Origin: Gemmatimonadota bacterium
GTDB taxonomy: Bacteria; Gemmatimonadota; Gemmatimonadetes; Gemmatimonadales; GWC2-71-9
Assembly (NCBI GenBank): GCA_003222055.1
Contig: QHUT01000070.1
Span: forward strand, 1-64,000
Direction of reading: 5' to 3'
Length of the DNA stretch: 64,000 bases
Shown: in pieces, positions 1 through 64,000 of the stretch
Layout: each line of letters begins with the position of its first letter
Numbering within the stretch: position 1 is the stretch's first letter
Made by a program: the position numbers and the translations under genes
The notes under the pieces: model-generated
Database searches by the model: none
What the model saw: the letters and a program-made list of their open reading frames with translations, nothing else
What the model was told of the DNA's origin: nothing

Positions 1-2
1 TG

Positions 3-923
3 GGCGCGGCGGCAGAGTTGGTCCCCGAAGATCAGTTCGGGTTCGGGGGCTCGAGTCGGCTGCTCAACCCGGGGATCGGCATCAAGGGCGTGCGCGTCAG
101 TGTGTTGGGTTGGCTGCATTATGACCTCGGCATCGAGCTGAACGACAAGGTGCTCGCGTTCCTGCGGGACTCCGTCGACGCGCTGCCACGGACGGGCTAT
201 GGGGTATTCGAGAACGGCATCGCCGAGGGCGGTTTCGCACCCACGGTGAGCTATGCCGGTCGGGTGGCCGGCGACTCGAGCACCGGACTGTACCTGGGCG
301 GCGCGCTGCACTATTACCTCGGCGTCGCGTATCTCCGGAGCAGCATCAGTGCGGGCTTCAGGACGGGCGCCTCGATTTTCACGGGGCCCAATCCCGTCAC
401 GCCGCTCGACAGCGGCCTGACGAGCTACTCGAAGCCCGGGAACGCCTTGGGCCATGGGGTGGGGGGCGACGTGGGCGTTGCGTGGATCTCCGGACCGATC
501 GAGCTGGGCGTCGGGGTGAACGACATCGGGGCGACGTTGACGTGGTCCGATACCCGTCAGGACAGCGTGTTCTACCGCGATTCGAGCTTCTCCAAGCCGT
601 TCAAGAACCACGTTTCCACCACGACCAAGCTCCCGGTGTCGTACGTCGCCAACGTGACCTACACCGTCGGGAAGACCACGCTGGGGGCCGACGTGCTGAA
701 CACCGGCCGGGGTTCGACGGTGCACGTTGGCGGCGAACAGCTCCTCGGCCTGATTGCCGTGCGCGGTGGCGTGGCGCGCGACCAGCGCAAACGGATCGAG
801 TTCGGCTTCGGCGGGGGCGTGCGCCTGGGCCCCCTCGGCCTGGACGTGGGGTTCTGGACGCACACGAACTCGCTCTCGAACGAGCGCGGCGTCACGATGG
901 CGACGTCGTTCTCGATCTATTAG
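3..923 (+). CDS. Outer-membrane beta-barrel protein, 3' part (5' end outside window)
   Basis: The frame is open to the left edge of the window, so the TTG at 18 is only the first possible start inside it and the gene begins upstream. The roughly 300 visible residues alternate short polar turns with amphipathic strands rich in Gly, Tyr, Val and Thr, such as LGGALHYYLGVAYLR and GGVRLGPLGLDVGFWTH. The last residues are MATSFSIY, ending in an aromatic residue, as expected for a barrel recognised by the BAM machinery. I infer an outer-membrane protein of unknown cargo. The stop TAG overlaps the Shine-Dalgarno-like taggagg of the next gene, so the two probably share a transcript. No enzyme motif is visible. 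Confidence 0.7.
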   Translation, partial: GAAAELVPEDQFGFGGSSRLLNPGIGIKGVRVSVLGWLHYDLGIELNDKVLAFLRDSVDALPRTGYGVFENGIAEGGFAPTVSYAGRVAGDSSTGLYLGGALHYYLGVAYLRSSISAGFRTGASIFTGPNPVTPLDSGLTSYSKPGNALGHGVGGDVGVAWISGPIELGVGVNDIGATLTWSDTRQDSVFYRDSSFSKPFKNHVSTTTKLPVSYVANVTYTVGKTTLGADVLNTGRGSTVHVGGEQLLGLIAVRGGVARDQRKRIEFGFGGGVRLGPLGLDVGFWTHTNSLSNERGVTMATSFSIY

Positions 924-933
924 GAGGCCCGGG

Positions 934-1488
934 ATGCGCGCGAAGTGGCTGCCGGTCGTTTGCCTTGCTGCATTCGTTGTCGGGTGCGGGAAGGGCGAGG
1001 CAATCTTCAACGTCAACGTGTACAGCTTTCTGCCGGCGTCAACGGACACGGTGCCCTACTACATCCCGTCGAACACGCCACGCGCTGATACCGGAAGCGT
1101 GCCACAGCAGATCAATCTGCCGGGCGTCGGGTCATCCGTCGTCGACTCGATCCAGATTTTCGGGACCCTCGACCTCTACAACCAAAGCGGCACCGGCATG
1201 CTCGGACTCCAGTTGTTCATGGCCTCCGACTCGCTAGGGACGTACAACGCATCCAACGCAGTGCTGACGGTGCAGCAGAAGACGGTGAGCGGATCGCCAC
1301 CGGTTCCGGTCACCGACACGGTGCAGGGGCAGCTCTTGTCGAATGCCAACCCGTTATTCACCCAGAAGCAGGTCTGGGTCCGCGTGGCGGCAGAGGGCTC
1401 GAATGCAAGCCCGACCACCGCGGTGACAGGCTACATGGTCCTCAGGACGCTCCGGCTGTCGGTGTTCATCAACGACAAGTTCTTCTAA
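934..1488 (+). CDS. Putative lipoprotein, hypothetical
   Basis: This is a 184-residue protein starting at ATG 934, with GGAGG ten bases upstream inside the preceding stop region. The N-terminus MRAKWLPVVCLAAFVVGC is a classic lipoprotein signal with a VVGC lipobox, so the mature protein should be lipid-anchored at Cys18. The rest is rich in Ser, Thr, Val and Asn with predicted beta character and no recognisable catalytic motif. The longer ORF from 754 in the track is a run-through upstream of the real start. Position directly behind a barrel gene suggests an accessory envelope protein, but the function is unknown. Confidence 0.75.
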   Translation: MRAKWLPVVCLAAFVVGCGKGEAIFNVNVYSFLPASTDTVPYYIPSNTPRADTGSVPQQINLPGVGSSVVDSIQIFGTLDLYNQSGTGMLGLQLFMASDSLGTYNASNAVLTVQQKTVSGSPPVPVTDTVQGQLLSNANPLFTQKQVWVRVAAEGSNASPTTAVTGYMVLRTLRLSVFINDKFF

Positions 1489-1495
1489 AGAAAAA

Positions 1496-1606
1496 AGGCG
1501 TCGAGTAGAGGCGTCGCGCTCAGGCGTCTCGCAAAGGCGTCACGCGACTACGTCTTCGCATGACGGTTCTGCGTGACGTTCTTGCGTGACGTCTGTGCGT
1601 GACGTC
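1496..1606. repeat. 13-nt-periodic array upstream of ispG
   Basis: Nine 7-mers fall on an exact 13-nt lattice at 1496, 1509, 1522, 1535, 1548, 1561, 1574, 1587 and 1600. They read AGGCGTC four times, CTACGTC, TGACGGT, TGACGTT, and TGACGTC twice, each separated by a 6-nt variable spacer. On the minus strand the array reads as degenerate tandem GACGTCACGCANN units. It ends eight bases before the ispG -10 box. It could be a minisatellite, a cooperative regulator-binding array or both. Confidence 0.85.
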
Positions 1607-1607
1607 T

Positions 1608-1625
1608 TTGCTTTATATTGGACTT
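1608..1625 (+). promoter_or_regulatory. ispG promoter, leaderless type
   Basis: TATATT at 1614-1619 is a good -10 box and lies exactly 6 nt before the GTG start at 1626, so the transcription start should coincide with the start codon. I see no convincing -35 hexamer; the corresponding position lies inside the 13-nt array. Confidence 0.5.
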
Positions 1626-2837
1626 GTGACCTACCAGCGTAGACAATCGGTGGTCGTCGACGTGGGCGGCACAAAGGTGGGCGGCACCCACCCGATCGTC
1701 GTCCAGTCCATGACCAATACGGATACGGCGGACGTGCGTGCGACCGCCGACCAGACACGCGCGCTCCACCAGGCGGGCAGCGAGCTGGTGCGCGTCACGG
1801 TCAACACCGACACCGCGGCCGCGGCGGTGCCCGACATCGTCGCCGCGGTGGACGTCCCGGTGATCGGGGACTTCCACTACAACGGCCACCTGCTGCTCAC
1901 CAAATATCCCAAGTGCGCGGCGGCCCTCGCAAAATACCGCATCAACCCCGGCAATGTCGGCGCCAAGCGGCGCGACGAGCACTTCCGCACCATCGTCGAG
2001 GTCGCGCTGGCGAACGAGAAGCCGGTCCGCATCGGCGTCAACTGGGGCAGCCTCGACCAGCAGCTGCTCACTGAAATGATGGATGCAAACGCCCGCCGGC
2101 CCGATCCGCTGGACGCGCGGGAGGTCATGCTCGAGGCGATGGTCGCGAGCGCCACGCGCTCGGCCGAGCTTGCCGAGGAGTGCGGCCTCGGGCACGATCG
2201 CATCATTCTCTCGGCGAAGGTGTCGGGCGTGCAGGACCTGGTTGAGGTGTATCGCCGGCTCGCGGCGCGGTGCGACTATCCGCTGCACCTGGGACTCACC
2301 GAGGCCGGCATGGGTACCAAGGGCGTCATCGCGAGCACGGCCGGACTGGCCATTCTGCTGCAGGAGGGCATTGGGGACACGATCCGCGTCTCGCTCACGC
2401 CCCGCCCGGGCGGGGACCGGACGGAGGAGGTGCACGTCGCGCAGCAGGTGCTGCAGTCGCTCGGACTGCGGCACTTCGTGCCCCAGGTCTCGGCCTGTCC
2501 CGGGTGCGGGCGCACCACGTCCACGTTCTTTCAGGAAATGGCGGAGCAGATTCAGGCGCACCTGAAGCAGCAGATGCCCGCGTGGCGCGCCCGCTATCCG
2601 GGGGTGGAGACGCTGCGCGTCGCGGTGATGGGGTGCGTCGTGAACGGTCCCGGCGAGTCGAAGCACGCGGACATCGGCATCTCGCTGCCCGGCACGTTCG
2701 AAGAGCCGAAGGCACCGGTGTACGTGGACGGCCGCCTCAAGGTAACCCTCAAGGGCGAAACGATCGTTTCGGAATTCTTGAAAATCCTCGAAGAGTACAT
2801 CGAGGCCCGCTACGCCTCACCACTCGTCCCCGGTTAG
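1626..2837 (+). CDS. ispG: 4-hydroxy-3-methylbut-2-enyl diphosphate synthase (IspG/GcpE)
   Basis: IspG is the [4Fe-4S] enzyme of the MEP isoprenoid pathway that reductively converts methylerythritol cyclodiphosphate to HMBPP in the cytosol. The N-terminal TIM-barrel opens with [20 protein letters not shown], a family hallmark. The C-terminal reductase-like domain carries the cluster cysteines in ACPGCGRTT and in [10 protein letters not shown]. At about 403 residues it matches the short, insertion-free class. The track start at 1599 would place the TATATT promoter inside the gene, so I prefer GTG 1626, where the homologous N-terminus YQRRQSVVV begins. It converges with csaA, and the two stops overlap in the sequence TTAG. 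Confidence 0.95.
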
Positions 2838-3163
2838 CCGATTCGGCTGCCGAGTGGGACGTCGCGCTCGGGATGCACCAGCACGATGTCGCCGTCCCCC
2901 AGCACGACACCTAGGGTGAGCACCTCGGAGAAGAAGTTCGCGATCTGGCGTGGCGGGAAGTTGACCACCGCCAGCACCAGTTTCCCCACGAGGTCGGTCT
3001 TGCCGTAGTACTTCGTGATCTGCGCGCTCGAGGTCTTGACGCCGAACTCACCGAAGTCGACGCGCAGCTGGTAAGCGGGCTTGCGCGCCTGGGGGAAGTC
3101 GTCGACCTGCAGGATCCGGCCGACGCGGATGTCGACCTTGGCGAAATCGTCCCAGGCGATCAC
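2834..3163 (-). CDS. csaA: CsaA-type tRNA-binding-domain protein
   Basis: This is a 109-residue OB-fold protein of the CsaA/Trbp111/EMAP family, a dimeric tRNA-binding or chaperone-like cytosolic protein. Family motifs include [10 protein letters not shown] near the N-terminus, [17 protein letters not shown], and the signature [19 protein letters not shown] start it at GTG 3163 because a strong Shine-Dalgarno (gagaggaggg) lies seven bases upstream. The longer track ORF adds 20 residues encoded by that ribosome-binding region. It is a single gene facing away from comM and converging on ispG. The exact cellular role of bacterial CsaA is uncertain. Confidence 0.9.
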
Positions 3164-3228
3164 TCGCTCACCCTCCTCTCCTCTCTCGACCTTCACCCTC
3201 GGACCCCTCCGCTCTTCACGCACTGGTC

Positions 3229-3270
3229 CTCACCCCCTGACCCCCTCTCCCTTCGGGAGAGGGGGGACGG
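3229..3270 (-). repeat. Interspersed palindrome, family 1, copy a
   Basis: The stem ccccctctccc/gggagagggg closes on a TTC loop and is preceded by ctcaccccctga. This is the same element as copies b and c in inverted orientation. Confidence 0.8.
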
Positions 3271-3320
3271 CGTTTGAGATCTATAAGCAGCGCTCCGACA
3301 ACGGGAGCTCTCTGTTCGTG

Positions 3321-3360
3321 CCCCCTCTCCGTATTGCGGAGAGGGGGACATGCGGTGAGG
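3321..3360 (+). repeat. Interspersed palindrome, family 1, copy b
   Basis: Stem ccccctctccg/cggagaggggg, loop tattg, with the tail gacatgcggtgagg. It differs from copy c by only a few bases. Confidence 0.8.
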
Positions 3361-3504
3361 ACTCGTGAGGGCGGAGGGGGGGACAGGGCGTGGGGCCGGT
3401 GAGGTCCGCAACAACACGACCTCCCATGCATTGATTGGGTGACACTCTCGGTGGGTCCGTCTGGCATCGTTCGATCCGATGAACCCACGGTCGGCGTCGC
3501 GGCG

Positions 3505-3546
3505 TCCCCCCTCTCCGCATGGCGGAGAGGGGGACAGGGGGTGAGG
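3505..3546 (+). repeat. Interspersed palindrome, family 1, copy c, abutting comM
   Basis: Stem ccccctctccgc/gcggagaggggg, loop atg, then the tail gacagggggtgagg. The tail ends two bases before the comM ATG, so the element itself supplies the purine-rich Shine-Dalgarno of comM. Confidence 0.8.
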
Positions 3547-3548
3547 CC

Positions 3549-5084
3549 ATGCTCGCCCGCGTCCGCTCCGCTGCGGTGTTCGGTATCGACGCCTATCTCG
3601 TCGACGTCGAGACCGACATTGCCAACGGGCTCCCCACGTTCGCGACGGTCGGGCTGCCTCAAGGCGCGGTGAAAGAAGGCCGCGAGCGCGTCTATGCCGC
3701 GCTTGCGAACACGGGCTACACGTTTCCCCTGAAGCGCATCACGGTCAATCTCGCCCCTGCCGACATCCGAAAAGACGGCTCGGCCTTCGACCTCCCCATT
3801 GCCGTGGGCATTCTCGCGGCCACCGAGCAGATCTCCCCCGAGCGGCTCGGACGCGTGGCGGTGCTGGGCGAGCTCGGGCTCGAGGGCGCGATCCGGCCGG
3901 TGCGCGGCGCCCTGCCCGTCGCCCTCGCGACCCGAGCCGCCGGCCTCGAGGCGCTGGTGCTGCCGCGCGAGAACCTGCCGGAGGCGGGCGTCGTGTCGGG
4001 CGTACGGGTGCTCGGCGCCGGCAATCTCGCCGAGCTCGCGGACTATCTGGACGGCCGCGCCGAGCTGCCGGAGGCGCGAGTCGATCTCGCCGGCCTGCTC
4101 GCGGAGCGGGCGAAGCACGACGTCGACTTCGGAGAAGTGAAAGGACAGGCGCACGCGAAGCGCGCGCTCGAAGTCGCGGCGGCTGGAAGCCACAACGTCC
4201 TCATGATCGGGCCGCCGGGAAGCGGGAAGACGATGCTGGCCCGGCGGCTCCCGACCATTCTCCCGCGGATGAGCCTCGATGAGGCGCTCGAGACGACAAA
4301 AATCCATTCGGTGGCCGGTGTGCTGCCGGTCGGCGAGTCGCTCGTGGCGCGGCGCCCGTTCAGGGCCCCGCACCACACCATCTCCGACGCCGGCCTCATT
4401 GGCGGCGGCTCGTACCCGCGGCCCGGGGAGGTGAGCCTGGCGCACGGGGGTGTGCTGTTCCTCGACGAGCTTCCCGAGTTCCGCAAGAACGTCCTGGAGG
4501 TGCTGCGCCAGCCGATGGAGGACGGCGTGGTGACGATCGCCCGCGCCGCCATGAGCCTCACCTATCCGGCGCGCTTCATGCTGGCCGCGGCCATGAACCC
4601 GTGCCCTTGCGGCTACTTCGGCGACCCGCAGCACAATTGTGTGTGCGGCCCTCTGGGCGTGGAGCGCTACCTCGCCCGCGTCTCGGGGCCCTTGCTCGAT
4701 CGGATCGACATCCACCTCGAGGTGCCGGCCGTGAAGTACCGCGCGCTCGCGGACCAGGGCGGGGGCGAGACCAGCGAGGCGATCCGGGAGCGGGTGGACC
4801 GCGCGCGCGCCGTGCAGCGTGAGCGCTTCGCGGCGCGCCCCGGCGTGTATGCCAATGCCCACATGGCGGCGCGGGACATCCGCACGTTCTGCCGCGTGTC
4901 GGACGGCGCCGATGCGCTGCTGCGCACGGCGATCACGCGGCTCGCCCTCTCGGCCCGGGCGTATCACCGGATTCTCAAGATCGCCCGCACCCTCGCCGAC
5001 CTCGAGGGGAGGGCGGACATCCAGCCGAAGCACGTGAGCGAGGCGATTCAGTACCGCAGCCTGGATCGGAGGGGGCTGGGGTAG
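3549..5084 (+). CDS. comM: ComM-type Mg-chelatase-like AAA+ helicase
   Basis: ComM (YifB family) is a cytosolic hexameric AAA+ branch-migration helicase that helps integrate transforming DNA. The 511 residues are complete. They comprise an N-terminal ChlI/Lon-type domain (about 1-170), Walker A GPPGSGKT near residue 219, Walker B GVLFLDELPE, the cysteine-rich CPCGYFGDPQHNCVCGP insertion near residue 352, and the C-terminal Mg-chelatase domain. ATG 3549 is chosen because the family N-terminus MLARVRSAAVFGIDAYLV starts there; the track start 30 bases upstream lies in the palindrome. Its last 160 codons are duplicated at 6476-6958. The 605-aa antisense ORF is a shadow. Confidence 0.95.
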   Translation: MLARVRSAAVFGIDAYLVDVETDIANGLPTFATVGLPQGAVKEGRERVYAALANTGYTFPLKRITVNLAPADIRKDGSAFDLPIAVGILAATEQISPERLGRVAVLGELGLEGAIRPVRGALPVALATRAAGLEALVLPRENLPEAGVVSGVRVLGAGNLAELADYLDGRAELPEARVDLAGLLAERAKHDVDFGEVKGQAHAKRALEVAAAGSHNVLMIGPPGSGKTMLARRLPTILPRMSLDEALETTKIHSVAGVLPVGESLVARRPFRAPHHTISDAGLIGGGSYPRPGEVSLAHGGVLFLDELPEFRKNVLEVLRQPMEDGVVTIARAAMSLTYPARFMLAAAMNPCPCGYFGDPQHNCVCGPLGVERYLARVSGPLLDRIDIHLEVPAVKYRALADQGGGETSEAIRERVDRARAVQRERFAARPGVYANAHMAARDIRTFCRVSDGADALLRTAITRLALSARAYHRILKIARTLADLEGRADIQPKHVSEAIQYRSLDRRGLG

Positions 5085-5271
5085 GGCGAGGCACGTCCTC
5101 CGCGCAGGGCGGCGGTGGCGCTCTCGCGATTCGGCTTGCTGCCCGATACCTGAGTGAGGGACATACAGACGTGCCTGGACCAGTGAACACCAGTCCGCCT
5201 ATGGTGACGAACGTGGGAACTGTCTTTTGTGGGCTCCGCTAAGCAGCGGACCAGCGCATCGTCCGCAGCCG
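5085..5271. other. Intergenic DNA between comM and the oxygenase gene
   Basis: No credible gene is present. A small hairpin (tccgct aagc agcgga, 5235-5250) lies just past the stop of the minus-strand oxygenase gene and might help end its transcript, but no T-run follows it. Confidence 0.5.
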
Positions 5272-6180
5272 CTACCAGCGGAGCTCGGTTGGAAAATACT
5301 CCGAAATCAATTCGTTATAGAAGGGCCGCAATTGCTCGACATTCGGGCGCTCGTGGCTTTTGGTATAAAGGTCGTAAGGATTGAAAGCTCGAACCCACGC
5401 GAACATTTCCTTGTCTCGGCCGTTCATGAGGTGTTGATATTCCCCTTCGCGGTGCGCCGGATAGAAGGAGTGATAGCGAATCATATAGAGGGCCTCCGGC
5501 GGCAGGTAATCTTTGACGACGTGATACAGATATTCGTCATGGCCCCAGGAGAGATGAACGTTTTCCAAGCCGCAGCCTTCTGAGTAGATGCCGGTTCGAG
5601 TCTGGTATTTCGGCTCTCGGCTGTCGGGATTGTCGGCGAAGAACTGATGAAAGACGATCTTGTCCGAATAGCCGCAGCCTACTGGAAACGTATCGCCTAC
5701 CACGGCCCACTGCGGCTCTCCGTAAAGACACAGGATTTTTCCCAGATCGTGAATGAGGCCCGTTAAGATGAACCAGCGCGGATGTCCATCCCGGCGGATC
5801 TGTTCGCCCGTTTGAAGCAGATGATCAAGCTGCGATAGATCGGTATCGGGATCGCTAGCATCGACCAGCGTGTTCAAAAACTCCATCGCTTCCCAGATTC
5901 CCATTTTGTGCCGCGACAGCGACAGAAATTCTTTCTTCTTGGCCTGCACGAAATCGTAAGTCTGATGGCGGTGATTGAGCCGGTAGAACTCGCGCACGCT
6001 GGGTCGTGCGTTGGCCTCATAATTTCGAAACTGCTCTTTGGTCTTATTCGGGTCCGTCGCCTGAAAGGGCTTTGAACTGGCGGCTGTCTCTTCAGGATAA
6101 CGGACTTTGAGGAAGTCCTCCCATTCTTCCAGGTTGGAAAGAGGGGCGTTCGAATTGGATGGCGTTTCTGTCGCGGCCAT
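5272..6180 (-). CDS. miox: myo-inositol oxygenase (MIOX family)
   Basis: MIOX is a cytosolic mixed-valent di-iron HD-fold oxygenase that cleaves myo-inositol with O2 to D-glucuronate. The 302-residue product covers the whole family. Iron-ligand motifs are all present: the His of [33 protein letters not shown] and NPYDLYTK, together with [16 protein letters not shown]. The likely start is ATG 6180 ([10 protein letters not shown]), not the track start 54 bases upstream. The gene is visibly lower in GC and uses A/T-ending codons, unlike its neighbours. It lies alone between intact comM and a duplicated comM 3' end. No inositol transporter or uronate isomerase is nearby. I infer recent horizontal acquisition. 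Confidence 0.92.
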
Positions 6181-6475
6181 AAATTTCAGCTGAGTTACGA
6201 TTGAATGTCCTCCGCAGGCCCTTGGCTGCAACAACTGAGCCAGAGGCTTCTTTTGGCAGGAAGCAGAGCCTTTCGGCGCCCTTATCGATCAACGCACCAC
6301 GCGCTTAAGGGCACCCGGCGCAGCCTCGTTCCCCGACGCTACCGCCAGCAGCGGCAATCTCCACTGCGGCAATCCGTTGGCAGGGTGTCGCCCAGGGTCC
6401 GCAGTTCACGGGGAAAGGCTGCCGGAAGCGGTTTTTGGCCGTTCAGCCTCACATGGCAAAAAGGCAACGCGGGGA
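6181..6475. other. Unassigned DNA between the oxygenase gene and the comM fragment
   Basis: About 295 bp of intermediate GC separates the oxygenase start from the comM copy. It is not comM-like on either strand, and I recognise no gene, repeat or promoter. The frame is open into the comM fragment but encodes no recognisable sequence. Confidence 0.5.
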
Positions 6476-6958
6476 TGTCCCTGCGGCTACTTCGGCGATC
6501 CGCAGCATGATTGTGTGTGCGGGCCGCTCGGCGTGGAGCGCTACCTCGCCCGCGTCTCGGGGCCCTTGCTCGATCGGATCGACATCCACCTCGAGGTGCC
6601 GGCCGTGAAGTACCGCGCGCTCGCGGACCAGGGCGGGGGCGAGACCAGCGAGGCGATCCGGGAGCGGGTGGACCGCGCGCGCGCCGTGCAGCGCGAGCGC
6701 TTCGCGGCGCGCCCGGGCGTGTATGCCAATGCCCACATGGCGGCGCGGGACATCCGCACGTTCTGCCGCGTGTCGGACGGGGCGGACGCGCTGTTGCGCA
6801 CGGCGATCACGCGGCTCGCGCTGTCGGCCCGGGCGTACCACCGGATTCTCAAGATCGCGCGCACCATCGCCGATCTCGCGGGAGCAGCTTCGCTCGAATC
6901 GCGGCATGTGAGCGAGGCGATCCAGTACCGCAGCCTCGACCGCCGGGGGTTGGCGTAA
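6476..6958 (+). pseudogene. Headless duplicate of the comM 3' end
   Basis: From TGT CCC TGC (CPCGYFGDPQHD) to the TAA stop, this 160-codon segment matches the C-terminal part of comM (4602-5084) in frame. It lacks the ChlI domain, Walker A and Walker B, so it cannot be a working ATPase. Comparing by eye, 6530-6693 and 4656-4819 are identical over 164 bases. Scattered, mostly synonymous changes follow, and both ends diverge clearly, with IADLAGAASLESRHV here against LADLEGRADIQPKHV in comM. The break falls at the conserved cysteine motif. It could be a remnant of a homologous incoming allele, a duplication partly homogenised by gene conversion, or an assembly join. Confidence 0.85.
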
Positions 6959-7267
6959 GGAAGGCGCACGGAACGTGGAAGCTTCGCATCGCGACCTCAT
7001 TTTTTCCGAACCCAAGCGCTCGAATTAGCTGCGGTGTCTTCACTGTGAGCGCACTTACGAGCGTGGCAAGTGGCGTACGTTGCGCGGATTTCAGATGTGT
7101 CCCTACCTGGATTGCGATGGGGATGCCGTCATCGACACCTTGAATTGGGCCGCGATACGGGACGGACATCCGGAGTATCCCGAGCGCCCCACATGGGGCG
7201 CGGTATACCACCGGAAATAGGTAGCGGAGGGTTGAAGCGTACACCCAGATCGAGCAGTTTCATGCAT
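6959..7267. other. Gene-poor DNA after the comM fragment
   Basis: About 310 bp with no recognisable coding sequence on either strand. The ORFs listed across it are short and resemble nothing I know. Confidence 0.5.
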
Positions 7268-7582
7268 ATGCGAACGACACTGCACGTCGATGACGGTTTG
7301 CTACAGGAGGCCCAGCGCCTCACGGGCCTCCGAGGGAAGGCGGCGATCGTGCGGGCCGCATTGGAGGCTCTGATCACGCGCGAGAGTTCCAGGCGGCTGG
7401 CTGTCCTCGGCGGCACTGAGCCCGCGATGCGCTTGGTGTCCCGTCGGCGCTCCCGCGCCCGTCATCGGTCAGGCGCTGTACTCGCCCGCGGGCAATCCGT
7501 GGACCGAATTGGGGGAAGATCTGGGCCGGGACGGCGCCCTCGCGGACATGGGCGCGGGGGTTCGGACGTTCTAACCCCCTGA
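7268..7582 (+). pseudogene. Orphan VapB-like antitoxin with altered C-terminus
   Basis: The first 58 or so residues, MRTTLHVDDGLLQEAQRLTGLRGK followed by a region ending RLAVLGGTEP, match the short ribbon-helix-helix antitoxins of VapBC modules (the DUF2191-like type). These normally stop after a few basic residues and are followed immediately by a PIN-domain toxin. Here the frame runs on as low-complexity Arg/Gly sequence to 7582, and no vapC is present downstream. In a different frame, 7446-7574 reads GAPAPVIGQALYSPAGNPW and onward to GAGVRTF-stop, which looks like the tail of an unrelated gene. I infer a deletion that removed the toxin and joined two fragments. Confidence 0.55.
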
Positions 7583-7592
7583 GAGTCTCGGT

Positions 7593-7631
7593 AAAAGCAG
7601 ATCCTTCGCGCCTGCGGCGCTCAGGATGACA
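7593..7631 (+). repeat. Interspersed repeat, family 2, copy a
   Basis: It contains aagcagatccttcgcg, then cctgcggcgctcaggatgaca. It is inverted relative to copy b, so the pair can fold together. Translated on the other strand it gives the CHPERRRREGSAF string familiar from spurious ORFs in many bacteria. Confidence 0.75.
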
Positions 7632-7708
7632 CGCTCGCTCGTCTCGCGAAGAGTAAGGAGGAGAACGACCTCTATTATCCTTTCTTTCCCCCCGAAGCAG
7701 CCGGGCGT

Positions 7709-7760
7709 TGTCATCCTGAGCGAGCGCGCGGAACGCGCGCGAGCGAAGGACCTGCTTTTT
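7709..7760 (-). repeat. Interspersed repeat, family 2, copy b
   Basis: tgtcatcctgagcgagcg, an internal palindrome gcgcgcggaacgcgcgc, then gagcgaaggacctgctttt. It lies directly downstream of the minus-strand lipoprotein stop, where the hairpin could act as a terminator. Confidence 0.75.
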
Positions 7761-7768
7761 AGCCGGCG

Positions 7769-8116
7769 CTAGTTCGGCGGTATGGTCAGGTGAATCACGT
7801 CCCCCGGCCGCACCGAGATCGTCTCGGTGATGGGATTGCCCCGACCGCCGATCGGATGCACCTCGAACTGCACCTCCGTGCCGTAGCCGATCAGCTCCGG
7901 GCGGACCATGAGAATGCGCGACGACAGGCCCGGCACCATGCCAAGGCGGAGGCGCTGCCCGCCCCGGATAATGAAAACGTCCATGTCGAGGAAATTCTGG
8001 TTGTTGACCGTCACCGCGACCTCGGCCCTGGGGTTGAGCGGTGCCGCGGCGGGGCGGTGACACGCCAGGCCCGTGACGGCGAGGACGACGAGAAGGGCAG
8101 CGGCGGGCGCGCGCAT
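7769..8116 (-). CDS. Small putative lipoprotein
   Basis: This is a 115-residue protein from ATG 8116; GTG 8122 would add two residues. The N-terminus MRAPAAALLVVLAVTGLAC is a signal peptide ending in a GLAC sequence, a slightly atypical lipobox, so lipidation at the Cys is likely but not certain. The mature part (VTVNNQNFLDMDVFIIRGG onward to PGDVIHLTIPPN) is a compact, beta-rich domain without catalytic residues. It is divergent from the MscS gene and bordered downstream by a family-2 repeat. Function unknown. Confidence 0.7.
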   Translation of the reverse strand: MRAPAAALLVVLAVTGLACHRPAAAPLNPRAEVAVTVNNQNFLDMDVFIIRGGQRLRLGMVPGLSSRILMVRPELIGYGTEVQFEVHPIGGRGNPITETISVRPGDVIHLTIPPN

Positions 8117-8196
8117 GGCCACCTAATCTACAGCGCGCCCGCTGGCGCGGCGCCGCGTGACCTTCTACCTTGTCCCCCCATCTCACCACACGCCGC

Positions 8197-9147
8197 ATGA
8201 TCGACTGGCTTCAGTCACACCTCGGCATGAGCCCCCAGCTCCGGACGCAGCTGCTCGTGACCGTGGGAACGATTGCCGGACTCTGGTTCGTCCGTCACTT
8301 CGTCCTGGGGTTCGTCTACCGCCGGGTGCAGGACCCGTGGGGCCGGTATCGCTGGCGCAAGGGCGTGACCTACGCGCTGGTCGCGGTGGGCGTGATCCTC
8401 GTCAGCCAAACGTGGTTCGCCGGAACCGGCGCGCTCACGACCTACCTGGGACTGGTGTCCGCGGGGCTGGCGATCGCCCTCAAGGAGCCCGTGTCCAATA
8501 TCGCCGCGTGGGCATTCATCATCTGGCGCCGCCCGTTCGAAGTGGGCGACCGCGTGCAAATCGGACCCCACGCGGGAGACGTGATCGACCTCGGGCTGTT
8601 CCAATTCACCCTCAACGAGATCGGCGCCTGGGTGGACGCGGACCAGTCCAGCGGACGCATCATTCATATCCCGAACGGGAAGGTGTTCAGCGATCCCGTA
8701 GCCAACTACAACAAGGGATTCCGTTACATCTGGAACGAAGTGCCGGTAGTGGTCACGTTCGAGAGCGACTGGAGAAAGGCGAAGCAGATCCTCGGAAAGA
8801 TCGCCGTCAAGCACGCGGAGCACCTCACCGCGCAGGCGGAGCAGGATCTGCTCGCGGCCTCCCAGCAATACCTCATCAACTACCGCAAGCTCACGCCCAT
8901 CGTGTATACGAAGGTGGTGAACGACGGTGTGCAGCTCACCATCCGCTATTTGATCGAGCCCCGCAAGCGCCGCGGCACCGAGCACGCGATCTGGGAAGAG
9001 GTCCTCACCGAATTCGCCGCTGCACCCGACATCGATTTGGCCTACCACACCACGCGGGGATTCAAGTACACCGAAGAAGGGAAACCGGCGCTGCGGGCGC
9101 CGCCGATCACGCCCCTGCCGAGCGAGATTCCCGTCGACGACGACTGA
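8197..9147 (+). CDS. MscS-family mechanosensitive channel
   Basis: Small-conductance mechanosensitive channels sit in the inner membrane and release solutes on hypo-osmotic shock. The 316-residue protein has membrane segments at about 15-40, 55-80 and 85-110. The pore-lining third helix, YLGLVSAGLAIALKEPVSNI, shows the Gly/Ala packing of MscS. The beta domain contains RPFEVGDRVQIG, followed by IIHIPNGKVFSDPVANYN. The C-terminal alpha/beta domain is complete. I prefer ATG 8197 over the TTG at 8170 chosen by the track. Its stop is two bases from that of the convergent monooxygenase gene. Confidence 0.9.
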   Translation: MIDWLQSHLGMSPQLRTQLLVTVGTIAGLWFVRHFVLGFVYRRVQDPWGRYRWRKGVTYALVAVGVILVSQTWFAGTGALTTYLGLVSAGLAIALKEPVSNIAAWAFIIWRRPFEVGDRVQIGPHAGDVIDLGLFQFTLNEIGAWVDADQSSGRIIHIPNGKVFSDPVANYNKGFRYIWNEVPVVVTFESDWRKAKQILGKIAVKHAEHLTAQAEQDLLAASQQYLINYRKLTPIVYTKVVNDGVQLTIRYLIEPRKRRGTEHAIWEEVLTEFAAAPDIDLAYHTTRGFKYTEEGKPALRAPPITPLPSEIPVDDD

Positions 9148-9149
9148 CG

Positions 9150-9494
9150 CTACCGCTCCAGTACTTCGTAGTGCGTGACCGTGGGCTCGAGCTCGACGAG
9201 GTACTCGTGGTCCTCGGGGTAGTAGTGCGCCCGCTCGACGTCGTCGCCCGCGAACGTGCGGATCGCCTCCATCGACTTCCAGAACGAGATGAACAGGAAA
9301 TGCGTCTCCCCGCGGGCGGTGTGGCGCAGCACCTCGACCCCGACGTTCCCGGGCGTCGCCCGGCACTCCGTCACGCCCGTGCGGCGCAGGTAGACGGCAT
9401 AGGCGTCGCCCTTGGCGGCGGGGACGGCGCCGTGCCATACCCGGGCGATCAGGCCGCGCTCAGATCCGGTCGAGCTCGCTGACCGTGCGCTCAT
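9150..9494 (-). CDS. Antibiotic biosynthesis monooxygenase-fold (ABM) protein
   Basis: This is a small ferredoxin-like-fold protein of about 114 residues. The core IARVWHGAVPAAKGDAYAVYL, the segment ETHFLFISFWKSMEAIRTFAGDD and the C-terminal YLVELEPTVTHYEVLER are typical of single-domain ABM proteins, which may be cofactor-free oxygenases or stress proteins. It is the last gene of the lrp-eamA-cupin operon and its start overlaps the cupin 3' end by 35 bases. The homologous core begins around residue 16, so the first 15 residues may be unusual or the true start may be a non-ATG codon near 9450. Substrate unknown. Confidence 0.8.
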   Translation of the reverse strand: MSARSASSTGSERGLIARVWHGAVPAAKGDAYAVYLRRTGVTECRATPGNVGVEVLRHTARGETHFLFISFWKSMEAIRTFAGDDVERAHYYPEDHEYLVELEPTVTHYEVLER

Positions 9495-9819
9495 TGCGGA
9501 CGTTCCCCGTGTTGAGGGTGGACTTCGGCTCGAGCAGCATCACGTGCGTCTCGTCGGGCGCAACCGGGAGATGTTCCACGCCTCGCGGGACGATGACGAA
9601 TTCACCCTCCTCGACCCACACCTCGTGGTCGCGGAACTTGAGCAGCAGCCGCCCCTTCACGACGAGAAACAGCTCGTCCTCGAGCTCGTGGTGATGCCAC
9701 ACGAACTCGCCCTTGACCTTGACGAGCTTGACGTACGCGTCGTTGAGCTCGCCGACGATCTTAGGGCTCCACTGTTCGTTGAACTGCCGGAATTTCTCGG
9801 CGAGGTTCACGCTACGCAT
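9460..9819 (-). CDS. Cupin-domain protein
   Basis: This is a 119-residue single cupin barrel. Motif 1 appears as FVWHHHELEDELFLVVKGRLLL, with the metal-binding His cluster and Glu, and motif 2 as FVIVPRGVEHLPVAPDE, carrying the last His. It is probably a small metalloenzyme or sensor of unknown substrate. Its start overlaps the end of the upstream transporter by eight bases, and the ABM gene overlaps its 3' end, so the three are translationally coupled. The N-terminus MRSVNLAEKFRQFNEQWSPK matches a common family of cupins linked to amino-acid or efflux genes. Confidence 0.85.
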   Translation of the reverse strand: MRSVNLAEKFRQFNEQWSPKIVGELNDAYVKLVKVKGEFVWHHHELEDELFLVVKGRLLLKFRDHEVWVEEGEFVIVPRGVEHLPVAPDETHVMLLEPKSTLNTGNVRNERTVSELDRI

Positions 9820-10774
9820 GTTCGGACGCCTCCTGACGCACTGGTCTCGTCGTTTCCGTCCGGCCGTCCGCCCGACCGGCTGACCGCCCGATCTTGTGCG
9901 AGAACTGGATCCACACGACGGCGCCGAGGATCAGCGTCATCGCGAGGAACGTGCGCGCGCTCACGGGCTCATGGAGAATGACCCAGCCGAGCAGCACCGC
10001 GATCACGGGGTTCACGTACGCGTACGTGCCCACGATCGTGGGCGAGGCGTGACGCAGCGCATAGGTGTAGGCGCTGTAGCCCAGGATGGAACCGACCACC
10101 ACGAGATAGGCGAGCGCGCCAGCGCCCCGGGGCGTGAGGTGCCAGCGACTCCACTCCCCGAGCAGCGTGCCCACGAGGGCGATCGCGGCGCCGCCGGCGA
10201 TCATCTGGATCGCCGCCCCGACGTAAGGGCTCGTCTCCGTGCGGTGGCGTTTGCTGTACACCGACCCGAGCGACCAGGAGGCGCTGGCGCAGGTGAGGGC
10301 GATCGGTCCGCGCAGATCGGCTCGCAAGATCTCGGCGGGGCTCGCACCCACCAGGAGGGCGGTGCCGACGAAGCCGAGCAGGAGTCCCGTCACGACGCGC
10401 CAGTTCAGATCGCCTGAGCCGCCGGGAATGATCGCATCGAAGAAAGCCATCCACAGTGCGACGGTGACGACGAAAATGCTGGCGATGCCGGATGCCGTGT
10501 ACTGCTCGGCCCAGACGACGAACGCATTGCCGCCGGCGAGCAGGAGGACGCCCACGATCGCCTGGGTCCGCCAGTCGACGCGTCGTTTGGGCAGCGTGTC
10601 GCCCAGCGCCAGCACCGTGGTGAGCAGCAGCAGGCCGGCAGTGAGAAACCGCAGACCCGCGAACAGGAACGGCGGCAAGACGCCCACTCCGACCCGGATC
10701 GCGAGGTAGGTCGAGCCCCAGAACACGCAGACGACCAGGTAGGCCACGAGCGCTTTGCCGCGCAGCCCGGGCAT
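9812..10774 (-). CDS. EamA/DMT-family transporter
   Basis: This is a 320-residue inner-membrane exporter of the drug/metabolite transporter superfamily with ten predicted helices in two EamA repeats. The first runs from LVAYLVVCVFWGSTYLAIR and the second from GPIALTCASASWSLGSVYSKR. The start is ATG 10774, overlapping the stop of the upstream Lrp gene (TGATG), rather than the track start 183 bases upstream. Placement behind an Lrp-type regulator suggests an amino-acid or metabolite exporter, as with RhtA/YdcZ-like proteins, but the substrate cannot be read from the sequence. Confidence 0.9.
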   Translation of the reverse strand: MPGLRGKALVAYLVVCVFWGSTYLAIRVGVGVLPPFLFAGLRFLTAGLLLLTTVLALGDTLPKRRVDWRTQAIVGVLLLAGGNAFVVWAEQYTASGIASIFVVTVALWMAFFDAIIPGGSGDLNWRVVTGLLLGFVGTALLVGASPAEILRADLRGPIALTCASASWSLGSVYSKRHRTETSPYVGAAIQMIAGGAAIALVGTLLGEWSRWHLTPRGAGALAYLVVVGSILGYSAYTYALRHASPTIVGTYAYVNPVIAVLLGWVILHEPVSARTFLAMTLILGAVVWIQFSHKIGRSAGRADGRTETTRPVRQEASEHA

Positions 10775-11256
10775 CAGTCCGGCTCCACGGGGATGAATCC
10801 CGGCTTCTCGAACACCGTGCCCAGCACGATGGTCGTGCGCGTGCTCATCTGGGTTTTGGACGAGCCACGCAGATCCCGCAGCACGCCCTGCAGGCTCTCG
10901 AGATCGGGCGCCGTAACCTTGAGGATGTAACAGTCCTCTCCGGCGACGTGGTGACACTCGAGCACTTCCGGATGCTTCTCCATGTCGCGCATCCGCGGCT
11001 CGTCGCCGACGTAGTCGGAGTTGGCGTAACGCACGGCGACGAAGGCGGTCACGGGAAAGCCGGCCTTGGCGCGGTCCAGTCGCGCGCCATACCCGGTGAT
11101 GTATCCCGCCTCCTCCAGCCGCTTGACGCGCTCCATCACGGCCGGCCGCGACAACCCCACTTCGTCGGCGATCGCCTGATAGCTGGCGCGGCCGTCGGTC
11201 GCCAGCTGCCGCACGATCTTGCGATCCACGGCATCCAGCTCGGTCTTGTGTGCCAT
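10774..11256 (-). CDS. Lrp/AsnC-family transcriptional regulator
   Basis: This 160-residue protein has an N-terminal HTH (LDAVDRKIVRQLATDGRASYQAIADEVGLSRPAVMERVKRL in two parts) and a C-terminal RAM effector domain (HVAGEDCYILKVTAPDLESL). Such proteins sense amino acids and often control the adjacent transporter. The start is ATG 11256; the track version adds 16 residues of leader. It heads the operon with eamA, cupin and ABM genes. A perfect inverted repeat ACGTTG-GTGA-CAACGT about 50 bases upstream is a plausible autoregulatory operator in the intergenic region shared with larE. Confidence 0.92.
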   Translation of the reverse strand: MAHKTELDAVDRKIVRQLATDGRASYQAIADEVGLSRPAVMERVKRLEEAGYITGYGARLDRAKAGFPVTAFVAVRYANSDYVGDEPRMRDMEKHPEVLECHHVAGEDCYILKVTAPDLESLQGVLRDLRGSSKTQMSTRTTIVLGTVFEKPGFIPVEPD

Positions 11257-11302
11257 TTCGGAGCCTCGGGGTGGTATCCGCCTACTAGACGTAGACAATC
11301 CC

Positions 11303-11318
11303 ACGTTGGTGACAACGT
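11303..11318. promoter_or_regulatory. Candidate Lrp operator
   Basis: ACGTTGGTGACAACGT is a perfect 6-4-6 inverted repeat between the divergent lrp-type gene and larE. Size and symmetry fit Lrp/AsnC sites. The assignment rests on position only. Confidence 0.4.
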
Positions 11319-11379
11319 ATGATAAGAATAAGCGGTTCCGCGGCTACGATCTATCCGATTCTTGCCCCGGAAATGTCCT

Positions 11380-11408
11380 TTGATGGAGACAGTGTAAGTC
11401 ATTAGTAT
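11380..11408 (+). promoter_or_regulatory. larE promoter, leaderless type
   Basis: TTGATG (11380-11385), a 17-nt spacer, then TAGTAT (11403-11408). The GTG start at 11415 follows after 6 nt, so the mRNA is probably leaderless. Confidence 0.6.
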
Positions 11409-11414
11409 TCCGCC

Positions 11415-12230
11415 GTGTCCGGCTCCCTTCCCACCCTGCGCGCCCTCGCGCGCGACCTATCGTCTGCGCTGGTGGGGTACTCGGGGGGGGTCGATTCCGC
11501 CCTCCTGGCGGTCGTTCTCCGCCAGGAGCTCGGTCGGGAACGCATGCTCGCGGCCGTGGGGAGGAGCCCGTCGTACCCCGCCGCCCAGTGGGCCATTGCC
11601 CGGGCTGTGGCCGGGCGCTTCGATGTGCCGCTCGTCGAGCTCGACACCCACGAGCTGGACGACCCGAGCTACCTCGCCAATCCCACCAACCGCTGCTTCT
11701 TCTGTAAGACGGAATTGTGGCGCCGGCTGGTCCCCGAGGCGCGGGCCCGCGGCCTGGCCGTGGTGTGCGACGGCACCAACGCGGACGACCTGGGCGAGCA
11801 TCGGCCGGGCTACGCGGCGGGCGCGGCCGCGGGCGTACGCTCCCCGCTCGCCGAAGCAGGCTTCACCAAGACGGACGTGCGCCGGGCGGCGCGCGCACTG
11901 GGGCTCCCCATCTGGGATGCGCCCGCGGCGCCGTGCCTCTCGAGCCGCGTGGCGTACGGCATCGCCATCACGCCGGGGCGCCTGGCGCAGGTGGAGCGGG
12001 GGGAAGCGTACCTGCGCGAGCTGGGAGTCACGGGGGATCTGCGCGTGCGCCACCACGGTGAGCGCGCCCGCATCGAGGTGGAGCCGCGTTGGATCCCGTG
12101 GCTTGCAGAGCGGCTGCCCGCGGTCGAACGGCGACTGGGCGAGCTGGGGTTCGCGGCCATCGAGCTCGATCCGCGCGGCTACCGCCGCGGCAGCCTGCTC
12201 GCCCCCGCCCGGCGCGCCGCCGGCGCGTGA
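11415..12230 (+). CDS. larE: LarE-type ATP-dependent sacrificial sulfur transferase
   Basis: LarE activates a pyridinium dicarboxylate carboxylate with ATP and donates sulfur, in the best-studied case from its own cysteine, while building the nickel-pincer cofactor of lactate racemase. The 271 residues show the PP-loop GYSGGVDS near residue 22, TNRCFFCKTELW, DGTNADDLGEHRPG and the sacrificial-cysteine motif APCLSSRVAYG. GTG 11415 is chosen because the promoter places the transcript start there. No larB or larC lies in the window, so it may act elsewhere or on another substrate. Its TGA overlaps the next GTG start. Confidence 0.9.
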   Translation: MSGSLPTLRALARDLSSALVGYSGGVDSALLAVVLRQELGRERMLAAVGRSPSYPAAQWAIARAVAGRFDVPLVELDTHELDDPSYLANPTNRCFFCKTELWRRLVPEARARGLAVVCDGTNADDLGEHRPGYAAGAAAGVRSPLAEAGFTKTDVRRAARALGLPIWDAPAAPCLSSRVAYGIAITPGRLAQVERGEAYLRELGVTGDLRVRHHGERARIEVEPRWIPWLAERLPAVERRLGELGFAAIELDPRGYRRGSLLAPARRAAGA

Positions 12231-12784
12231 GGCTGTTCGTCGCGTTGAATCTTCCTCCCCCCGTGCGCGAAGCCCTGTGGACCGCCACGACGCCGCTGCG
12301 GGAGCTGGGGCTCCCCGTGAATTGGGTCCGCGGCGACGGCATCCACCTGACGCTCAAGTTCCTCGGCGACGTGGCGGACGAGCGGGAGGCGGAGGTCGCG
12401 GCCGCGCTCGGGCGGGCGGCGGCGGGAGCGCGCGCCCTGCCCCTCGCGGTGGGGGGCTTCGGCGTGTTTCCCGACTTCCGCCGGCCGCGGGTGGTGTGGG
12501 CCGGGATCGCGCCGGAGCCGGGGCTCGAGATCCTACAGCATCGGGTGGAGCAGGAAGTCGCGCCGCTCGGGTTTCCCACCGAGGCGCGCCCGTTTCGTCC
12601 CCACGTGACGCTGGGGCGGGCGCGGAAGGAGGCCCGACCCCGTGACCTCGCGGGCCTCGAATCCGCGCTCGCGCAGCTCGAATTCGCGCAGACCGCCGTA
12701 GTGAGCACGCTCGACCTGATGCAGAGCACGCTCCGATCGGGAGGGGCGGTGTACAACGTGAGACACAGTGAACGGCTGCCTTAG
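12227..12784 (+). CDS. thpR: RNA 2',3'-cyclic phosphodiesterase (ThpR/LigT)
   Basis: This 185-residue protein belongs to the 2H phosphoesterase superfamily, which opens 2',3'-cyclic phosphates on RNA ends. Both HxTx motifs are present: HLTLKFLG in the first lobe and HVTLGRAR in the second. The N-terminus MRLFVALNLPPPVREAL is canonical, which fixes the start at GTG 12227 in a GTGA overlap with larE. The track start at 12089 is inside larE. It is followed by an overlapping membrane-protein gene. Confidence 0.92.
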   Translation: MRLFVALNLPPPVREALWTATTPLRELGLPVNWVRGDGIHLTLKFLGDVADEREAEVAAALGRAAAGARALPLAVGGFGVFPDFRRPRVVWAGIAPEPGLEILQHRVEQEVAPLGFPTEARPFRPHVTLGRARKEARPRDLAGLESALAQLEFAQTAVVSTLDLMQSTLRSGGAVYNVRHSERLP

Positions 12785-13436
12785 GGGACTGTTCCGGCTC
12801 GCGCTCTTCGCCGCCGCTCTCGTGGTCGCGCTCGTGGCATGGTGGTTCCGCGAGCCACTGCTGCGGAGCGCCTCCCGCTGGCTCGGGCCTCATTCGACCA
12901 AGCTCCCGCCCGTCGCCGATACGGCCGTCGGCGCGCCCACGCCCAAGGCGCTCTCCTCCAGTCAGACCAAGGTCGACCGCCTCAAGCTCAACGAAGGCCC
13001 CGACTCGGTGGTGCTCTCGCCCAACGAGATCGCGGCGATGATCGGCAGCGGGATCGACTGGTCCGTCCGCAAGAGCTTCGATTCGCTGCGGGTGGAGCTG
13101 CTCGAGGGCACGCTCGCCGTGTACTGCCGGCTCGATACCCGGGTGATTCCGCCGGACGCGCTGGGGCCGCTGGCGGGCATGCTGAATCCCCGGGAGCCGC
13201 TGCGCATCGCCGGGCCGCTGGCGATCGAGCGCCCCGGGGTCGGGCGTTTTACGGTCGCCGAGCTGTCGCTGCGCGGGTTCCCGTTTCCGGGACCCCTGGT
13301 GAAGCAGCTGGCGCAGCGCGTGGCGGGCGCCGACTCCAGCGGCGCCGTGCCGCTGCGGGTCTCGCCGGCGTTCACCGATGTCGCCATCCATCCGACGGGG
13401 GTCGTGCTGTACCGCTTCAAGCGGAGGAAGGCGTGA
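12768..13436 (+). CDS. Single-pass membrane protein, hypothetical
   Basis: This is a 222-residue protein starting at GTG 12768, overlapping the thpR 3' end by 17 bases. A single hydrophobic helix (LFRLALFAAALVVALVAWWF) near the N-terminus anchors about 185 extracytoplasmic residues. That domain contains VVLSPNEIAAMIGSGIDW and a conserved-looking VELLEGTLAVYCRLDT, but I recognise no family. It lies directly upstream of the sigma54 activator, whose GTG overlaps its TGA, and could be its envelope-side partner. That functional link is inference only. Confidence 0.7.
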   Translation: MNGCLRGLFRLALFAAALVVALVAWWFREPLLRSASRWLGPHSTKLPPVADTAVGAPTPKALSSSQTKVDRLKLNEGPDSVVLSPNEIAAMIGSGIDWSVRKSFDSLRVELLEGTLAVYCRLDTRVIPPDALGPLAGMLNPREPLRIAGPLAIERPGVGRFTVAELSLRGFPFPGPLVKQLAQRVAGADSSGAVPLRVSPAFTDVAIHPTGVVLYRFKRRKA

Positions 13437-14821
13437 CCCGGCGCGTGCTGGTCGTCGACGATGAAAAGGGCATCCGTGAGGCCCTGACCCAGCTGCTCGA
13501 GTATGAGGACATCGAGGTGCAGGCGTGCGCCTCGGGCTCCGAGGCGCTGAGCCTCTACCCCGAGCTCCGGCCCCACCTCGTGTTCCTCGACGTGAAGATG
13601 CAGGGGATGGACGGCCTGGAGACCCTGCGCAAGCTGCGCGAGCTCGACCCGCGCGCGCAGGTCGTCATGATCTCGGGACACGGCACCATCCAGACCGCGG
13701 TCGAAGCGACCCAGCTCGGCGCCTACGACTTCCTCGAGAAGCCGCTCGACACGGACCGCATCCTCCTGACGCTGCGCAACGCCCTCGAGCACGTGGACCT
13801 CGCCAGCGAGAATGTGCGGCTCAAGGCCGAGGTGCACGCCCAGTACGAGATCGTGGGCACGAGCCGGGCCGTGAAGGGCGTGATCGAGCGCATCGAGAAG
13901 GTGGCGCCGACGGCGGCACGCGTCCTCATCACCGGCGAAAACGGCACCGGCAAGGAGCTGGTGGCCCGGGCCATCCACACGCTCTCCCCCCGTGCACCGC
14001 AGCCGTTCGTGGAGGTGAACTGCGCGGCGATCCCGACGGAGCTGATCGAGAGCGAGCTGTTCGGGCACATGAAGGGCAGCTTCACCGGCGCGTTCGCCGA
14101 CCGCGCGGGGAAGTTCGAGCTGGCCGATGGGGGCACGCTGTTCCTCGACGAGGTCGGGGACATGAGCCTCTCGGCCCAGGCCAAGGTGCTGCGCGCCCTG
14201 GAGGAGGGCGTCATCTCGCGCGTCGGGTCGGGCAAGACGCTCTCGGTGGACGTACGCGTCGTCGCCGCTACCAACAAGGACCTGCGCGCCGAGATCGCCG
14301 CGGGGCGGTTTCGCGAGGACCTGCTCTATCGGCTCAACGTCGTGCCGATCGAGGTGCCGCCGCTGCGCGCGCGCCGCGCCGACGTGCCGCAGCTCGTCGA
14401 TCACTTCGCCGCCCGCTTGACCGATCGCGGCGGGCTGCAGGCCAAGCGCTTCGACCCCGAGGCCCTGAAACGGCTCGCGGCGCACGATTGGCCCGGGAAC
14501 ATCCGCGAGCTGCGCAACGCCGTCGAGCGCCTGCTCATCCTGTCCACCGGTCCCACGGTCACCATATCCGATGTCGAGCGTATCGCGGGTGTGGGAACGG
14601 GGGACGGGGGAGGAGGGACGGGTCCGGCCGATGTCGCGGGCGCGCCGTGGATGCGGGCGGCGACGTTCGAGGAGTTCAAGCAGGTGGCGGAGCGGACCTA
14701 TATCCTGGCGAAGCTGCAGGAGAACGACTGGAATGTGTCCGAGACGGCGCGCACATTGGATATGCCGCGCAGCAATCTCTACAAGAAAATCGAGCGGTAC
14801 GGGCTGGCCCGGGAGGCGTAG
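13433..14821 (+). CDS. NtrC-family sigma54-dependent response regulator
   Basis: This is a 462-residue three-domain activator. The receiver domain spans about 1-120, with VVDDEKG, the phospho-acceptor FLDVKMQGMDGL and the switch residues SGHGT and EKPLD. The AAA+ domain spans 140-380, with Walker A GENGTGKE, the sigma54-contact loop GSFTGAF, Walker B GGTLFLDEVGDM and the arginine-finger region REDLLYRLNV. A Fis-type HTH ends it (NVSETARTLDMPRSNLYKKI). The linker before the HTH holds a heptad-repeat element at 14593-14622. No cognate histidine kinase is adjacent. The start GTG 13433 overlaps the upstream TGA and follows GGAGGAAG. Confidence 0.95.
   Translation: MTRRVLVVDDEKGIREALTQLLEYEDIEVQACASGSEALSLYPELRPHLVFLDVKMQGMDGLETLRKLRELDPRAQVVMISGHGTIQTAVEATQLGAYDFLEKPLDTDRILLTLRNALEHVDLASENVRLKAEVHAQYEIVGTSRAVKGVIERIEKVAPTAARVLITGENGTGKELVARAIHTLSPRAPQPFVEVNCAAIPTELIESELFGHMKGSFTGAFADRAGKFELADGGTLFLDEVGDMSLSAQAKVLRALEEGVISRVGSGKTLSVDVRVVAATNKDLRAEIAAGRFREDLLYRLNVVPIEVPPLRARRADVPQLVDHFAARLTDRGGLQAKRFDPEALKRLAAHDWPGNIRELRNAVERLLILSTGPTVTISDVERIAGVGTGDGGGGTGPADVAGAPWMRAATFEEFKQVAERTYILAKLQENDWNVSETARTLDMPRSNLYKKIERYGLAREA
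14593..14622 (+). repeat. Heptad element, single arm, inside the sigma54 activator gene
   Basis: The units are GGGAACG, GGGGACG, GGGGAGG and AGGGACG. It encodes a Gly-rich stretch (GTGDGGGGTG) in the linker between the AAA+ and HTH domains. Confidence 0.75.
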
Positions 14822-15330
14822 TGGCGGGAAGCGAGAAGGAGCGGGACTGGGACAAAGAGATGGCGGAGGTGGACCGGCTGCTCAAGAAGCTCCCCAACGC
14901 GGACCCGACGCTGGGCCGCGGGGCTGGCTACGAGCCGACCGCCAAAAAGCCATCGCTCTCCGCCGTGACGCCGCGCGGCGGCGTCGCACCTCCGAGCGGC
15001 TCCGGGCGACTGGGCACGTGGGCCAAAGTGACGCTCGGCGTGCTCGTCGCGGTCGGCGTCGCGCCGGGGGTCTGGCCCTACACGCATGGCTGCGGCCTCC
15101 ATCTCATCTTCTACCTCGCGGGCGTCACGACGGTGATCGCCGCGGGGCTGTGGTCCAGCCTCTCGTCCTGGAAGCGGCGCCTCGGTGTGGCGCACGTCAT
15201 CTCGCAGGTGCTGATCATCTGGGGTATCCTTCTGCTTACGCGAGAAGTGCTGCCCCGCGTCGGCGGCAACGCCTCGGCCGTGTGGCTCTGCCCCGACGTA
15301 CCGCCGCCCACGCTAGCACCGAAGCGCTGA
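14821..15330 (+). CDS. Small multi-pass membrane protein, hypothetical
   Basis: This is a 169-residue protein starting at GTG 14821 within the upstream TAG (TAGTG). The first 65 residues are charged and cytosolic (KERDWDKEMAEVDRLLKKLP). Three hydrophobic segments follow: WAKVTLGVLVAVGVAPGVW, LIFYLAGVTTVIAAGLW and VISQVLIIWGILLLTREVL. No family is recognised. It is coupled to the sigma54 activator gene and is probably the last gene of the larE transcript. Confidence 0.7.
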   Translation: MAGSEKERDWDKEMAEVDRLLKKLPNADPTLGRGAGYEPTAKKPSLSAVTPRGGVAPPSGSGRLGTWAKVTLGVLVAVGVAPGVWPYTHGCGLHLIFYLAGVTTVIAAGLWSSLSSWKRRLGVAHVISQVLIIWGILLLTREVLPRVGGNASAVWLCPDVPPPTLAPKR

Positions 15331-15358
15331 TCTCGGACCCCTGACCCTGACCCCTCAC

Positions 15359-16849
15359 ATGCCTGACAATTTCAAGAATTTCATCGGCGGCGCGTGGGTC
15401 CCTCCCGCGACCGGCGCCTACTTCGAGAACCGCAACCCGGCTGACCGGGACGACGTCATCGGCTGTTTCCCGCGCTCCGGTCCCGAGGACGTGGCCCGCG
15501 CGGTCGCGTCGGCGCAGCGCGGGTTCGCGCAATGGTCCAGGACGCCGGCGCCGGCCCGGGGCGAGGTGCTGCACCGCGTGGGTGATCTGCTGGTCGAGCG
15601 CAAGGAGGCCATCGCGCGCGCCATGACGCGCGAGATGGGAAAGGTCGTGGCCGAGACCCGCGGCGACGTGCAGGAGGGGATCGACACCGCACATTACGCC
15701 CACACGGAGGGCCGGCGGCTGTTCGGCCGCACGGTGCCCTCGGAGCTGCGCCACAAGTGGGCGATGAGTTTCCGCCGGCCGATCGGCGTCGCGGGACTCA
15801 TCACGCCGTTCAATTTCCCGCTCGCCATCCCGACGTGGAAGATGTTCCCGGCGCTGTTGTGCGGCAACGCGGTGATCTTCAAGCCGGCCGAAGACGTGCC
15901 CCACACGGCCCACCTGCTGGTGGAGCTCCTGCTCGAGGCCGGCCTGCCACCCGAGGTCGTGCAGCTCGTGCACGGAGAGGGGTCGGTGGTGGGACGGGCG
16001 ATGGTCGAGCACCCGGACGTGCCCGTGATCTCGTTCACCGGGTCGACCGAGACGGGAGCGATCATCGGGGCCACGTGCGGCAAGATGCACAAGCGCCTGT
16101 CGCTCGAAATGGGCGGCAAGAACGCCATGATCGTGATGGACGATGCGGATCTGGACCTGGCGCTCGAGGGCGTGCTGTGGGGCGCGTTCGGTACCACCGG
16201 CCAACGCTGCACCGCGACCAGCCGTCTCGTCGTGCACGAGCGGGTGCACGACCGGTTGGTGCAGATGCTGTGCGATCGCGCGGGCCGGCTGCGGCTCGGC
16301 CCCGGCGTGGACGACAAGACCGACGTCGGGCCCCTCATCAACGAGGACGCCCTGAAGAAGGTCGAGTACTACGTCGGCGTCGCTCGCCAGGAGGGGGCGC
16401 GGGTGCTGATCGGCGGCGAGCGCGCCACGGGGAAGGGACTCGAGCGCGGCTGGTTCTACCAGCCGACCGTGCTGGCGGGCGTCACGCCGGGGATGCGGGT
16501 CGAGCAGCAGGAGATCTTCGGCCCGGTGCTCGCGGTGATCAAGGTGGGCTCGCTCGACGAGGCGATCCGTGTCAACAACGACGTGCCCTACGGGCTCTCC
16601 AGCTCGCTCTACACGCGCGACGTGAACGCCGCGTTTCGCGCGATGGGTGAGCTCGACACGGGCATCACCTACGTCAACGCGCCGACCATCGGCGCCGAGG
16701 CGCACCTACCGTTCGGCGGCGTGAAGCAGACCGGCAACGGGCACCGGGAAGGCGGCTGGGAAGTGTACGATTTCTATTCAGAGACGAAAGTCGTCTACGT
16801 CGACTTCTCCGGGAAGCTGCAGCGCGCGCAAATCGACACCGAAGCGTAG
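15359..16849 (+). CDS. NAD(P)-dependent aldehyde dehydrogenase
   Basis: This is a 496-residue class of aldehyde dehydrogenase oxidising an unidentified aldehyde to its acid in the cytosol. The nucleotide-binding region shows PFNFPLAIPTWK and FTGSTETG, the general base is in LEMGGKNAMIV, and the catalytic cysteine is in GTTGQRCTATSR. The C-terminal motif is EIFGPVLAVI. The tail ETKVVYVDFSGKLQRAQID resembles the semialdehyde dehydrogenases related to aminoadipate semialdehyde oxidation, but the substrate is not certain. It starts at ATG 15359 after a short gap and is followed by 66 bases of spacer, so it may be monocistronic. Confidence 0.92.
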   Translation: MPDNFKNFIGGAWVPPATGAYFENRNPADRDDVIGCFPRSGPEDVARAVASAQRGFAQWSRTPAPARGEVLHRVGDLLVERKEAIARAMTREMGKVVAETRGDVQEGIDTAHYAHTEGRRLFGRTVPSELRHKWAMSFRRPIGVAGLITPFNFPLAIPTWKMFPALLCGNAVIFKPAEDVPHTAHLLVELLLEAGLPPEVVQLVHGEGSVVGRAMVEHPDVPVISFTGSTETGAIIGATCGKMHKRLSLEMGGKNAMIVMDDADLDLALEGVLWGAFGTTGQRCTATSRLVVHERVHDRLVQMLCDRAGRLRLGPGVDDKTDVGPLINEDALKKVEYYVGVARQEGARVLIGGERATGKGLERGWFYQPTVLAGVTPGMRVEQQEIFGPVLAVIKVGSLDEAIRVNNDVPYGLSSSLYTRDVNAAFRAMGELDTGITYVNAPTIGAEAHLPFGGVKQTGNGHREGGWEVYDFYSETKVVYVDFSGKLQRAQIDTEA

Positions 16850-16915
16850 TGTAGCGCGCGGTATTGATCCCGCCTGCAACAAGAGGGTGACGCCGCTCAC
16901 GCCGGACGCGTTAGC

Positions 16916-17170
16916 GTGCGTCCCGTGGATCACGAATCGCTGGTGATCATTCTGTCACTCGGCGGCTCGCCACTCGAGCGGACGGCCCTCGCCGCGTTGT
17001 GCGACGTCGCCGTGTCGTGGGTCCGTGTCGAGCGCGAGGGCGACACGGCGTGCCTGGCGGCCCGAGTAATGCATCGCGACCCGCCGGGCGAGTTCCGCGA
17101 TCGGGTGCGGCGCTGGGGAGCGGCTCGCGGATGGGCGATTACCGTTGCGTCCAGCGGGCGCCATGGGTAA
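16916..17170 (+). CDS. Small hypothetical protein, ACT-like in composition
   Basis: This is an 84-residue ORF from GTG 16916, with GTG 16925 as an alternative. It shows an alternating hydrophobic pattern (ESLVIILSLGG, AVSWVRVEREGD, GWAITV) that could form a small ferredoxin-like or ACT-like domain. I recognise no family. It sits just before lepB and overlaps the lepB promoter at its end. Codon use is ordinary for the genome, which supports coding, but it could be spurious. Confidence 0.4.
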   Translation: MRPVDHESLVIILSLGGSPLERTALAALCDVAVSWVRVEREGDTACLAARVMHRDPPGEFRDRVRRWGAARGWAITVASSGRHG

Positions 17171-17173
17171 AGT
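17145..17173 (+). promoter_or_regulatory. lepB promoter, leaderless type
   Basis: TTGCGT (17145-17150), a 17-nt spacer, then TAAAGT (17168-17173), followed after 7 nt by ATG 17181. Confidence 0.5.
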
Positions 17174-17180
17174 AAAAGCC

Positions 17181-17951
17181 ATGCTTCACTTGGGGGCCCC
17201 ACGGGCAGGTACGGGCGCGCGCAGCGCGCCGGTACCCGTCGCCCCTGCTGAAAGGCGCCAGTCGCGACTGGGTCGCTGGTTCGACAACTGGCTCCGCTCG
17301 GTCGGCATGGCCGTCATTCTCTTCATCATCATCAAGACCTTCCTCGTCGAAGCATTCCAGATCCCCAGTGGCAGCATGGAGCGAACCCTGCTCGCCGGGG
17401 ACTTTTTGTTCGTGAACAAGGCGGTGTACGGCGCGCAGATTCCCGGCACCAAGGCGCGGCTGCCGGGCTTCGAGTCGCCGCGGCGCGGCGACGTCATCGT
17501 GTTCGCCTACCCCAAGAATCCCGAGCTCAACTACGTCAAGCGCGTGATCGGCGCCCCGGGCGACACCGTGGAGATGCGCGGCGGGGAGGTTCGCGTGAAC
17601 GGCGACCCCCTCGCCGAGCGCTACGTACAGCGCGTGGACCCGGGTCACGACGTGTACGATCCGGAGTTCAACTGGCAGCGGGACTATCTGCTCGGTGGTA
17701 GCAGCGTGGCCCGCAGTTATCACCCGACCCGCGACACGTGGGGTCCGCTGGTCGTTCCAGGCGGGAGGTATTTCGTCCTGGGGGACAACCGCGACAACTC
17801 GGCGGATTCCCGCTACTGGGGCTTCGTCGACGCCGCGGCGATCAAGGGACGGCCGCTTGTCGTGTATTTCAGCTACGACCGGGAAGCGCACGACGCGCTC
17901 CCCTGGTTGACCGATATTCGCTGGCACCGGCTCGGCTCGATCATTCGCTAG
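17181..17951 (+). CDS. lepB: Signal peptidase I
   Basis: LepB is the inner-membrane Ser/Lys protease that removes Sec and Tat signal peptides. The 256-residue product has one N-terminal membrane helix (GMAVILFIIIKTFLVEAF), the catalytic-serine motif IPSGSMERTL, the general-base lysine in NYVKRVIGAPGD, and the GDNRDNSADSRYWGFV box. Candidate starts are ATG 17163 and 17181. I prefer 17181 because a promoter with correct spacing ends 7 nt upstream of it. Between the Lys and GDNRD boxes lies a roughly 50-residue family-typical insertion. rpoD follows 95 bases downstream. Confidence 0.93.
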   Translation: MLHLGAPRAGTGARSAPVPVAPAERRQSRLGRWFDNWLRSVGMAVILFIIIKTFLVEAFQIPSGSMERTLLAGDFLFVNKAVYGAQIPGTKARLPGFESPRRGDVIVFAYPKNPELNYVKRVIGAPGDTVEMRGGEVRVNGDPLAERYVQRVDPGHDVYDPEFNWQRDYLLGGSSVARSYHPTRDTWGPLVVPGGRYFVLGDNRDNSADSRYWGFVDAAAIKGRPLVVYFSYDREAHDALPWLTDIRWHRLGSIIR

Positions 17952-18046
17952 AGCCGCGTCCGGGGAGCCCCGGTCCTGGGGCCGTGCGGTCCATCGGCCG
18001 GGGGGGTATCGTGCAGCGTGCTTTGCGCCTGGAGGGTGACTAGGCC

Positions 18047-18904
18047 ATGCAACTCAACACGGCGAAGCGAGCCTCGTTCGACGAGGGATCGCTCGATCAG
18101 TACCTCCGCGAGATCAGCCAGTATCCCCTGATCACCCGCGAGGAAGAGGTCACGCTGGCCCAGCGCATCAAACGCGGAGACGAGGAGGCGTTGGACAAGC
18201 TCGTCCGCTCCAACCTCCGGTTCGTCGTCTCCGTCGCCAAGAAATACCAGAACCAGGGCGTCTCCCTCTCGGACCTCATCAACGAAGGCAACCTGGGGCT
18301 GATCCGGGCGGCCCACAAGTTCGACGAGACCAAGGGGATCAAGTTCATTTCCTACGCCGTGTGGTGGATCCGCCAGGCGATCCTCCAGGCACTCGCCGAG
18401 CAGTCGCGTATCGTGCGGGTGCCGCTGAACCGCGCGGGCACGCTGCATCGCATCGGCAAGCGGTCGGCCTCGCTGCTCCAGGAGCTCGGTCGCGAGCCGA
18501 CGGTGGAGGAGATCGCCGAAGGCATGGATATCTCCGAAGAAGAGGTCGCCAAGACGCTGTCGATCTCGCAGGCTCATCTCTCTCTCGACGCGCCCCTCAC
18601 CCCGGGTGAGGACAACAAGCTGCTCGACTACCTCCCCGACACCACGAACCCCGGACCCGACGACCAGATCTTCGAGCACGCCCTCACCGAGTCGATCGAG
18701 GAAGTGCTGGCGACGCTCAAGGAGCGCGAAGCCAAGATTCTCAGGCTGTATTTCGGCCTCGAGGGGCAGGAGCCCATGACGCTCGAGGAGATCGGCTCGC
18801 TGCTCGGCATCACGCGGGAGCGGGTGCGACAGATCAAAGAAAAAGCACTGGCGCGCCTCCGCCACGTTTCCAGAGCGAGGGCGCTGGAGAGCTTCCTCTT
18901 CTAA
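18047..18904 (+). CDS. rpoD: RNA polymerase primary-type sigma70 factor
   Basis: This is a 285-residue sigma factor with regions 1.2 to 4.2 and no region 1.1, like the short primary sigmas of Bacteroidota and relatives. Region 1.2 is LDQYLREISQYPLITREEE, region 2 contains DLINEGNLGLIRAAHKFD and FISYAVWWIRQAI, and region 4.2 ends with TLEEIGSLLGITRERVRQIKEKAL. The start ATG 18047 follows a GGAGGG sequence. It is probably the housekeeping sigma, though a group-2 sigma cannot be excluded. A heptad-repeat palindrome follows immediately and could terminate its transcript. Confidence 0.92.
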   Translation: MQLNTAKRASFDEGSLDQYLREISQYPLITREEEVTLAQRIKRGDEEALDKLVRSNLRFVVSVAKKYQNQGVSLSDLINEGNLGLIRAAHKFDETKGIKFISYAVWWIRQAILQALAEQSRIVRVPLNRAGTLHRIGKRSASLLQELGREPTVEEIAEGMDISEEEVAKTLSISQAHLSLDAPLTPGEDNKLLDYLPDTTNPGPDDQIFEHALTESIEEVLATLKEREAKILRLYFGLEGQEPMTLEEIGSLLGITRERVRQIKEKALARLRHVSRARALESFLF

Positions 18905-18909
18905 GCGCG

Positions 18910-18974
18910 GGGAAGAGGGACGTGGGAAGGGGGAAGGGTGGTGGACCCTTCCCGCTTCCCTCTTCCCGCGTCCC
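18910..18974. repeat. Heptad palindrome between rpoD and yajQ
   Basis: The left arm is GGGAAGA, GGGACGT, GGGAAGG, GGGAAGG; the loop GTGGTGG; the right arm ACCCTTC, CCGCTTC, CCTCTTC, CCGCGTC. All units, the loop included, fall on one continuous 7-nt lattice. Confidence 0.85.
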
Positions 18975-18991
18975 GCCGTTTATTTCCCGCC

Positions 18992-19495
18992 ATGGCTGGC
19001 CTTTCATCTTTCGATATCTCCACTGGAGCGGACCTTCAGGAAGTCGACAACGCCGTCAACCAGGCCACCAAAGAGGTCGCCCAGCGCTACGACTTCAAGG
19101 GCTCGAAGGCGTCCATCGCGTTCGATCGCCCCAAGGCGACACTCACGCTCGTCGCGGATGACGACTTCAAAATGAACGCGCTGCTCGACGTGCTGCAGAC
19201 CAAGCTCGTCAAGCGCGGCGTCCCCGTGAAGAACCTCGAGCTCGGGGCCGTCACGCCGGCGGCCAACGACACCGTGCGGCGCGAGATCAAGCTCACCCAG
19301 GGAATCCCCCAGGAAAAGGCGAAGGCGATCGTCAAGGCGATCAAGGACAGAAAGTTCAAAAAGGCCCAGGCCTCGATCCAGGGCGAGGAAATCCGCGTGC
19401 AGGCGCCGTCCAAGGACGAGCTGCAGGAGGTGATCGCGTTTCTGCGCTCCCAGGATTGGGGCATCGAGCTCAAGTTCGGGAACTATCGCGGATGA
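18992..19495 (+). CDS. yajQ: YajQ-family nucleotide-binding protein
   Basis: This 167-residue protein of the UPF0234/YajQ family has two ferredoxin-like domains. Members bind nucleotides, and in Xanthomonas c-di-GMP. Diagnostic segments are SSFDISTGADLQEVDNAVNQ, RYDFKGSKASI, KLTQGIPQEKAKAIVKAIKD and the terminal GIELKFGNYR. The start is ATG 18992; the track start lies in the upstream heptad element. Its TGA overlaps the rimO ATG, so the two are coupled. Confidence 0.95.
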   Translation: MAGLSSFDISTGADLQEVDNAVNQATKEVAQRYDFKGSKASIAFDRPKATLTLVADDDFKMNALLDVLQTKLVKRGVPVKNLELGAVTPAANDTVRREIKLTQGIPQEKAKAIVKAIKDRKFKKAQASIQGEEIRVQAPSKDELQEVIAFLRSQDWGIELKFGNYRG

Positions 19496-20811
19496 AGCTC
19501 GGCGTCATCTCGCTCGGCTGCGACAAGGCGACCGTCGACTCCGAGCGCCTGGTCGGCGATCTCGTGGGACACGGCGCGGTCGTGACCTCGGACCTCCCGC
19601 ACGCCGACGTGATTCTCGTCAACACCTGCGGGTTCATCGACGCCGCCAAGCAGGAATCGATCGACGCGATGCTTTCTGCTGCAAGCCTCAAGGCGCAAGG
19701 CGACGTGAAGGCCGTCGTCGCGGTGGGATGCCTGGTCCAGCGGTACAAGGAAGAGCTCCAGCGAGAGATCCCGGAGGTCGATCTGTTTCTCGGATTCTCC
19801 GATCTCCACCACCTGGTGCCGGCGCTCGCCCAGCGCGGGCTGATCGCCGACCCGCTCGCGACCCATCCGGGCGTCCGCCAGTTTCTTGGTGACTCGACCC
19901 ACGTCCGCTACCTCAAGATTTCCGAAGGCTGCGATCACACCTGTGCGTTCTGCGCCATCCCGCTGATGCGCGGGAAGCACCGCTCCGAGCCCCTCGAGCG
20001 CCTGGTGCGCGAGGCGCAGCTGCTCGAAGCGCAGGGGGCGAAGGAGATCAACCTCGTCGCCCAGGACCTGGGTCATTACGGCCGGGACCTCGGTGCGAGC
20101 GGGCCCAAGCTGCCCGACCTGCTCGAAGCGCTCCTCGCCGGAACAGCGGTGCCCTGGTACCGGCTGCTCTATGTTTACTCGGCGGGCCTCACCGGACGCC
20201 TGGTCGAGCTGGTGGCGCGCGAGCCTCGCATCGTCCCGTACCTGGACATGCCGATTCAGCACGCCTCCGACCGCATGCTCGAGCGGATGCGCCGCCCCGA
20301 GCGCCGGCAGACGCTGCGCGACAAGGTCGGCTGGCTGCGCGACACGATCCCCGACCTCGCTCTCCGGACTACCTGCCTGGTGGGCTTCCCGGGCGAGACG
20401 GACCAGGACTTCCGGCTGCTGGTCGAGTTCCTCGAGGAGACCCAGTTCGACCGGTTGGGCGCCTTCGCCTACTCGCCGCAGGAAGGGACGCGCGCCACCG
20501 TGTACCCGGACGACGTGCCCGACGGCGTGAAGCGCGAGCGGCTGGAAGAGCTGCTCGAGGTGCAGCGCGCTGTTTCGGCGGAGCGACTCGGACGGTTCGT
20601 CGGGCGCGATGTTTCGGTGCTGGTGGACCGCGTGGCCAACCCCGACGACGAGGAAGGGTCGACGCACGTGGGGCGGGTGCCGTGGCAGGCGGACGACGTG
20701 GACGGTGTGACCTACCTGGCGCAAGGCGGCTGGGCCCGCCCGGGGAGCTTCCTGCCCGCGCGGCTCGTGGCGAGCGAGGACTACGACTTCAAGGCGGTCG
20801 CCCTGACGTGA
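19492..20811 (+). CDS. rimO: Ribosomal protein S12 methylthiotransferase (RimO)
   Basis: RimO is a radical-SAM enzyme with two [4Fe-4S] clusters that methylthiolates the conserved Asp of ribosomal protein S12. The 439 residues show the UPF0004 domain with its cysteines ([35 protein letters not shown]), the radical-SAM [11 protein letters not shown] motif, the catalytic-domain [11 protein letters not shown] and a C-terminal TRAM domain. ATG 19492 overlaps the yajQ TGA, and the stop overlaps the hemL GTG. Confidence 0.95.
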
Positions 20812-22094
20812 GCCGCTCGGAGGAGCTCTTCGCCCGGGCGAAAGCGGTGCTCCCCGGGGGAGTGAATTCGCCGGTGCGGGCGTTCCGGGCGGTCGGCGGG
20901 ACGCCCTTTTTCGTGGCCCGCGCCGAGGGCGCACGCCTCACCGACGTGGACGGCAAGTCCTACCTCGACTACGTCGGCTCCTGGGGCCCGCTGATCCTCG
21001 GGCATGCGCATCCCACGGTACTCGAGGCGATCCAGGCCGCCGCGGCGAAGGGGTGGACCTACGGGGCACCCTGCGAGGCGGAGGTCCAGCTTGCGGAGCT
21101 GGTACGCCGGCGCATGCCGTCCGTGGAGCTGGTGCGGTTCGTGAATTCCGGGACCGAGGCTACGATGGCGGCGGTGCGGCTCGCCCGCGCCGCGACCAAA
21201 CGCAGCCTCATCCTCAAGTTCGAAGGGTGCTACCACGGGCACGCCGACAGCTTCCTGGTGAAGGCAGGGAGCGGCGTAGCGACGCTGGGGCTCCCCGACA
21301 GCCCGGGCGTCCCGCCCGGCCTGGCCGAGCTGACGGCCACGGTGCCCTTCAACGATGCCGCGGCGGTCGAGGACCTGTTCCGGCGGCGCGGGCCGGAGCT
21401 CGCGGCGGTCATCGTCGAGCCCTACATGGGCAACGCCGGCTTCATCGCCCCCGAGGCGAACTTCCACGCGACCCTGCGCGGCCTGTGCGACCGGCACGGC
21501 GCGCTGCTCATCTTCGACGAGGTGATGACGGGATTCCGGGTGGCGGCGGGTGGGGCGCAGGAGCGGCTGGGCATCCGCCCGGATCTCACGACACTGGGCA
21601 AGATCATCGGCGGCGGCATGCCGGTGGGCGCGTTCGGCGGGCGGGCCGACCTGATGCGGCTGATCGCGCCGGACGGCCCCGTGTACCAGGCGGGGACCCT
21701 GTCGGGGAATCCGGTGGCGATGGCGGCGGGGCTCGTCACGCTGCGCGAGACCGAGCGCCCGGGTTTCTACGAGACGCTCGAGCGGCGAACCGCACGACTG
21801 GTCGCGGGTATAGGGGACGCCGCGCGCCGGCGGGGGGTCCCCATCGCGAGTGGACACGCGGGCTCGATGTGGGGGCTGTACTTCGCCCCCGGACCCGTGC
21901 GTAACTTCGCGCAAGCGAAGGCCGCGGATACGGGGTTGTTCGCGCGCTGGCACCGGGCCGCGCTGGCGCGCGGCGTGTTCCTCGCCCCCTCGGCGTTCGA
22001 GGCCGGCTTCGTCTCCGGTGCACACACCGATGCCGATATCGACTTCACCATCGCACAACTGGACGCGGCGCTGGGCGAGGCGCGGGCTCCCTAG
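20808..22094 (+). CDS. hemL: Glutamate-1-semialdehyde 2,1-aminomutase
   Basis: HemL is the PLP enzyme converting glutamate-1-semialdehyde to 5-aminolevulinate in C5-pathway tetrapyrrole synthesis. The 428-residue protein shows [53 protein letters not shown], the PLP aspartate in [10 protein letters not shown] and the Schiff-base lysine in [18 protein letters not shown]. The start GTG 20808 sits in a GTGA overlap with rimO. The 3' end overlaps the predicted start of the SpoIID-like gene by 65 bases. Confidence 0.95.
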
Positions 22095-23304
22095 CCTGCT
22101 CGTCGCGGTCGGGACCGCCTGTGCCCGGCCGCAGCCGGTCACCCCCGGGACCGAGCCGGAATTGCGCATCGGGCTCGCGGCCGGCGCGCCCAGCGTCGCG
22201 CTGGGCGGGGACGGCGAGCTGTTCCTCAGCGACGACTCCAACGGCGAGCCGCTCGGGTCGATCCCGGTGGGCACGACGTGGACGGTCGCGGTCGACACGC
22301 CCGGCGTGCGACTCGTGAAACCCGACGGCTCCAAGGTCGACCGCCGGCTCGGCATCTCCGCGGTCAACGTCACCGAGGGGCGGTTCGCCATGGCGAACGG
22401 CCGTCGCTACCGCGGGCGCGTGAACGTGGTGCGCGACCCGGCGGGCCTCACGCTGATGAACCGCGTGCCGGTCGAGGGCTTCCTCGCGGGTGTGATCGGC
22501 GGGGAGATGGGCCCCCGCCGGTCCGACGAGCGTCAGGCCATGCTTGCCCAGGCGGTGGTGTCGCGGACCTTCGCGCTCAAGAACCGGGGACGCTGGGAGG
22601 GACAGGGGTTCGACGCCTGGGCCGACGTGCGCGATCAGGTCTACACGGGCGTCGCTGGAGAGACCGGCGAGGTGTGGGACGCCCTGCGCGCGACCCGCGG
22701 GGAGGTCATCTGGTATGGCGGCGCGTTGATCGAGGCCTATTTCCATTCCACGTGCGGGTCCCGTACCGCCGGCGTCGAGGAAGCGTTCCGAACGGCGCGC
22801 GGCCGGCCGTACCTGCGGTCGGTTTCGGACGAGTCCGGCGGCGGCCACGCCTATTGCGACATCTCGCCGCGCTTTCGCTGGCGCGAGGAATGGGATGCCG
22901 CTACCCTACGCGCTATATTGTCGCGAACACTGCCGGCGGTGATGAACGCGGGTGGAGGCGGGCTCCAGCGCATCACCGACGTCGCGGTGACGGGCACCAC
23001 CGCGTCGGGGCGCGTGGCCGAGCTGCGGATCGCGTTCGAGCACGGCGACGTGCAGGTGCCGGGGTCCGATGTGCGGGCCGTGCTGCGGCCCCGGCCCGAT
23101 CAGCTGCTGGGGAGCGCGGCCTTCCAGCTCTTCGTCACGAAAGACGGTGGTCAGGTCACGCGCGTCATCGCGGCCGGCGCGGGGTGGGGCCATGGCGTGG
23201 GATTGTGCCAGTGGGGCGCGGTGGGCCGCGCCCGGGCGGGCCAGGACTACCGCACGATTCTCACCACTTACTTCCCGGGGACCAATGTCGAGCGCCTCTA
23301 TTAA
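22030..23304 (+). CDS. SpoIID/LytB-domain lipoprotein
   Basis: SpoIID-domain proteins are lytic transglycosylases or peptidoglycan-interacting amidase enhancers acting in the periplasm. The domain is complete, from [15 protein letters not shown] (family LxxYlxgVvpxEmp region) through [12 protein letters not shown] and [17 protein letters not shown] to [15 protein letters not shown]. The N-terminus is uncertain. ATG 22030 gives a long signal with RRWARRG followed by [12 protein letters not shown], a probable lipobox, but overlaps hemL by 65 bases. A CTG near 22096 could also be used. The 484-aa track ORF begins deep inside hemL and is a run-through. Confidence 0.85.
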
Positions 23305-23938
23305 GGCGGTCGGTCTGCTCGCGATCCTTGTGTGCGTCCGTCCGCCCGCGTGCCTGTCCGCCCAAGGCCTGCTCTCGCAGTTCTCCTACGACAACCTCAA
23401 GCCAAGCGCGCTGCAGCTCGACGTCGGGCCGCTCGGAGGCAACAACATCCGGGGCGCGTTCACCGGCGGCATGCGGCTCGATTACGGCCGCATCGCTCCG
23501 CGTGTGCGCGTGCTGCTCGGCGTGTCCTACTTCAAGGCCGACTTCGGGTCGGCCGCCCGCGCGCGCTTCGAGCAGCGGCTCAAGAGCGTCGTGGTCGATC
23601 CCTCGCGCGACGATACCATCAGGCTGGGCAGCATCACCTGGAGCGACGTGACCGGCGACGTGGACCTGCAGTACGTGCTCCCGCAGGGACACGCCGTCAC
23701 GGCCTACATGGGGATCGGCCTCGGCGCCCATTTCCGCCACGGCAGCGGCGCCGCGATCAACGGCACGTTCGTGCAAGACGCCCTCAACGAGATCACCGCC
23801 GGGCTGAATGGGACCATCGGCGCCGAATTCGGGGCGAAGCGGTGGCGCTTCACGCTCGACGCGCGCGGCGTGCTCTCGAGCGGGCTGTCGACGGCATCGC
23901 TGCGGTCGGGCGTGATGTACCGCTGGGCCGTGAAGTGA
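23285..23938 (+). CDS. Putative outer-membrane beta-barrel protein
   Basis: This is a 217-residue protein starting at ATG 23285, overlapping the upstream stop by 20 bases. A signal peptide ([22 protein letters not shown]) precedes a small barrel with alternating strands such as VTAYMGIGLGAHFRHG and RWRFTLDARGVLSSGL. It ends in RSGVMYRWAVK, so the terminal aromatic is not last, which is slightly atypical. No enzyme motif is seen. It is coupled on both sides (GTGA with the next gene). Function unknown. Confidence 0.75.
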   Translation: MSSASIKAVGLLAILVCVRPPACLSAQGLLSQFSYDNLKPSALQLDVGPLGGNNIRGAFTGGMRLDYGRIAPRVRVLLGVSYFKADFGSAARARFEQRLKSVVVDPSRDDTIRLGSITWSDVTGDVDLQYVLPQGHAVTAYMGIGLGAHFRHGSGAAINGTFVQDALNEITAGLNGTIGAEFGAKRWRFTLDARGVLSSGLSTASLRSGVMYRWAVK

Positions 23939-24942
23939 GCGACCCGATCCGCATCGCCGTCGTCGGGGCCGGAGCGATCGCGCAGGTCGCCCATCTGCCG
24001 GCCCTGCGGCGGCTGCCCGGTGTGGAGGTGGCGGCGATCTGCGACAACGATCTGAGCAAGGCGCAGGCCCTGGCCGGCCGCTTTGAAGTCAAGGAGACGT
24101 TCGACGACATCGAGGAGGTCCTGAAGTACGCGCGCGCGGACGCGGTGGCGATCTGCACGCCCAACCACCTGCACGAGATCCACGTCGTCTCGGCGCTCGC
24201 CGCGGGCGTACACGTGCTGTGTGAGCGCCCGCTCGCCCTCACCGTCGCCGGGGTGGAGCGGGTGCTCCAGGCGAGCGAGAAATACGGCAAGCGGGTCATG
24301 GTAGGCATGAACCATCGCTTCCGGTCGGACGTGCAGGCGGTGCGCGGGTTCCTGGCCGGGGGCGACATCGGCGTGCTGCAGGCGATCCGGGGCGGCTGGT
24401 ACACGTTTCAGCCGAGCCGCCAGGTGATCGGCTGGCGGCTGCGGCGCCAGGAGGCGGGGGGCGGCGCCTTTCTCGACCTCGGGCTCCAGCTGCTCGACCT
24501 GGGCCTGTGGCTCGCGGGCTGGCCCGCCGCGAAGCGCGTCGCGGCACACACCATCGGGCAGTCGAAAGACGGCGTGGAAGACATGGCGACGGCGCTCGTG
24601 GTGTGCGAGAACGGCGTGTCGCTGTCGATCGACGTGAGCTGGCGCCACATGGGGGAGGCCGAGCGCTTCTGGTTCGACCTGGTGGGGACGAAAGGCTCGG
24701 CGAGCGTGCAGCCGCTGCGAATTTTCAAGGAGATCCACGGCAGCGTGAGCGACGTGACCCCGACCGGCGCGAGCGGGCGGGAGACGGCGTTCGCGCAGTC
24801 CTACCGAGCCGAATGGACGTATTTCCTGGCGGTCATCAAGGGCGACGTGAACGCGCCGCCGCCGCGTGACCAGCTGGCCCTGCACCGTGTGCTCGAGGCC
24901 GTCTATCGGTCGGCCGACGAAGGCCACGACGTGCGGCTGTGA
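23935..24942 (+). CDS. Gfo/Idh/MocA-family oxidoreductase
   Basis: This 335-residue NAD(P)-dependent dehydrogenase of unknown sugar-like substrate has an N-terminal Rossmann fold (IRIAVVGAGAIAQVAHLPAL) and the CTPNHLHEIHV segment. The usual EKPLA motif appears as CERPLALT, with Arg replacing the catalytic Lys. That exchange may alter or abolish classical hydride-transfer chemistry. The C-terminal alpha/beta domain has GGGAFLDLGLQLLDL where many members have GGG-D-GxH, so the His is also missing. It is coupled to the barrel and lnt genes. Confidence 0.88.
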   Translation: MSDPIRIAVVGAGAIAQVAHLPALRRLPGVEVAAICDNDLSKAQALAGRFEVKETFDDIEEVLKYARADAVAICTPNHLHEIHVVSALAAGVHVLCERPLALTVAGVERVLQASEKYGKRVMVGMNHRFRSDVQAVRGFLAGGDIGVLQAIRGGWYTFQPSRQVIGWRLRRQEAGGGAFLDLGLQLLDLGLWLAGWPAAKRVAAHTIGQSKDGVEDMATALVVCENGVSLSIDVSWRHMGEAERFWFDLVGTKGSASVQPLRIFKEIHGSVSDVTPTGASGRETAFAQSYRAEWTYFLAVIKGDVNAPPPRDQLALHRVLEAVYRSADEGHDVRL

Positions 24943-26504
24943 GCCGCGCTTTCTCGAACCGGCGGTCCGCGGCGCTGGTCGCGATCGGCGCCGCCCTCCT
25001 CACCGCCAGCTATCCTCCCTTTCGACTTCCCCTGCTGAGCTTCGTCGCCGCCGCGCCGGCGATCATCCTGCTGCGCCGGCTCGAGCAGGAGGGCGACGTG
25101 CGCGGCGCGCTGCGCTGGGGCTTCGCGTACGGTCTCGTGACGCAGGGAGCGGTGCTGTACTGGCTGGTCGTCGCGCTGTGGCATTTCACGCCGTTGTCGG
25201 CCCTCGGCTACCTCGCCACGATCGCCGTCTTTGGGCTGTGGCACGGCCTGCTTTTCTGGTTCGTGCTGCGGGTGCGCCGGCGCCTCCCCGCCGTGCCGCT
25301 CGCGCTCGTGTTCCCGCTGGCCTGGACCGCCGTTGAATGGGCCGTCGGCCATCAGGGGGATATCCGGTTTCCGTGGCTCGGGCTGGGCACGTCGCTCGGA
25401 GACGCACCGGTCCTCGTGCAATGGGCCGATCTCGCCGGTGCGCGCGGCGTGACCCTGTGGCTGGTGTGGTGCAATGTGATGCTCGTGGAAGCGTGCATCG
25501 GGAAGGGGGAGCGGGGAGCGGGGAGCGGTTCCCTCCGGTGGCGGCCGGCCGTCGTGGTTCTGGCGACGGTCCTCGCGGCCTGGGGATACGGCGTATGGCG
25601 CACCCGGACGCTGCCGCTGCGCGAGCTCGGCACGGTCGGGCTGGTGCAACCGAACGAGGGCTTCCGCGAGAAATGGGATCCCGCCCACGCCGACAGCGTC
25701 GTGGCGAAGCTGGTCGACCTGTCGCGCAAGCTCGAGTCCGGCGGCCGGCTCGACCTTCTGGTGTGGCCAGAGGCCGCCGTTCCCGGCTGGCTCGCGGAGA
25801 CGGCCGCGTGGGACGCGCAGCTCGCCGCGCTCGCGCGCGACACGCGCACGCCGATTCTCGCGGGCGGCCTGCACGCGGTGACTCCGGACGCCTATTACAA
25901 CGCCGCCTTTTTCTACGACTCGTCCGGTCAATGGCGGGCCTATCCGGTGTACGGCAAGCACTATCTCGTCCCGGTGGTCGAGCGGGTTCCGTTCGTCCCG
26001 GTGCGCCTGTTTCGCAGCGTGCCCGGCCTGGGCCACTGGTCCGGGGGGTTCTCGCCTGGGTCGACGCTGCCGCTCTATCCCAGCTCGCTCGGTCGCTTCG
26101 GCGTGCTCATCTGTTACGAGTCGGCGTTCGAGGATCTGGCGCGTCGTTATCGCGCCGCCGGGGCCGACTTTCTCGTGAACATCACCAACGACGCCTGGTA
26201 CGGCCGCACCGCCGGTCCCTATCAACACGCCACGCACCTGGTGATGCGGGCGATCGAGACGCGGACGGGGATCGCGCGCGCCGCGAACGACGGCATCTCC
26301 GAGTTCGTGGACCCCTTGGGCCGGACCTCCTCGGCCACGGGGCTCGAGGTCGAAGCCGTGGTGGCCGGCCGGCTGCGCACGAGCGACGTGATCCCGCCTT
26401 ACGTACGGCTGGGGGATTGGGTGGGGACGCTCTGTGTGCTTGCGACCCTGGGGTTCGCGGGAGCGCTGGCGGTGGACAAGTGGCGGTCCAGGCGCCTGCC
26501 GTGA
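24939..26504 (+). CDS. lnt: Apolipoprotein N-acyltransferase
   Basis: Lnt is the inner-membrane enzyme adding the third acyl chain to lipoproteins, which fits the many lipoproteins in this window. The 521 residues comprise six to eight membrane helices, then a nitrilase-type periplasmic domain with the Glu-Lys-Cys triad in LVWPEAAVPG, VYGKHYLVPVVE and LICYESAFEDL. A final helix is WVGTLCVLATLGFAGAL. The start GTG 24939 overlaps the previous TGA. A single-arm heptad element (25500-25527) encodes a KGERGAGSGS loop between two helices. The stop is immediately followed by another heptad palindrome. Confidence 0.94.
   Translation: MSRAFSNRRSAALVAIGAALLTASYPPFRLPLLSFVAAAPAIILLRRLEQEGDVRGALRWGFAYGLVTQGAVLYWLVVALWHFTPLSALGYLATIAVFGLWHGLLFWFVLRVRRRLPAVPLALVFPLAWTAVEWAVGHQGDIRFPWLGLGTSLGDAPVLVQWADLAGARGVTLWLVWCNVMLVEACIGKGERGAGSGSLRWRPAVVVLATVLAAWGYGVWRTRTLPLRELGTVGLVQPNEGFREKWDPAHADSVVAKLVDLSRKLESGGRLDLLVWPEAAVPGWLAETAAWDAQLAALARDTRTPILAGGLHAVTPDAYYNAAFFYDSSGQWRAYPVYGKHYLVPVVERVPFVPVRLFRSVPGLGHWSGGFSPGSTLPLYPSSLGRFGVLICYESAFEDLARRYRAAGADFLVNITNDAWYGRTAGPYQHATHLVMRAIETRTGIARAANDGISEFVDPLGRTSSATGLEVEAVVAGRLRTSDVIPPYVRLGDWVGTLCVLATLGFAGALAVDKWRSRRLP
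25500..25537 (+). repeat. Heptad element inside lnt
   Basis: The units are GGGAAGG, GGGAGCG, GGGAGCG and GGGAGCG, then GTTCCC, which may be the stub of an inverted arm. It encodes a Gly/Ser loop between membrane helices. Confidence 0.75.
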
Positions 26505-26508
26505 AATT

Positions 26509-26612
26509 GCGGATTGCGGATTTCGGATTGCGGGTTGGAACGGCTGGCCCGGTCGCGCGGCCCGACCTCTCATTGCAAATCCGCAATCCGCAATCCCCAA
26601 TCCGCAATCGGG
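26509..26612. repeat. Heptad palindrome between lnt and hyuA
   Basis: The left arm is GCGGATT, GCGGATT, TCGGATT, GCGGGTT. The right arm is AATCCGC, AATCCGC, AATCCCC, AATCCGC, AATCGGG. It begins four bases after the lnt stop and fills most of the gap before hyuA. Confidence 0.85.
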
Positions 26613-26634
26613 TGGGGAGGGGGGTGGCGGAGCG

Positions 26635-28662
26635 GTGAGGGTCGGTGTCGACGTCGGCGGCACGTTCACCGACCTGGCGGCGCTCACGCCCGACGGTGCC
26701 ATCGAGGTGCGCAAGGTCGCCACCACGCCGGACGACCCGGCGGTCGGGATGTTTCGAGCGTTGGATGCGCTGGCGACGAGGGACGAGAGACGGGGGACGA
26801 GTGCGGCGACATCCCGACCCGTCCCTCGTCCCTCGTCCCCCGTCCCTATTGACGTGCTGATCCACGGTACAACTATCGCCACCAACGCGCTGCTCGAGCG
26901 GCGCGGCGCGCGCGTGGTGTTGGTCACGACCCGCGGCTTCGAGGACCTGCTGTGGCTCGGGCGCCAGGACCGCGCCGCGCTGTACGACCTGGCGCGCCAC
27001 CATCCACCGCCGCTCGTCGCCCGGGAAGACGTCGTGCCCGCCGGGGAGCGCATGGGCCCCACCGGGGTGCTCGAGCCGCTCACGGACGGAGAAGTGGCGC
27101 GCGTCGTCGCCGCGGTGCGTGCGCTCGCGCCGGAAGCCGTCGCCATCGCGTTGCTGTTCGCGTTTCGCGACCCGACGCACGAGCGGCGTCTCGCGAGCGC
27201 GCTGCGCGACGGGCTGCCGCACGTGCCCGTTGCGGCGAGCCATGAGGTGCTCCCGCTGTTCCGCGAGTTCGAGCGCACCAGCACGACCACGGTCGAGGCG
27301 TACCTGCGTCCCAGGGTCTCGACATACCTGGAGCGTCTCGACGGCGGCGTGCGCCAGAGCGGGATCGGCGCGCTGTGCATCATGACCTCGAGTGGGGGCA
27401 CGCGCGCGCCCGCCGCCGCCGCCGCGCACGCGGCGTCGCTGGCGCTCTCGGGCCCTGCGGGAGGCGTCGTCGGGGCCCGTCTGGTCGCCGCCGCCGTCGG
27501 CCTGTCGGATCTGCTCACGCTGGACATGGGCGGCACGAGCGCCGATGCGAGCCTCGTGGTCGGCGGCGCCCCGCTCGCCGACAGTGCAGGCGCAGTCGGC
27601 GGCGTCCCGCTGGCCTTGCCCGCGGTGCTGATCGAAACCGTGAGCGCGGGCGGCGGCAGCATCGCGCGCGTGGACGAGGGTGGCGCCCTGCGCGTCGGGC
27701 CGGAGAGCGCCGGAGCGGTGCCGGGCCCCGCGTGCTACGGGCGCGGCGGCGAGCGGCCCACCGTGACCGATGCCTGTCTGGCGCTCGGCTGGCTCGACGC
27801 GGGCAGCCCGCTGGCCGACGACGTACGGCTCGACACCGCGGCCGCGGAGCGGGCCCTGCTCCGGCTTGGCCCAGCGGCCGGAGGCGACTCCACGCGCGTG
27901 GCCGCGGGGATCGTCGCCGTGGCCGGCGCGGCGATGGCGCGCGCCTTGAAGCGGGTGAGCGTCGCGCGCGGCCTCGACCCGCGTCGCATGGCCCTGCTGC
28001 CGTTCGGCGGTGCGGGGGCGCTGTTCGGGTGCCAGCTGGCGGACGCGCTCGGGATGGGGACGATCGTCATCCCGCCGCATCCCGGAACGCTGTCCGCGCT
28101 GGGGCTCGCTTCGGCGGCGGAGCGCGCGGATCTGCTCGCATCGTTTCACCGCCCCGTGGACGGGCTCGAGCCGCGCGCCCTGGCTCTCGCGTTCGCGCCG
28201 CTCTTGGCGGAGGGCGCTCGCCAGATACCGGGGGGCACGCTGCGGCGGTATGCCGACTGCCGCTTCGCGGGGCAGGGGTACGAGGTGACCGTCCCGGCCG
28301 ACGGCGACGAGCCGGCACGGATTCGTGACGAGTTCCTGGCGGCGCACCGTCGACGCTACGGACACGGGGGTGGCGGCCTGGCGGTCGAGATCGTCAATCT
28401 GCGCGTCGTGGCCTTGCGCGAGGGGCCGCTGCCGAGCTTCGACGGCAAGACCCGCACCGGGCGGCGCCCGCAGGGCCCGCGCGCATTCGTCGTGCGCGGA
28501 GAGCGGGTCACCGGCTCCGTCTGGGCGCTCGACGAGCTCGCCGGGGGGGTAACGATTCAGGGTCCGGCGATCCTCGCCGGCCGGGATGCGACCGCGCTCG
28601 TCGAGTCCGGTTGGTGCGGCACGGTGCACCCCTCGGGAGCGGTGCTGCTGGAGCGCACATGA
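26635..28662 (+). CDS. hyuA: Hydantoinase/oxoprolinase family protein, HyuA-type subunit
   Basis: This 675-residue protein is the ATP-binding ASKHA-fold subunit of hydantoinase, 5-oxoprolinase or acetone-carboxylase-type enzymes. Motifs are GVDVGGTFTDLA at the N-terminus, LIHGTTIATNALLERRGA, LTLDMGGTSADASLV, AGGGSIARVDEGG and GPESAGAVPGPACYGRGG. The start is GTG 26635 behind a strong ggggagggggg; the track start lies inside lnt. Codons around 26775-26847 derive from a heptad palindrome and enlarge the loop before LIHGTT. ATG of hyuB overlaps the stop. The true substrate cannot be read from the sequence. Confidence 0.92.
   Translation: MRVGVDVGGTFTDLAALTPDGAIEVRKVATTPDDPAVGMFRALDALATRDERRGTSAATSRPVPRPSSPVPIDVLIHGTTIATNALLERRGARVVLVTTRGFEDLLWLGRQDRAALYDLARHHPPPLVAREDVVPAGERMGPTGVLEPLTDGEVARVVAAVRALAPEAVAIALLFAFRDPTHERRLASALRDGLPHVPVAASHEVLPLFREFERTSTTTVEAYLRPRVSTYLERLDGGVRQSGIGALCIMTSSGGTRAPAAAAAHAASLALSGPAGGVVGARLVAAAVGLSDLLTLDMGGTSADASLVVGGAPLADSAGAVGGVPLALPAVLIETVSAGGGSIARVDEGGALRVGPESAGAVPGPACYGRGGERPTVTDACLALGWLDAGSPLADDVRLDTAAAERALLRLGPAAGGDSTRVAAGIVAVAGAAMARALKRVSVARGLDPRRMALLPFGGAGALFGCQLADALGMGTIVIPPHPGTLSALGLASAAERADLLASFHRPVDGLEPRALALAFAPLLAEGARQIPGGTLRRYADCRFAGQGYEVTVPADGDEPARIRDEFLAAHRRRYGHGGGGLAVEIVNLRVVALREGPLPSFDGKTRTGRRPQGPRAFVVRGERVTGSVWALDELAGGVTIQGPAILAGRDATALVESGWCGTVHPSGAVLLERT
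26775..26847. repeat. Heptad palindrome inside hyuA
   Basis: The left arm is ACGAGGG, ACGAGAG, ACGGGGG, ACGAGTG. The right arm is CGTCCCT, CGTCCCT, CGTCCCC, CGTCCCT. It stays in frame and encodes a TRDERRGTSAATSRPVPRPS-type loop. Confidence 0.85.
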
Positions 28663-30209
28663 GCCTCGATGCGGTCGGCCTGGAGGTGATGGGGCATGCC
28701 TTCGCCTCCGTGGCCGAGGAGATGGGGCTCGTGCTGATTCATTCGGCGGTCTCGCCCAATATACGGGAACGACGCGACTGCTCGGCCGCCCTGTTCGATT
28801 CCGCGGGCGAGATGATCGCTCAGGCCGCGCACATTCCGGTTCACCTCGGCGCGTTGCACGAGTCCGTCGCGGTCGTGCGGGCACTGGCCCCCGCGCCGGG
28901 CGACGTCTTCATCCTGAACGATCCCTACGCGGGCGGGTCGCACCTCCCGGACATCACGCTCGTCGGCGCCGTGGAGGTGGACGGCGCGGTGGGTGGCTAC
29001 GGCGTGGTGCGAGCGCACCATTCCGACGTGGGCGGCATGCAGGCGGGGAGCATGCCCGCGGGGGCGCGCGACATCTTTGCGGAGGGCGTGGTCGTGCCCC
29101 CGCTGCGCTTCACGCCGGAGGTCGAGCGCTTCCTGCTCGCCAACGTGCGCACCCCCGAGGCGCGCCGCGCCGATCTCGCGGCCCAGCGCGCTGCGGTCGA
29201 GCGCGGCGCCGACGGCCTCCGGGCGCTCGCGGCGCGCCACGGCTGGACCGTGCTGAGCGAGGCCGCGCGCGACCTCCAGGCGTACGCCGAGCGGCGGGCA
29301 CGCGAGGCGTTGGGACGCCTCGAGGCGACCGGGCTTACCGCGACCGACTGGTTGGAGGGCGACGGGGTCGACGACACCGACCTCGCGATTCAAGTCCGCG
29401 TGGACATCCAGGACGGTGTGTTCCACGTGGATTTCACCGGAACGGCGCCCGCCGCGCGCGGCAACGTCAACTGCCCGCTCGCGGTCGCGCGCTCGGCGGT
29501 GCTGTTCGTCGTGCGCACGCTGTTGCCCGGGGACGTGCCGACGAACGGCGGCGTAACGCGCGTCGTGCGGGTCACGGCGCCCGAGGGCTGCATCGTGCAC
29601 GCCCGCTTCCCGAGCGCGGTGGCGGCGGGGAACGTCGAGACCTCCCAGCGCATCGCGGACACCGTGTTCCTCGCGCTCGCGCGCGGCGGCGTCTCCGTCC
29701 CGGCGCAGGGGCAAGGCACGATGAACAACGTGACCTTCGGAGGGACGGGGGAAGGGGGACGGGGGACGGGTGGGTGGACCTACTACGAAACGATCGGTGG
29801 AGGGCAGGGAGCGAGCCACGGCGCTGACGGCCCATCCGGCGTGCATGTCGGGATGTCGAACACCCGCAATACGCCCATCGAGGTACTCGAGATGGAGTAT
29901 CCTTTGCGGCTTAGGTCTTATGGCTTGCGACGGGGCAGCGGTGGAGCGGGACGGTGGTCGGGGGGGGAAGGCGTGATTCGGGAATTCGAAGCGCTCGCCG
30001 CCATGGATGCGAGCGTCCTCGCGGACCGGCGGCGCCACGCTCCTTGCGGGGTCGGTGGTGGCGGCGCGGGCGCCACCGGTCGTACCCTCGTGAACGGCGT
30101 CCCGCTCCCACCCAAGGTGAGCACGCCGCTCGCGGCCGGCGACGTGGTGCGCGTCGAGACACCGGGCGGGGGCGGATGGGGACAACCTGAACCAGGAGGC
30201 CAGCGATGA
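28659..30209 (+). CDS. hyuB: Hydantoinase/oxoprolinase family protein, HyuB-type subunit
   Basis: This 516-residue partner of HyuA forms the other half of the ATP-dependent amidohydrolase or carboxylase. Family motifs are SVSPNIRERRDCS-like (AVSPNIRERRDCSAALFD), HIPVHLGALHESV, NDPYAGGSHLPDITLV, RAHHSDVGGMQAGSMP, GTAPAARGNVNCPLAV and YYETIGGGQGA. The ATG overlaps the hyuA stop. A single-arm heptad element at 29741-29768 replaces the variable loop after QGTMNNVTFG with GTGEGGRGTGG. The downstream TauE-like gene overlaps its stop, suggesting that the module includes its own transporter. Confidence 0.92.
   Translation: MSLDAVGLEVMGHAFASVAEEMGLVLIHSAVSPNIRERRDCSAALFDSAGEMIAQAAHIPVHLGALHESVAVVRALAPAPGDVFILNDPYAGGSHLPDITLVGAVEVDGAVGGYGVVRAHHSDVGGMQAGSMPAGARDIFAEGVVVPPLRFTPEVERFLLANVRTPEARRADLAAQRAAVERGADGLRALAARHGWTVLSEAARDLQAYAERRAREALGRLEATGLTATDWLEGDGVDDTDLAIQVRVDIQDGVFHVDFTGTAPAARGNVNCPLAVARSAVLFVVRTLLPGDVPTNGGVTRVVRVTAPEGCIVHARFPSAVAAGNVETSQRIADTVFLALARGGVSVPAQGQGTMNNVTFGGTGEGGRGTGGWTYYETIGGGQGASHGADGPSGVHVGMSNTRNTPIEVLEMEYPLRLRSYGLRRGSGGAGRWSGGEGVIREFEALAAMDASVLADRRRHAPCGVGGGGAGATGRTLVNGVPLPPKVSTPLAAGDVVRVETPGGGGWGQPEPGGQR
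29741..29768 (+). repeat. Heptad element, single arm, inside hyuB
   Basis: The units are AGGGACG, GGGGAAG, GGGGACG and GGGGACG, followed by GGTGGGTGG. It encodes a Gly-rich loop. Confidence 0.75.
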
Positions 30210-30562
30210 CGTGGCTGCTCGTGGGGGTGATCGGTCTCGTAGCCGGTGTGGTGTCGGGCCTGTTCGGCGTGGGCGGTGCGATCGTGATCATCCCGGGGCT
30301 GGTGCTCGTCGCCAGGCTGCCCCAGCACACCGCCAACGGCACGTCGCTCGCGGCGCTGCTGCTCCCCGTCGGCCTGCTCGGGGCGCTGGAGTACCACCGC
30401 CGCGGCCAGGTGAACGTCCCGTATGCCGCGATCATCGCCGCGGGGCTGTTCGTGGGCGCCCTGATCGGAGCGAAGCTGGCGGGGATGCTGTCGGATGAGG
30501 CGTTGCGGCGGGCGTTCGGCGTGTTCCTGATGATCGTGGCGGTCCGGCTCCTGGTCCGCTAG
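30206..30562 (+). CDS. Half-size TauE/SafE (TSUP) family transporter
   Basis: This is a 118-residue inner-membrane protein with four helices. The first contains the TSUP hallmark GLVAGVVSGLFGVGGAIVIIPGL, and a second Gly-rich region is NGTSLAALLLPVGLLGAL. Typical family members have two such repeats and about 250 residues, so this is a one-repeat version that would need to dimerise. It overlaps hyuB (ATGA), which suggests export or import of a compound tied to the amidohydrolase. Its stop and that of the convergent HD-GYP gene share the sequence CTAG. Confidence 0.85.
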   Translation: MTWLLVGVIGLVAGVVSGLFGVGGAIVIIPGLVLVARLPQHTANGTSLAALLLPVGLLGALEYHRRGQVNVPYAAIIAAGLFVGALIGAKLAGMLSDEALRRAFGVFLMIVAVRLLVR

Positions 30563-32493
30563 GTGTTCGCTTCGAACACCTTCGCGTCCACGAACAGCCG
30601 GAACAGTTCCTGGTCCAGCTGGCCGGCGCGCACCTCGTCCACCATGATGTCGAGGGCGCGGGCGGGCGCCACGGCGGCCTTGTAGGGGCGATCGGCGGCG
30701 GTGAGCGCGTCGTAGATGTCGCTGATCGTCATCATGCGGGTTTGAATCGGGATCGCCTCACCGGTCACACGCCGGGGATAGCCGCCGCCGTCGAGCTTCT
30801 CGTGGTGCCCGTAGGCGATCATGGGCACGTGTTGCAGCTCGCGGGTCCAGGGAATCTGCTGCAGGAAGCGGTAGGTGTGGGTGACGTGGCTCTCGATCTC
30901 CAGCCGCTCGGTCTCGTCGAGCGACCCCTTGGGGATCGTGAGGTAGCGCATCTCGTCGTCGCTCAGGTAGGGGCGCTGGTCGCCCGACAGATCCTGATAG
31001 GTGCAGCGCGCCAGGGCGAGCAGCTCCTCGAAGCGCTCCGCCGGCAGCACCGTGGGCTCGTTCGCCCGCAGCACGGCGTCGAGAAAGCGGTCCAGGGTCT
31101 CGACTTCGCGGGCGTGCTCGGCCGCGAGCGTCGTGAGAAACTCCTCGTACCCCTGGCGTCCGTGCGCCTCGAGGAACTCGGCGCGGCGCCGCCAGAACTC
31201 CCGCTCCGCCGTGCGCCGCACGAAGTCGTGACGCTGCCGGATGAGCTCGAGCTGCAGCGGATAGAGCTTCTTCGCCTTGACCAGCACTTGCTCGCGCACG
31301 CCGACCTTCCCGAAGTCGTGCAGCAGCCCGGCGTAACGCAGCTCGCGGATCTGCTCGCGCGTGAAGCGCACGCCCTGGTAGGCACCGTCGCCGGCGCGGT
31401 CCACCACCACGGCGAGTCCCACCGTCATGTTCGCGACGCGCCCCGAGTGGCCGAAGGTGGTGGGATCGCGCTGCTCGATCGCGTGTACCGCCGCCTTGAC
31501 GAACCCTTCGAACAGGCGTTCGATCTCCTCGTACAGCCGGCTGTTCTCGATGGCGACCGCCGCCTGGCCGGCGAGCGCGGTGACGAGCTCCACCGTGCGC
31601 TTCGAGTACGGCACGACCTGGCCCTCGACGTCCGCGGGAGTCGCGAGCACCGCTTCGGGGTTGCGCTTGCGGTTGATCAGCTGCAACACGCCGATCACGT
31701 CCTCCTTGTGGTCCTTCATGGGGATGACGAGCATGGACTTGGTGCGGTAACCGTACCGCTCGTCGAAGGAGCGGTTGATGCTGTACTCCACGTCGGGCGG
31801 CAGAAAATACGCGTCATCGATCACGAGCGGCTCACCCGTCACCGCGGCGTAGCCCGCGAGGCTCGAGCGGTCGACCGGAATCGTGAACTCGATGAACGGC
31901 GCCTCGGGCTTGGAATAGGTCTGCGCCAGCCGGAAGCGCAGGCGCTTCTGACCCTGTTCGCTCGTTTCGACGAGGTAGAGGCTGCCGGCGTCGGAGGACG
32001 TGATGCGGCGGGCCTGCGTGAGGATGAGGTCGAGCAGGGACTTCACATCGCGCTCGGTGCCGAGCGCGACGCCGATCCGGGTGAGCTCTCCGATCTCGCG
32101 GCTGCGGCTTGCGGCCTCGGCCCGAGCCCGGGCCGTCTCCATGCGGGCCGCGGCCTCGCGGTACCCCGCCCGCACCGCCACCAGCAGCTGCCGCGCGCCG
32201 ACGGGCTGGCGCACGAACCCCGAGAGCAGCTCGGCCGGCATGTCCGCCGGGAGGTCCGCCTCGCCGTTGCGGCCCAGGGCCACGATCGCGCCGCCCGCGT
32301 CGACGAAGGCGCGCAGCACGTCGAGTGGAAACGCGGAACGGCTCTCGGCGTCGAGCACGAAGACGCTCGGCCGCTCGTCCACCGCGAGATCGCGGGGCAG
32401 ACGCGCCTGGCGCGCTTCGATCTGGGCGCGCTCCAGCGCCGGCCCGACACTCGCCGGATCCCACGCGGAGGTGTGCAGCAGCAGGTACCTCAT
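30559..32493 (-). CDS. GAF / HD-GYP-domain protein
   Basis: This 644-residue cytosolic protein probably hydrolyses cyclic di-GMP. Residues 1-110 look like a degenerate receiver domain. Residues 140-330 form a GAF domain (RDVKSLLDLILTQARRITSS). The HD-GYP domain starts near 350 with GHSGRVANMTVGLA and contains the metal-binding HDFGKVG and HHEKLDGGGYP. Between these two motifs lies a helical insertion of about 100 residues (RRTAEREFWRRRAEFLEAHG and following) that is longer than the usual spacing. The gene is the last of the minus-strand group with the CsgG-like and MBL genes. Confidence 0.9.
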   Translation of the reverse strand: MRYLLLHTSAWDPASVGPALERAQIEARQARLPRDLAVDERPSVFVLDAESRSAFPLDVLRAFVDAGGAIVALGRNGEADLPADMPAELLSGFVRQPVGARQLLVAVRAGYREAAARMETARARAEAASRSREIGELTRIGVALGTERDVKSLLDLILTQARRITSSDAGSLYLVETSEQGQKRLRFRLAQTYSKPEAPFIEFTIPVDRSSLAGYAAVTGEPLVIDDAYFLPPDVEYSINRSFDERYGYRTKSMLVIPMKDHKEDVIGVLQLINRKRNPEAVLATPADVEGQVVPYSKRTVELVTALAGQAAVAIENSRLYEEIERLFEGFVKAAVHAIEQRDPTTFGHSGRVANMTVGLAVVVDRAGDGAYQGVRFTREQIRELRYAGLLHDFGKVGVREQVLVKAKKLYPLQLELIRQRHDFVRRTAEREFWRRRAEFLEAHGRQGYEEFLTTLAAEHAREVETLDRFLDAVLRANEPTVLPAERFEELLALARCTYQDLSGDQRPYLSDDEMRYLTIPKGSLDETERLEIESHVTHTYRFLQQIPWTRELQHVPMIAYGHHEKLDGGGYPRRVTGEAIPIQTRMMTISDIYDALTAADRPYKAAVAPARALDIMVDEVRAGQLDQELFRLFVDAKVFEANT

Positions 32494-32527
32494 GGCGTGG
32501 AGTCCGTGCGCCCGCTCAACCCGGCCG

Positions 32528-33238
32528 TCAGGAGGTCTTGACGCGCTGCAGGCCTTGCTGCGCCTCGGCGTACTCCGGGAACACGGCCAGCGCCTTCTGG
32601 TACATCTCCACTGCCTTGTCCCGTTGCCCGCGGTCCTGATACAGCAGCGCCTTGGCGTAGAAGGTCAGGGCCTCCGTCGGCACCTGGCGGCCCATCCGCT
32701 GGTCGGAGGCTTGCTTCGGCAGCGGCGGCAGGTTGGCGTCCTTCATGAGGCGCCCCGACACGTTGCGAATCAGATCGAACAGGTGGTCCCGCAGCATGCG
32801 GTCGGATTCCACCTTGACGATCTCACGCGTTTCGACGTTGATCATGCGAGCGTCGAGGCGGAAGTCGCCGTAGAAATCGATGAACGCACCCGTGATCACG
32901 TAGCGCGCGCCGACGAGCTTCCCCACTTTGGCCGCGGTTTCCGCCGTCACCTTGCCCGAAGCGCCCAGGTTCTGCTCCGCGACGAGCTTCTCGATCTGCT
33001 CCCGCGCCACGACCCGGGCCGAGGGATTCGCGGCCAGCTCGGAAATCATCATGCCGGCGATTCCCTTCTCGAGCGCCTCGAAGTTCTCCTTCTCCTGGCC
33101 GTACGAGCCGCTGTTGTCGAACGGCAGCACGGCGATGCCCGGCCGCGTGTCCTGGCCGCGGCCTTCGGCGCCCAGCGCCGTGCCCAGGGGCGCCAGGAGG
33201 GCGAGAACCGCGACGACGACGAGCGAACGCGAACGCAT
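32528..33238 (-). CDS. CsgG/FlgO-like periplasmic protein with TPR tail
   Basis: This 236-residue exported protein has a signal peptide MRSRSLVVVAVLALLAPLGTALGA. An FlgO/CsgG-like domain follows (RPGIAVLPFDNSGSYG, LVGARYVITGAFIDFYGDFRLDARMINVETREIV), and a single TPR-like hairpin ends it (ALTFYAKALLYQDRGQRDKAVEMYQKALAVFPEY). The start ATG 33238 has a GGGAG eight bases upstream; the track start at 33268 overlaps the previous stop but would bury the signal peptide. Related proteins work in outer-membrane assembly or curli-like export. The exact role is unknown. Confidence 0.8.
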   Translation of the reverse strand: MRSRSLVVVAVLALLAPLGTALGAEGRGQDTRPGIAVLPFDNSGSYGQEKENFEALEKGIAGMMISELAANPSARVVAREQIEKLVAEQNLGASGKVTAETAAKVGKLVGARYVITGAFIDFYGDFRLDARMINVETREIVKVESDRMLRDHLFDLIRNVSGRLMKDANLPPLPKQASDQRMGRQVPTEALTFYAKALLYQDRGQRDKAVEMYQKALAVFPEYAEAQQGLQRVKTS

Positions 33239-33264
33239 ATGATGAGCTCCCGAATCAGAATAGA

Positions 33265-34146
33265 TCACAGGGTCAGTGTCATCCCTTCCTGCGCCGCCAC
33301 CACCTCGGCGGGCAGCCCCTTCACCCGTGCCTGGCGGCGGGCGGCGGCGACCAGGCCGTCGATGTCCTCATCCCCATGCTCCGGCTCGTGATGGAACAGG
33401 ACCAGACGCTGCACGCCCGCTTCGCCGGCCAGGGCGACCGCCTCTTCGAACGTCGAATGGCCCCAGCCGCGATGCTCTTCCAGCTCCTCGGGAGTGTACA
33501 TCGCGTCGTGAATCAGCAGGTCCACGCCGTGGAGAAAAGCCACGAACTCCTTCCGCCACGACGCGGGCGTGCTGTAGCGGCCCCCCGCGCCGAGCTCGTT
33601 GTCGGTGATATAGGCCATGCTCGGGCCTCCCGCCGCCGGCGTCAGCCGGTAGCCGAGCGTCGTCCCCGGATGGCGCAGGCGGATGGCCCGCACCCGGAAC
33701 GTGCCGACCGTGAATTCACCCGGCTCGACCTGCTGGACCGTGAGCTTCGCCGACAGCGCGTCGAGGGGCACCGGGAACACCGCGGGATCCATCTGCTGGC
33801 GCAGGATCGCCTCGAGCGAGGTCGTCCCCTGGCGCGAGCCCCAGATGCGCACCGCGTTCCCCGGGGCGAAGAACGGCTTGAAATGCGGCAGGCCCTGAAT
33901 GTGGTCCCAGTGCGCGTGCGAGAGCAGGATCTCCGCCTGCACGGCACCGTTCTGCCGCTCCACCAGCTCGCGCCCCAGCGCCCGGATCCCGGTGCCGGCG
34001 TCGAGGATCACCAGCTGGCCGTGACCGTCGTTCCCCCCGGTGCCCTCCACCGCGACGCAGGGCGTGTTGCCGCCATAGCGCGCGGTGTGGGCGCCAGGGG
34101 TAGGGATCGACCCCCGCGTTCCCCAGAAGGTCACCGTGTAGGCCAT
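33265..34146 (-). CDS. Metallo-beta-lactamase-fold hydrolase
   Basis: This 293-residue soluble hydrolase carries the zinc-binding HxHxDH motif as LLSHAHWDHIQGLPHF, with later ligands in HDAMYTPEELEEHRGWGHST and LFHHEPEHGDEDID. The N-terminus MAYTVTFWGTRGSIPTPGAHTARYGGNT is typical of the phosphodiesterase-like MBL group found with signalling proteins. The start is ATG 34146; the track adds four residues. It is the first gene of a minus-strand set with the CsgG-like and HD-GYP genes, which hints at nucleotide-signal metabolism, but that is inference. Confidence 0.85.
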   Translation of the reverse strand: MAYTVTFWGTRGSIPTPGAHTARYGGNTPCVAVEGTGGNDGHGQLVILDAGTGIRALGRELVERQNGAVQAEILLSHAHWDHIQGLPHFKPFFAPGNAVRIWGSRQGTTSLEAILRQQMDPAVFPVPLDALSAKLTVQQVEPGEFTVGTFRVRAIRLRHPGTTLGYRLTPAAGGPSMAYITDNELGAGGRYSTPASWRKEFVAFLHGVDLLIHDAMYTPEELEEHRGWGHSTFEEAVALAGEAGVQRLVLFHHEPEHGDEDIDGLVAAARRQARVKGLPAEVVAAQEGMTLTL

Positions 34147-34236
34147 ACGTCCCGGCACCGCCGCACCTGTGGCTAAGTTATGGAAATTGCGAGAGCTAGA
34201 GCAAGCCGTCGCCTCACCGGCGCGCCGTGACCCAAC

Positions 34237-34908
34237 TCACGACCGCCCGGCCGAGGCTTCCAGCGCGGAGCGGTCGCGAATCAGGATCTCGCGACGGCTG
34301 ATTTCGATGTAGCCCTTGTCCACCAGCTCGCGCATGGTGCGGCTCACCGTCTCGCGGGACGATCCGATCATCTGGGCGATGGTGTGGTGGGTGAGCCGGC
34401 GCGTGATGCGGTCCGAGCGGGCCTCGTCGGCGAGATCGAGCAGCAGCTGCGCCACGCGCCCGTTCACGTCGAGCAGCACCAACGAGCCCACCTTCTCGTC
34501 CACGCGCCGCAGGCGGCGCGATAGCTCGCGCAGCAACCCCATCGCGATCCCGGGCGACTGCTGCAGAATGGCCTGAAAGTCCTCGCGCCGGATCACGAGG
34601 AGGTTCGAGTCCTCCATCGCGATCACGTGCGCCGAGCGCGGCTCCTCGTCGATGAGCGACATCTCGCCGAAGAAGTCCCCTTCGCCCAGCACGGAGAGGA
34701 TGACCTCGCGTCCGTCCTCGCCGATCAGCACCACCTTCACCTGACCCGTGGCGACGACGTAGAGGGCGTCACCTGGGTCGTCCTCGAACAGGATCACGGA
34801 ATTGCGGGGATAGCTCCGCTCGCGGGTGATCTCGGCTACCCGGTCGAGCTCCGCGGTTGCTAGCTGGCTGAACAGCGGCACCTTCTGGAGGATGGCCGTT
34901 ACCGACAC
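34237..34908 (-). CDS. Crp/Fnr-family transcriptional regulator
   Basis: This 223-residue regulator has an N-terminal cyclic-nucleotide-binding fold (GQVKVVLIGEDGREVILSVLGEGDFFGEMSLID) and a C-terminal winged helix (LTHHTIAQMIGSSRETVSRTMRELVDKGYIEI). The RSAHVIAMED segment has the Arg-Ser pair close to the position that contacts cAMP in Crp, so nucleotide sensing is possible. No Fnr-type cysteines are present. GTG 34908 is the start. A strong promoter (TTGACA-17-TAAGCT) lies upstream with a leader of about 36 nt. Confidence 0.92.
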   Translation of the reverse strand: MSVTAILQKVPLFSQLATAELDRVAEITRERSYPRNSVILFEDDPGDALYVVATGQVKVVLIGEDGREVILSVLGEGDFFGEMSLIDEEPRSAHVIAMEDSNLLVIRREDFQAILQQSPGIAMGLLRELSRRLRRVDEKVGSLVLLDVNGRVAQLLLDLADEARSDRITRRLTHHTIAQMIGSSRETVSRTMRELVDKGYIEISRREILIRDRSALEASAGRS

Positions 34909-34950
34909 GATAGGCTTCCCTTTACGCGTGGTGGGGTGGATGGTCGCGCA

Positions 34951-34979
34951 AGCTTACGTCCAAGCCTAGCCGCTGTCAA
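34951..34979 (-). promoter_or_regulatory. crp/fnr-type gene promoter
   Basis: On the minus strand TTGACA (34979-34974), a 17-nt spacer, then TAAGCT (34956-34951). It is divergent from the rpmE promoter. Confidence 0.65.
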
Positions 34980-34999
34980 TTCGGCGCGTCGCTCGACGC

Positions 35000-35029
35000 T
35001 TGCCCCCAACTTACGACGCCAGTTATATT
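35000..35029 (+). promoter_or_regulatory. rpmE operon promoter
   Basis: TTGCCC (35000-35005), an 18-nt spacer, then TATATT (35024-35029). The expected transcript start near 35036 leaves a leader of about 38 nt before rpmE. Confidence 0.6.
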
Positions 35030-35073
35030 TCCACACTTCGTGCCGTTCGACTTCCAGTCAAGGATCGTGTGCT

Positions 35074-35286
35074 GTGAAACCCGGAATTCACCCTGCCTAC
35101 CACCGCGCGACTGTGCAGTGCGCGTGCGGCAACAGCTTCGTGACGCGCTCCACGGTCCCCGTGATTCACGTCGAGGTCTGCGCCAAATGCCACCCGTACT
35201 TCACCGGCAAGCAGAAGCTGATGGACACGGCCGGACGGGTGGAGCGCTTCCGCCAGAAATACGGGACGGAGAAGGCCGCAGGGTAA
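35074..35286 (+). CDS. rpmE: 50S ribosomal protein L31
   Basis: This 70-residue protein of the zinc-binding L31 type starts MKPGIHPAYHRATVQCACGNSF from GTG 35074. The cysteines are QCACGNS and EVCAKCHPYFTGKQK. The length and the terminal RVERFRQKYG are canonical. The track's start at 34936 extends far upstream through the promoter and is wrong. It is followed after three bases by prfA, the conserved rpmE-prfA-prmC arrangement. Confidence 0.95.
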   Translation: MKPGIHPAYHRATVQCACGNSFVTRSTVPVIHVEVCAKCHPYFTGKQKLMDTAGRVERFRQKYGTEKAAG

Positions 35287-35289
35287 CGC

Positions 35290-36348
35290 GTGGAGGCCCG
35301 ACTCCGCCAGGCGCTCGCACGGGCGGAGCAGGTCGCCCGAGAACTGGCCGACCCCGAGACCGCGCGGAATCCGGCCAAGCTGAGGCAGCTGGGCCGCGAG
35401 CACGCCCGTCTCGACCAGATCCGTCAGATGCACGACCGCGTGGACCGGCTGGGGCAAGAGCTGGCGCAGGCGCGCGAGGTGCTGCAGGACCGCGACCCCG
35501 AGCTGTCGCAGCTCGCGCGGGCGGACATCGAGCGCCTACGCCCCGAGATCGCGCGGCTCGAGACCCAGCTCGCCGAGTTACTCACCCCCCGTGACCCGAT
35601 GGACGATCGCGACGCGATCGTGGAGATCCGGGCCGGCACCGGGGGGGACGAAGCCGCGCTGTTCGCGGCGGAGCTCTTCCGGATGTACACCCGGTTCGCC
35701 GAGCGGCGGGGATGGAAGGTCGAAGTCCTCTCGCTTTCCGAGGGCAACCTCGGGGGCCTCAAGGAAGCGATCTTCACGGCGCGCGGGTCCGGGGCCTACG
35801 GCAGGCTGCGCTACGAGTCCGGCGTACACCGAGTGCAGCGCATCCCCGAGACGGAGGCCCAGGGGCGGCGCCACACGTCCGCTGCCACCGTGGCTGTGCT
35901 CCCCGAGGCGGAGGAGGTCGACGTCAAGATCGAAGAAAAGGATCTCCGGATCGACGTGTTCCGCTCCCAGGGCCCGGGCGGGCAGAGTGTCAACACGACC
36001 GACAGCGCCGTGCGCATCACTCACCTGCCCACGAATCTCGTGGTCCAGTGCCAGGATCAAAAGAGCCAGCTGCAGAACAAGATCAAGGCGCTCGAGGTGC
36101 TGCGCTCCCGCCTGCTCGACAAGATGCTGGCCGAGCAAGAGGCTGCCCGCGCCCGCGAGCGCCGCGCCCAGGTGGGCACCGGCGACCGATCGCAGAAGAT
36201 CCGCACGTACAACTTCCCGCAGAACCGAGTCACCGACCATCGCATCCACTACACGGTTCACAACCTCTCCGAGGTGCTGGACGGGAGCCTCGACGATCTG
36301 ATCAACGCGCTGCGGCTCGCCGGTGAGAAGGAACGCCTCAGTGCCTGA
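35290..36348 (+). CDS. prfA: Peptide chain release factor 1
   Basis: RF1 terminates translation at UAA and UAG. The 352 residues show the codon-recognition tripeptide as PET in [15 protein letters not shown] (PxT type) and the catalytic GGQ in [18 protein letters not shown], the Gln of which is methylated by PrmC, encoded next. The C-terminus ENRVTDHRI-like motif is [17 protein letters not shown]. The start is GTG 35290, three bases after rpmE. Confidence 0.97.
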
Positions 36349-37249
36349 GCGCGCCGCGCACCCAACCCATCTGGGGTCGATCGGCGACGCGCTGCAGGAC
36401 GCCGCGGACCGCCTCGCCGCCTCGGGTCTGCCCGGCTCGCGTCGCGAAGCGACCATGCTGTGGGCGGCCGTGGCCGGTGCGGGGATCAAGCCCGGCGACG
36501 TGTGGCTACAACGCGACCAGGAGCCCGCGGCCGGGCTTGCGGAGCGGTTCTATCATGCGGTGGAGCGGCGGGCGAGCGGTGTCCCCTTCGCTTACGCTGT
36601 CGGCCGCACGGGTTTCCGCACGCTCGACCTGAAGCTCGACGCGCGGGCACTGATCCCCCGGCCGGAAACCGAGGGACTGGTCGATCTGGTGCTGCGGGAA
36701 GTCGGGAAAGGGGAAACGGGAAAGGTGAAAGGCGGCGTGGCAGCGGATATTGGGACGGGGTGCGGCTGCATCGCCCTCTCACTCGCCGTCGAGGGTCATT
36801 TCGACCGAGTCATCGCAGTCGAGCGCTCTGCGCAGGCGGCCGCCCTGGCGCGCGAGAACGTCGCGCTCGTGCAGCCGCCCGTACCGTTCGAGGTGCGCGA
36901 GGGGGACCTGCTCGCTCCCCTCGCGGGTGAGCGGTGTCGTGCCATCGTCTCCAACCCGCCGTACCTGACCGAGGCGGAGCACGTGGGGCTCGACTCGACC
37001 GTACGGCTGTTCGAGCCCCGCGACGCGCTCGTGAGTGGCGCGGACGGGCTCGCCGCCACGCGCGCCCTGCTCGCCGGGGCGCGCGAGGTGCTCGAGCCGG
37101 GCGGGCTGCTCGCCCTGGAGGTGGACGAGCGGCGCGCACGGCGCGTCGCTCGGCTCGCGCGGGAGCTGGCCTGGTCGCGCGTAAGGGTGTACGACGACGT
37201 ATTCGGTCGGCCGCGGTACGTGCTGGCCATCCTCGAGGAGGGCGCGTGA
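36341..37249 (+). CDS. prmC: Release factor glutamine methyltransferase
   Basis: PrmC methylates the GGQ glutamine of release factors using SAM. The 302-residue protein has a helical N-terminal domain ([21 protein letters not shown]), the [11 protein letters not shown] segment, SAM-binding motif [15 protein letters not shown] and the catalytic NPPY in [14 protein letters not shown] 36341 overlaps the prfA end by eight bases. A heptad element at 36703-36732 encodes the [10 protein letters not shown] stretch just before the SAM-binding strand, a variable loop in the family. Confidence 0.95.
36703..36732 (+). repeat. Heptad element, single arm, inside prmC
   Basis: The units are CGGGAAA, GGGGAAA, CGGGAAA and GGTGAAA, then GG. 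It encodes a Lys/Gly loop. Confidence 0.7.
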
Positions 37250-37599
37250 TCGACGAGAAGGCGCAGGAACTGGGGCGGTTGTTGGGCCAGAGCGACGAGT
37301 ACAAGACGCTGCTCCGGGCCAGCGACCGGATGAAAGAGGACGCGATCTGCAAACAGCTCCTCGCCGACGTCGAGCGCATCGCCCAGGAGATCGAGCGGGC
37401 GACCCAGGAGGGCCGCGAGCCCGCCAAGGAGCAGGTGGAGCGCTACGATCGCGCGCTCCAGAGCGTCCAGGCGAATGCGGTGTATCAGCAGGTCGTGGCC
37501 GCGCAGGCCAACTTCGAAAAGATGATGGCCAAGGTCAATGCGCGCATCTACGACGGCATGAAGCAGGGGGCAGCGAGCCCCATCATCACGCTGGGTTAG
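37246..37599 (+). CDS. YlbF/YmcA-family protein
   Basis: This is a 117-residue, almost all-helical protein (DEKAQELGRLLGQSDEYKTLLRASDRMKED and QANAVYQQVVAAQANFEKMM) of the YlbF/YmcA group. In Bacillus these proteins form a complex with YaaT that affects RNase Y and development. No YmcA/YaaT partner is visible here. GTG 37246 overlaps the prmC TGA, and tmk follows ten bases later. Confidence 0.85.
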   Translation: MIDEKAQELGRLLGQSDEYKTLLRASDRMKEDAICKQLLADVERIAQEIERATQEGREPAKEQVERYDRALQSVQANAVYQQVVAAQANFEKMMAKVNARIYDGMKQGAASPIITLG

Positions 37600-37609
37600 G
37601 GACCAGGGA

Positions 37610-38254
37610 ATGGGGGCCGAGGGCTCGGGGGTGTTCGTCGTGGTCGAAGGCCCCGAGGGCGCGGGCAAGTCCACCCTGGTGCGCAGTCTCGCAACGCGCT
37701 TACTCGCCGAGGGCCATGACGTGGTGACGGTGCGCGAGCCCGGCGGGACGCCCGTGGCGGAAGCGGCGCGCAAGGTCGTGCTCAAGTTTCCGCACGACAT
37801 GACGCCCGCGGCGGAACTGTTCCTGTTTCTCACGGCACGCACCGATCTGGTGCAGCGTGTCATCCGACCGGCGCTGGAGGCGGGAGACGTCGTGATCGCG
37901 GACCGTTATAACCTGTCGACCATGGCCTACCAAGTGGCCGGAGGCGGGTTACCGTTCGACGAGGTGGAGCAGGCGATCCGCCTCGCGACCGGAGGCCTGG
38001 TGCCCGACGTCACGCTGGTGCTCGACATCCCGGTGGAGGTGGGGCGGGAGCGGCAGCGGGCGGCGCGCAAAGTGCAGGACAGATTCGAGCGGCAGGACGA
38101 TGCGTTTCACCGGAGGGTGCTCGAGGCGTACCGTCGTGCCCAGGGTCCCGGCGTCGTCCATGTCGACGCGACGCAGTCGAAAAAGGCCGTGCTCGACGCC
38201 GCCTGGAGGGAAGTGCTGGCGGCGACGGCCCTTCCAACACGAGGCTCGTCATGA
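37610..38254 (+). CDS. tmk: Thymidylate kinase
   Basis: Tmk phosphorylates dTMP to dTDP in the cytosol. The 214 residues include the P-loop VVEGPEGAGKSTL, the DRx motif in VVIADRYNLSTMAYQ and the TREPGGTPVAEAAR segment (VREPGGTPVAEA). The LID region DRFERQDDAFHRRVLEAYR is of the common bacterial type. ATG 37610 follows AGGGA. The stop overlaps the next ATG. Confidence 0.94.
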   Translation: MGAEGSGVFVVVEGPEGAGKSTLVRSLATRLLAEGHDVVTVREPGGTPVAEAARKVVLKFPHDMTPAAELFLFLTARTDLVQRVIRPALEAGDVVIADRYNLSTMAYQVAGGGLPFDEVEQAIRLATGGLVPDVTLVLDIPVEVGRERQRAARKVQDRFERQDDAFHRRVLEAYRRAQGPGVVHVDATQSKKAVLDAAWREVLAATALPTRGSS

Positions 38255-39870
38255 AGGTGCGCAAAATAGTGATCGTCACGGTGGTGGCCGGTCTGGCACT
38301 CGCCACGGGTGGGTGGTGGCTGCAGCACGAAGCGGCGCCCGCCGGCTCGGTGTACCAGCAGGCGCGCCTGTTCGAGGACGTGCTCGCGCACGTAGCCGAC
38401 TACTACGTCGATTCGATCGACGAGCGGCGGCTCTACCAGCTGGCCATCGACGGCATGCTCGACCAGCTGCACGACCCCTATTCCGTGTTCCTGAAGCGGG
38501 ACGATTTCAAGGCCCTGAACGAAGCGACCACCGGCAACTACGGCGGCCTCGGGATTCAGATCGAGGTCCGCGACGGCTGGATCACCGTCGTGGCACCCCT
38601 GCCGGACACGCCCGCCGAGCGCGCCGGGATCCAGACGGGCGATCAGATCGTCGGGCTGGACGGGCGCTCGACCGAGGGCTGGAAACAGGACCAGGCGGTG
38701 AAGGAGCTGCGCGGGGAAGCGGGGTCGCCGGTCGAGCTCAAGGTGCACCGGGTGGGGATCGAGCAGCCGATCACGTTCAAGGTCACCCGTGCGCAGATCC
38801 ACGTGCGCTCGGTGCAGGTCGCGATGATGCTCGACGACAAGGTCGGCTACGTGCAGCTCGCGCCCGTGAGCGAGACGTCGGCCGCTGAGCTCACCGATGC
38901 GGTGACCGGACTGCTGCAGAAGGGCATGAAGTCCATGATCCTCGACCTGCGCGGCAATCCGGGCGGACTGCTGGACCAGGGGGTCGCGGTGAGCGAGCTG
39001 TTCCTCGACCCGGGCGAGGAAGTCGTCGCCACGCGCGGCCGGGCGCCCAATACCACGCGGACCTACCGCGACGCCAAGCCGCAGCCCTGGCCCAACCTCC
39101 CAGTGGTCGTGCTGGCGAACGGCGGCACGGCCAGCGCCGCGGAGATCATCACGGGGGCGCTGCAGGATCACGACCGGGCCGTGGTCGTCGGAACGCCGAC
39201 GTTCGGCAAGGGGCTCGTGCAGTCGCTCTATCCGCTCACGCCGGAGACGGCCCTCAAGCTGACGACCGCGCGCTGGTACACGCCCAGCGGACGGACAATC
39301 CAGCGCAAGAGCAAGAACGAGGACGACCAGCTGGCCCAGGCCGAAGCAGCGGAGCTTGGGCGCGACAGCACGAAGGTCGACTCGTCGCTGGTGTTCCACA
39401 CCGACCACGGCCGCACGGTGCTGGGCGGCGGCGGCATTCGGCCGGACCTATTCATCAAGCCCGATACGTTCACCACGGTCGAGCGGGCCTTCCTAAAGGC
39501 GTTGGGGAGCAAGATCCCCACGTACCAGGACGTGCGGGCGACCTACGCGCTCGAGGTCAAGGGCTCCGGACGCGTGAAGACGCCGACGTTCAGCGTCACG
39601 CCCGACATGGTGGACGAGGTGCTGCGGCGGCTGCGCGCCCGCGGCGCCGCGGTGCCGGACAGCGTGGTGGCGGGCGCGCGGACGCTGATCGCGGACGATC
39701 TGGGGCGCGAGATCACGCGCTACGTGTTCGGCCGACCGGCGGAGGTGCGGCGCCAGATGGGCGAAGACCGCCAGGTGCAGGCGGCGCTGGCGCTGGCGCG
39801 CCGCGCCAAGTCGCCCCAGGACCTCCTGTCGCTCGCCGCCGCCCAGACGCCGGCCACCCCGCGCAACTGA
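38251..39870 (+). CDS. S41-family C-terminal processing protease
   Basis: This 539-residue periplasmic serine protease of the CtpA/Prc family has an N-terminal signal anchor (VRKIVIVTVVAGLALATGGWW), a PDZ domain (GGLGIQIEVRDGWITVVAPLPDTPAERAGIQTGDQIVGLDG) and the protease core. That core carries the catalytic Ser in NGGTASAAEIITGAL and Lys in GTPTFGKGLVQ, with DLRGNPGGLLDQ before them. A C-terminal helical domain of about 140 residues follows. It probably processes envelope or peptidoglycan-linked proteins. ATG 38251 overlaps the tmk stop. Confidence 0.94.
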   Translation: MKVRKIVIVTVVAGLALATGGWWLQHEAAPAGSVYQQARLFEDVLAHVADYYVDSIDERRLYQLAIDGMLDQLHDPYSVFLKRDDFKALNEATTGNYGGLGIQIEVRDGWITVVAPLPDTPAERAGIQTGDQIVGLDGRSTEGWKQDQAVKELRGEAGSPVELKVHRVGIEQPITFKVTRAQIHVRSVQVAMMLDDKVGYVQLAPVSETSAAELTDAVTGLLQKGMKSMILDLRGNPGGLLDQGVAVSELFLDPGEEVVATRGRAPNTTRTYRDAKPQPWPNLPVVVLANGGTASAAEIITGALQDHDRAVVVGTPTFGKGLVQSLYPLTPETALKLTTARWYTPSGRTIQRKSKNEDDQLAQAEAAELGRDSTKVDSSLVFHTDHGRTVLGGGGIRPDLFIKPDTFTTVERAFLKALGSKIPTYQDVRATYALEVKGSGRVKTPTFSVTPDMVDEVLRRLRARGAAVPDSVVAGARTLIADDLGREITRYVFGRPAEVRRQMGEDRQVQAALALARRAKSPQDLLSLAAAQTPATPRN

Positions 39871-40745
39871 ACCGCTCGGTCGGCATCATCGGGCCCGGCC
39901 GGGCGGGGGTGGGGCTGGGGCTCGCGCTGGTCGGGGCCGGATACGCGGTCGAGCTGCACGGCCGCAGCAAGAAATCCGTGCCGCGGCCGCTCACGCTCAC
40001 CGTGGGTCCCGGCGACCAGCCTCCTCCCTGGATCGCTCAGCCGGCCGTCGTCATCCTCGCCGTGCGCGACGACGCGATTCGCCCTCTGGCGGGCGCACTC
40101 GCCGACGCCGGTGCGGTCGAGGGGCGGCAGGTCGTGCTGCACCTCTCCGGCGTGCACGGCCAGGAGGCGCTTGGGCCCCTGGTCGGATCGCGCGCCGCGC
40201 TCGGCTCGCTGCACCCACTCCAGACCATTTCCGAGCCCGAGCGCGCCGCCGAGCGCCTGAAAGGCGCCTGGGCCGCGGTGGAAGGCATGCCGCGCGCCGT
40301 GGAAGTGGCGGAGCGCCTGGCCCAGGATCTCGGGCTGCGCCCATTCCGCATTCCATCCCAGGCGAAGCCGATGTACCACGCGGGCGCCGTGTTCGCCTCG
40401 AACTACTTCGTGGTGGTGGAAGCGGTCGCGCAGCGGCTGCTGCGGCACGCGGGGCTCTCCGACGCCGAGGCCTGGCAGGCCTTGCGGCCGTTAGTGGAGG
40501 GTACGCTCGAGAATCTCGGGCAACTGGGGCCGCTGGCCGCGCTCACGGGCCCGGTGGCACGGGGAGACGAAGCCACGATCCGTCGCCACGTCGAGGCGCT
40601 CACCCGGGACGACGCGGCATTGTACCGAGTCCTGGGGCGGGCCGCGCTCGAGCTGGCACAGAAGCGGGGGATGGACCAGGCCACGGCGACGCGGATCGCC
40701 GCGGCGCTGGCCACGGATCTGCCGCCGGTGATCCGTAAGGCGTAG
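39867..40745 (+). CDS. DUF2520 Rossmann-fold protein, apparent CTG start
   Basis: This 292-residue predicted NAD(P)-binding protein has a Rossmann fingerprint VGIIGPGRAGVGLGLALVGAG at the extreme N-terminus. The DUF2520 C-terminal helical domain carries SLHPLQTI and the conserved YHAGAVFASNYFVVVEAVAQRLL. The track starts at GTG 39909, which would delete the glycine motif, and it found no ATG, GTG or TTG further upstream in frame. The codon overlapping the previous TGA is CTG (39867, CTGA), which I take as the start. The family resembles ketopantoate-reductase relatives; the substrate is unknown. Confidence 0.85.
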   Translation: MNRSVGIIGPGRAGVGLGLALVGAGYAVELHGRSKKSVPRPLTLTVGPGDQPPPWIAQPAVVILAVRDDAIRPLAGALADAGAVEGRQVVLHLSGVHGQEALGPLVGSRAALGSLHPLQTISEPERAAERLKGAWAAVEGMPRAVEVAERLAQDLGLRPFRIPSQAKPMYHAGAVFASNYFVVVEAVAQRLLRHAGLSDAEAWQALRPLVEGTLENLGQLGPLAALTGPVARGDEATIRRHVEALTRDDAALYRVLGRAALELAQKRGMDQATATRIAAALATDLPPVIRKA

Positions 40746-40778
40746 CGTACCAACAAACATCATTAAATATAATCAAAG

Positions 40779-40807
40779 TTGACATAACAGTAGTAAGTGA
40801 GTAGCTT
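40779..40807 (+). promoter_or_regulatory. Promoter for the membrane-protein/HTH pair
   Basis: TTGACA (40779-40784), a 17-nt spacer, then TAGCTT (40802-40807), set in an unusually AT-rich 60-bp stretch. Confidence 0.65.
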
Positions 40808-40833
40808 GGGCCTCACACTCCAGGGGCCCGTCC

Positions 40834-41646
40834 ATGGCCACCGACCCGCCGATCACGAGCTACTCCGAGTTCCTGAAAGCGCTGCTCAGCGACCGGGAAC
40901 GCTTCTTCGAGGAGGTCGTCGAGGGCGTCGCGCTTCGCAGCAAGCTTCGATATGCCGTCGTCACGATCATCGCACTTTCCGGGTTCTTCGGACTCGTCGC
41001 CGGCGCCTATTCGGGGCCCGCGCAGGCGGTGTCTGCCGGAGTCAAATTGCCTTTTCTGTTCTTCGCGACGTTCACCGTTTGCTTTCCGGCCTTTTTCGTG
41101 GTGCAGGTCCTGGTCGGCTCCCGATTGCGCCTGCTGCAGGTGGTTGTCCTGGTGTTCGGTGCGCTGGCGCTTACGTCCGTGCTGCTCGCGGCGTTCGTGC
41201 CGGTCACGGCGTTCTTTCTCATCAGCGGCGCGAACTACTACTTCCAGCACCTTCTGAACATCGCGATCGCGGGCGTGGCGGGAGTGTTCGGCATGTACGC
41301 CCTGCACGAGGGGCTGGGCGTGGTCTGCGAGAAGCGCGGCGTTTATCCGCGCAAGGCGCTCACCATCATGCGCGCGTGGGCGCTGTTGTTCGCATTCGTC
41401 GGCATCCAGCTGGCGTGGAGTCTTCGCCCATTCCTGGGTGACCGCAATGAGCCGTTCCAGGTGTTCGGCACGTACCAGGGCAACTTCTACGCGGCGATCA
41501 TCTACGCGGTGAACAAGCTGATGTCCGGCGACGAGAAGGCCGCTCCCTCGCCGGGCAAGCGGGACACGGTCCCTCGATTTCGCGGCCTGAGCATTCCCCC
41601 GTTCGACACGGCGGCCGATTCGGCACATCGACCGAGGCGGCCATGA
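40834..41646 (+). CDS. Polytopic membrane protein, Yip1-like
   Basis: This is a 270-residue protein with about five to six membrane helices (VVTIIALSGFFGLVAGAY, LPFLFFATFTVCFPAFFVVQ, VVLVFGALALTSVLLAAFV, IAIAGVAGVFGMYALHEG, ALLFAFVGIQLAWSL). The N-terminal amphipathic segment SYSEFLKALLSDRERFFEEV and the helix distribution resemble bacterial Yip1/YIF1-like proteins of unknown function. The cytosolic tail is basic and Pro-rich. It has its own promoter, and its TGA overlaps the ATG of the next gene. Confidence 0.75.
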   Translation: MATDPPITSYSEFLKALLSDRERFFEEVVEGVALRSKLRYAVVTIIALSGFFGLVAGAYSGPAQAVSAGVKLPFLFFATFTVCFPAFFVVQVLVGSRLRLLQVVVLVFGALALTSVLLAAFVPVTAFFLISGANYYFQHLLNIAIAGVAGVFGMYALHEGLGVVCEKRGVYPRKALTIMRAWALLFAFVGIQLAWSLRPFLGDRNEPFQVFGTYQGNFYAAIIYAVNKLMSGDEKAAPSPGKRDTVPRFRGLSIPPFDTAADSAHRPRRP

Positions 41647-41873
41647 CACCTCATGAGAGAGGGGCTCGTGGACCGTCCCTCGACAACGAGATTCTCACGA
41701 TCGAGGAGGTCGCCGCCTATTTGCGGCTCACGCCACAGACCATCTACAAGTGGGCCCAGGAGAAACGGATTCCGGCGGCGAAACTGGGAAAGGAGTGGCG
41801 CTTTCGGAAGAGCATCGTCGACCGGTGGTTGGATGACCAGATCCTGCGGAATGAATCCGCGTCCGGCCGGTGA
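41643..41873 (+). CDS. Excisionase-family / MerR-like HTH protein
   Basis: This 76-residue DNA-binding protein carries the HTH_17 signature EILTIEEVAAYLRLTPQTIYKWAQEKRIPAAKLGKEWRFRKS (in two parts), followed by VDRWLDDQI. Such single-domain proteins are common as phage excisionases or as chromosomal regulators. No integrase or phage gene is nearby, so a local regulator of the coupled membrane protein gene is more likely. Confidence 0.88.
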   Translation: MTPHERGARGPSLDNEILTIEEVAAYLRLTPQTIYKWAQEKRIPAAKLGKEWRFRKSIVDRWLDDQILRNESASGR

Positions 41874-41920
41874 GGCCGTTCTTCAGGAGCACCGTTCCGG
41901 TCGTCGTCCGCGGCTCTAGG

Positions 41921-41959
41921 AACGCAGATCCTGCGCGCCTGCGGCGCTCAGGATGACAG
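41921..41959 (+). repeat. Interspersed repeat, family 2, copy c
   Basis: aacgcagatcctgcgcgcct followed by gcggcgctcaggatgacag. It matches 7593-7631 with a few changes and lies between convergent genes. Confidence 0.75.
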
Positions 41960-41996
41960 GCCCGCCCCTTCGCGGGAAGAAAAAGGAGGGACGACT

Positions 41997-42749
41997 CTAC
42001 TGATCCACCACCCGTACTCCGGCCGGGGGCGAAAACGTGAGCTCGCGCCCCGGCACGCCGCCGTTCACCCGGATCTCCCGCAGCATCACCGTGCGCCGCT
42101 GACCCGACGCCTCCACGATATCGAGGCGGCGCACCAGGGCGTCGTCCCGGCTCACCCAGATCGTCGCCTCGCTGTAGGGTTGGTCGCCCGTCTTGGGCAC
42201 GAGCACCACCACATCGGCCACGCCCTCCGCGAGCGAATCGACCCGGACGTAGCGCGCCGTGTAGCGTTCCCGCGGATGCTCGACGAACTGTCCGATCAGG
42301 TTCGGGCCGGTGGAGCCGTACTCCGGAATGCGGGAGCGCAGCACCTGGCCCGGCGTCGTGCTCGGCGTGTAGAGCCAGAGAAAGCGCCCGTCCGCCACAA
42401 TGCGGTCGCCTTTGGGGTCGGTGAACCGCATGGCGAAGCGACTGGGACGCATCTGGTACAATCGGCCGCGCGTCGTGTCGGGGGCGCCCAGCATCGGATT
42501 GGCCACGACCTGCACGAAGTCGGCCGAGAGACTGGCGATGGTCTGATACACGGCGCTCGCGCGGTCCAGGATCGGCCAAGGATCCGGAGACTGGAGCGCG
42601 AGGGAGAGGCCGATCGCAGCGATTGCGGATTGTGGATTGCGGATTGCGGATTGGATGGGCCGCCTGCTGAGTCGCGAGGGCGAGTGCCCGTATCGACGCG
42701 TGTCTCTCAATTCCGCAATCCGCAATCGGCAATCCACAATTTTTCTCAT
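41997..42749 (-). CDS. lolA: LolA-like outer-membrane lipoprotein carrier
   Basis: LolA carries lipoproteins across the periplasm. The core is recognisable from [25 protein letters not shown] through [37 protein letters not shown] to the beta sheets ending [10 protein letters not shown]. The start ATG 42749 overlaps the aroF TGA (ATGA), which fixes it. The N-terminal region before the hydrophobic core [10 protein letters not shown] is about 45 residues long and is encoded by a heptad palindrome ([14 protein letters not shown]). This is an abnormally long signal-peptide n-region, and export may be affected. Confidence 0.82.
42619..42740. repeat. Heptad palindrome inside the lolA signal-peptide region
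   Basis: The left arm is GCGGATT, GTGGATT, GCGGATT, GCGGATT, preceded by GCGATT. The right arm is AATTCCGC, AATCCGC, AATCGGC, AATCCAC. It uses the same unit as the element at 26509 and lies within the first 45 codons of lolA. Confidence 0.85.
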
Positions 42750-43786
42750 GCCCCCACCCCCGCCGGCTCCGCCACACGTCTCCCGATCACGTCCGCGATC
42801 ACCCGGATCTCCCGCATCAGCTGAGCGAACTGGTCGGGATAGAGCGTTTGCGCGCCGTCCGAGAGCGCCTGCTCCGGATCGGGGTGCACCTCGACCATGA
42901 TCCCGTCTGCTCCGGCCGCCACCGCGGCGCGGGCCATCGGGATCACTTTGTCGCGCAGCCCGGTGCCGTGCGACGGATCGGCGATGATGGGCAGGTGCGA
43001 CAGCTTGTGCACCACGGGGATGGCCGTGAGGTCGAAGACGTTGCGCGTGGCCGTGTCGAACCCGCGGATGCCCCGCTCGCACAGGATCACGTCGTGATTG
43101 CCCTCGGCGAGCAGGTACTCGGCCGAGAGGAGTAGCTCCTCGATCGTCGCGGACATGCCGCGCTTCAGGAGCACCGGTTTCTTCGCTCGTCCCGCGATCT
43201 TGAGCAGCGAGAAATTCTGCATGTTGCGGGCGCCGACCTGGATGATGTCGGCGACTTCGGCGACGTAGCCGATGCCGTCTGCATCCATCGCCTCGGTGCA
43301 GATCAGCAGCCCGGTCTCCTCGCGCGCCTTGGCGAGCAGCTTCAGGCCGGGTCGGCCAAGGCCCTGGAACGCGTACGGTGAGGTGCGCGGTTTCCAGGCT
43401 CCCCCCCGGAGGATCACGGCACCCGCTTCCTTCACGAGCCGTGCCGCCTCGATGATCTGGCGCTCACTTTCGACCGAGCACGGCCCCGCGATCGTCACGA
43501 CCTCGGGTCCGCCCACCGTCACGGCCCCCCCGAGCCGCACCACGGTGTTTTCGCTCTTCCACTCGCGGCTCACCTGCTTGTACGGCTTGGAGACGTGGAT
43601 CACGTCCTGGACGCCGGGCAGGCCTTCGAGCCGAGAGGCGTCGACGCGCCCATCGTTGCCCACCAGGCCGACGGCGGTGCGCTGCGCGCCGGGCATGGGC
43701 CGCGCCTTGTAGCCCATCTCCTCGATCACCGCGATCACGCGCCGCACCTCCGCTTCGGTCGCGCCGTGTCGCATCACGATCAGCAC
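42746..43786 (-). CDS. aroF: 3-deoxy-7-phosphoheptulonate synthase (DAHP synthase)
   Basis: This 346-residue type I-beta DAHP synthase condenses PEP and erythrose 4-phosphate at the head of the shikimate pathway. An N-terminal ferredoxin-like regulatory domain ([24 protein letters not shown]) precedes the TIM barrel. The barrel shows [47 protein letters not shown] and [16 protein letters not shown] 43786, two bases after the MBL stop, is the likely start. The N-terminal domain suggests allosteric control by an aromatic amino acid. Confidence 0.94.
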
Positions 43787-43788
43787 TG

Positions 43789-44562
43789 CTACGCCCCTCC
43801 CCCTCCGATGGTGAACCGGTCTCCGTCGCGCGCGGCGGTCACGGGTCCAGTGAAGCGCGCGCCGGCCGTGCGCGCCGGGTCCGAATTCTCTACCGGAGGA
43901 TAGAAGTGCGTCAAGACGAGCCGCCGGGCGCCGGCCTCGCGGGCGAGGTCGCCCGCCTGCTCCGGCGTCAGGTGCATCTCCATCGCCAGGTCGGCGGGCA
44001 GCGAGCACTCCGCGAGCAGCAGGTCGGCGCCCGCGGCCCAGCGGGCGAGTTTGCTCGAGGGCCCCGTGTCACCGGTGTACACCAGGCGCCCTTCCGGGGC
44101 GGCGATGGACAGAGCGACGCTTTCCTGAGTATGCGGCACGGGGAACGTCTCGAGGCTCACGTCTTTGTCGAGCGGGAACGGCTCGCCCGCCTGGACGTCG
44201 AGAATGCCGATGGGAAACCCCGGGTCGAGCAGCCAGGGGCCGTAGCCCTCGGCCAGCTTCTTCAGGAGCCGCACCACGCCCGGCGGCCCGAGAATCACGA
44301 ACGGCTCCCGGCGCGCCGGCACCGCCGTGTATTTGAGCGCGTACACCAGCATCGGCAGCTCCCCCCAGTGGTCGGGGTGGAAATGCGACAGCACGACGTG
44401 CGTGATCTGGTGCCACGGCAGGCCGAATTGCGCCAGGCGGTGCAGGGCGCCCGCGCCGCAGTCGAGCAGGATCTTGAGATTGCCGCGGCCGACCCAGTGG
44501 CACGCCGAGGTCCGGCTCGCGGACGGCGCCACGGTGCCGGTCCCGACGGTGACGAGCTCCAC
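43789..44562 (-). CDS. Ribonuclease Z-like metallo-beta-lactamase protein
   Basis: This 257-residue MBL-fold protein opens with [22 protein letters not shown] and carries the zinc motif [21 protein letters not shown]. Further ligands lie in [18 protein letters not shown] and LTHFYPPVE. The arrangement resembles RNase Z/ElaC and arylsulfatase-type MBL proteins, but the tRNA-exosite arm of true RNase Z is not evident, so tRNA processing is not proven. It directly abuts the smc stop codon and precedes aroF by two bases, all in one transcript. Confidence 0.85.
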
Positions 44563-47500
44563 TCAGGCCGGTTCCATCTGACCCAGCCGGACGCCCACGA
44601 TGGTCGAGACGCCGGGCTCCTGCATGGTGACGCCGTACACGGCGTCCGCGGCCTGCATGGTGCGGGGGTTGTGCGTGATGACGATGAACTGGGTCTGGTC
44701 CTTGAACTCCGCGAGCAGGCGCACGTAGCGCCCCACGTTGGCGTCGTCGAGTGGCGCGTCCACCTCGTCGAGCAGGCAGAAAGGGCTGGGCTTCGTCAGG
44801 AAGATCGCGAACAGGAGCGACACGGCCACCAGCGTCCGTTCGCCCGACGAGAGCAGGTGAATGCGCTGCGTGCGCTTGCCGCGGGGCGCGGCGTGGATCT
44901 CGATCTCGCTCTCGAGCGGCTCGGCTTCGTTCGCCAGCCGCACGTCGCATTCGCCCCCGCCGAACAGCGTCTGGAACACAGTGCGGAAGTTCTCGCGCAC
45001 TTTGCCGAACGATTCGAGGAACATCGCTTTCGCCGTCTGGTCGATCTCGCGCGCCGCCTGCTGCAGCGACTGGCGCGCGGCCACGAGATCGTCGCGCTGC
45101 GTCATCAGGAACTCGAGGCGCTTCATTTCCTCGGCGTGCTCGTCGACCGCGAGCGCGTTCACCGGTCCGACCGCGTCGATCGCCGCCCGAAGCCGGTCGT
45201 TCTCCTGGCGCAGCCACTCCACGTCTCCCGCCACTTCGGGGGCCTCGGCGAGCAGCTGATCGAGCGGCTTGCGCCACTCGGCCTCGATCTGCGCGACGAG
45301 CCCGCGGCGGGTCCCGAGAATCTCGGTCCGCTCGAGCTCGAGCTTGTGCTCTTGAGCGGCCCGGGCTTCGAGCGCGGTGCGGGCGGCGTCGAGCGCGCCC
45401 TCGGACCGGGCGAGGCGCGCGTCCGCCTCCGCCACCTGCGCTTCCGCGTCGCGCGCGGCAGCTTCCAGCGCGCCCACCGCGAGGCGACGCTCCTTGAGCG
45501 TGTCCTCCCACTGCGCCTGCTGCGCCGTGAGCGTCGTGGTATCGTGGTCCAGCGCCGCGATCTCCTCCACGAGCGTCGCCACCTGGTGGCGGGCTTCGTC
45601 GGTTTCGGCGGCGGCACGCGCCGCGCGCTCGCGCGCGGCGGCGAGCCGCGCCTCTACCTGAGCCGCGTCCACCTGCCACTTCACCCGCTGTTCCCGCGCC
45701 GCTTCCTGTCCGGTCTCGAGCTCGACCAACCGCTGCCGCTCACCACCGAGGCGTTCGTCGAGCCGCACGCGCTCCACCTCGTGCGTGTCGACCTCGCCGT
45801 GCAGGGCCGTGAGCCGGGCCTCCACTTCGGACAGGCGCGTCGACAGGCGCTCGACCTGGGCGGTCGCGTCCGCCGCCTCGCGCTGCGCATGGGCGGCGGC
45901 GCGCTCGGCGTCGCCCTTCGACGCTGCCGACTCGAGCTCCCGGTGGCGGGCCTGCTCCGCCGCCTCGGCGGCCGTCGCGAAGGCGGCTTCCGCCGCGGCG
46001 AGCTCGGCGAGCGTGTGCTCCAGCGCGGCCGCGGAGGCCCCGCGGGCCGCTTCGGCGTCCGCGACTTCCTGGGCCAGCGCATCGAGATCGGCCCGTCGCT
46101 GCAACGGTCCGCCTCCCTTCGCCCGCCCCGCCGCCGCGCGACCCGCCAGGAACACGGCCCCGTTGGCCCGTCGCAGCGCGCGGCTCCCGCGTCCTTCGCC
46201 GTCCAGCACCTCGTGTCCGGCGAGCAGCGCGTGCACCCACGCCGCCGCCGGCCCGTCCACGCGCAGACCCTCCTGGAGGGGATGCCCGTCCGCGGCGAGC
46301 GCGGGGCCGGGTACGCTGGGGAGCAGCACGAGCGGGCCCGGCTGCGCCTGGTCGTGCCAACGACGGACCGCGTCCACCGCCGCGGCGTCCCGCACGAGGA
46401 CCGCATGCAGCCATTCGCCCAACAGCTGTTCCGCCAGCTCCGCGTCGCGCCGCCCGGTGCGCACGAAATCCGAGAGTGGACCGATCACCGCGTCGCCGAA
46501 CTGCGCTTTCTCCTTGAGCAGCGCCTGCGCCGCCGGGGCGAGCCCCACCCGCTGGCGCTCCAGCTCGGCGAGCGCGTCGCGCCGGGCCGCCACCTGCGCC
46601 AGCGCCTCCTCGGTCTGACCCCGCGTCGCGCGACCGCGCGTCTCCCGCTCCTTGAGCTCCGCCACCTGGCGCCGAGCCCGCTCCAGCTGTTCCGCGGCCT
46701 CCGCCGCCGCCAGCTCGAGCGCCGCGGCCTGCTGCGCCCGTGTGCCCACGGCGGCCGTCGCAGCCCACTCGGCTACGGCGCGCGCGGCCCGCTCCTGCGA
46801 GGCCTGCGCCAGCTGCTGACCCAGCTCGCCGCGTTCGCGCTCGAGCGCCGTGCGCTCGAGCTCGAGCGCCCGGAACGCCTCCGCCCGGCGTTGGGCCGCC
46901 TCCTCCAGCTCCCGCACGGCGGTGCGCTGCGCCACCAGCCGGTCGCGCACCTCCTGCTCGAGCGCGGTACGACCCGCCAGCTCTTGCCCCACCGACCCGA
47001 GGTCGCCCTCCGCGGCCGCGCACTCGGCTTCCGCCGCCGCCCGCTCGCGCTCCGTCTGCAGCGCGCGCTCCGCTTCCTGCTCGCGCCGCCGGCCGGCGGT
47101 GGTGCGCCGCTGGCCCGCATTCCGCAGCCGCTCGGCGGCGAGCGCGAGGTCGCCCTCGAGGCGACCCACCTCCAGCCGCGCCTCGTTCAGCCGGCGCTCG
47201 ACGTCGGTGCGCCGTGCCTCGGCGGTGTGCCGGGCCTGGACTTCCGCTTCGCGTGCCTGCTCGGCGTCCGCCTGCTTCGTGCGCTCCGCCGGAAGCGCCG
47301 CCGCCAACTGCTCCGCCCGCTGGCCCAGGCCCCCCAACGCGAGATCGAAGTCCTCGAGCTCGTGTCGCACCAGCGTGAGCGCGATCCCGAAGCGCTCCTC
47401 GATCATCTTGACATAGCGCTCCGCCTTGCCGCGCTGGCGCGCCAGGCTGCGCACCTGTGTCTGGACCTCGCTCACCAGATCCTCGAGTCGGGCGAGGTCG

Positions 47501-48057
47501 GCCGCCGTCTCTTCCAGCCGGCGCTCGGTGCTCGTCTTGCGGTCGCGGTACAGCCCGATCCCAGCCGCTTCTTCGAACAAGGCGCGCCGCTCCTCGGCCT
47601 TCTCGGATAGGAGCGCCTCGATCATCCTGGCTTCCATCACGACCGCGGCGTCCACACCGAGGCCCGTGCCGCGCAGCAGGTCCTGGATGTCGCGCAGCCG
47701 CACGGGCGATCGGTTCAGCAGGTACTCACTCTGGCCCGAGCGGGAGAGCCGGCGCGTCACCAGCACTTCCTGGTACGCGATGGGAAGAGTGCCGTCCGTG
47801 TTGTCGAACACGAGTGACACTTCCGCCACGTTCACCGGGCGGCGGCCGGTCGAGCCCTGAAAGATCACGTCCTCCATCTTGCCGCCGCGCAACAGGCGCG
47901 GCGATTGCTCGCCCAGCACCCAGCGCACGGCGTCGGAGATGTTCGACTTGCCGCAGCCGTTCGGCCCCACGATGGCCGTCACCCCGGCCTCGAACGGCAG
48001 CTCGACCGCGCCCGCGAACGACTTGAACCCCGACAGCTCCAGCCGGGTCAATCTCAT
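44563..48057 (-). CDS. smc: Chromosome segregation protein SMC
   Basis: This 1164-residue condensin ATPase has head halves at both ends: Walker A VGPNGCGKSNISDAV at about residue 32, signature LLSSGERTLVAVSLLFAIF and Walker B PFCLLDEVDAPLDDAN near the C-terminus. Long Glu/Arg/Ala-rich coiled coils flank a hinge at about residues 500-620 (KAQFGDAVIGPLSDFV, then GPLVLLPSVPGPALAADGHP). ATG 48057 overlaps the upstream SPOR gene stop. No scpA or scpB is in the window. The 1234-aa antisense ORF on the plus strand is a GC-skew shadow of the coiled coil. Confidence 0.96.
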   Translation of the reverse strand: MRLTRLELSGFKSFAGAVELPFEAGVTAIVGPNGCGKSNISDAVRWVLGEQSPRLLRGGKMEDVIFQGSTGRRPVNVAEVSLVFDNTDGTLPIAYQEVLVTRRLSRSGQSEYLLNRSPVRLRDIQDLLRGTGLGVDAAVVMEARMIEALLSEKAEERRALFEEAAGIGLYRDRKTSTERRLEETAADLARLEDLVSEVQTQVRSLARQRGKAERYVKMIEERFGIALTLVRHELEDFDLALGGLGQRAEQLAAALPAERTKQADAEQAREAEVQARHTAEARRTDVERRLNEARLEVGRLEGDLALAAERLRNAGQRRTTAGRRREQEAERALQTERERAAAEAECAAAEGDLGSVGQELAGRTALEQEVRDRLVAQRTAVRELEEAAQRRAEAFRALELERTALERERGELGQQLAQASQERAARAVAEWAATAAVGTRAQQAAALELAAAEAAEQLERARRQVAELKERETRGRATRGQTEEALAQVAARRDALAELERQRVGLAPAAQALLKEKAQFGDAVIGPLSDFVRTGRRDAELAEQLLGEWLHAVLVRDAAAVDAVRRWHDQAQPGPLVLLPSVPGPALAADGHPLQEGLRVDGPAAAWVHALLAGHEVLDGEGRGSRALRRANGAVFLAGRAAAGRAKGGGPLQRRADLDALAQEVADAEAARGASAAALEHTLAELAAAEAAFATAAEAAEQARHRELESAASKGDAERAAAHAQREAADATAQVERLSTRLSEVEARLTALHGEVDTHEVERVRLDERLGGERQRLVELETGQEAAREQRVKWQVDAAQVEARLAAARERAARAAAETDEARHQVATLVEEIAALDHDTTTLTAQQAQWEDTLKERRLAVGALEAAARDAEAQVAEADARLARSEGALDAARTALEARAAQEHKLELERTEILGTRRGLVAQIEAEWRKPLDQLLAEAPEVAGDVEWLRQENDRLRAAIDAVGPVNALAVDEHAEEMKRLEFLMTQRDDLVAARQSLQQAAREIDQTAKAMFLESFGKVRENFRTVFQTLFGGGECDVRLANEAEPLESEIEIHAAPRGKRTQRIHLLSSGERTLVAVSLLFAIFLTKPSPFCLLDEVDAPLDDANVGRYVRLLAEFKDQTQFIVITHNPRTMQAADAVYGVTMQEPGVSTIVGVRLGQMEPA

Positions 48058-49334
48058 GGTGTGGTCCCCATCCGGGTGACGAGAGTGCCGCGAACGCCCG
48101 CGCGCTTGAGGCGCGCTTCGAGCACACCCGCCTGCTCGGGGGTCTCGAACGCGCCCACCAGGAGGCGACCGTCGCGGTCCCGCGCCAGGGCCGGGATGCC
48201 GTGCGCCCGCAGATCGTCCGCCGACGTGGTGCCGCTCACGGCATACGAGTACGGCGCGCGCAGCACGTCGCCCTGACCGCGTTGGGCGAGCCGGCGACTC
48301 CACAAGGCGGCGCGTACGGCGACTGCCGAGTCGCGCGTCCGATACCCACCCGCGAGCACGCGATACCACACCGTGCCTCCGCGCCGCGGGCCCAGCGTGA
48401 CCGGGGTGACGAATGGCGTGATGCCGTCCGCCGTAAGCCGGTCGGCGAGCGCCAATGCGCGGTCGAGGCGCGCGTATGCCGCGAGTTGCACCGTCCAGGC
48501 GAGCGAATCGACGCGCGGCTGGGGCGGGGCGGCCGGGCGCGGCGCGGGCGCGGCGCGGGCGGGCGGGGTCGGGGCGCGGTGCTCCGCGCCGCGGACCAGC
48601 AGCGCCCACCCCCCGGCGGTGCCGGCGGCGAGCGTCGCGGCGATGACCACGGGGCGGGCTCGCCGGTGCGACGCTCCTGCCCCGACCCCCGGCCGCGTCG
48701 CCGCCGAGATCCGACCCGGCGGCGGCGCCACAGCGCGCGGGTCGGGGCCCGCTGTCGCGAGCGGCGTCCAGCGCTCACGTACCACACCCAGCAGGGGGAT
48801 GCCGCGCTCCATCGCGGCCGTGATCCCCTGGCCGATCGACGATTCCGGCTCGTAGCCGTCGGCCGAAAGCACAATCAACCCGTCCGGAACCGTCGACAAG
48901 CGTGCCAGGGCGCCGGCGGAGAGATAGAGCAACAGCAGGGCGTCTTCCGAGCGGAAGCCGCCGTGCAGCTTGCGCCAGCGGGGGTTGGCGAACAGGTCGC
49001 CCGCGTGCGCGGTGACCGTGCCGGCCGCGATGAAAAAGACGCGGTCCACCTCGTGGGCCGCCTTGGTGAGGGACACGTCGTATTCGAACGCGTCCACGAT
49101 GCCCTCGGCGGGGCTGAGGCCGACGACCTCGTGCAGCGTCGGACGCTCGAGCCACAGATCCACGAGCGCCACGCGCCGGTCGCCCTGGGCGGCGGCGCGC
49201 GCCACGTCCCACGCCGCCCCGGCGGCCCACGTGTGGTCCCCGGTCGCCGGGACCAGGGACACGAGCGCCTGACCGGTCAGGAGCGACGGCACGAGGGCGT
49301 CGAGCCGCGAGCGCGGCAGGGGACGACCGCTCAC
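48054..49334 (-). CDS. SPOR-domain protein with degenerate ParA/MinD-like N-terminus
   Basis: This is a 426-residue protein. Residues 20-200 read like a ParA/MinD fold (ALVSLVPATGDHTWAAGAAW, GDRRVALVDLWLERPTLHEVVGLSPAEGIVDAF, GLIVLSADGYEPESSIGQGI), but the Walker A GKGGxGKT is absent, so nucleotide use is doubtful. One membrane helix follows (RPVVIAATLAAGTAGGWALLV), then a Pro/Ala linker and a C-terminal SPOR-type domain with two repeats (WTVQLAAYARLDRALALADRL). It would span the inner membrane and bind septal denuded peptidoglycan. It is coupled to smc by an ATGA overlap. Confidence 0.8.
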   Translation of the reverse strand: MSGRPLPRSRLDALVPSLLTGQALVSLVPATGDHTWAAGAAWDVARAAAQGDRRVALVDLWLERPTLHEVVGLSPAEGIVDAFEYDVSLTKAAHEVDRVFFIAAGTVTAHAGDLFANPRWRKLHGGFRSEDALLLLYLSAGALARLSTVPDGLIVLSADGYEPESSIGQGITAAMERGIPLLGVVRERWTPLATAGPDPRAVAPPPGRISAATRPGVGAGASHRRARPVVIAATLAAGTAGGWALLVRGAEHRAPTPPARAAPAPRPAAPPQPRVDSLAWTVQLAAYARLDRALALADRLTADGITPFVTPVTLGPRRGGTVWYRVLAGGYRTRDSAVAVRAALWSRRLAQRGQGDVLRAPYSYAVSGTTSADDLRAHGIPALARDRDGRLLVGAFETPEQAGVLEARLKRAGVRGTLVTRMGTTP

Positions 49335-50806
49335 GGCGTCGGCTGGTAGATCCAGAAGGGCCGGCCGAGCTTGCGTCCGATCGCCTCGGCCTGCGCGCGA
49401 GTGGGATAGGGCCCGAGCACCACGCGATAGCCGTCGTCGGGATTCTTAGGCTGGAGGACGCGCGCCCCGAGCCCGGCCCGCGTCAGCTGCTGCGCCATCT
49501 CGGAGGACCAGGCCTCGTTCTGCGACGTCGAAACCTGCACGTACATCGGACCTTCGGGCCCGGCCGTGTCGGCGGCAGCCGCCTGATCCGCGGGCGCCGC
49601 GGCGCCGGCGTCCGCATCCGCGAACGCGCCCCGGTAGCTGCCCCGCGGCCGCCACGCCGTGAGCATCCAGAAGTCCGACGCCCCTCCTTTCGCGCGTCCC
49701 GTTTCGATCAGTGAATCGGGCCGGTAGGCGACGATGTCGTCGCCGCGCGGCACGAGCAGCGAGCCGTCCGGACTGATCGCCGGGAGATCGACGCGCCACC
49801 TGCACGGCACCGATCCCACCAGGCGCTTCACGGGGAGGTCCACGACCCACGCCGAGTCCCCTCCAGCCGGCTTGGCCAGAAGCCAGCGCCCCAGCGGGTC
49901 GAGCCGGATCGTCTCGGCGGGAAGCGGCAGCGCGACGCCGTCGATTTCTTCCCGATCGTAGCGATCGATCGCGGCCAGGCCGGGCTCGGTGCGCCGGGCG
50001 ACGTAGATGCGGTGGCCCGACGGCGAGAACACCAGCGCGCGCGGGTGGTCGCTCAGGGCGATGAACGTGGCCTCGCGCCGGCCCAACGGGTCCATCACGA
50101 GCACGCCCGAGTCCGTCGCCACGGCCACGACATCGCCCCACCGCGTCGCGGCGACGTCGCTGCCCGCCGGCAGCGGCCGGCTGGTCGGGGGCTGGTCGGC
50201 GGCGGCGGTGATCAGCTTGGGCGGGTCGGCCGCGACGAGCCGCTGGTCGGCCGCCCCGAACAGCTGCAACGGCACCGCGGGCAGTGGCTGTGGCCATGCG
50301 ACCCTCACGCGCCGAGCGGCCGACACCACGCGGCCCTTCGCATCCACCGTGTACAGCGTGCCGTCCGGGCCGAGCGTCGCCTGCTCGATGGCCGTCGCGA
50401 CGGTGTCCACGCGCGCGCTGCCGAGATCGAGCGCGAGCACGTCGCTCTTGAGGGTCGTGTCGCTCTTCGCCTTGGCGCCCTTCTTCCGGGTGGTCGTGTC
50501 CTTCTGGGGCGTGGTGACATACAGGAACTCGGCCTCTGGGTCGAGCCCGATCACCCGGCGGACCTGTGGCAACCTGCCGCGGATAGCCGTCGGGATCTCC
50601 ACCATGCTCGGCAGGCGGTAGACGCGCGGAACACCCCCCTTGGCGGGGATGCGGATCGCGACGCCGGCCGTGCGCGCCGCTCCGGCTGCCGCCTTGCTAA
50701 CTGCTTGTTTTGCTTGCGGTTGGGACGATGCCGCGGCGGGCGCCCGGGACCGGCAGCCCCAGAGCGTCAGGCTGATGAGGAGGACGTACGATCCACGGGT
50801 ACGCAA
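49331..50806 (-). CDS. SPOR-domain lipoprotein with beta-propeller-like body
   Basis: This 491-residue lipoprotein starts at TTG 50806. The signal is RTRGSYVLLISLTLWGC with the lipobox LWGC. The body has WD/YVTN-like repeats (PEAEFLYVTTPQKD, PRALVFSPSGHRIYVAR, IRLDPLGRWLLAKP, PAISPDGSLLVPRGDDIV). A C-terminal SPOR domain follows (MYVQVSTSQNEAWSSEMAQQLTRAGLGARVL, then YRVVLGPYPTRAQAEAIGRKLG). It likely sits in the cell envelope at division sites. It overlaps the second SPOR gene (ATGA) and has its own promoter-like element within an inverted repeat. Confidence 0.82.
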   Translation of the reverse strand: MRTRGSYVLLISLTLWGCRSRAPAAASSQPQAKQAVSKAAAGAARTAGVAIRIPAKGGVPRVYRLPSMVEIPTAIRGRLPQVRRVIGLDPEAEFLYVTTPQKDTTTRKKGAKAKSDTTLKSDVLALDLGSARVDTVATAIEQATLGPDGTLYTVDAKGRVVSAARRVRVAWPQPLPAVPLQLFGAADQRLVAADPPKLITAAADQPPTSRPLPAGSDVAATRWGDVVAVATDSGVLVMDPLGRREATFIALSDHPRALVFSPSGHRIYVARRTEPGLAAIDRYDREEIDGVALPLPAETIRLDPLGRWLLAKPAGGDSAWVVDLPVKRLVGSVPCRWRVDLPAISPDGSLLVPRGDDIVAYRPDSLIETGRAKGGASDFWMLTAWRPRGSYRGAFADADAGAAAPADQAAAADTAGPEGPMYVQVSTSQNEAWSSEMAQQLTRAGLGARVLQPKNPDDGYRVVLGPYPTRAQAEAIGRKLGRPFWIYQPTP

Positions 50807-50808
50807 AT

Positions 50809-50843
50809 GGCCTCGCCGGACAAGATAGGCAACCGGCGAGGCC
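50809..50843 (-). promoter_or_regulatory. 11-bp inverted repeat over the SPOR lipoprotein RBS
   Basis: GGCCTCGCCGG and CCGGCGAGGCC form a perfect inverted repeat with a 13-nt loop. The inner arm contains the purine-rich GGCGAGG just ahead of the TTG start, so read-through mRNA could hide the ribosome-binding site. Confidence 0.55.
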
Positions 50844-50850
50844 AGGACAA
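50822..50850 (-). promoter_or_regulatory. Internal promoter for the SPOR/smc gene set
   Basis: On the minus strand TTGTCC (50850-50845), a 17-nt spacer, then TATCTT (50827-50822). A transcript from here would begin inside the second arm of the inverted repeat and escape the hairpin. Confidence 0.5.
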
Positions 50851-50869
50851 GTGTTTTAGCCGTGCGGAG

Positions 50870-53800
50870 TTAGAAGGTCGGCCCGAGACTCACCGTCCAG
50901 TAGGCGCCGGGGTGATCCGGCCGATTGAGCGGCTTGGTGATGTCGAACCGCAGCACCACGAAGCCGAGGAAGTTCATGCGGATCGAGCCGCCCCAGCTCC
51001 GCACGGGCGCGCGGTAGACCTCTTCATTTTGGCCTGCGCGGTTCCACACGACGCAGGAGCCAGCGGAGCCATCGCACGACGTGCCGTTCCAGGCGAGACC
51101 GATGTCGTAGAACAGGGCGCCTTCGATGGGTGGGAGCCCGACGGGCAAGAAGCCGAGCACCAGGCTGCGCGTCAGCGGGAAGCGCAGCTCCGCGTTGACC
51201 ACGGCGATCTTCGACCCGATGAGCTGGTCCAGACTGCTGCAGCGGGTGTATCCGCTGCTGCTCGTGTTGGGATTCAAGCACTCGTTGTCGAGGATCGAGC
51301 CCGCGGTGTAGCCGCGCAACAGCTCCGTGTTGCCGAGGAACTGCGGGAATATGTTAGCGTCGCGGCCGAAGCGGCCGGAGAACAGGCCGCGCACCGCGAG
51401 CGTGAACGGTCGAGCGAAGAAGTAGCGGCGCCAGTCGGCAAGGCCGGACGTGAACCGCCAGTCGCCGAACGTGGGGGAGAGCTCGAGCCGGGAGCGCGCT
51501 CCCGCGAACGGCCCGACGTAGCCGAACAACGCGTTGTCGTGGACCACGGCGATCTGCGGCCCGTAGTAGCTGATGGAAGCTCCGTCCACGGTCGCGGGGT
51601 CGCCGACGCCACAGACCGCGTGCGGAAAGGCTCGCTCCACGCAAAAGTCCTGCTGTAGTATCGCTTGACTGATGTTCGAGAAATGGCCGCCGAGCTCCAA
51701 ACGATCGAAGCGGTTGAACGGATAGAAGCCTTGCGCGAACACGTCGCGGATCACGAACCGCTCGATCTGGGACGTGACGATGACCGAGTTCGAGTCCGAG
51801 GGGTTGGGCTGCACCAGGGCCGGCAGGTATATGTACAGCGGCTCCTGGGACCCCCCGAACGCCCAGTTGAGGCGGTGGGCCTGGTTGATGTAGGCGGCGA
51901 GGACCTGCGCTTCGCTCAGCCGTCCGTTGACGGCGCCCGAGAACACCATCGTGTGGTTGCCCAAGATGTCCGACAGCGAGATGGCGGTGCCGCCGAAGAA
52001 GCCGCGTCCGAAGTTGTCGCGCGCGTACCCCACGGTCGGCTGAGCCACGTAATCGGGCGTGTAGCGGGTATGGTAGTCCTTGAACGTGAACTCAGTGGTG
52101 TCCGGGAGGGCAGGAGAGGAGTCGAGCAGCGCCTTCACCGACACCGCTCCGGGTCCCGCGCCCGAGTCGGACGACTGCGGCGCGCTCCCGGACGCGCGGA
52201 AGCCCGTGGGGGACCGGTACACCGAGGCGCCGCCGCGCTGCTCCGCGGCGGGTGGGGGAGTGGCCGCCTGCTCGGCCGGCTTCGCCGCCTGTCCCGCCTC
52301 GCGCTGCTGGGCGGCGAGCAGCGACGTCACCGGCATGGTGGCGGGCGGCTGGTACGGCTGGCGGCGCAGCGACCGGGGGTTGTCGACCGCGTATACGTTG
52401 TATTCGCCCTCTTCGTAGTAGGCGAAGGCGAGCCGGTCGGCCTCGTGCGCCCAGGAGAGGCAAGGCGAGAGCGGCGTGATGCCCGACACGCCGGTGTACA
52501 CGTCGGTGAGCTGGTAGATGTTGCCGTTGCCCACGTCGTACAGGAACACGTTGCTGATGCCGGAGCGGTCGGAGACGAACGCGAGCGACTTGCCGTCGGG
52601 TGCCCAGACCGGGTCGATGTTCTTCCCCTGATCCATGTGCCCCAAGAGCTCGATGGTGCCCTTGTCGAGATGGAACAGGGCGATGCGCATGTTGCCGAAC
52701 TTGAGGTCGTCGAAGTCGGTCTTGGCGCCGCGGTCGGTCGCGAACGCGATCGTTTTGCCGTCGGGGGCCCAGGACGGCTGGAGGTCGGCGTACTTGTCGT
52801 TGGTGAGCCGGCGCAGGTCGGAGCCGTCCGCGTTGACGATGAACAGGTCCGAGAGGCCGCCGTCGTAGCCCGTGAACGCCAGCTGCTTGGCGTCCGGGGA
52901 CCAGGCCGGCGTGGTGAGCCCGTTCAGCGGCAGGGGGATGCGGCGCACTTCCTCGTCCTTCTTCACGTCCAGGATCACGAGGTCGTCGCGGTCCTTGCGC
53001 TTCGCGGCGATGGCGAAGTAGCGGCCGTCGGGCGAGAACGAGCCGGCCGAGTTGATGAAGCGCAGGCTTTCGTAGTTGTTCGACAGCGTCGATTTCACGA
53101 GACGCCGCAGCACTTTGCCCGTCTCCGCGTCGGCGAGGTAGAGGTCGACGAAGAACGAGTTTTCCTCGCTGAAATACGCGATCTGGCGGCCGTCGGGGGT
53201 GAGTGCCGGCGCGATGTGCAGCGTGCCCTCGGAACGCTTGCGGGTGAGCAGGGGCTGTGCGATGCGGCGGGCCCGGTAGTGGTCGGCGAGCTGGGGCAGG
53301 TAGGTGGTCTGCACCGCGTCGCGCCACCCGCTGATCAGCTCGTCCAGGTTGACTCCGATCACGCGCTTGAACGCGCCCTCGACCCCCGCGGACGTCGACG
53401 CCTGCAGGATCTGGCCGACCGCTTCGTCGCCCCACTTCTCTCCGATGTAGTCCCAGATCGCGTGCCCGAAGTAGTAAGGGAACACCTCCTCATAGCTCAG
53501 TTGCTGGAGTGTCGGGAGGTGGCCTTCCACGGCCGCGTCCCGCAGCCACATGGCGGTGTGGTTGTCGATCGGCCCGACCGAGAGGTATTCCGCCATGCCT
53601 TCCATGAACCAGAGCGGCGGGGCGACATTGACGAGCGTCTGGATACCGGCGCCGATGCGACCGCGGCTGAACACGTCGTACTGGAACTGGTGCACCATCT
53701 CGTGCCCGATCACGTGGTCCAGTTCCTCGTAGGCGCCCGTGAACGGCAGCACCATGCGGTGCTTGAAGAAATCGGTGCTGCCCTGGAGGCCTTCGAAGAC

Positions 53801-54118
53801 GTCCGTGACGTTCGTCTGCTGGAAGTCCGACTGCGAGGCATACAAGATGATCGGCTTCCGGCCCAGGAACTGGTGATGCAACACCCGCGACAGCCGGGCG
53901 TACCACCGCTCGGCGATGCGGGCGGCGTCCAGCGCGCCCGCCCGCTCGGCCGGATAGTAATAGACCTCGAAGTGCTCGGTCTGGATGATGCGGAAGTCGA
54001 AGGACTTGTACTGCACCTTGTTCTTCCCGAAGCACTGCAAGCACTGCGCCGGGAGCGACGCCGCGCCGAACAGCGCGAGCGCCGCCACGATCCCGCCGAT
54101 GCGTCGCATGACCGTCAT
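50870..54118 (-). CDS. Metalloprotease-like / TolB-propeller / outer-membrane barrel fusion protein
   Basis: This 1082-residue exported protein has three parts. After the signal RRIGGIVAALALFGAASLPAQ, residues 30-280 form a peptidase-MA-like domain with HVIGHEMVHQFQYD (HExxH) and the downstream Glu in LWFMEGMAEYLS. Residues 330-640 hold TolB/PD40 repeats (ALTPDGRQIAYFSEE, SWAPDGKTIAFATDRG, VWAPDGKSLAFVSDRS). The last 400 residues form a BamA/Omp85-like barrel ending YWTVSLGPTF with terminal Phe. The start ATG 54118 overlaps the rsfS stop. I infer an outer-membrane anchored peptidase or assembly factor. Confidence 0.85.
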   Translation of the reverse strand: MTVMRRIGGIVAALALFGAASLPAQCLQCFGKNKVQYKSFDFRIIQTEHFEVYYYPAERAGALDAARIAERWYARLSRVLHHQFLGRKPIILYASQSDFQQTNVTDVFEGLQGSTDFFKHRMVLPFTGAYEELDHVIGHEMVHQFQYDVFSRGRIGAGIQTLVNVAPPLWFMEGMAEYLSVGPIDNHTAMWLRDAAVEGHLPTLQQLSYEEVFPYYFGHAIWDYIGEKWGDEAVGQILQASTSAGVEGAFKRVIGVNLDELISGWRDAVQTTYLPQLADHYRARRIAQPLLTRKRSEGTLHIAPALTPDGRQIAYFSEENSFFVDLYLADAETGKVLRRLVKSTLSNNYESLRFINSAGSFSPDGRYFAIAAKRKDRDDLVILDVKKDEEVRRIPLPLNGLTTPAWSPDAKQLAFTGYDGGLSDLFIVNADGSDLRRLTNDKYADLQPSWAPDGKTIAFATDRGAKTDFDDLKFGNMRIALFHLDKGTIELLGHMDQGKNIDPVWAPDGKSLAFVSDRSGISNVFLYDVGNGNIYQLTDVYTGVSGITPLSPCLSWAHEADRLAFAYYEEGEYNVYAVDNPRSLRRQPYQPPATMPVTSLLAAQQREAGQAAKPAEQAATPPPAAEQRGGASVYRSPTGFRASGSAPQSSDSGAGPGAVSVKALLDSSPALPDTTEFTFKDYHTRYTPDYVAQPTVGYARDNFGRGFFGGTAISLSDILGNHTMVFSGAVNGRLSEAQVLAAYINQAHRLNWAFGGSQEPLYIYLPALVQPNPSDSNSVIVTSQIERFVIRDVFAQGFYPFNRFDRLELGGHFSNISQAILQQDFCVERAFPHAVCGVGDPATVDGASISYYGPQIAVVHDNALFGYVGPFAGARSRLELSPTFGDWRFTSGLADWRRYFFARPFTLAVRGLFSGRFGRDANIFPQFLGNTELLRGYTAGSILDNECLNPNTSSSGYTRCSSLDQLIGSKIAVVNAELRFPLTRSLVLGFLPVGLPPIEGALFYDIGLAWNGTSCDGSAGSCVVWNRAGQNEEVYRAPVRSWGGSIRMNFLGFVVLRFDITKPLNRPDHPGAYWTVSLGPTF

Positions 54119-54522
54119 CCTTTCGCCCCGCCCTCGGGTGCGCCCGCCGCGAGCACCGGGGCGTCGCCCCACAGGCGCTCGAGCTGATAGAACTCCCGCA
54201 ATTCCGGATGAAAAACGTGCACCACGAAATCCACGTAGTCGAGCAGCACCCACCGCCCCTGGACCAGTCCTTCCACGTGATGCGGCACGATGCCGCGCGG
54301 CTCGAGCGCGGTCATCAAGTGTTCCGCCATCCCCCGCACGTGGGCGTCCGAGGTCCCCGACACGATCACGAAAAAATCCGCCGCAGCCGTCAGGCCACGG
54401 AGGTCGAGCACCATCGGGTCGATCCCTTTACGGTCGACGAGCGCCGCCGTCACGAGCTGCAGCGCCGTCAGTGCATCGCCGCCGGGGCGCCCCGCCGGGC
54501 GCCCGCTTCGCCTGCTAGTCAT
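54115..54522 (-). CDS. rsfS: Ribosome silencing factor RsfS
   Basis: RsfS binds ribosomal protein L14 and blocks subunit joining in starved cells. The 135-residue protein shows the family core MVLDLRGLTAAADFFVIVSGTSDAHVRGMAEHL and the C-terminal GRWVLLDYVDFVVHVFHPELREFYQLERLWGDAP (in parts). The location after rplI fits a ribosome-related operon. Its TGA overlaps the ATG of the large barrel protein gene. The Gly/Pro-rich ends are unremarkable. Confidence 0.95.
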   Translation of the reverse strand: MTSRRSGRPAGRPGGDALTALQLVTAALVDRKGIDPMVLDLRGLTAAADFFVIVSGTSDAHVRGMAEHLMTALEPRGIVPHHVEGLVQGRWVLLDYVDFVVHVFHPELREFYQLERLWGDAPVLAAGAPEGGAKG

Positions 54523-54561
54523 AGTGCGCCAGCGCCACGTTTGTTCCGTGACACGCGTCCC

Positions 54562-55005
54562 CTATTCCTTGACGACGCTCACCTGGATTTCGGGACGCAC
54601 GTCGGGGTGCAGCTTGATGCCGACCCGGAACTCGCCCAGCTCGCGGATCGGCTCGGGCAGATCCACCTTGCGCTTGTCCACTTTGATCCCGAGCTCCTCG
54701 AGCTTGCGCTGCACATCCCCCGCCGTGACCGAGCCGTACAGCTTGTCCTCGTCCCCGACCTTGACGGCGAAGCTGAGGCGGACCTCGGCGATGCGGCTGG
54801 CCTCGGTCTCGGCGGCGCTCTTCTCGTCGGCGCGCTGGCGGGCGATCCGCGCCGCTTCGTACGCGATCTTTTTCTTGTTGGCCTCGGTGGCGGGGTACGC
54901 GAGCCCCTTCGGCAGCAGGTAGTTGCGGGCGTAGCCGTCCTTCACCTTCACCACGTCGCCCGCGGCGCCCAGGTGCTGCACGTGTTCACGCAGGATCACT
55001 TCCAT
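54562..55005 (-). CDS. rplI: 50S ribosomal protein L9
   Basis: This 147-residue protein is of the standard L9 type. The N-terminal domain is MEVILREHVQHLGAAGDVVKVKDGYARNYLLPKGLA, the connecting helix is KIAYEAARIARQRADEKSAAETEAS, and the C-terminal domain includes LYGSVTAGDVQRKL. The start is ATG 55005. It is part of the conserved rpsF-rpsR-rplI block, separated from rpsR by a membrane-protein gene. Confidence 0.97.
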   Translation of the reverse strand: MEVILREHVQHLGAAGDVVKVKDGYARNYLLPKGLAYPATEANKKKIAYEAARIARQRADEKSAAETEASRIAEVRLSFAVKVGDEDKLYGSVTAGDVQRKLEELGIKVDKRKVDLPEPIRELGEFRVGIKLHPDVRPEIQVSVVKE

Positions 55006-55036
55006 GGTTCGTGTTCCTCAATGACTCGGAAAAGGT

Positions 55037-55573
55037 TCAGGCCGGCGTGGCGAGCGGCGCGCGGGCGATCGCCGCATGACTCCGCCAGGCGAGCGCGAGG
55101 GCGACGAGCGTCTCGAGCACGAGCCACACCGGCCAGCCGCCGGCGAGCAGCCGTACCAGGAGCTCGAAGGCCGGGTACAGGCCCGGCGCGACCTCGATCA
55201 CGCGCCGCACGGCCCCGCTCGCGTCGCGGGTCGCCTCCCATTGGACCTCCTGCCACACCGACCGACCCACGGTGAGCGGCGCGAGTACCGCGACGCCGGC
55301 CGCCGTGTAGAGACACGCCCGCAGCGCGAGCGGCCAGAAACGCGCGCCGGCGGGGCGGACGGCGGCGCAGGCGGCGAACGCAACCGACACCAGGACGATC
55401 CAAGCACGGTCCAGGGCGCCGAGCAAGCCTGCCACGGGCGCGAGGAGCAGCGCCACGCCGGCCGCGGCCGCGACGGCCAGCCCCACCCACTCTCCCCGGG
55501 ATCCCGGTCGCGCCGCCACCCGCAGCGCGGCGAACGACAGCGCCACGAGGCTGAGCCAGCGACCCGCCGTCAG
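55037..55573 (-). CDS. Membrane protein between rpsR and rplI, DUF2232-like position
   Basis: This is a protein of about 178 residues, almost entirely hydrophobic, with five or so helices ([89 protein letters not shown]). No motif is diagnostic, but DUF2232/YybS membrane proteins commonly occupy this slot in rpsF-rpsR-rplI operons. CTG 55573 overlaps the rpsR stop (CTGA) and gives the complete first helix. GTG 55546 is the first conventional alternative and would start inside that helix. Confidence 0.7.
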
Positions 55574-55791
55574 CCGGCGTACCCCTTGATGTAGGGCAGC
55601 AGCGCCAGCTGGCGCGCCCGCTTGATCGCGGTCGCGAGTTGTCGCTGGTGCCGCGCGCACATCCCCGACAGCCGGCTCGGGAGAATCTTGCCGCGCTCCG
55701 TCAGGAACCTTCCCAAGGTGCGGTCGTCCTTGTAGTCGAGCACTCGCACGCCGGACTCGCACACGGGGCACGTCTTGGCGGGCCGCCTCAT
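55570..55791 (-). CDS. rpsR: 30S ribosomal protein S18
   Basis: This 73-residue protein has the N-terminal [47 protein letters not shown] core (in parts) and the typical tail [11 protein letters not shown]. Three cysteines (CPVC and GMC) suggest a zinc-binding S18 variant. ATG 55791 overlaps the rpsF stop. The longer track ORF starts within rpsF and is a shadow. Confidence 0.96.
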
Positions 55792-56156
55792 GCGTCGTCC
55801 TCCTCGATCTCGTCGACGACATCCGCTGCGATGACCGCGGGCGCGGCCTCGGGTTTGGCGGGCAGCCCTTCGGACACGACCACCAGGAACCGCAGCACAC
55901 CTTCGTCGAGCTTCACGGCACGCTCGTACTCGGGGAGCAGCGCCCCCGCGGTCTCGTATTGCGCGACGACGTAAAAGCCGGCGTCCTTCTTCTTGATGGG
56001 GAAGGCGAGTGAACGCTTGCCCCACTGCGCGACGTTTGTGATGGTGCCCTTACCCTCCCTGGTGAGGAGGGCGTGGAACCGCTCCAGCTTTTCGCTGATC
56101 GCGGGCTCTTCCAGCGCGGGATCGAAGATGTAGACGGTCTCGTAGCGACGAGCCAT
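55788..56156 (-). CDS. rpsF: 30S ribosomal protein S6
   Basis: This 122-residue protein starts [27 protein letters not shown] at ATG 56156, preceded by a strong aaagggaggt. The RNA-binding core includes [24 protein letters not shown]. The C-terminus is extended by a short acidic tail ([11 protein letters not shown]). It is the first gene of the long minus-strand ribosomal/envelope/segregation train that runs down to lolA. Confidence 0.96.
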
Positions 56157-56467
56157 GCCACCTCCCTTTGGTCGTAGGCGACCCGACGCAGGTGCCGCGT
56201 CGAGTAGGGGATTCAAGAACGCGGAAAGATAGAGCCGCGGCGGAGAGTGGGGAAGGGCGTGTCGCGCGGGTGATGTCGCTCACGCATGCCCTCGCGCGAT
56301 GCCCGATTTTGGGGCCGGGCCGGCACGGTGTGACGACCATCACGCTACGAAACGCCCCGCTCAATCATCCTTTCGATAAGCACTTGCACCGGGGCTGCGA
56401 CTCAGAGGCAGCGCATGGCACCGCTCTTGCCTTACCAGGATGACGGACGGGCATCAGGAAGGAACGA
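56157..56467. other. Intergenic region between rpsF and the JAB-domain gene
   Basis: This 311-bp divergent region contains the rpsF Shine-Dalgarno at its left edge. A weak TATCTT (minus strand, about 56226-56231) may serve rpsF. I see no clear promoter for the right-hand gene, no RNA gene and no repeat element. Confidence 0.5.
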
Positions 56468-57076
56468 ATGCAAGCAGCAGGTCTCTGGATTCTCGCGCGC
56501 GCTACGCGCGCCGCTGCGGCGGCGGCAGGGTTGCTCACCCTGCTGGCGCTGCAGCCGGAGCCTGCCCGTCTCACGGCGGTCGCGTCGGTGCGCGTTTCGC
56601 ACGCGCGGGCGCTCGTACTCTCCGAGCAGGCGCGTCGCTACCTGATCCTGCAGTATCGGTCGTTCCCCACGGAGTTCATGGGCTGCATGATCGGCGAGGT
56701 CCACGGCAACGCGGTGATCGTGCATCGTATCGCGCCCGCCGATGTCGATCCGAAGCAGTCCACGGAGACGCGCGTCGTGCCGAAGCAGACATGCGAGGAC
56801 GCCGGCTGGATGGGTACGGTGGGCGTGATCCACAGTCACCCCACTGGCGAGCGCTGCTGGTACTTCTTCCCGGGCACGCAGGTGGCGACGTCGGACGCCC
56901 AGTCGTTCGGACGCCAGCCCTATCCGGTGGACGCCATCATGTGCGGTGACCGCGTGGTCTGGATCAGCCGCGACATGGCACAGCAGCAGGTGCACCTGGT
57001 CGAGACGGACCCGCATCCGGTCGCGCGGCTGCTCCAGCGGGGCATCCGCGTGCCCGCCGGTTCCGCGGCGCCGTAG
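56468..57076 (+). CDS. Exported JAB/MPN (Mov34)-domain protein
   Basis: This 202-residue protein has a JAMM-type metalloprotease core: the Glu in FPTEFMGCMIGEV, the VGVIHSHPTG zinc motif (HxHP) and an ATSDAQSF segment supplying the Asp. The usual Ser two to three positions before that Asp is shifted, so activity is uncertain. The N-terminus has an Arg pair and a long Ala/Leu hydrophobic stretch (AAAAAAGLLTLLALQPEPA), which looks like a signal peptide or anchor. Most bacterial JAB proteins are cytosolic, so export would be notable. The start ATG 56468 follows ggaaggaa. Confidence 0.78.
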   Translation: MQAAGLWILARATRAAAAAAGLLTLLALQPEPARLTAVASVRVSHARALVLSEQARRYLILQYRSFPTEFMGCMIGEVHGNAVIVHRIAPADVDPKQSTETRVVPKQTCEDAGWMGTVGVIHSHPTGERCWYFFPGTQVATSDAQSFGRQPYPVDAIMCGDRVVWISRDMAQQQVHLVETDPHPVARLLQRGIRVPAGSAAP

Positions 57077-57135
57077 GCCCCTCCCACTCCGCTCTCCCCG
57101 GGACGCGGGCACGCGTCACGCAGTAGATTCCGGCT

Positions 57136-57864
57136 GTGAAGCCCGTCGCGCTGAGCGGCCTGCTCGTCCTGTGCGTGGGCGTCCCTCGTTTGCCGGCGCA
57201 GGTCGGGCGTGACACCACCGCCCGCATCGTAGGGACGGCGCGGTCGTCCACCAATGGCCTCCCGATCGCCGGCGTGATGGTCGCCCTGCGGGGGGCCCGC
57301 GCGTTCGGCGTGAGCGATAGCGCCGGGGCCTTTGCGCTCGCCGGGCTTCCGCCGGGACGGCAGACGGTCCGCATCCTCTACCGCGACAGCCTGTCGTACG
57401 ACAGCGAGGTCACGCTGAAGCGCGGCAAGACGCTGGCGCTCTCGGTGCTGCTCGACGTCGACGCGGTGGAGTTGAGCCCGATCGTCGTCGAGGCGAGGAG
57501 CTGGCGCGCCGACCGCAGTCTGGCCGGCTTCTACGACCGTAAGAAGTGGCGGTTCGGCCGGTTCTACACGCTGGCCGATCTCGATCGCCGCCACGGGCTC
57601 TCGCTGCGAACACTGTTGGGGGAGTCGGGAGTGCAACTGCGGTGCGGTGCCATGTACTGCCTGCCCTTCAGCGGGATCATGGGCGGATGCGTGATGTCGC
57701 TGTTCTACGACGGCATGCGACTGCCGGCCGATCAGATCGAGATGATACGGCTCGATGAGCTCGCCGGTGTCGAGGTGTACAAGCACGGCTTCGACGTGCC
57801 CATAGAGTTCCAGAACCCCTTCGGGGGTGACTGCGGCGCCGTTTTGGCGTGGAGCCGGTACTGA
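57136..57864 (+). CDS. Exported CarboxypepD-regulatory-like / TonB-plug-like protein without barrel
   Basis: This 242-residue protein starts at GTG 57136 with signal VALSGLLVLCVGVPRLPAQ. Residues 28-110 form a carboxypeptidase-regulatory beta sandwich (RIVGTARSSTNGLPIAGVMVALRG, AGLPPGRQTVRILYRDS). Residues 115-242 resemble a TonB-receptor plug (LSPIVVEARS, LFYDGMRLPADQIEMIRLDELAGVEVY). The protein stops where the barrel of a receptor would begin. Four cysteines lie in the plug part. It may be a stand-alone periplasmic domain or a truncated receptor. It is adjacent to the lipoprotein gene by a one-base overlap. Confidence 0.75.
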   Translation: MKPVALSGLLVLCVGVPRLPAQVGRDTTARIVGTARSSTNGLPIAGVMVALRGARAFGVSDSAGAFALAGLPPGRQTVRILYRDSLSYDSEVTLKRGKTLALSVLLDVDAVELSPIVVEARSWRADRSLAGFYDRKKWRFGRFYTLADLDRRHGLSLRTLLGESGVQLRCGAMYCLPFSGIMGGCVMSLFYDGMRLPADQIEMIRLDELAGVEVYKHGFDVPIEFQNPFGGDCGAVLAWSRY

Positions 57865-59141
57865 TGCGACGGCTGCTCGCCCGGCTCACCGTGCCGGCGT
57901 GCCTCCTCGGCGCCTGTCGCGGACCGAGTAAGGAGCCCGGGCACATCGCCATCGAAGATCGGATCCCCCTTCCTGGCCCTCCCCCCGCTGCGCTCGCACT
58001 GTCGGAGTTTCGACCCCGGATGCGCGCTGATGTCGATAGCGGGGGGCGTTGCCGCGAGGATTTCTATTGGAGCGCACGCGGGTATCGGGCGGTTGTGTGG
58101 CGGCGTGACGGCGAAAACCGTCGGTTTTGGAAGATCCAAGTCGCCACGGACAGCGCCGGTGTGGTACGGCGCTATTACGAGGACCGGTACGGCTACACGG
58201 CCGGCCGCACGATCATTCTGGTCGACTTCGACGCGGGCCGGGGCTCGGTGGAGAACGACATCCCCGATCTACCGGCCCAGACCGCCGCCGCCGATGCGGC
58301 AACTGTGTTTCACGCGCCGCAGCTCGACGATCCCTCTCTGCAGGCCGCCCGTATCCTCGAACGCTGCCGCGCGTCGCTCGACCCGTGGGGCTCGCTCGCC
58401 CGCTTCCCCGACAGTTTGACCGCGCCGCCGCCACCGCGCCCGCTCCCTCGCGTGGCGAGCGTTGACCGGTCGTTCCGGGATTCCACACTCGGCGTGGGAT
58501 ACCTCGCGCCCGGGGCGGATGGTGTCAACAGTTTCAGCGGCTTTGAATGGTTCCGCCACGTGATCGTGCCCGTATACGACGGACCGTCCGGGCCCGTCGC
58601 GGCGTGGCTGGCGCGCGGATGGGTGGCGCGGCGGCGGGCGCCGCGCTGGAGCTGGGGCGAATGGACGGTCGGCGGGTGGATCGGCACGTCGTCTGAGGGC
58701 ACCGCCCTTCCGGTCCTGGTGCTGCGGGACGACGGTTGGCTCCGGTTCCGTTACGCGCCGCCGACGACGGGCGACGACGGAACGGTTTGGACGCACCGGT
58801 CGCACCTTGCGGTGGGAGATGTCACGTTGGCGGTCACTCGGTGGGAAGACCACTTTCTGCATCAGGACGTGCCCACCTACTTCCGGGAGCTCGGGCGACA
58901 TCCGCTGCGTGGCGCCCGCGGCGACACGAGCGCCGTGCTCGCGTGGCTCGAGGGGCGCGTCGGCAGGGTGCCCGAGTACAGCGTCGCTCCTCTTGAGATC
59001 GACGGAGACTGGATGAGGGTTCGCGTGCAGTGGCCGGGCCAATGGTGCGGGACCGCGCCGCAACGCACGGCGGAGGGTTGGATCCGGTGGCGGCGGCCCG
59101 ATACGGGACCGATGGTTGCGATTCGTGGGTTCATCTGCTGA
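57864..59141 (+). CDS. Large putative lipoprotein, hypothetical
   Basis: This 425-residue protein begins MRRLLARLTVPACLLGAC, with a LGAC lipobox, at ATG 57864 overlapping the upstream TGA by one base. The body is rich in Trp, Arg and Asp (WFRHVIVPVYDGPSGPVAAWLARGW, WSWGEWTVGGWIGT), suggesting a beta-rich or SH3-like periplasmic domain, and ends with WCGTAPQRTAEGWIRWRR. No catalytic motif or family is recognised. It is the last gene of the small envelope cluster and converges on ychF. Confidence 0.72.
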   Translation: MRRLLARLTVPACLLGACRGPSKEPGHIAIEDRIPLPGPPPAALALSEFRPRMRADVDSGGRCREDFYWSARGYRAVVWRRDGENRRFWKIQVATDSAGVVRRYYEDRYGYTAGRTIILVDFDAGRGSVENDIPDLPAQTAAADAATVFHAPQLDDPSLQAARILERCRASLDPWGSLARFPDSLTAPPPPRPLPRVASVDRSFRDSTLGVGYLAPGADGVNSFSGFEWFRHVIVPVYDGPSGPVAAWLARGWVARRRAPRWSWGEWTVGGWIGTSSEGTALPVLVLRDDGWLRFRYAPPTTGDDGTVWTHRSHLAVGDVTLAVTRWEDHFLHQDVPTYFRELGRHPLRGARGDTSAVLAWLEGRVGRVPEYSVAPLEIDGDWMRVRVQWPGQWCGTAPQRTAEGWIRWRRPDTGPMVAIRGFIC

Positions 59142-59159
59142 CGTTCCGCCGCCCGTTCG

Positions 59160-60263
59160 CTACACGTTGAACCGGAACAGCAGGATGTCCCCGTCCGCGA
59201 CCACGTAGTCGCGTCCCTCGCTTCGCACCAGGCCCTGCTCCCGGGCGGTCTTGTAGGAGCCCGCCCGCACGAAGTCCGCGAACGCGACCGTCTCGGCCCG
59301 GATGAACCCGCGCTGGAAATCGGAGTGGATCTCCCCCGCGGCCGCGAACGCGGTGTCGCCCCGATGCATGGTCCAGGCGCGCACTTCGTTCTCGCCCACC
59401 GTGAAGAACGTCTGGAGGCCCAGCAGCCGGTAGCCGGCGTGGATCAGGCGATCGAGCCCCGGCTCCGTGACGCCGGCACTCGCGAGGTATTCGCGCCGCT
59501 CCTCTCCCGCCAGCTCGCCCAGCTCCGCCTCGAACTTGGCGGAGAAGAGGACCACCTCGGCTTCCTCGTGGTGCGCCTGCACGGCCGCGCGCAGCTCCTC
59601 GAGCCACTTCCCGCCGCCCCCGGCGAGGTCGTCCTCGTTTACGTTGGCGGCGTACAGGATCGGCTTCGCGGTGAGCAGGCCCAGTTGGCGCAGGAATCGC
59701 ACGGCCGCCTCGCTCTCACCGGCCTCGCGCGCGCCGCGGCCCGCGTTGAGCTCCGCGATCACGCGCTCGAGCACCACCAGCTCCGCCTGCGCTTCCTTGT
59801 CGCCGGCGCGCGCCGTCTTGCGGGTCTTGTCGAGCCGTCGCTCCACCACCGCGAGATCGGCCAGGGCGAGCTCGCTCGTGATCACGTCGTGATCGCGCAC
59901 CGGGTTCACCGGTCCCATCACGTGTACCACGTCGGGATCGTCGAAACAGCGGATCACGTGGACGACGGCGTCCACCTCCCGGATGTGCGACAGGAATTGA
60001 TTGCCCAGCCCCTCCCCCTGGGAGGCGCCCTTCACGAGTCCCGCGATGTCCACGAACTCGACCACCGCGGGGACCTTCTTCTTGGGCTGCACCAGCCCGT
60101 TGAGCCGTTCCAGCCGCGGGTCCGGGACTTCGACCACGCCGACGTTGGGCTCGACGGTGCAAAACGGATAGTTCTCCGCCGCCGCGGCCTTGGAGGAGGT
60201 GAGCGCGTTGAAGAGGGTGGACTTGCCGACGTTCGGGAGACCGACGATGCCGAGACGGAGCAT
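59160..60263 (-). CDS. ychF: Redox-regulated ATPase YchF (Obg-like)
   Basis: This 367-residue translation-associated P-loop ATPase of the Obg/YchF family has G1 IVGLPNVGKSTLFNAL, G3 DIAGLVKGASQGEGLGNQFL and the family-specific NVNEDD in place of the guanine-selecting NKxD. A coiled-coil region and a C-terminal TGS domain (FFTVGENEVRAWTMHRGDTAFAAAGEIHSDF) complete it. The start is ATG 60263. The bases immediately upstream belong to a heptad palindrome, so the leader and ribosome-binding region are made of repeat DNA. Confidence 0.96.
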   Translation of the reverse strand: MLRLGIVGLPNVGKSTLFNALTSSKAAAAENYPFCTVEPNVGVVEVPDPRLERLNGLVQPKKKVPAVVEFVDIAGLVKGASQGEGLGNQFLSHIREVDAVVHVIRCFDDPDVVHVMGPVNPVRDHDVITSELALADLAVVERRLDKTRKTARAGDKEAQAELVVLERVIAELNAGRGAREAGESEAAVRFLRQLGLLTAKPILYAANVNEDDLAGGGGKWLEELRAAVQAHHEEAEVVLFSAKFEAELGELAGEERREYLASAGVTEPGLDRLIHAGYRLLGLQTFFTVGENEVRAWTMHRGDTAFAAAGEIHSDFQRGFIRAETVAFADFVRAGSYKTAREQGLVRSEGRDYVVADGDILLFRFNV

Positions 60264-60268
60264 GCTAG

Positions 60269-60340
60269 AACGCGGAACGCGGAAGTGGGAACGCGGAACA
60301 TGCACGTCTGTTCCGCGCTCCGCGTTCCGACTTCCGCGTT
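60269..60340. repeat. Heptad palindrome filling the pth-ychF gap
   Basis: The left arm is AACGCGG, AACGCGG, AAGTGGG, AACGCGG. The right arm is TTCCGCG, CTCCGCG, TTCCGAC, TTCCGCG. The element runs from the pth stop to within six bases of the ychF start. Confidence 0.85.
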
Positions 60341-60875
60341 ATGACTGGCGTAGCCATTGCTCGACCGCCGTGATGAGCTGGGGTTTCAGCGCCTCCAGTT
60401 GCTCCACCTGCTCGGGATCGAACGGCGCGAGCACATACTCGGACCAGTCGCTGACTCCCTCGGGGAGCGGGCCCACGCCGATCCGCAGGCGCGGGTAGGC
60501 GGGCGACTGCAACGCGCCCTCGACGCTCTTCAAGCCATTGTGGCCGCCCGACGACCCCTCGCCGCGGAGCCGGAACGTGCCCGAGGGGATCTGAAAATCG
60601 TCCACGAGGATGAGCAGGTCGCTCGCCGGATTGAAGGTGGGATCCGCGCGGAGCGACGCGAGGGCCGCGCCGCTGCGGTTCATGGAGGTCGTGGGCTTCA
60701 AGACCCGGACCGGCACGCCCGCCACCTCACCCTCGGTGAAACGGGCGCGCTCGCCGCGGCGGAAGGGGGGAAACCCCCAGTGCGCGACGAGCGCATCGGC
60801 CAGCCAGAAGCCCGCGTTGTGCCGCGTCGCCGCGTACTCTGGCCCCGGGTTGCCGAGGCCGACGACGGCGCGCAA
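60339..60875 (-). CDS. pth: Peptidyl-tRNA hydrolase
   Basis: This 178-residue bacterial Pth releases tRNA from stalled peptidyl-tRNA. Motifs are VVGLGNPGPEYAATRHNAGF at the N-terminus with the catalytic His in TRHNAGF, LKPTTSMNRSGAAL, VDDFQIPSGTFRLRGEGSSGGHNGLKS (in parts) and RLRIGVGPLP. The start is TTG 60875, three bases after the rplY stop, with GAGGG overlapping it. The last codons border the heptad element. Confidence 0.95.
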   Translation of the reverse strand: MRAVVGLGNPGPEYAATRHNAGFWLADALVAHWGFPPFRRGERARFTEGEVAGVPVRVLKPTTSMNRSGAALASLRADPTFNPASDLLILVDDFQIPSGTFRLRGEGSSGGHNGLKSVEGALQSPAYPRLRIGVGPLPEGVSDWSEYVLAPFDPEQVEQLEALKPQLITAVEQWLRQS

Positions 60876-60878
60876 CCC

Positions 60879-61655
60879 TCAGCTCTCTTTGCCGCCCTTG
60901 GGCTTCTCGACCTTGTCGGTCTTCTCCCCCTTGGCGGGTGCGGCGGCGCCACCCCCCTTGGCCTCGGGCTTGGGCGGCGCGCCGCCTTCCGCGGCACCCT
61001 CGCCCTCTTCCTCTTCTCCCTCGCGCACCTTCCGGATCAGCTCGGGCTCCGCCACCTCGGTCGCGGCCTCGGGGCTCGGCGCCGCCACCTCTTCGGCGCG
61101 CGGCGGCACCACCGTCGCGATCGTGAGGTCGGCCTCGGTGAGGATCTTCGCGTTGGGGATGGTGAGCTCCCGCACGTGCAGCGAGTCGCCGATCTTGAGC
61201 GCCGTGACGTCGAGCTCCACCCGATCGGGGATGTTCTCTGGCAGCACCTCGATTTCCACCTCGCGGGTGACCTGGTCGAGCACGCCGCCCGCGTTGCGCA
61301 CGCCGTCGGGACTGCCCACGAGGTGCACGGGGATCTTGAGCTTGACCTTCTCCGCGGCGTGGATCTCGTAGAAATCCACGTGAATGATGTCGGGCCGGAG
61401 AGGGTGTCGCTGAATCTCGCGGATCAGCGTCTTCACGGCCGCCTTGCCGTCCACCGCCAGCTCGATGATGGTGCTCGCGGGCTCGACGCCCGTGAGCGCC
61501 TTCTCGAGCGCCTTGGCCTCGAGCTCGAGCGCCTGGGTGTCGCGTCCGTGCCCGTAGATTACCGCGGGCACCTTGCCGCGGAAGCGGATCTGCCGTGCGG
61601 CGCCCTTGCCGGACGCCTGCCGGGGGCTCGCCGCGAGGGAAACTGTCTGGGCCAT
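60879..61655 (-). CDS. rplY: 50S ribosomal protein L25/general stress protein Ctc
   Basis: This 258-residue long-form L25 binds 5S rRNA. The N-terminal L25 domain runs from ASPRQASGKGAARQIRFRGKVPAVIYGHG, and the C-terminal TL5/Ctc beta domain includes VHLVGSPDGVRNAGGVLDQVTREVEIEVLPENIPD (in parts). An acidic then Lys/Ala/Pro-rich tail of about 60 residues (EGEEEEGEGAAEGG, KGEKTDKVEKPKGGK) is a low-complexity extension. The start is ATG 61655, and prs lies ten bases upstream. Confidence 0.95.
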   Translation of the reverse strand: MAQTVSLAASPRQASGKGAARQIRFRGKVPAVIYGHGRDTQALELEAKALEKALTGVEPASTIIELAVDGKAAVKTLIREIQRHPLRPDIIHVDFYEIHAAEKVKLKIPVHLVGSPDGVRNAGGVLDQVTREVEIEVLPENIPDRVELDVTALKIGDSLHVRELTIPNAKILTEADLTIATVVPPRAEEVAAPSPEAATEVAEPELIRKVREGEEEEGEGAAEGGAPPKPEAKGGGAAAPAKGEKTDKVEKPKGGKES

Positions 61656-61665
61656 CTATCGGTCC

Positions 61666-62643
61666 TCAGCCGTACGTCGTGAGCGGCAAGTCGTCGAAGA
61701 GCGAGCTCACCGACTGGTTCGAATGCTCATAGCCGATCGCCTTCGCCATCAGTCCGGCGATCGACAGCACCTTCAGCTTCTCGAAGCACCGGTCCTCGGG
61801 GATCCGGATGGTGTTCGCTACTACCACCTCGTCGATACACGACGCGCGCAGCCGCTCCACCGCGGGACCCGACAGGAGCGCGTGGGTCGCGAACGCGTAG
61901 ATCTTGCGCGCCCCCAGCCGCTTCAGCGCCCCGGCCGCCTCGGTGATGGTCCCCGCCGTGTCGATCATGTCGTCGGGGATGAGGCAGTCCTTGTCGGCCA
62001 CGTCGCCCACGACGTTGACCACTTCGGCCACGTTGGCCGATGGGCGCCGCTTGTCGATGATCGCCAGCGACGCGTTCAGCCGTTTCGCGAATCCACGGGC
62101 CATCTTGGCGGACCCGACGTCGGGCGCCACCACCACCGGATCGTGCAGCTGCTTCAGCCGGAAGTAGCTCACGAACACGGGCGCCGCGTACAGGTGGTCC
62201 ACCGGGATATCGAAGAACCCCTGCAGCTGGTGGGAATGGAAGTCCATCCCCAGCACGCGATCCGCTCCGGCGTGCGTGATCAGGTTCGCCATCAGCTTGG
62301 CGCTGATCGCCACGCGCGGCTGATCCTTCCGGTCCTGGCGCGCGTAGCCGAAATACGGCAGCACCGCCGTGGTCCGCGCCGCGCTCGCCCGGCGCGCCGC
62401 GTCGATCAGGAACAACAGCTCCAGATAGTTCTCCGCGGGCGGGTTGGTCGGCTGGATGATGAACACGTCCCGGCCGCGCACGTTCTCGTCGATCTTGACG
62501 AAAATCTCCCCGTCGGCGAACCGCCGGATCGTCACCGCACACAGCGGCTGCCCCAAGTGTTTGGCCATCTCCTCGGCGAGCGGCCGGTTGGCCGTCCCGG
62601 CGAGCAGCAACAACTGGCTCCGCGAGAGCGAGAGGTCCGCCAT
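61666..62643 (-). CDS. prs: Ribose-phosphate pyrophosphokinase
   Basis: This 325-residue class I PRPP synthetase makes PRPP from ribose 5-phosphate and ATP. It shows FADGEIFVKIDENVRGRDVFIIQ, the flexible-loop YFGYARQDRKDQPRVAISAKL, and VVAPDVGSAKMARGFAKRL. The PRPP-binding loop is DDMIDTAGTITEAAGAL. The start is ATG 62643. The prs-rplY-pth-ychF order is widely conserved in bacteria. Confidence 0.96.
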   Translation of the reverse strand: MADLSLSRSQLLLLAGTANRPLAEEMAKHLGQPLCAVTIRRFADGEIFVKIDENVRGRDVFIIQPTNPPAENYLELLFLIDAARRASAARTTAVLPYFGYARQDRKDQPRVAISAKLMANLITHAGADRVLGMDFHSHQLQGFFDIPVDHLYAAPVFVSYFRLKQLHDPVVVAPDVGSAKMARGFAKRLNASLAIIDKRRPSANVAEVVNVVGDVADKDCLIPDDMIDTAGTITEAAGALKRLGARKIYAFATHALLSGPAVERLRASCIDEVVVANTIRIPEDRCFEKLKVLSIAGLMAKAIGYEHSNQSVSSLFDDLPLTTYG

Positions 62644-62693
62644 GTGAGCCCTGCAAAATAGAGGGCAAACTGCGCGAAGCCAAGGGGTTGGGG

Positions 62694-63656
62694 CTAGTGC
62701 TTCCCTGGCTTGGCCGCAGGCTTTGTCGGCACCGGTTTCGACGCTGGTTTGAGCGATTGGCTGGCGGGCGTCACTCCATCCACGTCCCAGGTGTTCATGC
62801 GATACACGGTCGCGTCCTCACCGCCGCCCCCGGCGAGGTGACGTACGATGTAGGCGCCTGGCGTCGAGTCGAACGCGAGCGACAGCAGCACGCCGCGGCC
62901 GCCGCGCACCGTGAGGCGGCGCTTGGGACCGCGCGCGCGCGTCGAGTCCACTTGTTTCGCCGTCGCGAACCCCGCGGCCGTGATGGACTTGAGACGTTCG
63001 AGGTAGCGGCGCACCGCCGCCGAATCAGTCGCGCCGCCGTTCAACGTCCACGTCGTGGCCAAGCGCTTCAGGGTGTAGCGGTCCTTGCCGCGCTCGACGT
63101 CGAGCGCGGTGATGCTGTCGGGCGAGAGCGCGGCGATCCGTTTGTCGCGCCAGTCGTCGGCGCGCCGCTCGGCCAGACCGGCGAGCGTGCCGCGCCAGAG
63201 GTAGACGTGCACGTCGCCCGGGCGGCGCAGGTAGGTGCTCTGGTAGTCGCTGCCGCGCGCGCCGGTGATCACCGCCACCACGGGTTTGCCGCCGCGGAAC
63301 ACCAGGAGCGAGCGGCCGGTCGCGCTGTCCACCTGGAGGCGCGCGAACGACGAGGCATCCTGCGCCACGAGCTCCGCACCGACGGAATCCTTGAGCGCGC
63401 GGATCAGGTCGGTCACGTCCGCCGACATGGCGCGGTGACCGTTCACCGTCCATGCCGTCGCCGACTGCTTCACGAGGACGACCGAGTCGGTTGCCTTCAC
63501 CAACACGATCGAATCGACGTCCGCCGGGGTGAGCGGGGGGAAGGCGAGCGATCCGGTCACCGAGTCCGAGCCGCGCGAAAAGAGCTCGCTCCCGCCCCAC
63601 AGGAGGAGCAGCGCGGCGAGGCCGAGGGCGACCATCTTCAAGTGCCTGGCGCTCAC
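62694..63656 (-). CDS. DUF4340 membrane-anchored protein
   Basis: This 320-residue protein starts at GTG 63656 in a GTGA overlap with the upstream GldG-like gene. A single N-terminal helix (HLKMVALGLAALLLLWGGSEL) anchors two DUF4340 repeats (DVDSIVLVKATDSVVLVKQSATAWTVNGHRAMSADVTDLIRAL and SITALDVERGKDRYTLKRLATTWTLNGGATDSAAVRRYLERL, in parts). The tail is a Lys/Pro-rich low-complexity stretch. DUF4340 proteins usually accompany the GldF/GldG-type ABC transporter, which fits the neighbour. The role is unknown. Confidence 0.88.
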   Translation of the reverse strand: MSARHLKMVALGLAALLLLWGGSELFSRGSDSVTGSLAFPPLTPADVDSIVLVKATDSVVLVKQSATAWTVNGHRAMSADVTDLIRALKDSVGAELVAQDASSFARLQVDSATGRSLLVFRGGKPVVAVITGARGSDYQSTYLRRPGDVHVYLWRGTLAGLAERRADDWRDKRIAALSPDSITALDVERGKDRYTLKRLATTWTLNGGATDSAAVRRYLERLKSITAAGFATAKQVDSTRARGPKRRLTVRGGRGVLLSLAFDSTPGAYIVRHLAGGGGEDATVYRMNTWDVDGVTPASQSLKPASKPVPTKPAAKPGKH

Positions 63657-64000
63657 GCCGTCGCTCCTGCCGTCACGAGCGGCCGGTACACGCGTCGCGT
63701 GGTCCGGCGCCGGCGCCACAGCCGCGCGATCCCGGCCGCGATCAGGAGCACCGGGACGCCGATGAGATTGCCGTACTTGGCGGCGCCGCGCTTCACGCTG
63801 CTCCCGAACACGAGCGGTGGCGGGGCGCGGTCTTTGGAGCGGATCGCGATCAAGGCGTCGTCCTGGGCGAGCCAGTCGATCGCGTTCTGCACGAACACGA
63901 TGTTCGTGGGCGAATTGCGGGCGTAGCGGTCGCTGGCGAAGTCGGCGCTGCCGACCGCCACCACGCGACCGCGCGGCGGGGCGGAGGACGTCGCCGGGGG
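63653..64000 (-). CDS. GldG-like ABC-transporter auxiliary protein, 3' part
   Basis: The frame is open to the right edge, so this is only the C-terminal 115 residues. They read GRVVAVGSADFASDRYARNSPTN, then FVQNAIDWLAQDDALIAIRSK, then a final membrane helix GNLIGVPVLLIAAGIARLW and a basic tail. This matches the end of GldG-type proteins (Gldg_ABC domain) that work with a GldF-like permease and an ATPase. The partner genes should lie beyond the window. The ATG-like start in the track at 63964 is internal. Confidence 0.82.
   Translation of the reverse strand, partial: PPATSSAPPRGRVVAVGSADFASDRYARNSPTNIVFVQNAIDWLAQDDALIAIRSKDRAPPPLVFGSSVKRGAAKYGNLIGVPVLLIAAGIARLWRRRRTTRRVYRPLVTAGATA

Follow-up and report, generated by a model that had tools for sequence, protein, structure and literature searches.

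The window (the whole 64,000-nt stretch of DNA that was analysed) belongs to a Gemmatimonadota soil MAG of 3.69 Mb in 173 contigs. Between and within its genes lie palindromes whose two arms consist of short tandem units, together with single arms built in the same way. A sequence-only reading had placed five heptad palindromes and four single arms, and direct sequence reading, TRF and a hairpin scan located all nine where they had been placed; TRF revealed a further palindrome with a longer unit. The elements are as follows:

1496..1611, no strand: palindrome of like architecture with a 13-nt unit (AGGCGTCNCGC..), TRF
14593..14622, + strand: single arm of GGGGACG units within a reading frame, TRF; 13 of 14 orthologous lengths are multiples of 3
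18910..18976, no strand: GGGANGN palindrome filling the rpoD-yajQ spacer, direct reading and hairpin scan
25500..25528, + strand: single arm of GGGGAGC units within a reading frame, TRF; 15 of 16 orthologous lengths are multiples of 3
26506..26609, no strand: GCGGATT palindrome (E26506) that follows ORF 24939-26504, starting 2 nt beyond its stop codon, and precedes the hydantoinase A gene
26775..26847, no strand: GGGACGA palindrome (E26775) within the hydantoinase A reading frame
29742..29770, + strand: single GGGACGG arm within hydantoinase B, TRF; 10 of 10 lengths are multiples of 3
36703..36732, + strand: single GGGAAAG arm within prmC, TRF
42621..42740, no strand: GCGGATT palindrome (E42621) directly 3' of a DAHP synthase ORF
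60268..60340, no strand: AACGCGG palindrome (E60268) between ychF and its upstream gene; G009 and G001 have it at this site in the opposite orientation

For comparison, relatives were taken from soil MAGs (labelled AG3, AG36, AG49 and others), and four congeners (G000, G001, G007 and G009) were surveyed over 446-525 kb per genome, 1.97 Mb in total; all genomes are MAG assemblies, each read in part. Tandem-unit palindromes were scored with a paired-array detector, a single strict-score scanner being too insensitive. The whole genome to which the window belongs contains 72 exact GGGANGNx4 arrays vs 0 for a reversed-pattern control. These arrays are patchily distributed across the genus and family, and of 298 genomes in the phylum 35 contain GCGGANNx4. 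Long hairpins numbered 38 in 454 kb of the window's own genome vs one in shuffled sequence, and their arms showed an autocorrelation of 0.62-0.77 at lag 7 and of about 0.2-0.4 at other lags. Chance, against which the sequence-only reading had proposed to check such runs, does not account for them in the four congeners either, where 83 tandem-unit palindromes were found vs one in shuffles. Period 7 was clearly the commonest (55 palindromes, including period 14), followed by periods 8 (12), 10 (8) and 9 (6), with one palindrome each at periods 13 and 5. The predominance of the heptad therefore stood, whereas the proposed constancy of unit length did not, periods 8, 9 and 10 together making up 26 of the 83. 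The unit families of the four congeners include GCGGANN, GGGANGN and GCGGTGC/GTGGTGC as well as families with longer units (the 8-mer GGCGGACN, the 9-10-mer AGGTTGGGG(G) and the 10-mer ACGGTAGAGG), and several families coexist within each genome. Units are 7-10 nt long and carry one or two G runs; a GGG run is present in the GGGANGN family, and no run longer than GG occurs in the GCGGANN, GCGGTGC and 8-mer families.

Arms of 7-mers peak at 4-4.5 units (about 31 nt) and seldom exceed 5, so that exactly four units per arm, as had been claimed, gives way to a size peaking at 4.5 units. The longer arm had a median length of 31 nt in 7-mer palindromes, 29 nt in those of 8-mers and 32.5 nt in those of 9-mers. 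Loops have no fixed length (from -2 nt to over 90 nt, with one of 234 nt), and the nine-unit 7-nt lattice noticed at rpoD-yajQ therefore has no special meaning. The G-rich arm is the 5' arm in 76 of the 83 palindromes (convergent G arm / C arm), and the G/A strand bias seen in the window was confirmed more widely, at 84 vs 10 in periodic hairpins; non-periodic hairpins, at 130 vs 118, do not show it. Predicted RNA folds of the window elements were far stronger than those of shuffles (z -4.7 to -6.7); an Rfam covariance-model search of the window gave no match. If the elements have a role, they probably act as strong predicted RNA stem-loops located between neighbouring genes within an operon.

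Palindromes lie mainly in spacers, mostly between co-directional genes and often a few bases from stop and start codons, and single arms lie in coding DNA, which corrects the earlier picture of their placement; E26775, in the hydantoinase A frame, is an exception among the palindromes. Gene calls were mechanical and ORF-based, and the 33 of 82 elements that they assigned to coding sequence are an over-call, because open frames extend through spacers in GC-rich DNA. Coding context was therefore judged from aligned orthologs and length modulo 3. By this measure, 42 of 44 distinct orthologous segment lengths of single arms in coding sequence were divisible by 3. The prmC array measures 36 nt in 5 of 5 genomes with GGGAAAG, GGGACGA, GGGATGC or GGGAAAC as its unit, and the unit also varies by species in the arm at 25500 and in that of hydantoinase B at 29742. 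At one site two genes overlap or abut in G009 and have elements between them in G000, G001 and G007.

Presence or absence at orthologous loci of sister genomes, which the sequence-only reading had singled out as informative, was scored with flanks as anchors in 140 directed comparisons among G000, G001, G007 and G009 (not independent, because reciprocal pairs enter twice): 97 sites were occupied (68-70 by palindromes), 7 held other hairpins and 36 were empty. The identical classifier applied to 3000 random windows returned 0 palindromes and 7.7% chance arrays. Among the 97 occupied sites, the unit was identical in 23, and unit or period differed in 74. The G core (GGGA, GCGGA, GGTG) is retained between species and the rest of the unit varies. 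Within an array and its mirror arm almost every copy carries the same variable part, which is also common to loci of one genome. Locus-specific units, as described for the window, are thus borne out and prove to be species-specific as well. Exact counts of GCGGATTGCGGATTGCGGA and GCGGAACGCGGAACGCGGA were 46:3 in G000, 2:49 in G009, 13:16 in G007 and 10:23 in G001, the numbers of arrays being lower because matches overlap; GCGGATT dominates G000 and GCGGAAC dominates G009, with flanks about 90-95% identical. The 9-nt unit AGGTTGGGG of G000 is matched by the 10-nt AGGTTGGGGG at two G001 sites. G000_C16 (L091) has 13-nt-spaced repeats at a site that is occupied by a 9-mer palindrome in G009 and by a 10-mer palindrome in G007.

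The window sites display the same variation. The rpoD-yajQ spacer is empty in G002, L010, L011, L018, L019, L021 and L022 and elsewhere holds GCGGTGC (G009, G005), GTGGTGC (G001) or GTGGGGA palindromes. Orthologs of E26506 carry GCGGAAC or GCGGAAT/GT or are empty. In G001 and G007 the E26775 site is without an element or has one array only, and in G035 it holds a GGGACGG palindrome; the E42621 site is occupied by GCGGATT in G000, G001 and G002, by GGAACGC in G009 and G007, and by 8-mers in G006, G008 and G035. The AG49 MAG yields two distinct yajQ loci (L009 and L022), so that either this assembly is mixed or the gene is present in two copies. AACGCGG copies listed from several genomes repeatedly share the variant heptad AAGTnGG. 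This recurring variant and the genome-wide unit families indicate that dispersed copies exchange sequence, and simple copying, which had been ruled out from the window, comes back into consideration. Since sites are kept and the word differs in every copy, some process probably rewrites the elements in concert, which supports the active generating or homogenising process suspected earlier.

Loops were informative on how arms change. At G000_C40:35605, G000, G001 and G007 share a homologous loop of 87-91 nt (z 7-11) and the arms all differ (GGGAAGC, GGGAAAC and GGGACGG). The 58-nt loop of E26506 is common to carriers of GCGGAAT/GT and to the GCGGAAC carrier G001 (z 4.8-6.4), with weaker similarity against G009 (z 1.9-2.9) and homology that is modest for the most distant pairs. 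Elements were also found inverted in place: E26506 is inverted in G004 (z 8.9 inverted vs 3.2 direct), and E60268 matches between G000 and G009 at 68 of 73 positions inverted vs 55 direct, and at 71 direct between G000 and G007, so that the orientation in G000 and G007 is opposite to that in G009 and G001. The loops of G000 and G009 had no clear similarity at three sites that both genomes occupy (z 2.1, 2.5 inverted and -0.3), most flanks being about 90% identical. Wholesale replacement of elements therefore occurs too, and these three sites point to insertion or replacement of the whole element rather than conversion of the arms only.

Site conservation, units concerted within and across loci, in-place inversion and framing within genes are thus features of these elements. 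We favour, with a probability of roughly 0.5, the reading that they are vertically kept, mostly intercistronic stem-loops with arms of G-cored units that evolve in concert. Slippage could spread a variant unit along one arm, hairpin or cruciform template switching could copy this arm onto its partner and flip the element, and ectopic conversion or occasional replacement among dispersed copies may spread the winning unit through the genome. Selection would limit palindromes mainly to spacers and keep coding arrays in frame. Besides the three G000/G009 sites with dissimilar loops, two points count against this reading: slippage leaves the direction bias of the arms (G-rich 5') unexplained, and RecA does not usually mediate ectopic exchange over so short a length (about 30 bp) when the flanks are unrelated. 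A dedicated system acting in trans, with a template or recognition surface specific to the unit, for which a telomere-like polymerase or a hairpin-specific recombinase would be candidates, might instead write G-cored heptads at chosen sites; a change of specificity would then rewrite all copies of a genome, as between G000 (GCGGATT) and G009 (GCGGAAC). We give such a system a small chance. The telomere-like version, in which a putative enzyme heals breaks by adding templated G-rich units to 3' ends, two such ends being joined into a G-arm/loop/C-arm palindrome and a template change swapping the unit genome-wide, is a long shot. It would fit the unit length of 7-10 nt, the one or two G runs per unit, the differing loops at shared G000/G009 sites, the genome-wide swap between these genomes and an arm polarity as in fused telomeres (G strand toward the loop, in 76 of 83), a resemblance only, which is missing from non-periodic hairpins. 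However, several unit families occur per genome, loops are inherited at some sites despite arm change, and the conserved in-frame arrays within genes require no break.

Mobility was weighed against the same evidence. REPIN-like non-autonomous hairpins, moved by a transposase and re-inserting in the same spacers or in older copies, would explain dispersed families with species-specific units, the empty sites between G000 and G009 and the unrelated loops at sites shared by these genomes, and REPINs are likewise inverted doublets with free spacers (PMC3116915). We nevertheless consider this origin unlikely, as no Y1 transposase match was found in G001 and G007 (93-94% complete), both with dozens of elements, and the Y1 genes of the clade are flanked by other palindromes, mostly not of the heptad type (one weak case, L242); this distribution and these flanks do not support Y1/RAYT as the mover. 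Moreover, loops are inherited at two sites while arms change, arrays in coding genes hold length and frame through unit change, and no target duplication was seen in the few empty/filled pairs inspected, the boundaries of which are blurred. Negative gap lengths that resembled target duplications were an artefact of trimmed flanks. Selection of four G runs per arm for quadruplex folding would suit the four-unit preference and the GG core of nearly all units, and CD data have been used to argue the case for the repeats of Xanthomonas and Nostoc (PMC4692102). It is improbable here, since the commonest families (GCGGATT, GCGGAAC, GCGGTGC and 8-mers) have GG runs only at a similar arm size and, in the predicted fold of a palindrome, pairing with the complementary arm sequesters the G arm. 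Very improbable are intrinsic terminators or attenuators under selection whose units converged independently: the elements lie mostly between co-directional genes near stop or start codons and have strong predicted stems, but TTTT occurs within 10 nt in only 4 of 163 element flanks, arrays are found in coding sequence too, and genome-wide identical units are left unexplained.

No paper on these repeats in Gemmatimonadota was found in the literature searched. The closest known kind is the G-rich heptanucleotide inverted repeats of Xanthomonas, with 70 and 75 GGGAATC convergent inverted pairs per genome, 83% conserved in their gene context, and a preference for four units (PMC4692102); the sequence-only reading, which took cyanobacterial STRRs as nearest kin, overlooks these palindromic pairs. 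The repeats of Xanthomonas and Nostoc (GGGNATC / GGGGA(C/T)T, mostly intergenic; PMC4692102) and those described here are alike in their G-rich tandem heptads and preference for four units, and the Xanthomonas repeats also in their convergent inverted pairs (76 of 83 here) and mostly intergenic position. One unit type is reported per lineage in Xanthomonas and Nostoc, whereas in Gemmatimonadota several families and periods coexist, units are swapped at orthologous sites, elements invert in place and coding arrays stay in frame; in addition, many units have GG only, unlike the quadruplex-capable type, although GGGANGN has GGG. New here are the many unit families and the unit swap at fixed sites between close relatives. 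With REPINs (PMC3116915) the palindromes have in common short inverted doublets with free spacers, extragenic dispersal and families per genome, but their arms are tandem heptads and the Y1 (RAYT) genes of the clade are flanked by palindromes mostly of other types, so that membership of the RAYT-REPIN system is not supported. The TAACTGA heptamers of Beggiatoaceae, Cyanobacteria and Bacteroidetes likewise form arrays, near gene starts and in phyla far apart, but have a single fixed unit and nearly all are direct repeats, with one indirect repeat reported (PMC4679880). Two MAGs labelled Acidobacteria contain palindromes of this architecture, L083 a GCGGATT palindrome at 6084-6177 and L059 a TCAGTTA palindrome, the reverse complement of TAACTGA, at 4957-5040; the architecture therefore crosses phyla, as far as labels from MAG titles indicate.

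The unit swap points to a copying activity in Gemmatimonadota and, via GCGGATT, in the Acidobacteria-labelled MAG L083. rDNA and satellites are familiar cases of concerted evolution, and the genome-wide swap of a 7-nt unit over dozens of dispersed hairpins, with sites fixed and the species compared closely related, offers a direct, countable test bed for short-repeat homogenisation without long homology. The quadruplex explanation of heptad repeats is brought into question because GG-only units behave alike, and fast unit change at stable sites could mark strain history.

Other repeats were noticed alongside the heptads. The Y1 gene of L244 is flanked by GTAG..CCCCGGGG palindromes and that of L246 by CCCCGGGG palindromes, which look like a REP-RAYT-like system unrelated to the heptads. 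The window itself contains a 27-nt inverted pair at 3320-3533 (CCCCCTCTCCG..CGGAGAGGGGG), each copy of which is palindromic by itself, and a second inverted pair at 7618-7722 (TGTCATCCTGAGCG..CGCTCAGGATGACA, region 7594-7722). Positions 7594-7661 match 41921-41989 (about 41903-41999), a dispersed repeat that recurs many times over in the congeners.

What the first reader, a model, noticed from the sequence alone, without database searches (positions are those of the whole stretch)
50870..54118. Peptidase, TolB propeller and Omp85-like barrel in one polypeptide
An HExxH metalloprotease-like domain, PD40 repeats and a C-terminal-Phe barrel are fused in a 1082-residue exported protein, replacing the separate TolB and protease partners of other envelopes. 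It lies in the ribosomal/SMC gene train, implying growth-linked expression.
Basis: partly seen in the sequence, partly recalled or inferred. Interest (0 to 1): 0.5.

Follow-up and report, generated by a model that had tools for sequence, protein, structure and literature searches.

The report
Outer-membrane barrel fused to a metalloprotease
A soil bacterium of the phylum Gemmatimonadota carries, next to its ribosomal genes, a three-part outer-membrane protein (a zinc-protease domain, a propeller and a BamA-type barrel) that nearly every member of its phylum has kept, and whose protease part does not appear to have been described before.

Summary
On the minus strand, 54118 to 50870 encodes 1082 residues: signal peptide, gluzincin-type metallopeptidase (HEMVH plus E173), six-bladed PD40/TolB-like propeller, low-complexity linker, and a 16-strand Omp85 barrel with RGY in loop 6, FxDxG in strand 13, a C-terminal Phe and no POTRA domain. 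AlphaFold gives mean pLDDT 85 and pTM 0.82. The peptidase metal ligands are invariant in 58 homologues down to about 38% identity. 147 of 150 Gemmatimonadota genomes have it; Latescibacterota, Zixibacteria and Eisenbacteria do too. The gene follows rpsF-rpsR-rplI-rsfS (rsfS adjacent in 64 of 64 loci) and usually precedes two SPOR-domain genes. It resembles the "WD40-Omp85" subfamily described in 2014, whose main text does not mention a peptidase; the domain falls below Pfam thresholds. Most likely it is a periplasmic, outer-membrane-anchored protease that handles outer-membrane protein clients, BepA-like in logic. Catalysis, topology and substrate are inferred, not shown.

The parts
50870..54118 (-). 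Whole gene: 1082-aa peptidase / PD40 propeller / Omp85 barrel fusion, stop codon included
   Evidence: translation; Pfam; homologues over full length; structure model
54047..54118 (-). Predicted signal peptide, about residues 1-24 (MTVMRRIGGIVAALALFGAASLPA)
   Evidence: sequence: n-region RR, hydrophobic core, AxA-like end; homologues show the same pattern followed by QYFGQNKVQY. No signal-peptide program was available
53282..54037 (-). Gluzincin (peptidase MA superfamily) domain, residues 28-279
   Evidence: Pfam on 33 homologues: Peptidase_MA_2 in 18 (best 2e-8), Peptidase_M9 in 33; fold search best hits collagenase G/T/H peptidase domains (E 5e-5 to 8e-4), then M1/M61 peptidases
53690..53704 (-). 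HEMVH, residues 139-143: two histidine metal ligands and the catalytic glutamate
   Evidence: translated; invariant in 58 of 58
53585..53611 (-). WFMEGMAEY, residues 170-178: E173 proposed third metal ligand, 30 residues after H143
   Evidence: translated; E173 invariant in 58 of 58; aligned with WWSEGVAEY of a microbial collagenase
52382..53257 (-). Six-bladed PD40 / TolB-like beta propeller, residues 288-579
   Evidence: PD40 1.2e-28; TolB PDB hits by sequence 1.5e-20 and by fold 6e-12; blade count is mine from the strand list
52139..52351 (-). Low-confidence Ala/Pro/Ser/Gly-rich linker, about residues 590-660; the wider 585-670 region is 57-135 aa long in homologues
   Evidence: pLDDT below 50 over most of 613-655; composition and length
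50873..52036 (-). Omp85-type 16-strand barrel, residues 695-1082, C-terminal Phe, no POTRA before it
   Evidence: Omp85 Pfam E 3.9e-9; profile of 20 homologous barrels hits F. nucleatum BamA at 9e-7 and nine other PDB sequences, all named BamA; strands
51308..51316 (-). RGY, residues 935-937: Omp85 loop-6 motif, between strands 11 and 12
   Evidence: translated; R in 56, G in 58 and Y in 49 of 58
51098..51112 (-). FYDIG, residues 1003-1007: Omp85 (F/G)xDxG motif on strand 13
   Evidence: translated; D1005 58 of 58, F1003 55, G1007 56
54115..54522 (-). rsfS (ribosomal silencing factor); its stop overlaps the start of the fusion gene as ATGA
   Evidence: Pfam RsfS 7e-30; sequence; directly upstream in 64 of 64 testable Gemmatimonadota loci
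49331..50806 (-). SPOR1: candidate lipoprotein with a C-terminal SPOR domain
   Evidence: Pfam SPOR 1.3e-8; downstream in 47 of 52 loci; lipobox-like start in 46 of 56 relatives by my pattern
48054..49334 (-). SPOR2: SPOR-domain protein with a probable transmembrane stretch, overlapping SPOR1 by 4 bases
   Evidence: Pfam SPOR 1.9e-15; nearby in 39 of 42 loci (some SPOR1/SPOR2 matches may be cross-hits)

Best explanation
The gene makes an exported outer-membrane protein. Its C-terminal Omp85-type barrel sits in the outer membrane. In front of it, and most likely in the periplasm, lie a TolB-like propeller and an active zinc metallopeptidase of the gluzincin kind. I propose that it works as an outer-membrane-tethered quality-control or maturation protease: barrel and propeller recruit unfolded or stalled outer-membrane or periplasmic proteins and the peptidase cuts them, one chain combining jobs that E. 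coli spreads over BamA/BamB and the M48 protease BepA. Shown here: gene, domain order, conservation of metal-ligand and Omp85 motif residues, confident predicted fold, near-universal presence in the phylum, conserved gene neighbourhood. Inferred: metal binding and catalysis (from invariant HExxH + E), periplasmic topology (even strand number and the PlpD precedent), substrate class and biological role.
For: Invariant HExxH and E173 in 58 sequences argue for selection on catalysis. Peptidase-MA/M9 similarity by profile and fold. Omp85 identity by Pfam, PDB profile search, fold, 16 strands and both RGY and FxDxG motifs. In PlpD, another Omp85 fusion with an N-terminal enzyme, the enzyme stays in the periplasm (PMC11116518). 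BepA shows that a metallopeptidase working at BAM degrades stalled LptD and BamA (PMC8423444). Found in 147 of 150 genomes of the phylum, as expected of an envelope housekeeping function.
Against: No substrate, expression or phenotype data. No POTRA domain, so a client-handling role of the barrel is less certain than in BamA or TamA. DegP-like and M48 proteases are also present, so the job may be narrower. The conserved SPOR neighbours point towards the septum and peptidoglycan rather than to BAM.
Confidence: 0.45

Rival explanations
1. Surface protease delivered by its own barrel: the peptidase and propeller are exported through or during assembly of the barrel (type Vd-like) and digest external protein, with the long linker threading the barrel.
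For: Nearest fold hits are secreted collagenases. The linker is long and disordered.
Against: The type Vd prototype PlpD was found to keep its enzyme in the periplasm (PMC11116518). A closed propeller plus peptidase of about 550 residues would have to pass unfolded. Near-universal presence and synteny with rsfS suit housekeeping better than foraging.
Confidence: 0.2
2. Septal envelope factor: the fusion protein, the SPOR1 lipoprotein and SPOR2 form a trans-envelope module that acts on the outer membrane or on peptidoglycan-linked proteins at the division site.
For: SPOR1 and SPOR2 follow the gene in 47 of 52 and 39 of 42 Gemmatimonadota loci. SPOR domains are known to bind denuded septal glycan (own knowledge). 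In two Latescibacterota loci the gene lies 3-4 kb upstream of tolR/tolA/tolB-like genes.
Against: The SPOR neighbours are absent around the gene in Latescibacterota and Eisenbacteria loci, so they are not needed for the conserved core function. Gene adjacency alone does not show interaction.
Confidence: 0.2
3. One reading: the fusion stands in for absent separate TolB, BAM or protease components.
For: TolB-like propeller score, and no BamB model match above its cut-off.
Against: Complete Tol-Pal operon, POTRA-bearing BamA, DegP-like and M48 proteases in the same genome. Only 1 of 14 control genomes passes the BamB cut-off, so that absence says little.
Confidence: 0.03
4. A catalytically dead scaffold whose peptidase fold is used only for binding.
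For: No activity data exist, and no Pfam peptidase family reaches its cut-off for this protein.
Against: All four catalytic and ligand residues are invariant across several phyla and present in the divergent own-genome paralogue (HELTH..EGLATYYE).
Confidence: 0.07

Closest known systems
WD40-Omp85 subfamily (Heinz and Lithgow 2014, PMC4104836)
   Same: TolB-like propeller N-terminal to an Omp85 barrel, no POTRA; most likely the subfamily to which this protein belongs
   Different: The main text describes only the propeller, compares the proteins with a BamA-BamB fusion and mentions no N-terminal peptidase. Their member list is in a supplement that I could not read
PlpD / patatin-Omp85 (type Vd)
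   Same: N-terminal enzyme fused to a C-terminal Omp85 barrel; precedent for a periplasmic enzyme (PMC11116518)
   Different: Phospholipase instead of metallopeptidase, one POTRA domain, no propeller
BepA (M48 metallopeptidase at the BAM complex)
   Same: Periplasmic zinc peptidase working on outer-membrane protein clients (PMC8423444)
   Different: Different peptidase family, TPR domain, separate soluble protein without barrel or propeller
TolB
   Same: Six-bladed PD40 propeller; best PDB matches by sequence and fold
   Different: Scores 131 bits against an equivalog cut-off of 343, no TolB N-terminal domain found; a genuine Tol-Pal operon is elsewhere in the genome
Bacterial collagenases (M9) and peptidase MA superfamily
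   Same: HExxH plus downstream EGxAEY, similar predicted fold
   Different: Low identity (11-16%), below Pfam cut-offs, membrane-anchored context

Membership tests
Omp85 superfamily | 16-strand C-terminal beta barrel | tested here: met
   AlphaFold model with 16 membrane-type strands by my count, pLDDT mostly above 80 in the barrel; BamA fold hits
Omp85 superfamily | RGF/RGY motif in loop 6 between strands 11 and 12, and (F/G)xDxG in strand 13 | tested here: met
   R935 56/58, G936 58/58; F1003 55/58, D1005 58/58, G1007 56/58. The definition of the motifs is from own knowledge
Omp85 superfamily | at least one N-terminal POTRA domain (classical members) | tested here: not met
   No POTRA match while BamA and a second Omp85 in the same genome match it; the linker is disordered. 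POTRA-less subfamilies are recognised (PMC4104836)
WD40-Omp85 subfamily | N-terminal TolB-like propeller joined to an Omp85 barrel without POTRA | tested here: met
WD40-Omp85 subfamily | clusters with the published members by barrel sequence | not testable with these tools
   the member list is in supplements (no look-ups allowed)
Gluzincin / peptidase MA superfamily | HExxH with a downstream Glu as third ligand, on successive helices | tested here: met
   invariant in 58; helices 130-150 and 169-181; PF13485 in 18 of 33 homologues. Metal distances not measured
Gluzincin / peptidase MA superfamily | zinc-dependent proteolysis | not testable with these tools
   needs an assay
TolB (Tol-Pal) | equivalog model TIGR02800 above cut-off | tested here: not met
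   130.8 against 343.15 bits. The genome's Tol-Pal-operon TolB also scores below it, 234.7, so the cut-off is strict for this phylum
TolB (Tol-Pal) | TolB N-terminal domain and place in the tol-pal operon | tested here: not met
   no such domain; its gene neighbours are rsfS and SPOR genes, and the tol operon is on another contig

The most novel reading that the evidence does not exclude
A phylum-wide core outer-membrane machine in which an Omp85 barrel, a propeller and an active protease form one chain, tied through SPOR-domain partners to the division site: an outer-membrane protein quality-control or remodelling protease with no counterpart in model diderms.
Probability: 0.2. Interest if true: 0.75.

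Novelty: new variant of a known kind. Interest (0 to 1): 0.45.

Why it matters
Omp85 proteins build the outer membranes of bacteria, mitochondria and chloroplasts; nearly all studied ones carry POTRA domains. Here is a POTRA-less Omp85 barrel with a strictly conserved protease domain in front, near-universal in an entire phylum and present in neighbouring phyla. If the protease is active at the membrane, it would be an outer-membrane protein quality-control device built into the barrel itself, and it gives the so far unexplained WD40-Omp85 group a testable enzymatic function.

Tried and rejected
Plus-strand reading of the same stretch contains a stop and no recognisable protein. The longer GTG start (1127 aa) was set aside: the ATG at 54118 gives a signal peptide and matches the homologue starts. 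Pfam alone does not identify the peptidase in this protein (BSP and M9 below cut-off); it took homologues and a fold search. The 'Metallo' Omp85 class of the 2014 paper was considered and rejected: its domain is PF00149, which I know as the calcineurin-like phosphoesterase family, not an HExxH protease. Lipoprotein status of the fusion protein (PAQC near residue 26) was rejected: no proper lipobox, and the Cys is absent in most homologues. Promoter and terminator scans gave no excess over shuffles. Barrel-only phmmer against PDB found nothing; a profile did.

Full report
Observation. The finding lies on the minus strand: 54118 to 50870 is one open frame of 1082 residues from an ATG that overlaps the stop of rsfS as ATGA. 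The plus strand of the same stretch is not a gene. Pfam gives PD40 repeats (1.2e-28) and an Omp85 domain (3.9e-9) above cut-off; peptidase families are only hinted at.

Domains. AlphaFold on an alignment of 58 sequences gives mean pLDDT 85.1 and pTM 0.82. From the strand and helix list I read: signal peptide (1 to about 24); a mostly helical domain 43-279; a six-bladed propeller 288-579; a poorly predicted linker (613-655 mostly below 50); and 16 membrane-type strands from 695 to 1079. The fold search finds TolB propellers (6e-12) and BamA barrels (2.5e-8). The N-terminal domain predicted alone (pLDDT 81.4) finds the peptidase domains of clostridial collagenases G, T and H (5e-5 to 8e-4), then M1 and M61 peptidases. 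Scanning 33 homologous N-terminal domains gives Peptidase_M9 in 33 and Peptidase_MA_2 in 18, best 2e-8. A profile search aligns HExxH and WFxEGxAEY with the same motifs of a microbial collagenase (E 0.0072).

Conservation. H139, E140, H143, E173, W170, F171, G174, A176, E177 and Y178 are identical in all 58 sequences, which go down to 38% overall identity; in the barrel, R935 56/58, G936 58/58, D1005 58/58. These are the Omp85 loop-6 and strand-13 motifs (motif identity: own knowledge). A profile of 20 barrels matches Fusobacterium nucleatum BamA at 9e-7, with RGYDGG and FxDxGxAW aligned; the other nine PDB matches (0.0013 to 0.033) are named BamA too. No POTRA domain is found.

Distribution. 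A homologue with E below 1e-60 is in 147 of 150 Gemmatimonadota genomes at least 90% complete (only the five best candidates per genome were scored, so the three misses may not be real), in 21 of 21 close relatives, in 6 of 6 genomes of the group of L107, an Eisenbacteria record, and in Latescibacterota and Zixibacteria records. Many genomes hold a second copy. The window's own genome has a divergent second fusion on contig C10 with HELTH, EGLATYYE, IRGYGAG and a C-terminal Phe.

Neighbourhood. Upstream on the same strand are rpsF, rpsR, a membrane-protein frame, rplI and rsfS; downstream come two SPOR-domain genes and smc (rpsF and rpsR are read by eye). In Gemmatimonadota loci with enough flank, rsfS is adjacent in 64 of 64, L9 upstream in 60 of 60, SPOR1 in 47 of 52, SPOR2 in 39 of 42 (SPOR1 and SPOR2 profiles may cross-hit). 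In Latescibacterota and Eisenbacteria loci this neighbourhood is absent; in two Latescibacterota loci the gene lies 3-4 kb upstream of tolR/tolA/tolB-like frames (read by eye). The loci came from a search for close relatives, so synteny counts describe orthologues, not every paralogue.

Does it replace other parts? No. Contig C58 of the same genome carries MotA/TolQ/ExbB, ExbD/TolR, TonB_2, PD40 (TolB), OmpA (Pal) and TPR frames in order. A BamA-like protein with POTRA domains and a second POTRA-bearing Omp85 are on C16 and C121. DegP-type (5) and M48 (6) matches exist.

Known work. Heinz and Lithgow (PMC4104836) defined a WD40-Omp85 subfamily with a TolB-like propeller and proposed a role like a BamA-BamB fusion. 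Their main text names no peptidase in it. A library search for the subfamily name returned only that paper. In PlpD the enzyme domain is periplasmic (PMC11116518). BepA is a metallopeptidase that degrades stalled outer-membrane proteins at BAM (PMC8423444).

Interpretation. I rate the anatomy as secure (about 0.9) and the functional proposal (outer-membrane-anchored periplasmic quality-control or maturation protease) at 0.45. The main uncertainty is substrate and side of the membrane. Metal binding, catalysis, topology, expression and interaction with SPOR proteins are all untested here.

Noticed in passing
window 48054-50806 (-): Two SPOR-domain genes in tandem (4-base overlap) directly downstream, the first a candidate lipoprotein; conserved next to the fusion gene through most of the Gemmatimonadota loci examined. 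A possible three-gene envelope module.
   Followed up: partly
L128:59-4921 (+), contig C10 of the same genome: Second, divergent fusion of the same order (HELTH..EGLATYYE, propeller, IRGY barrel, C-terminal Phe) that Pfam barely recognises (only PD40).
   Followed up: partly
window 56468-59141 (+): Three opposite-strand genes between ychF and rpsF: a Prok-JAB (Mov34-type) peptidase candidate, a CarboxypepD_reg protein and an unassigned 430-aa frame.
   Followed up: no
L102:12290-15292 and L104:12639-14826: In Latescibacterota the fusion gene lies 3-4 kb upstream of tolR/tolA/tolB-like frames, a different neighbourhood from Gemmatimonadota.
   Followed up: no
window 54037-54045 (-): This clade has CLQCFGKN where most homologues have QYFGQN at the mature N-terminus; two extra cysteines of unknown meaning.
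   Followed up: no
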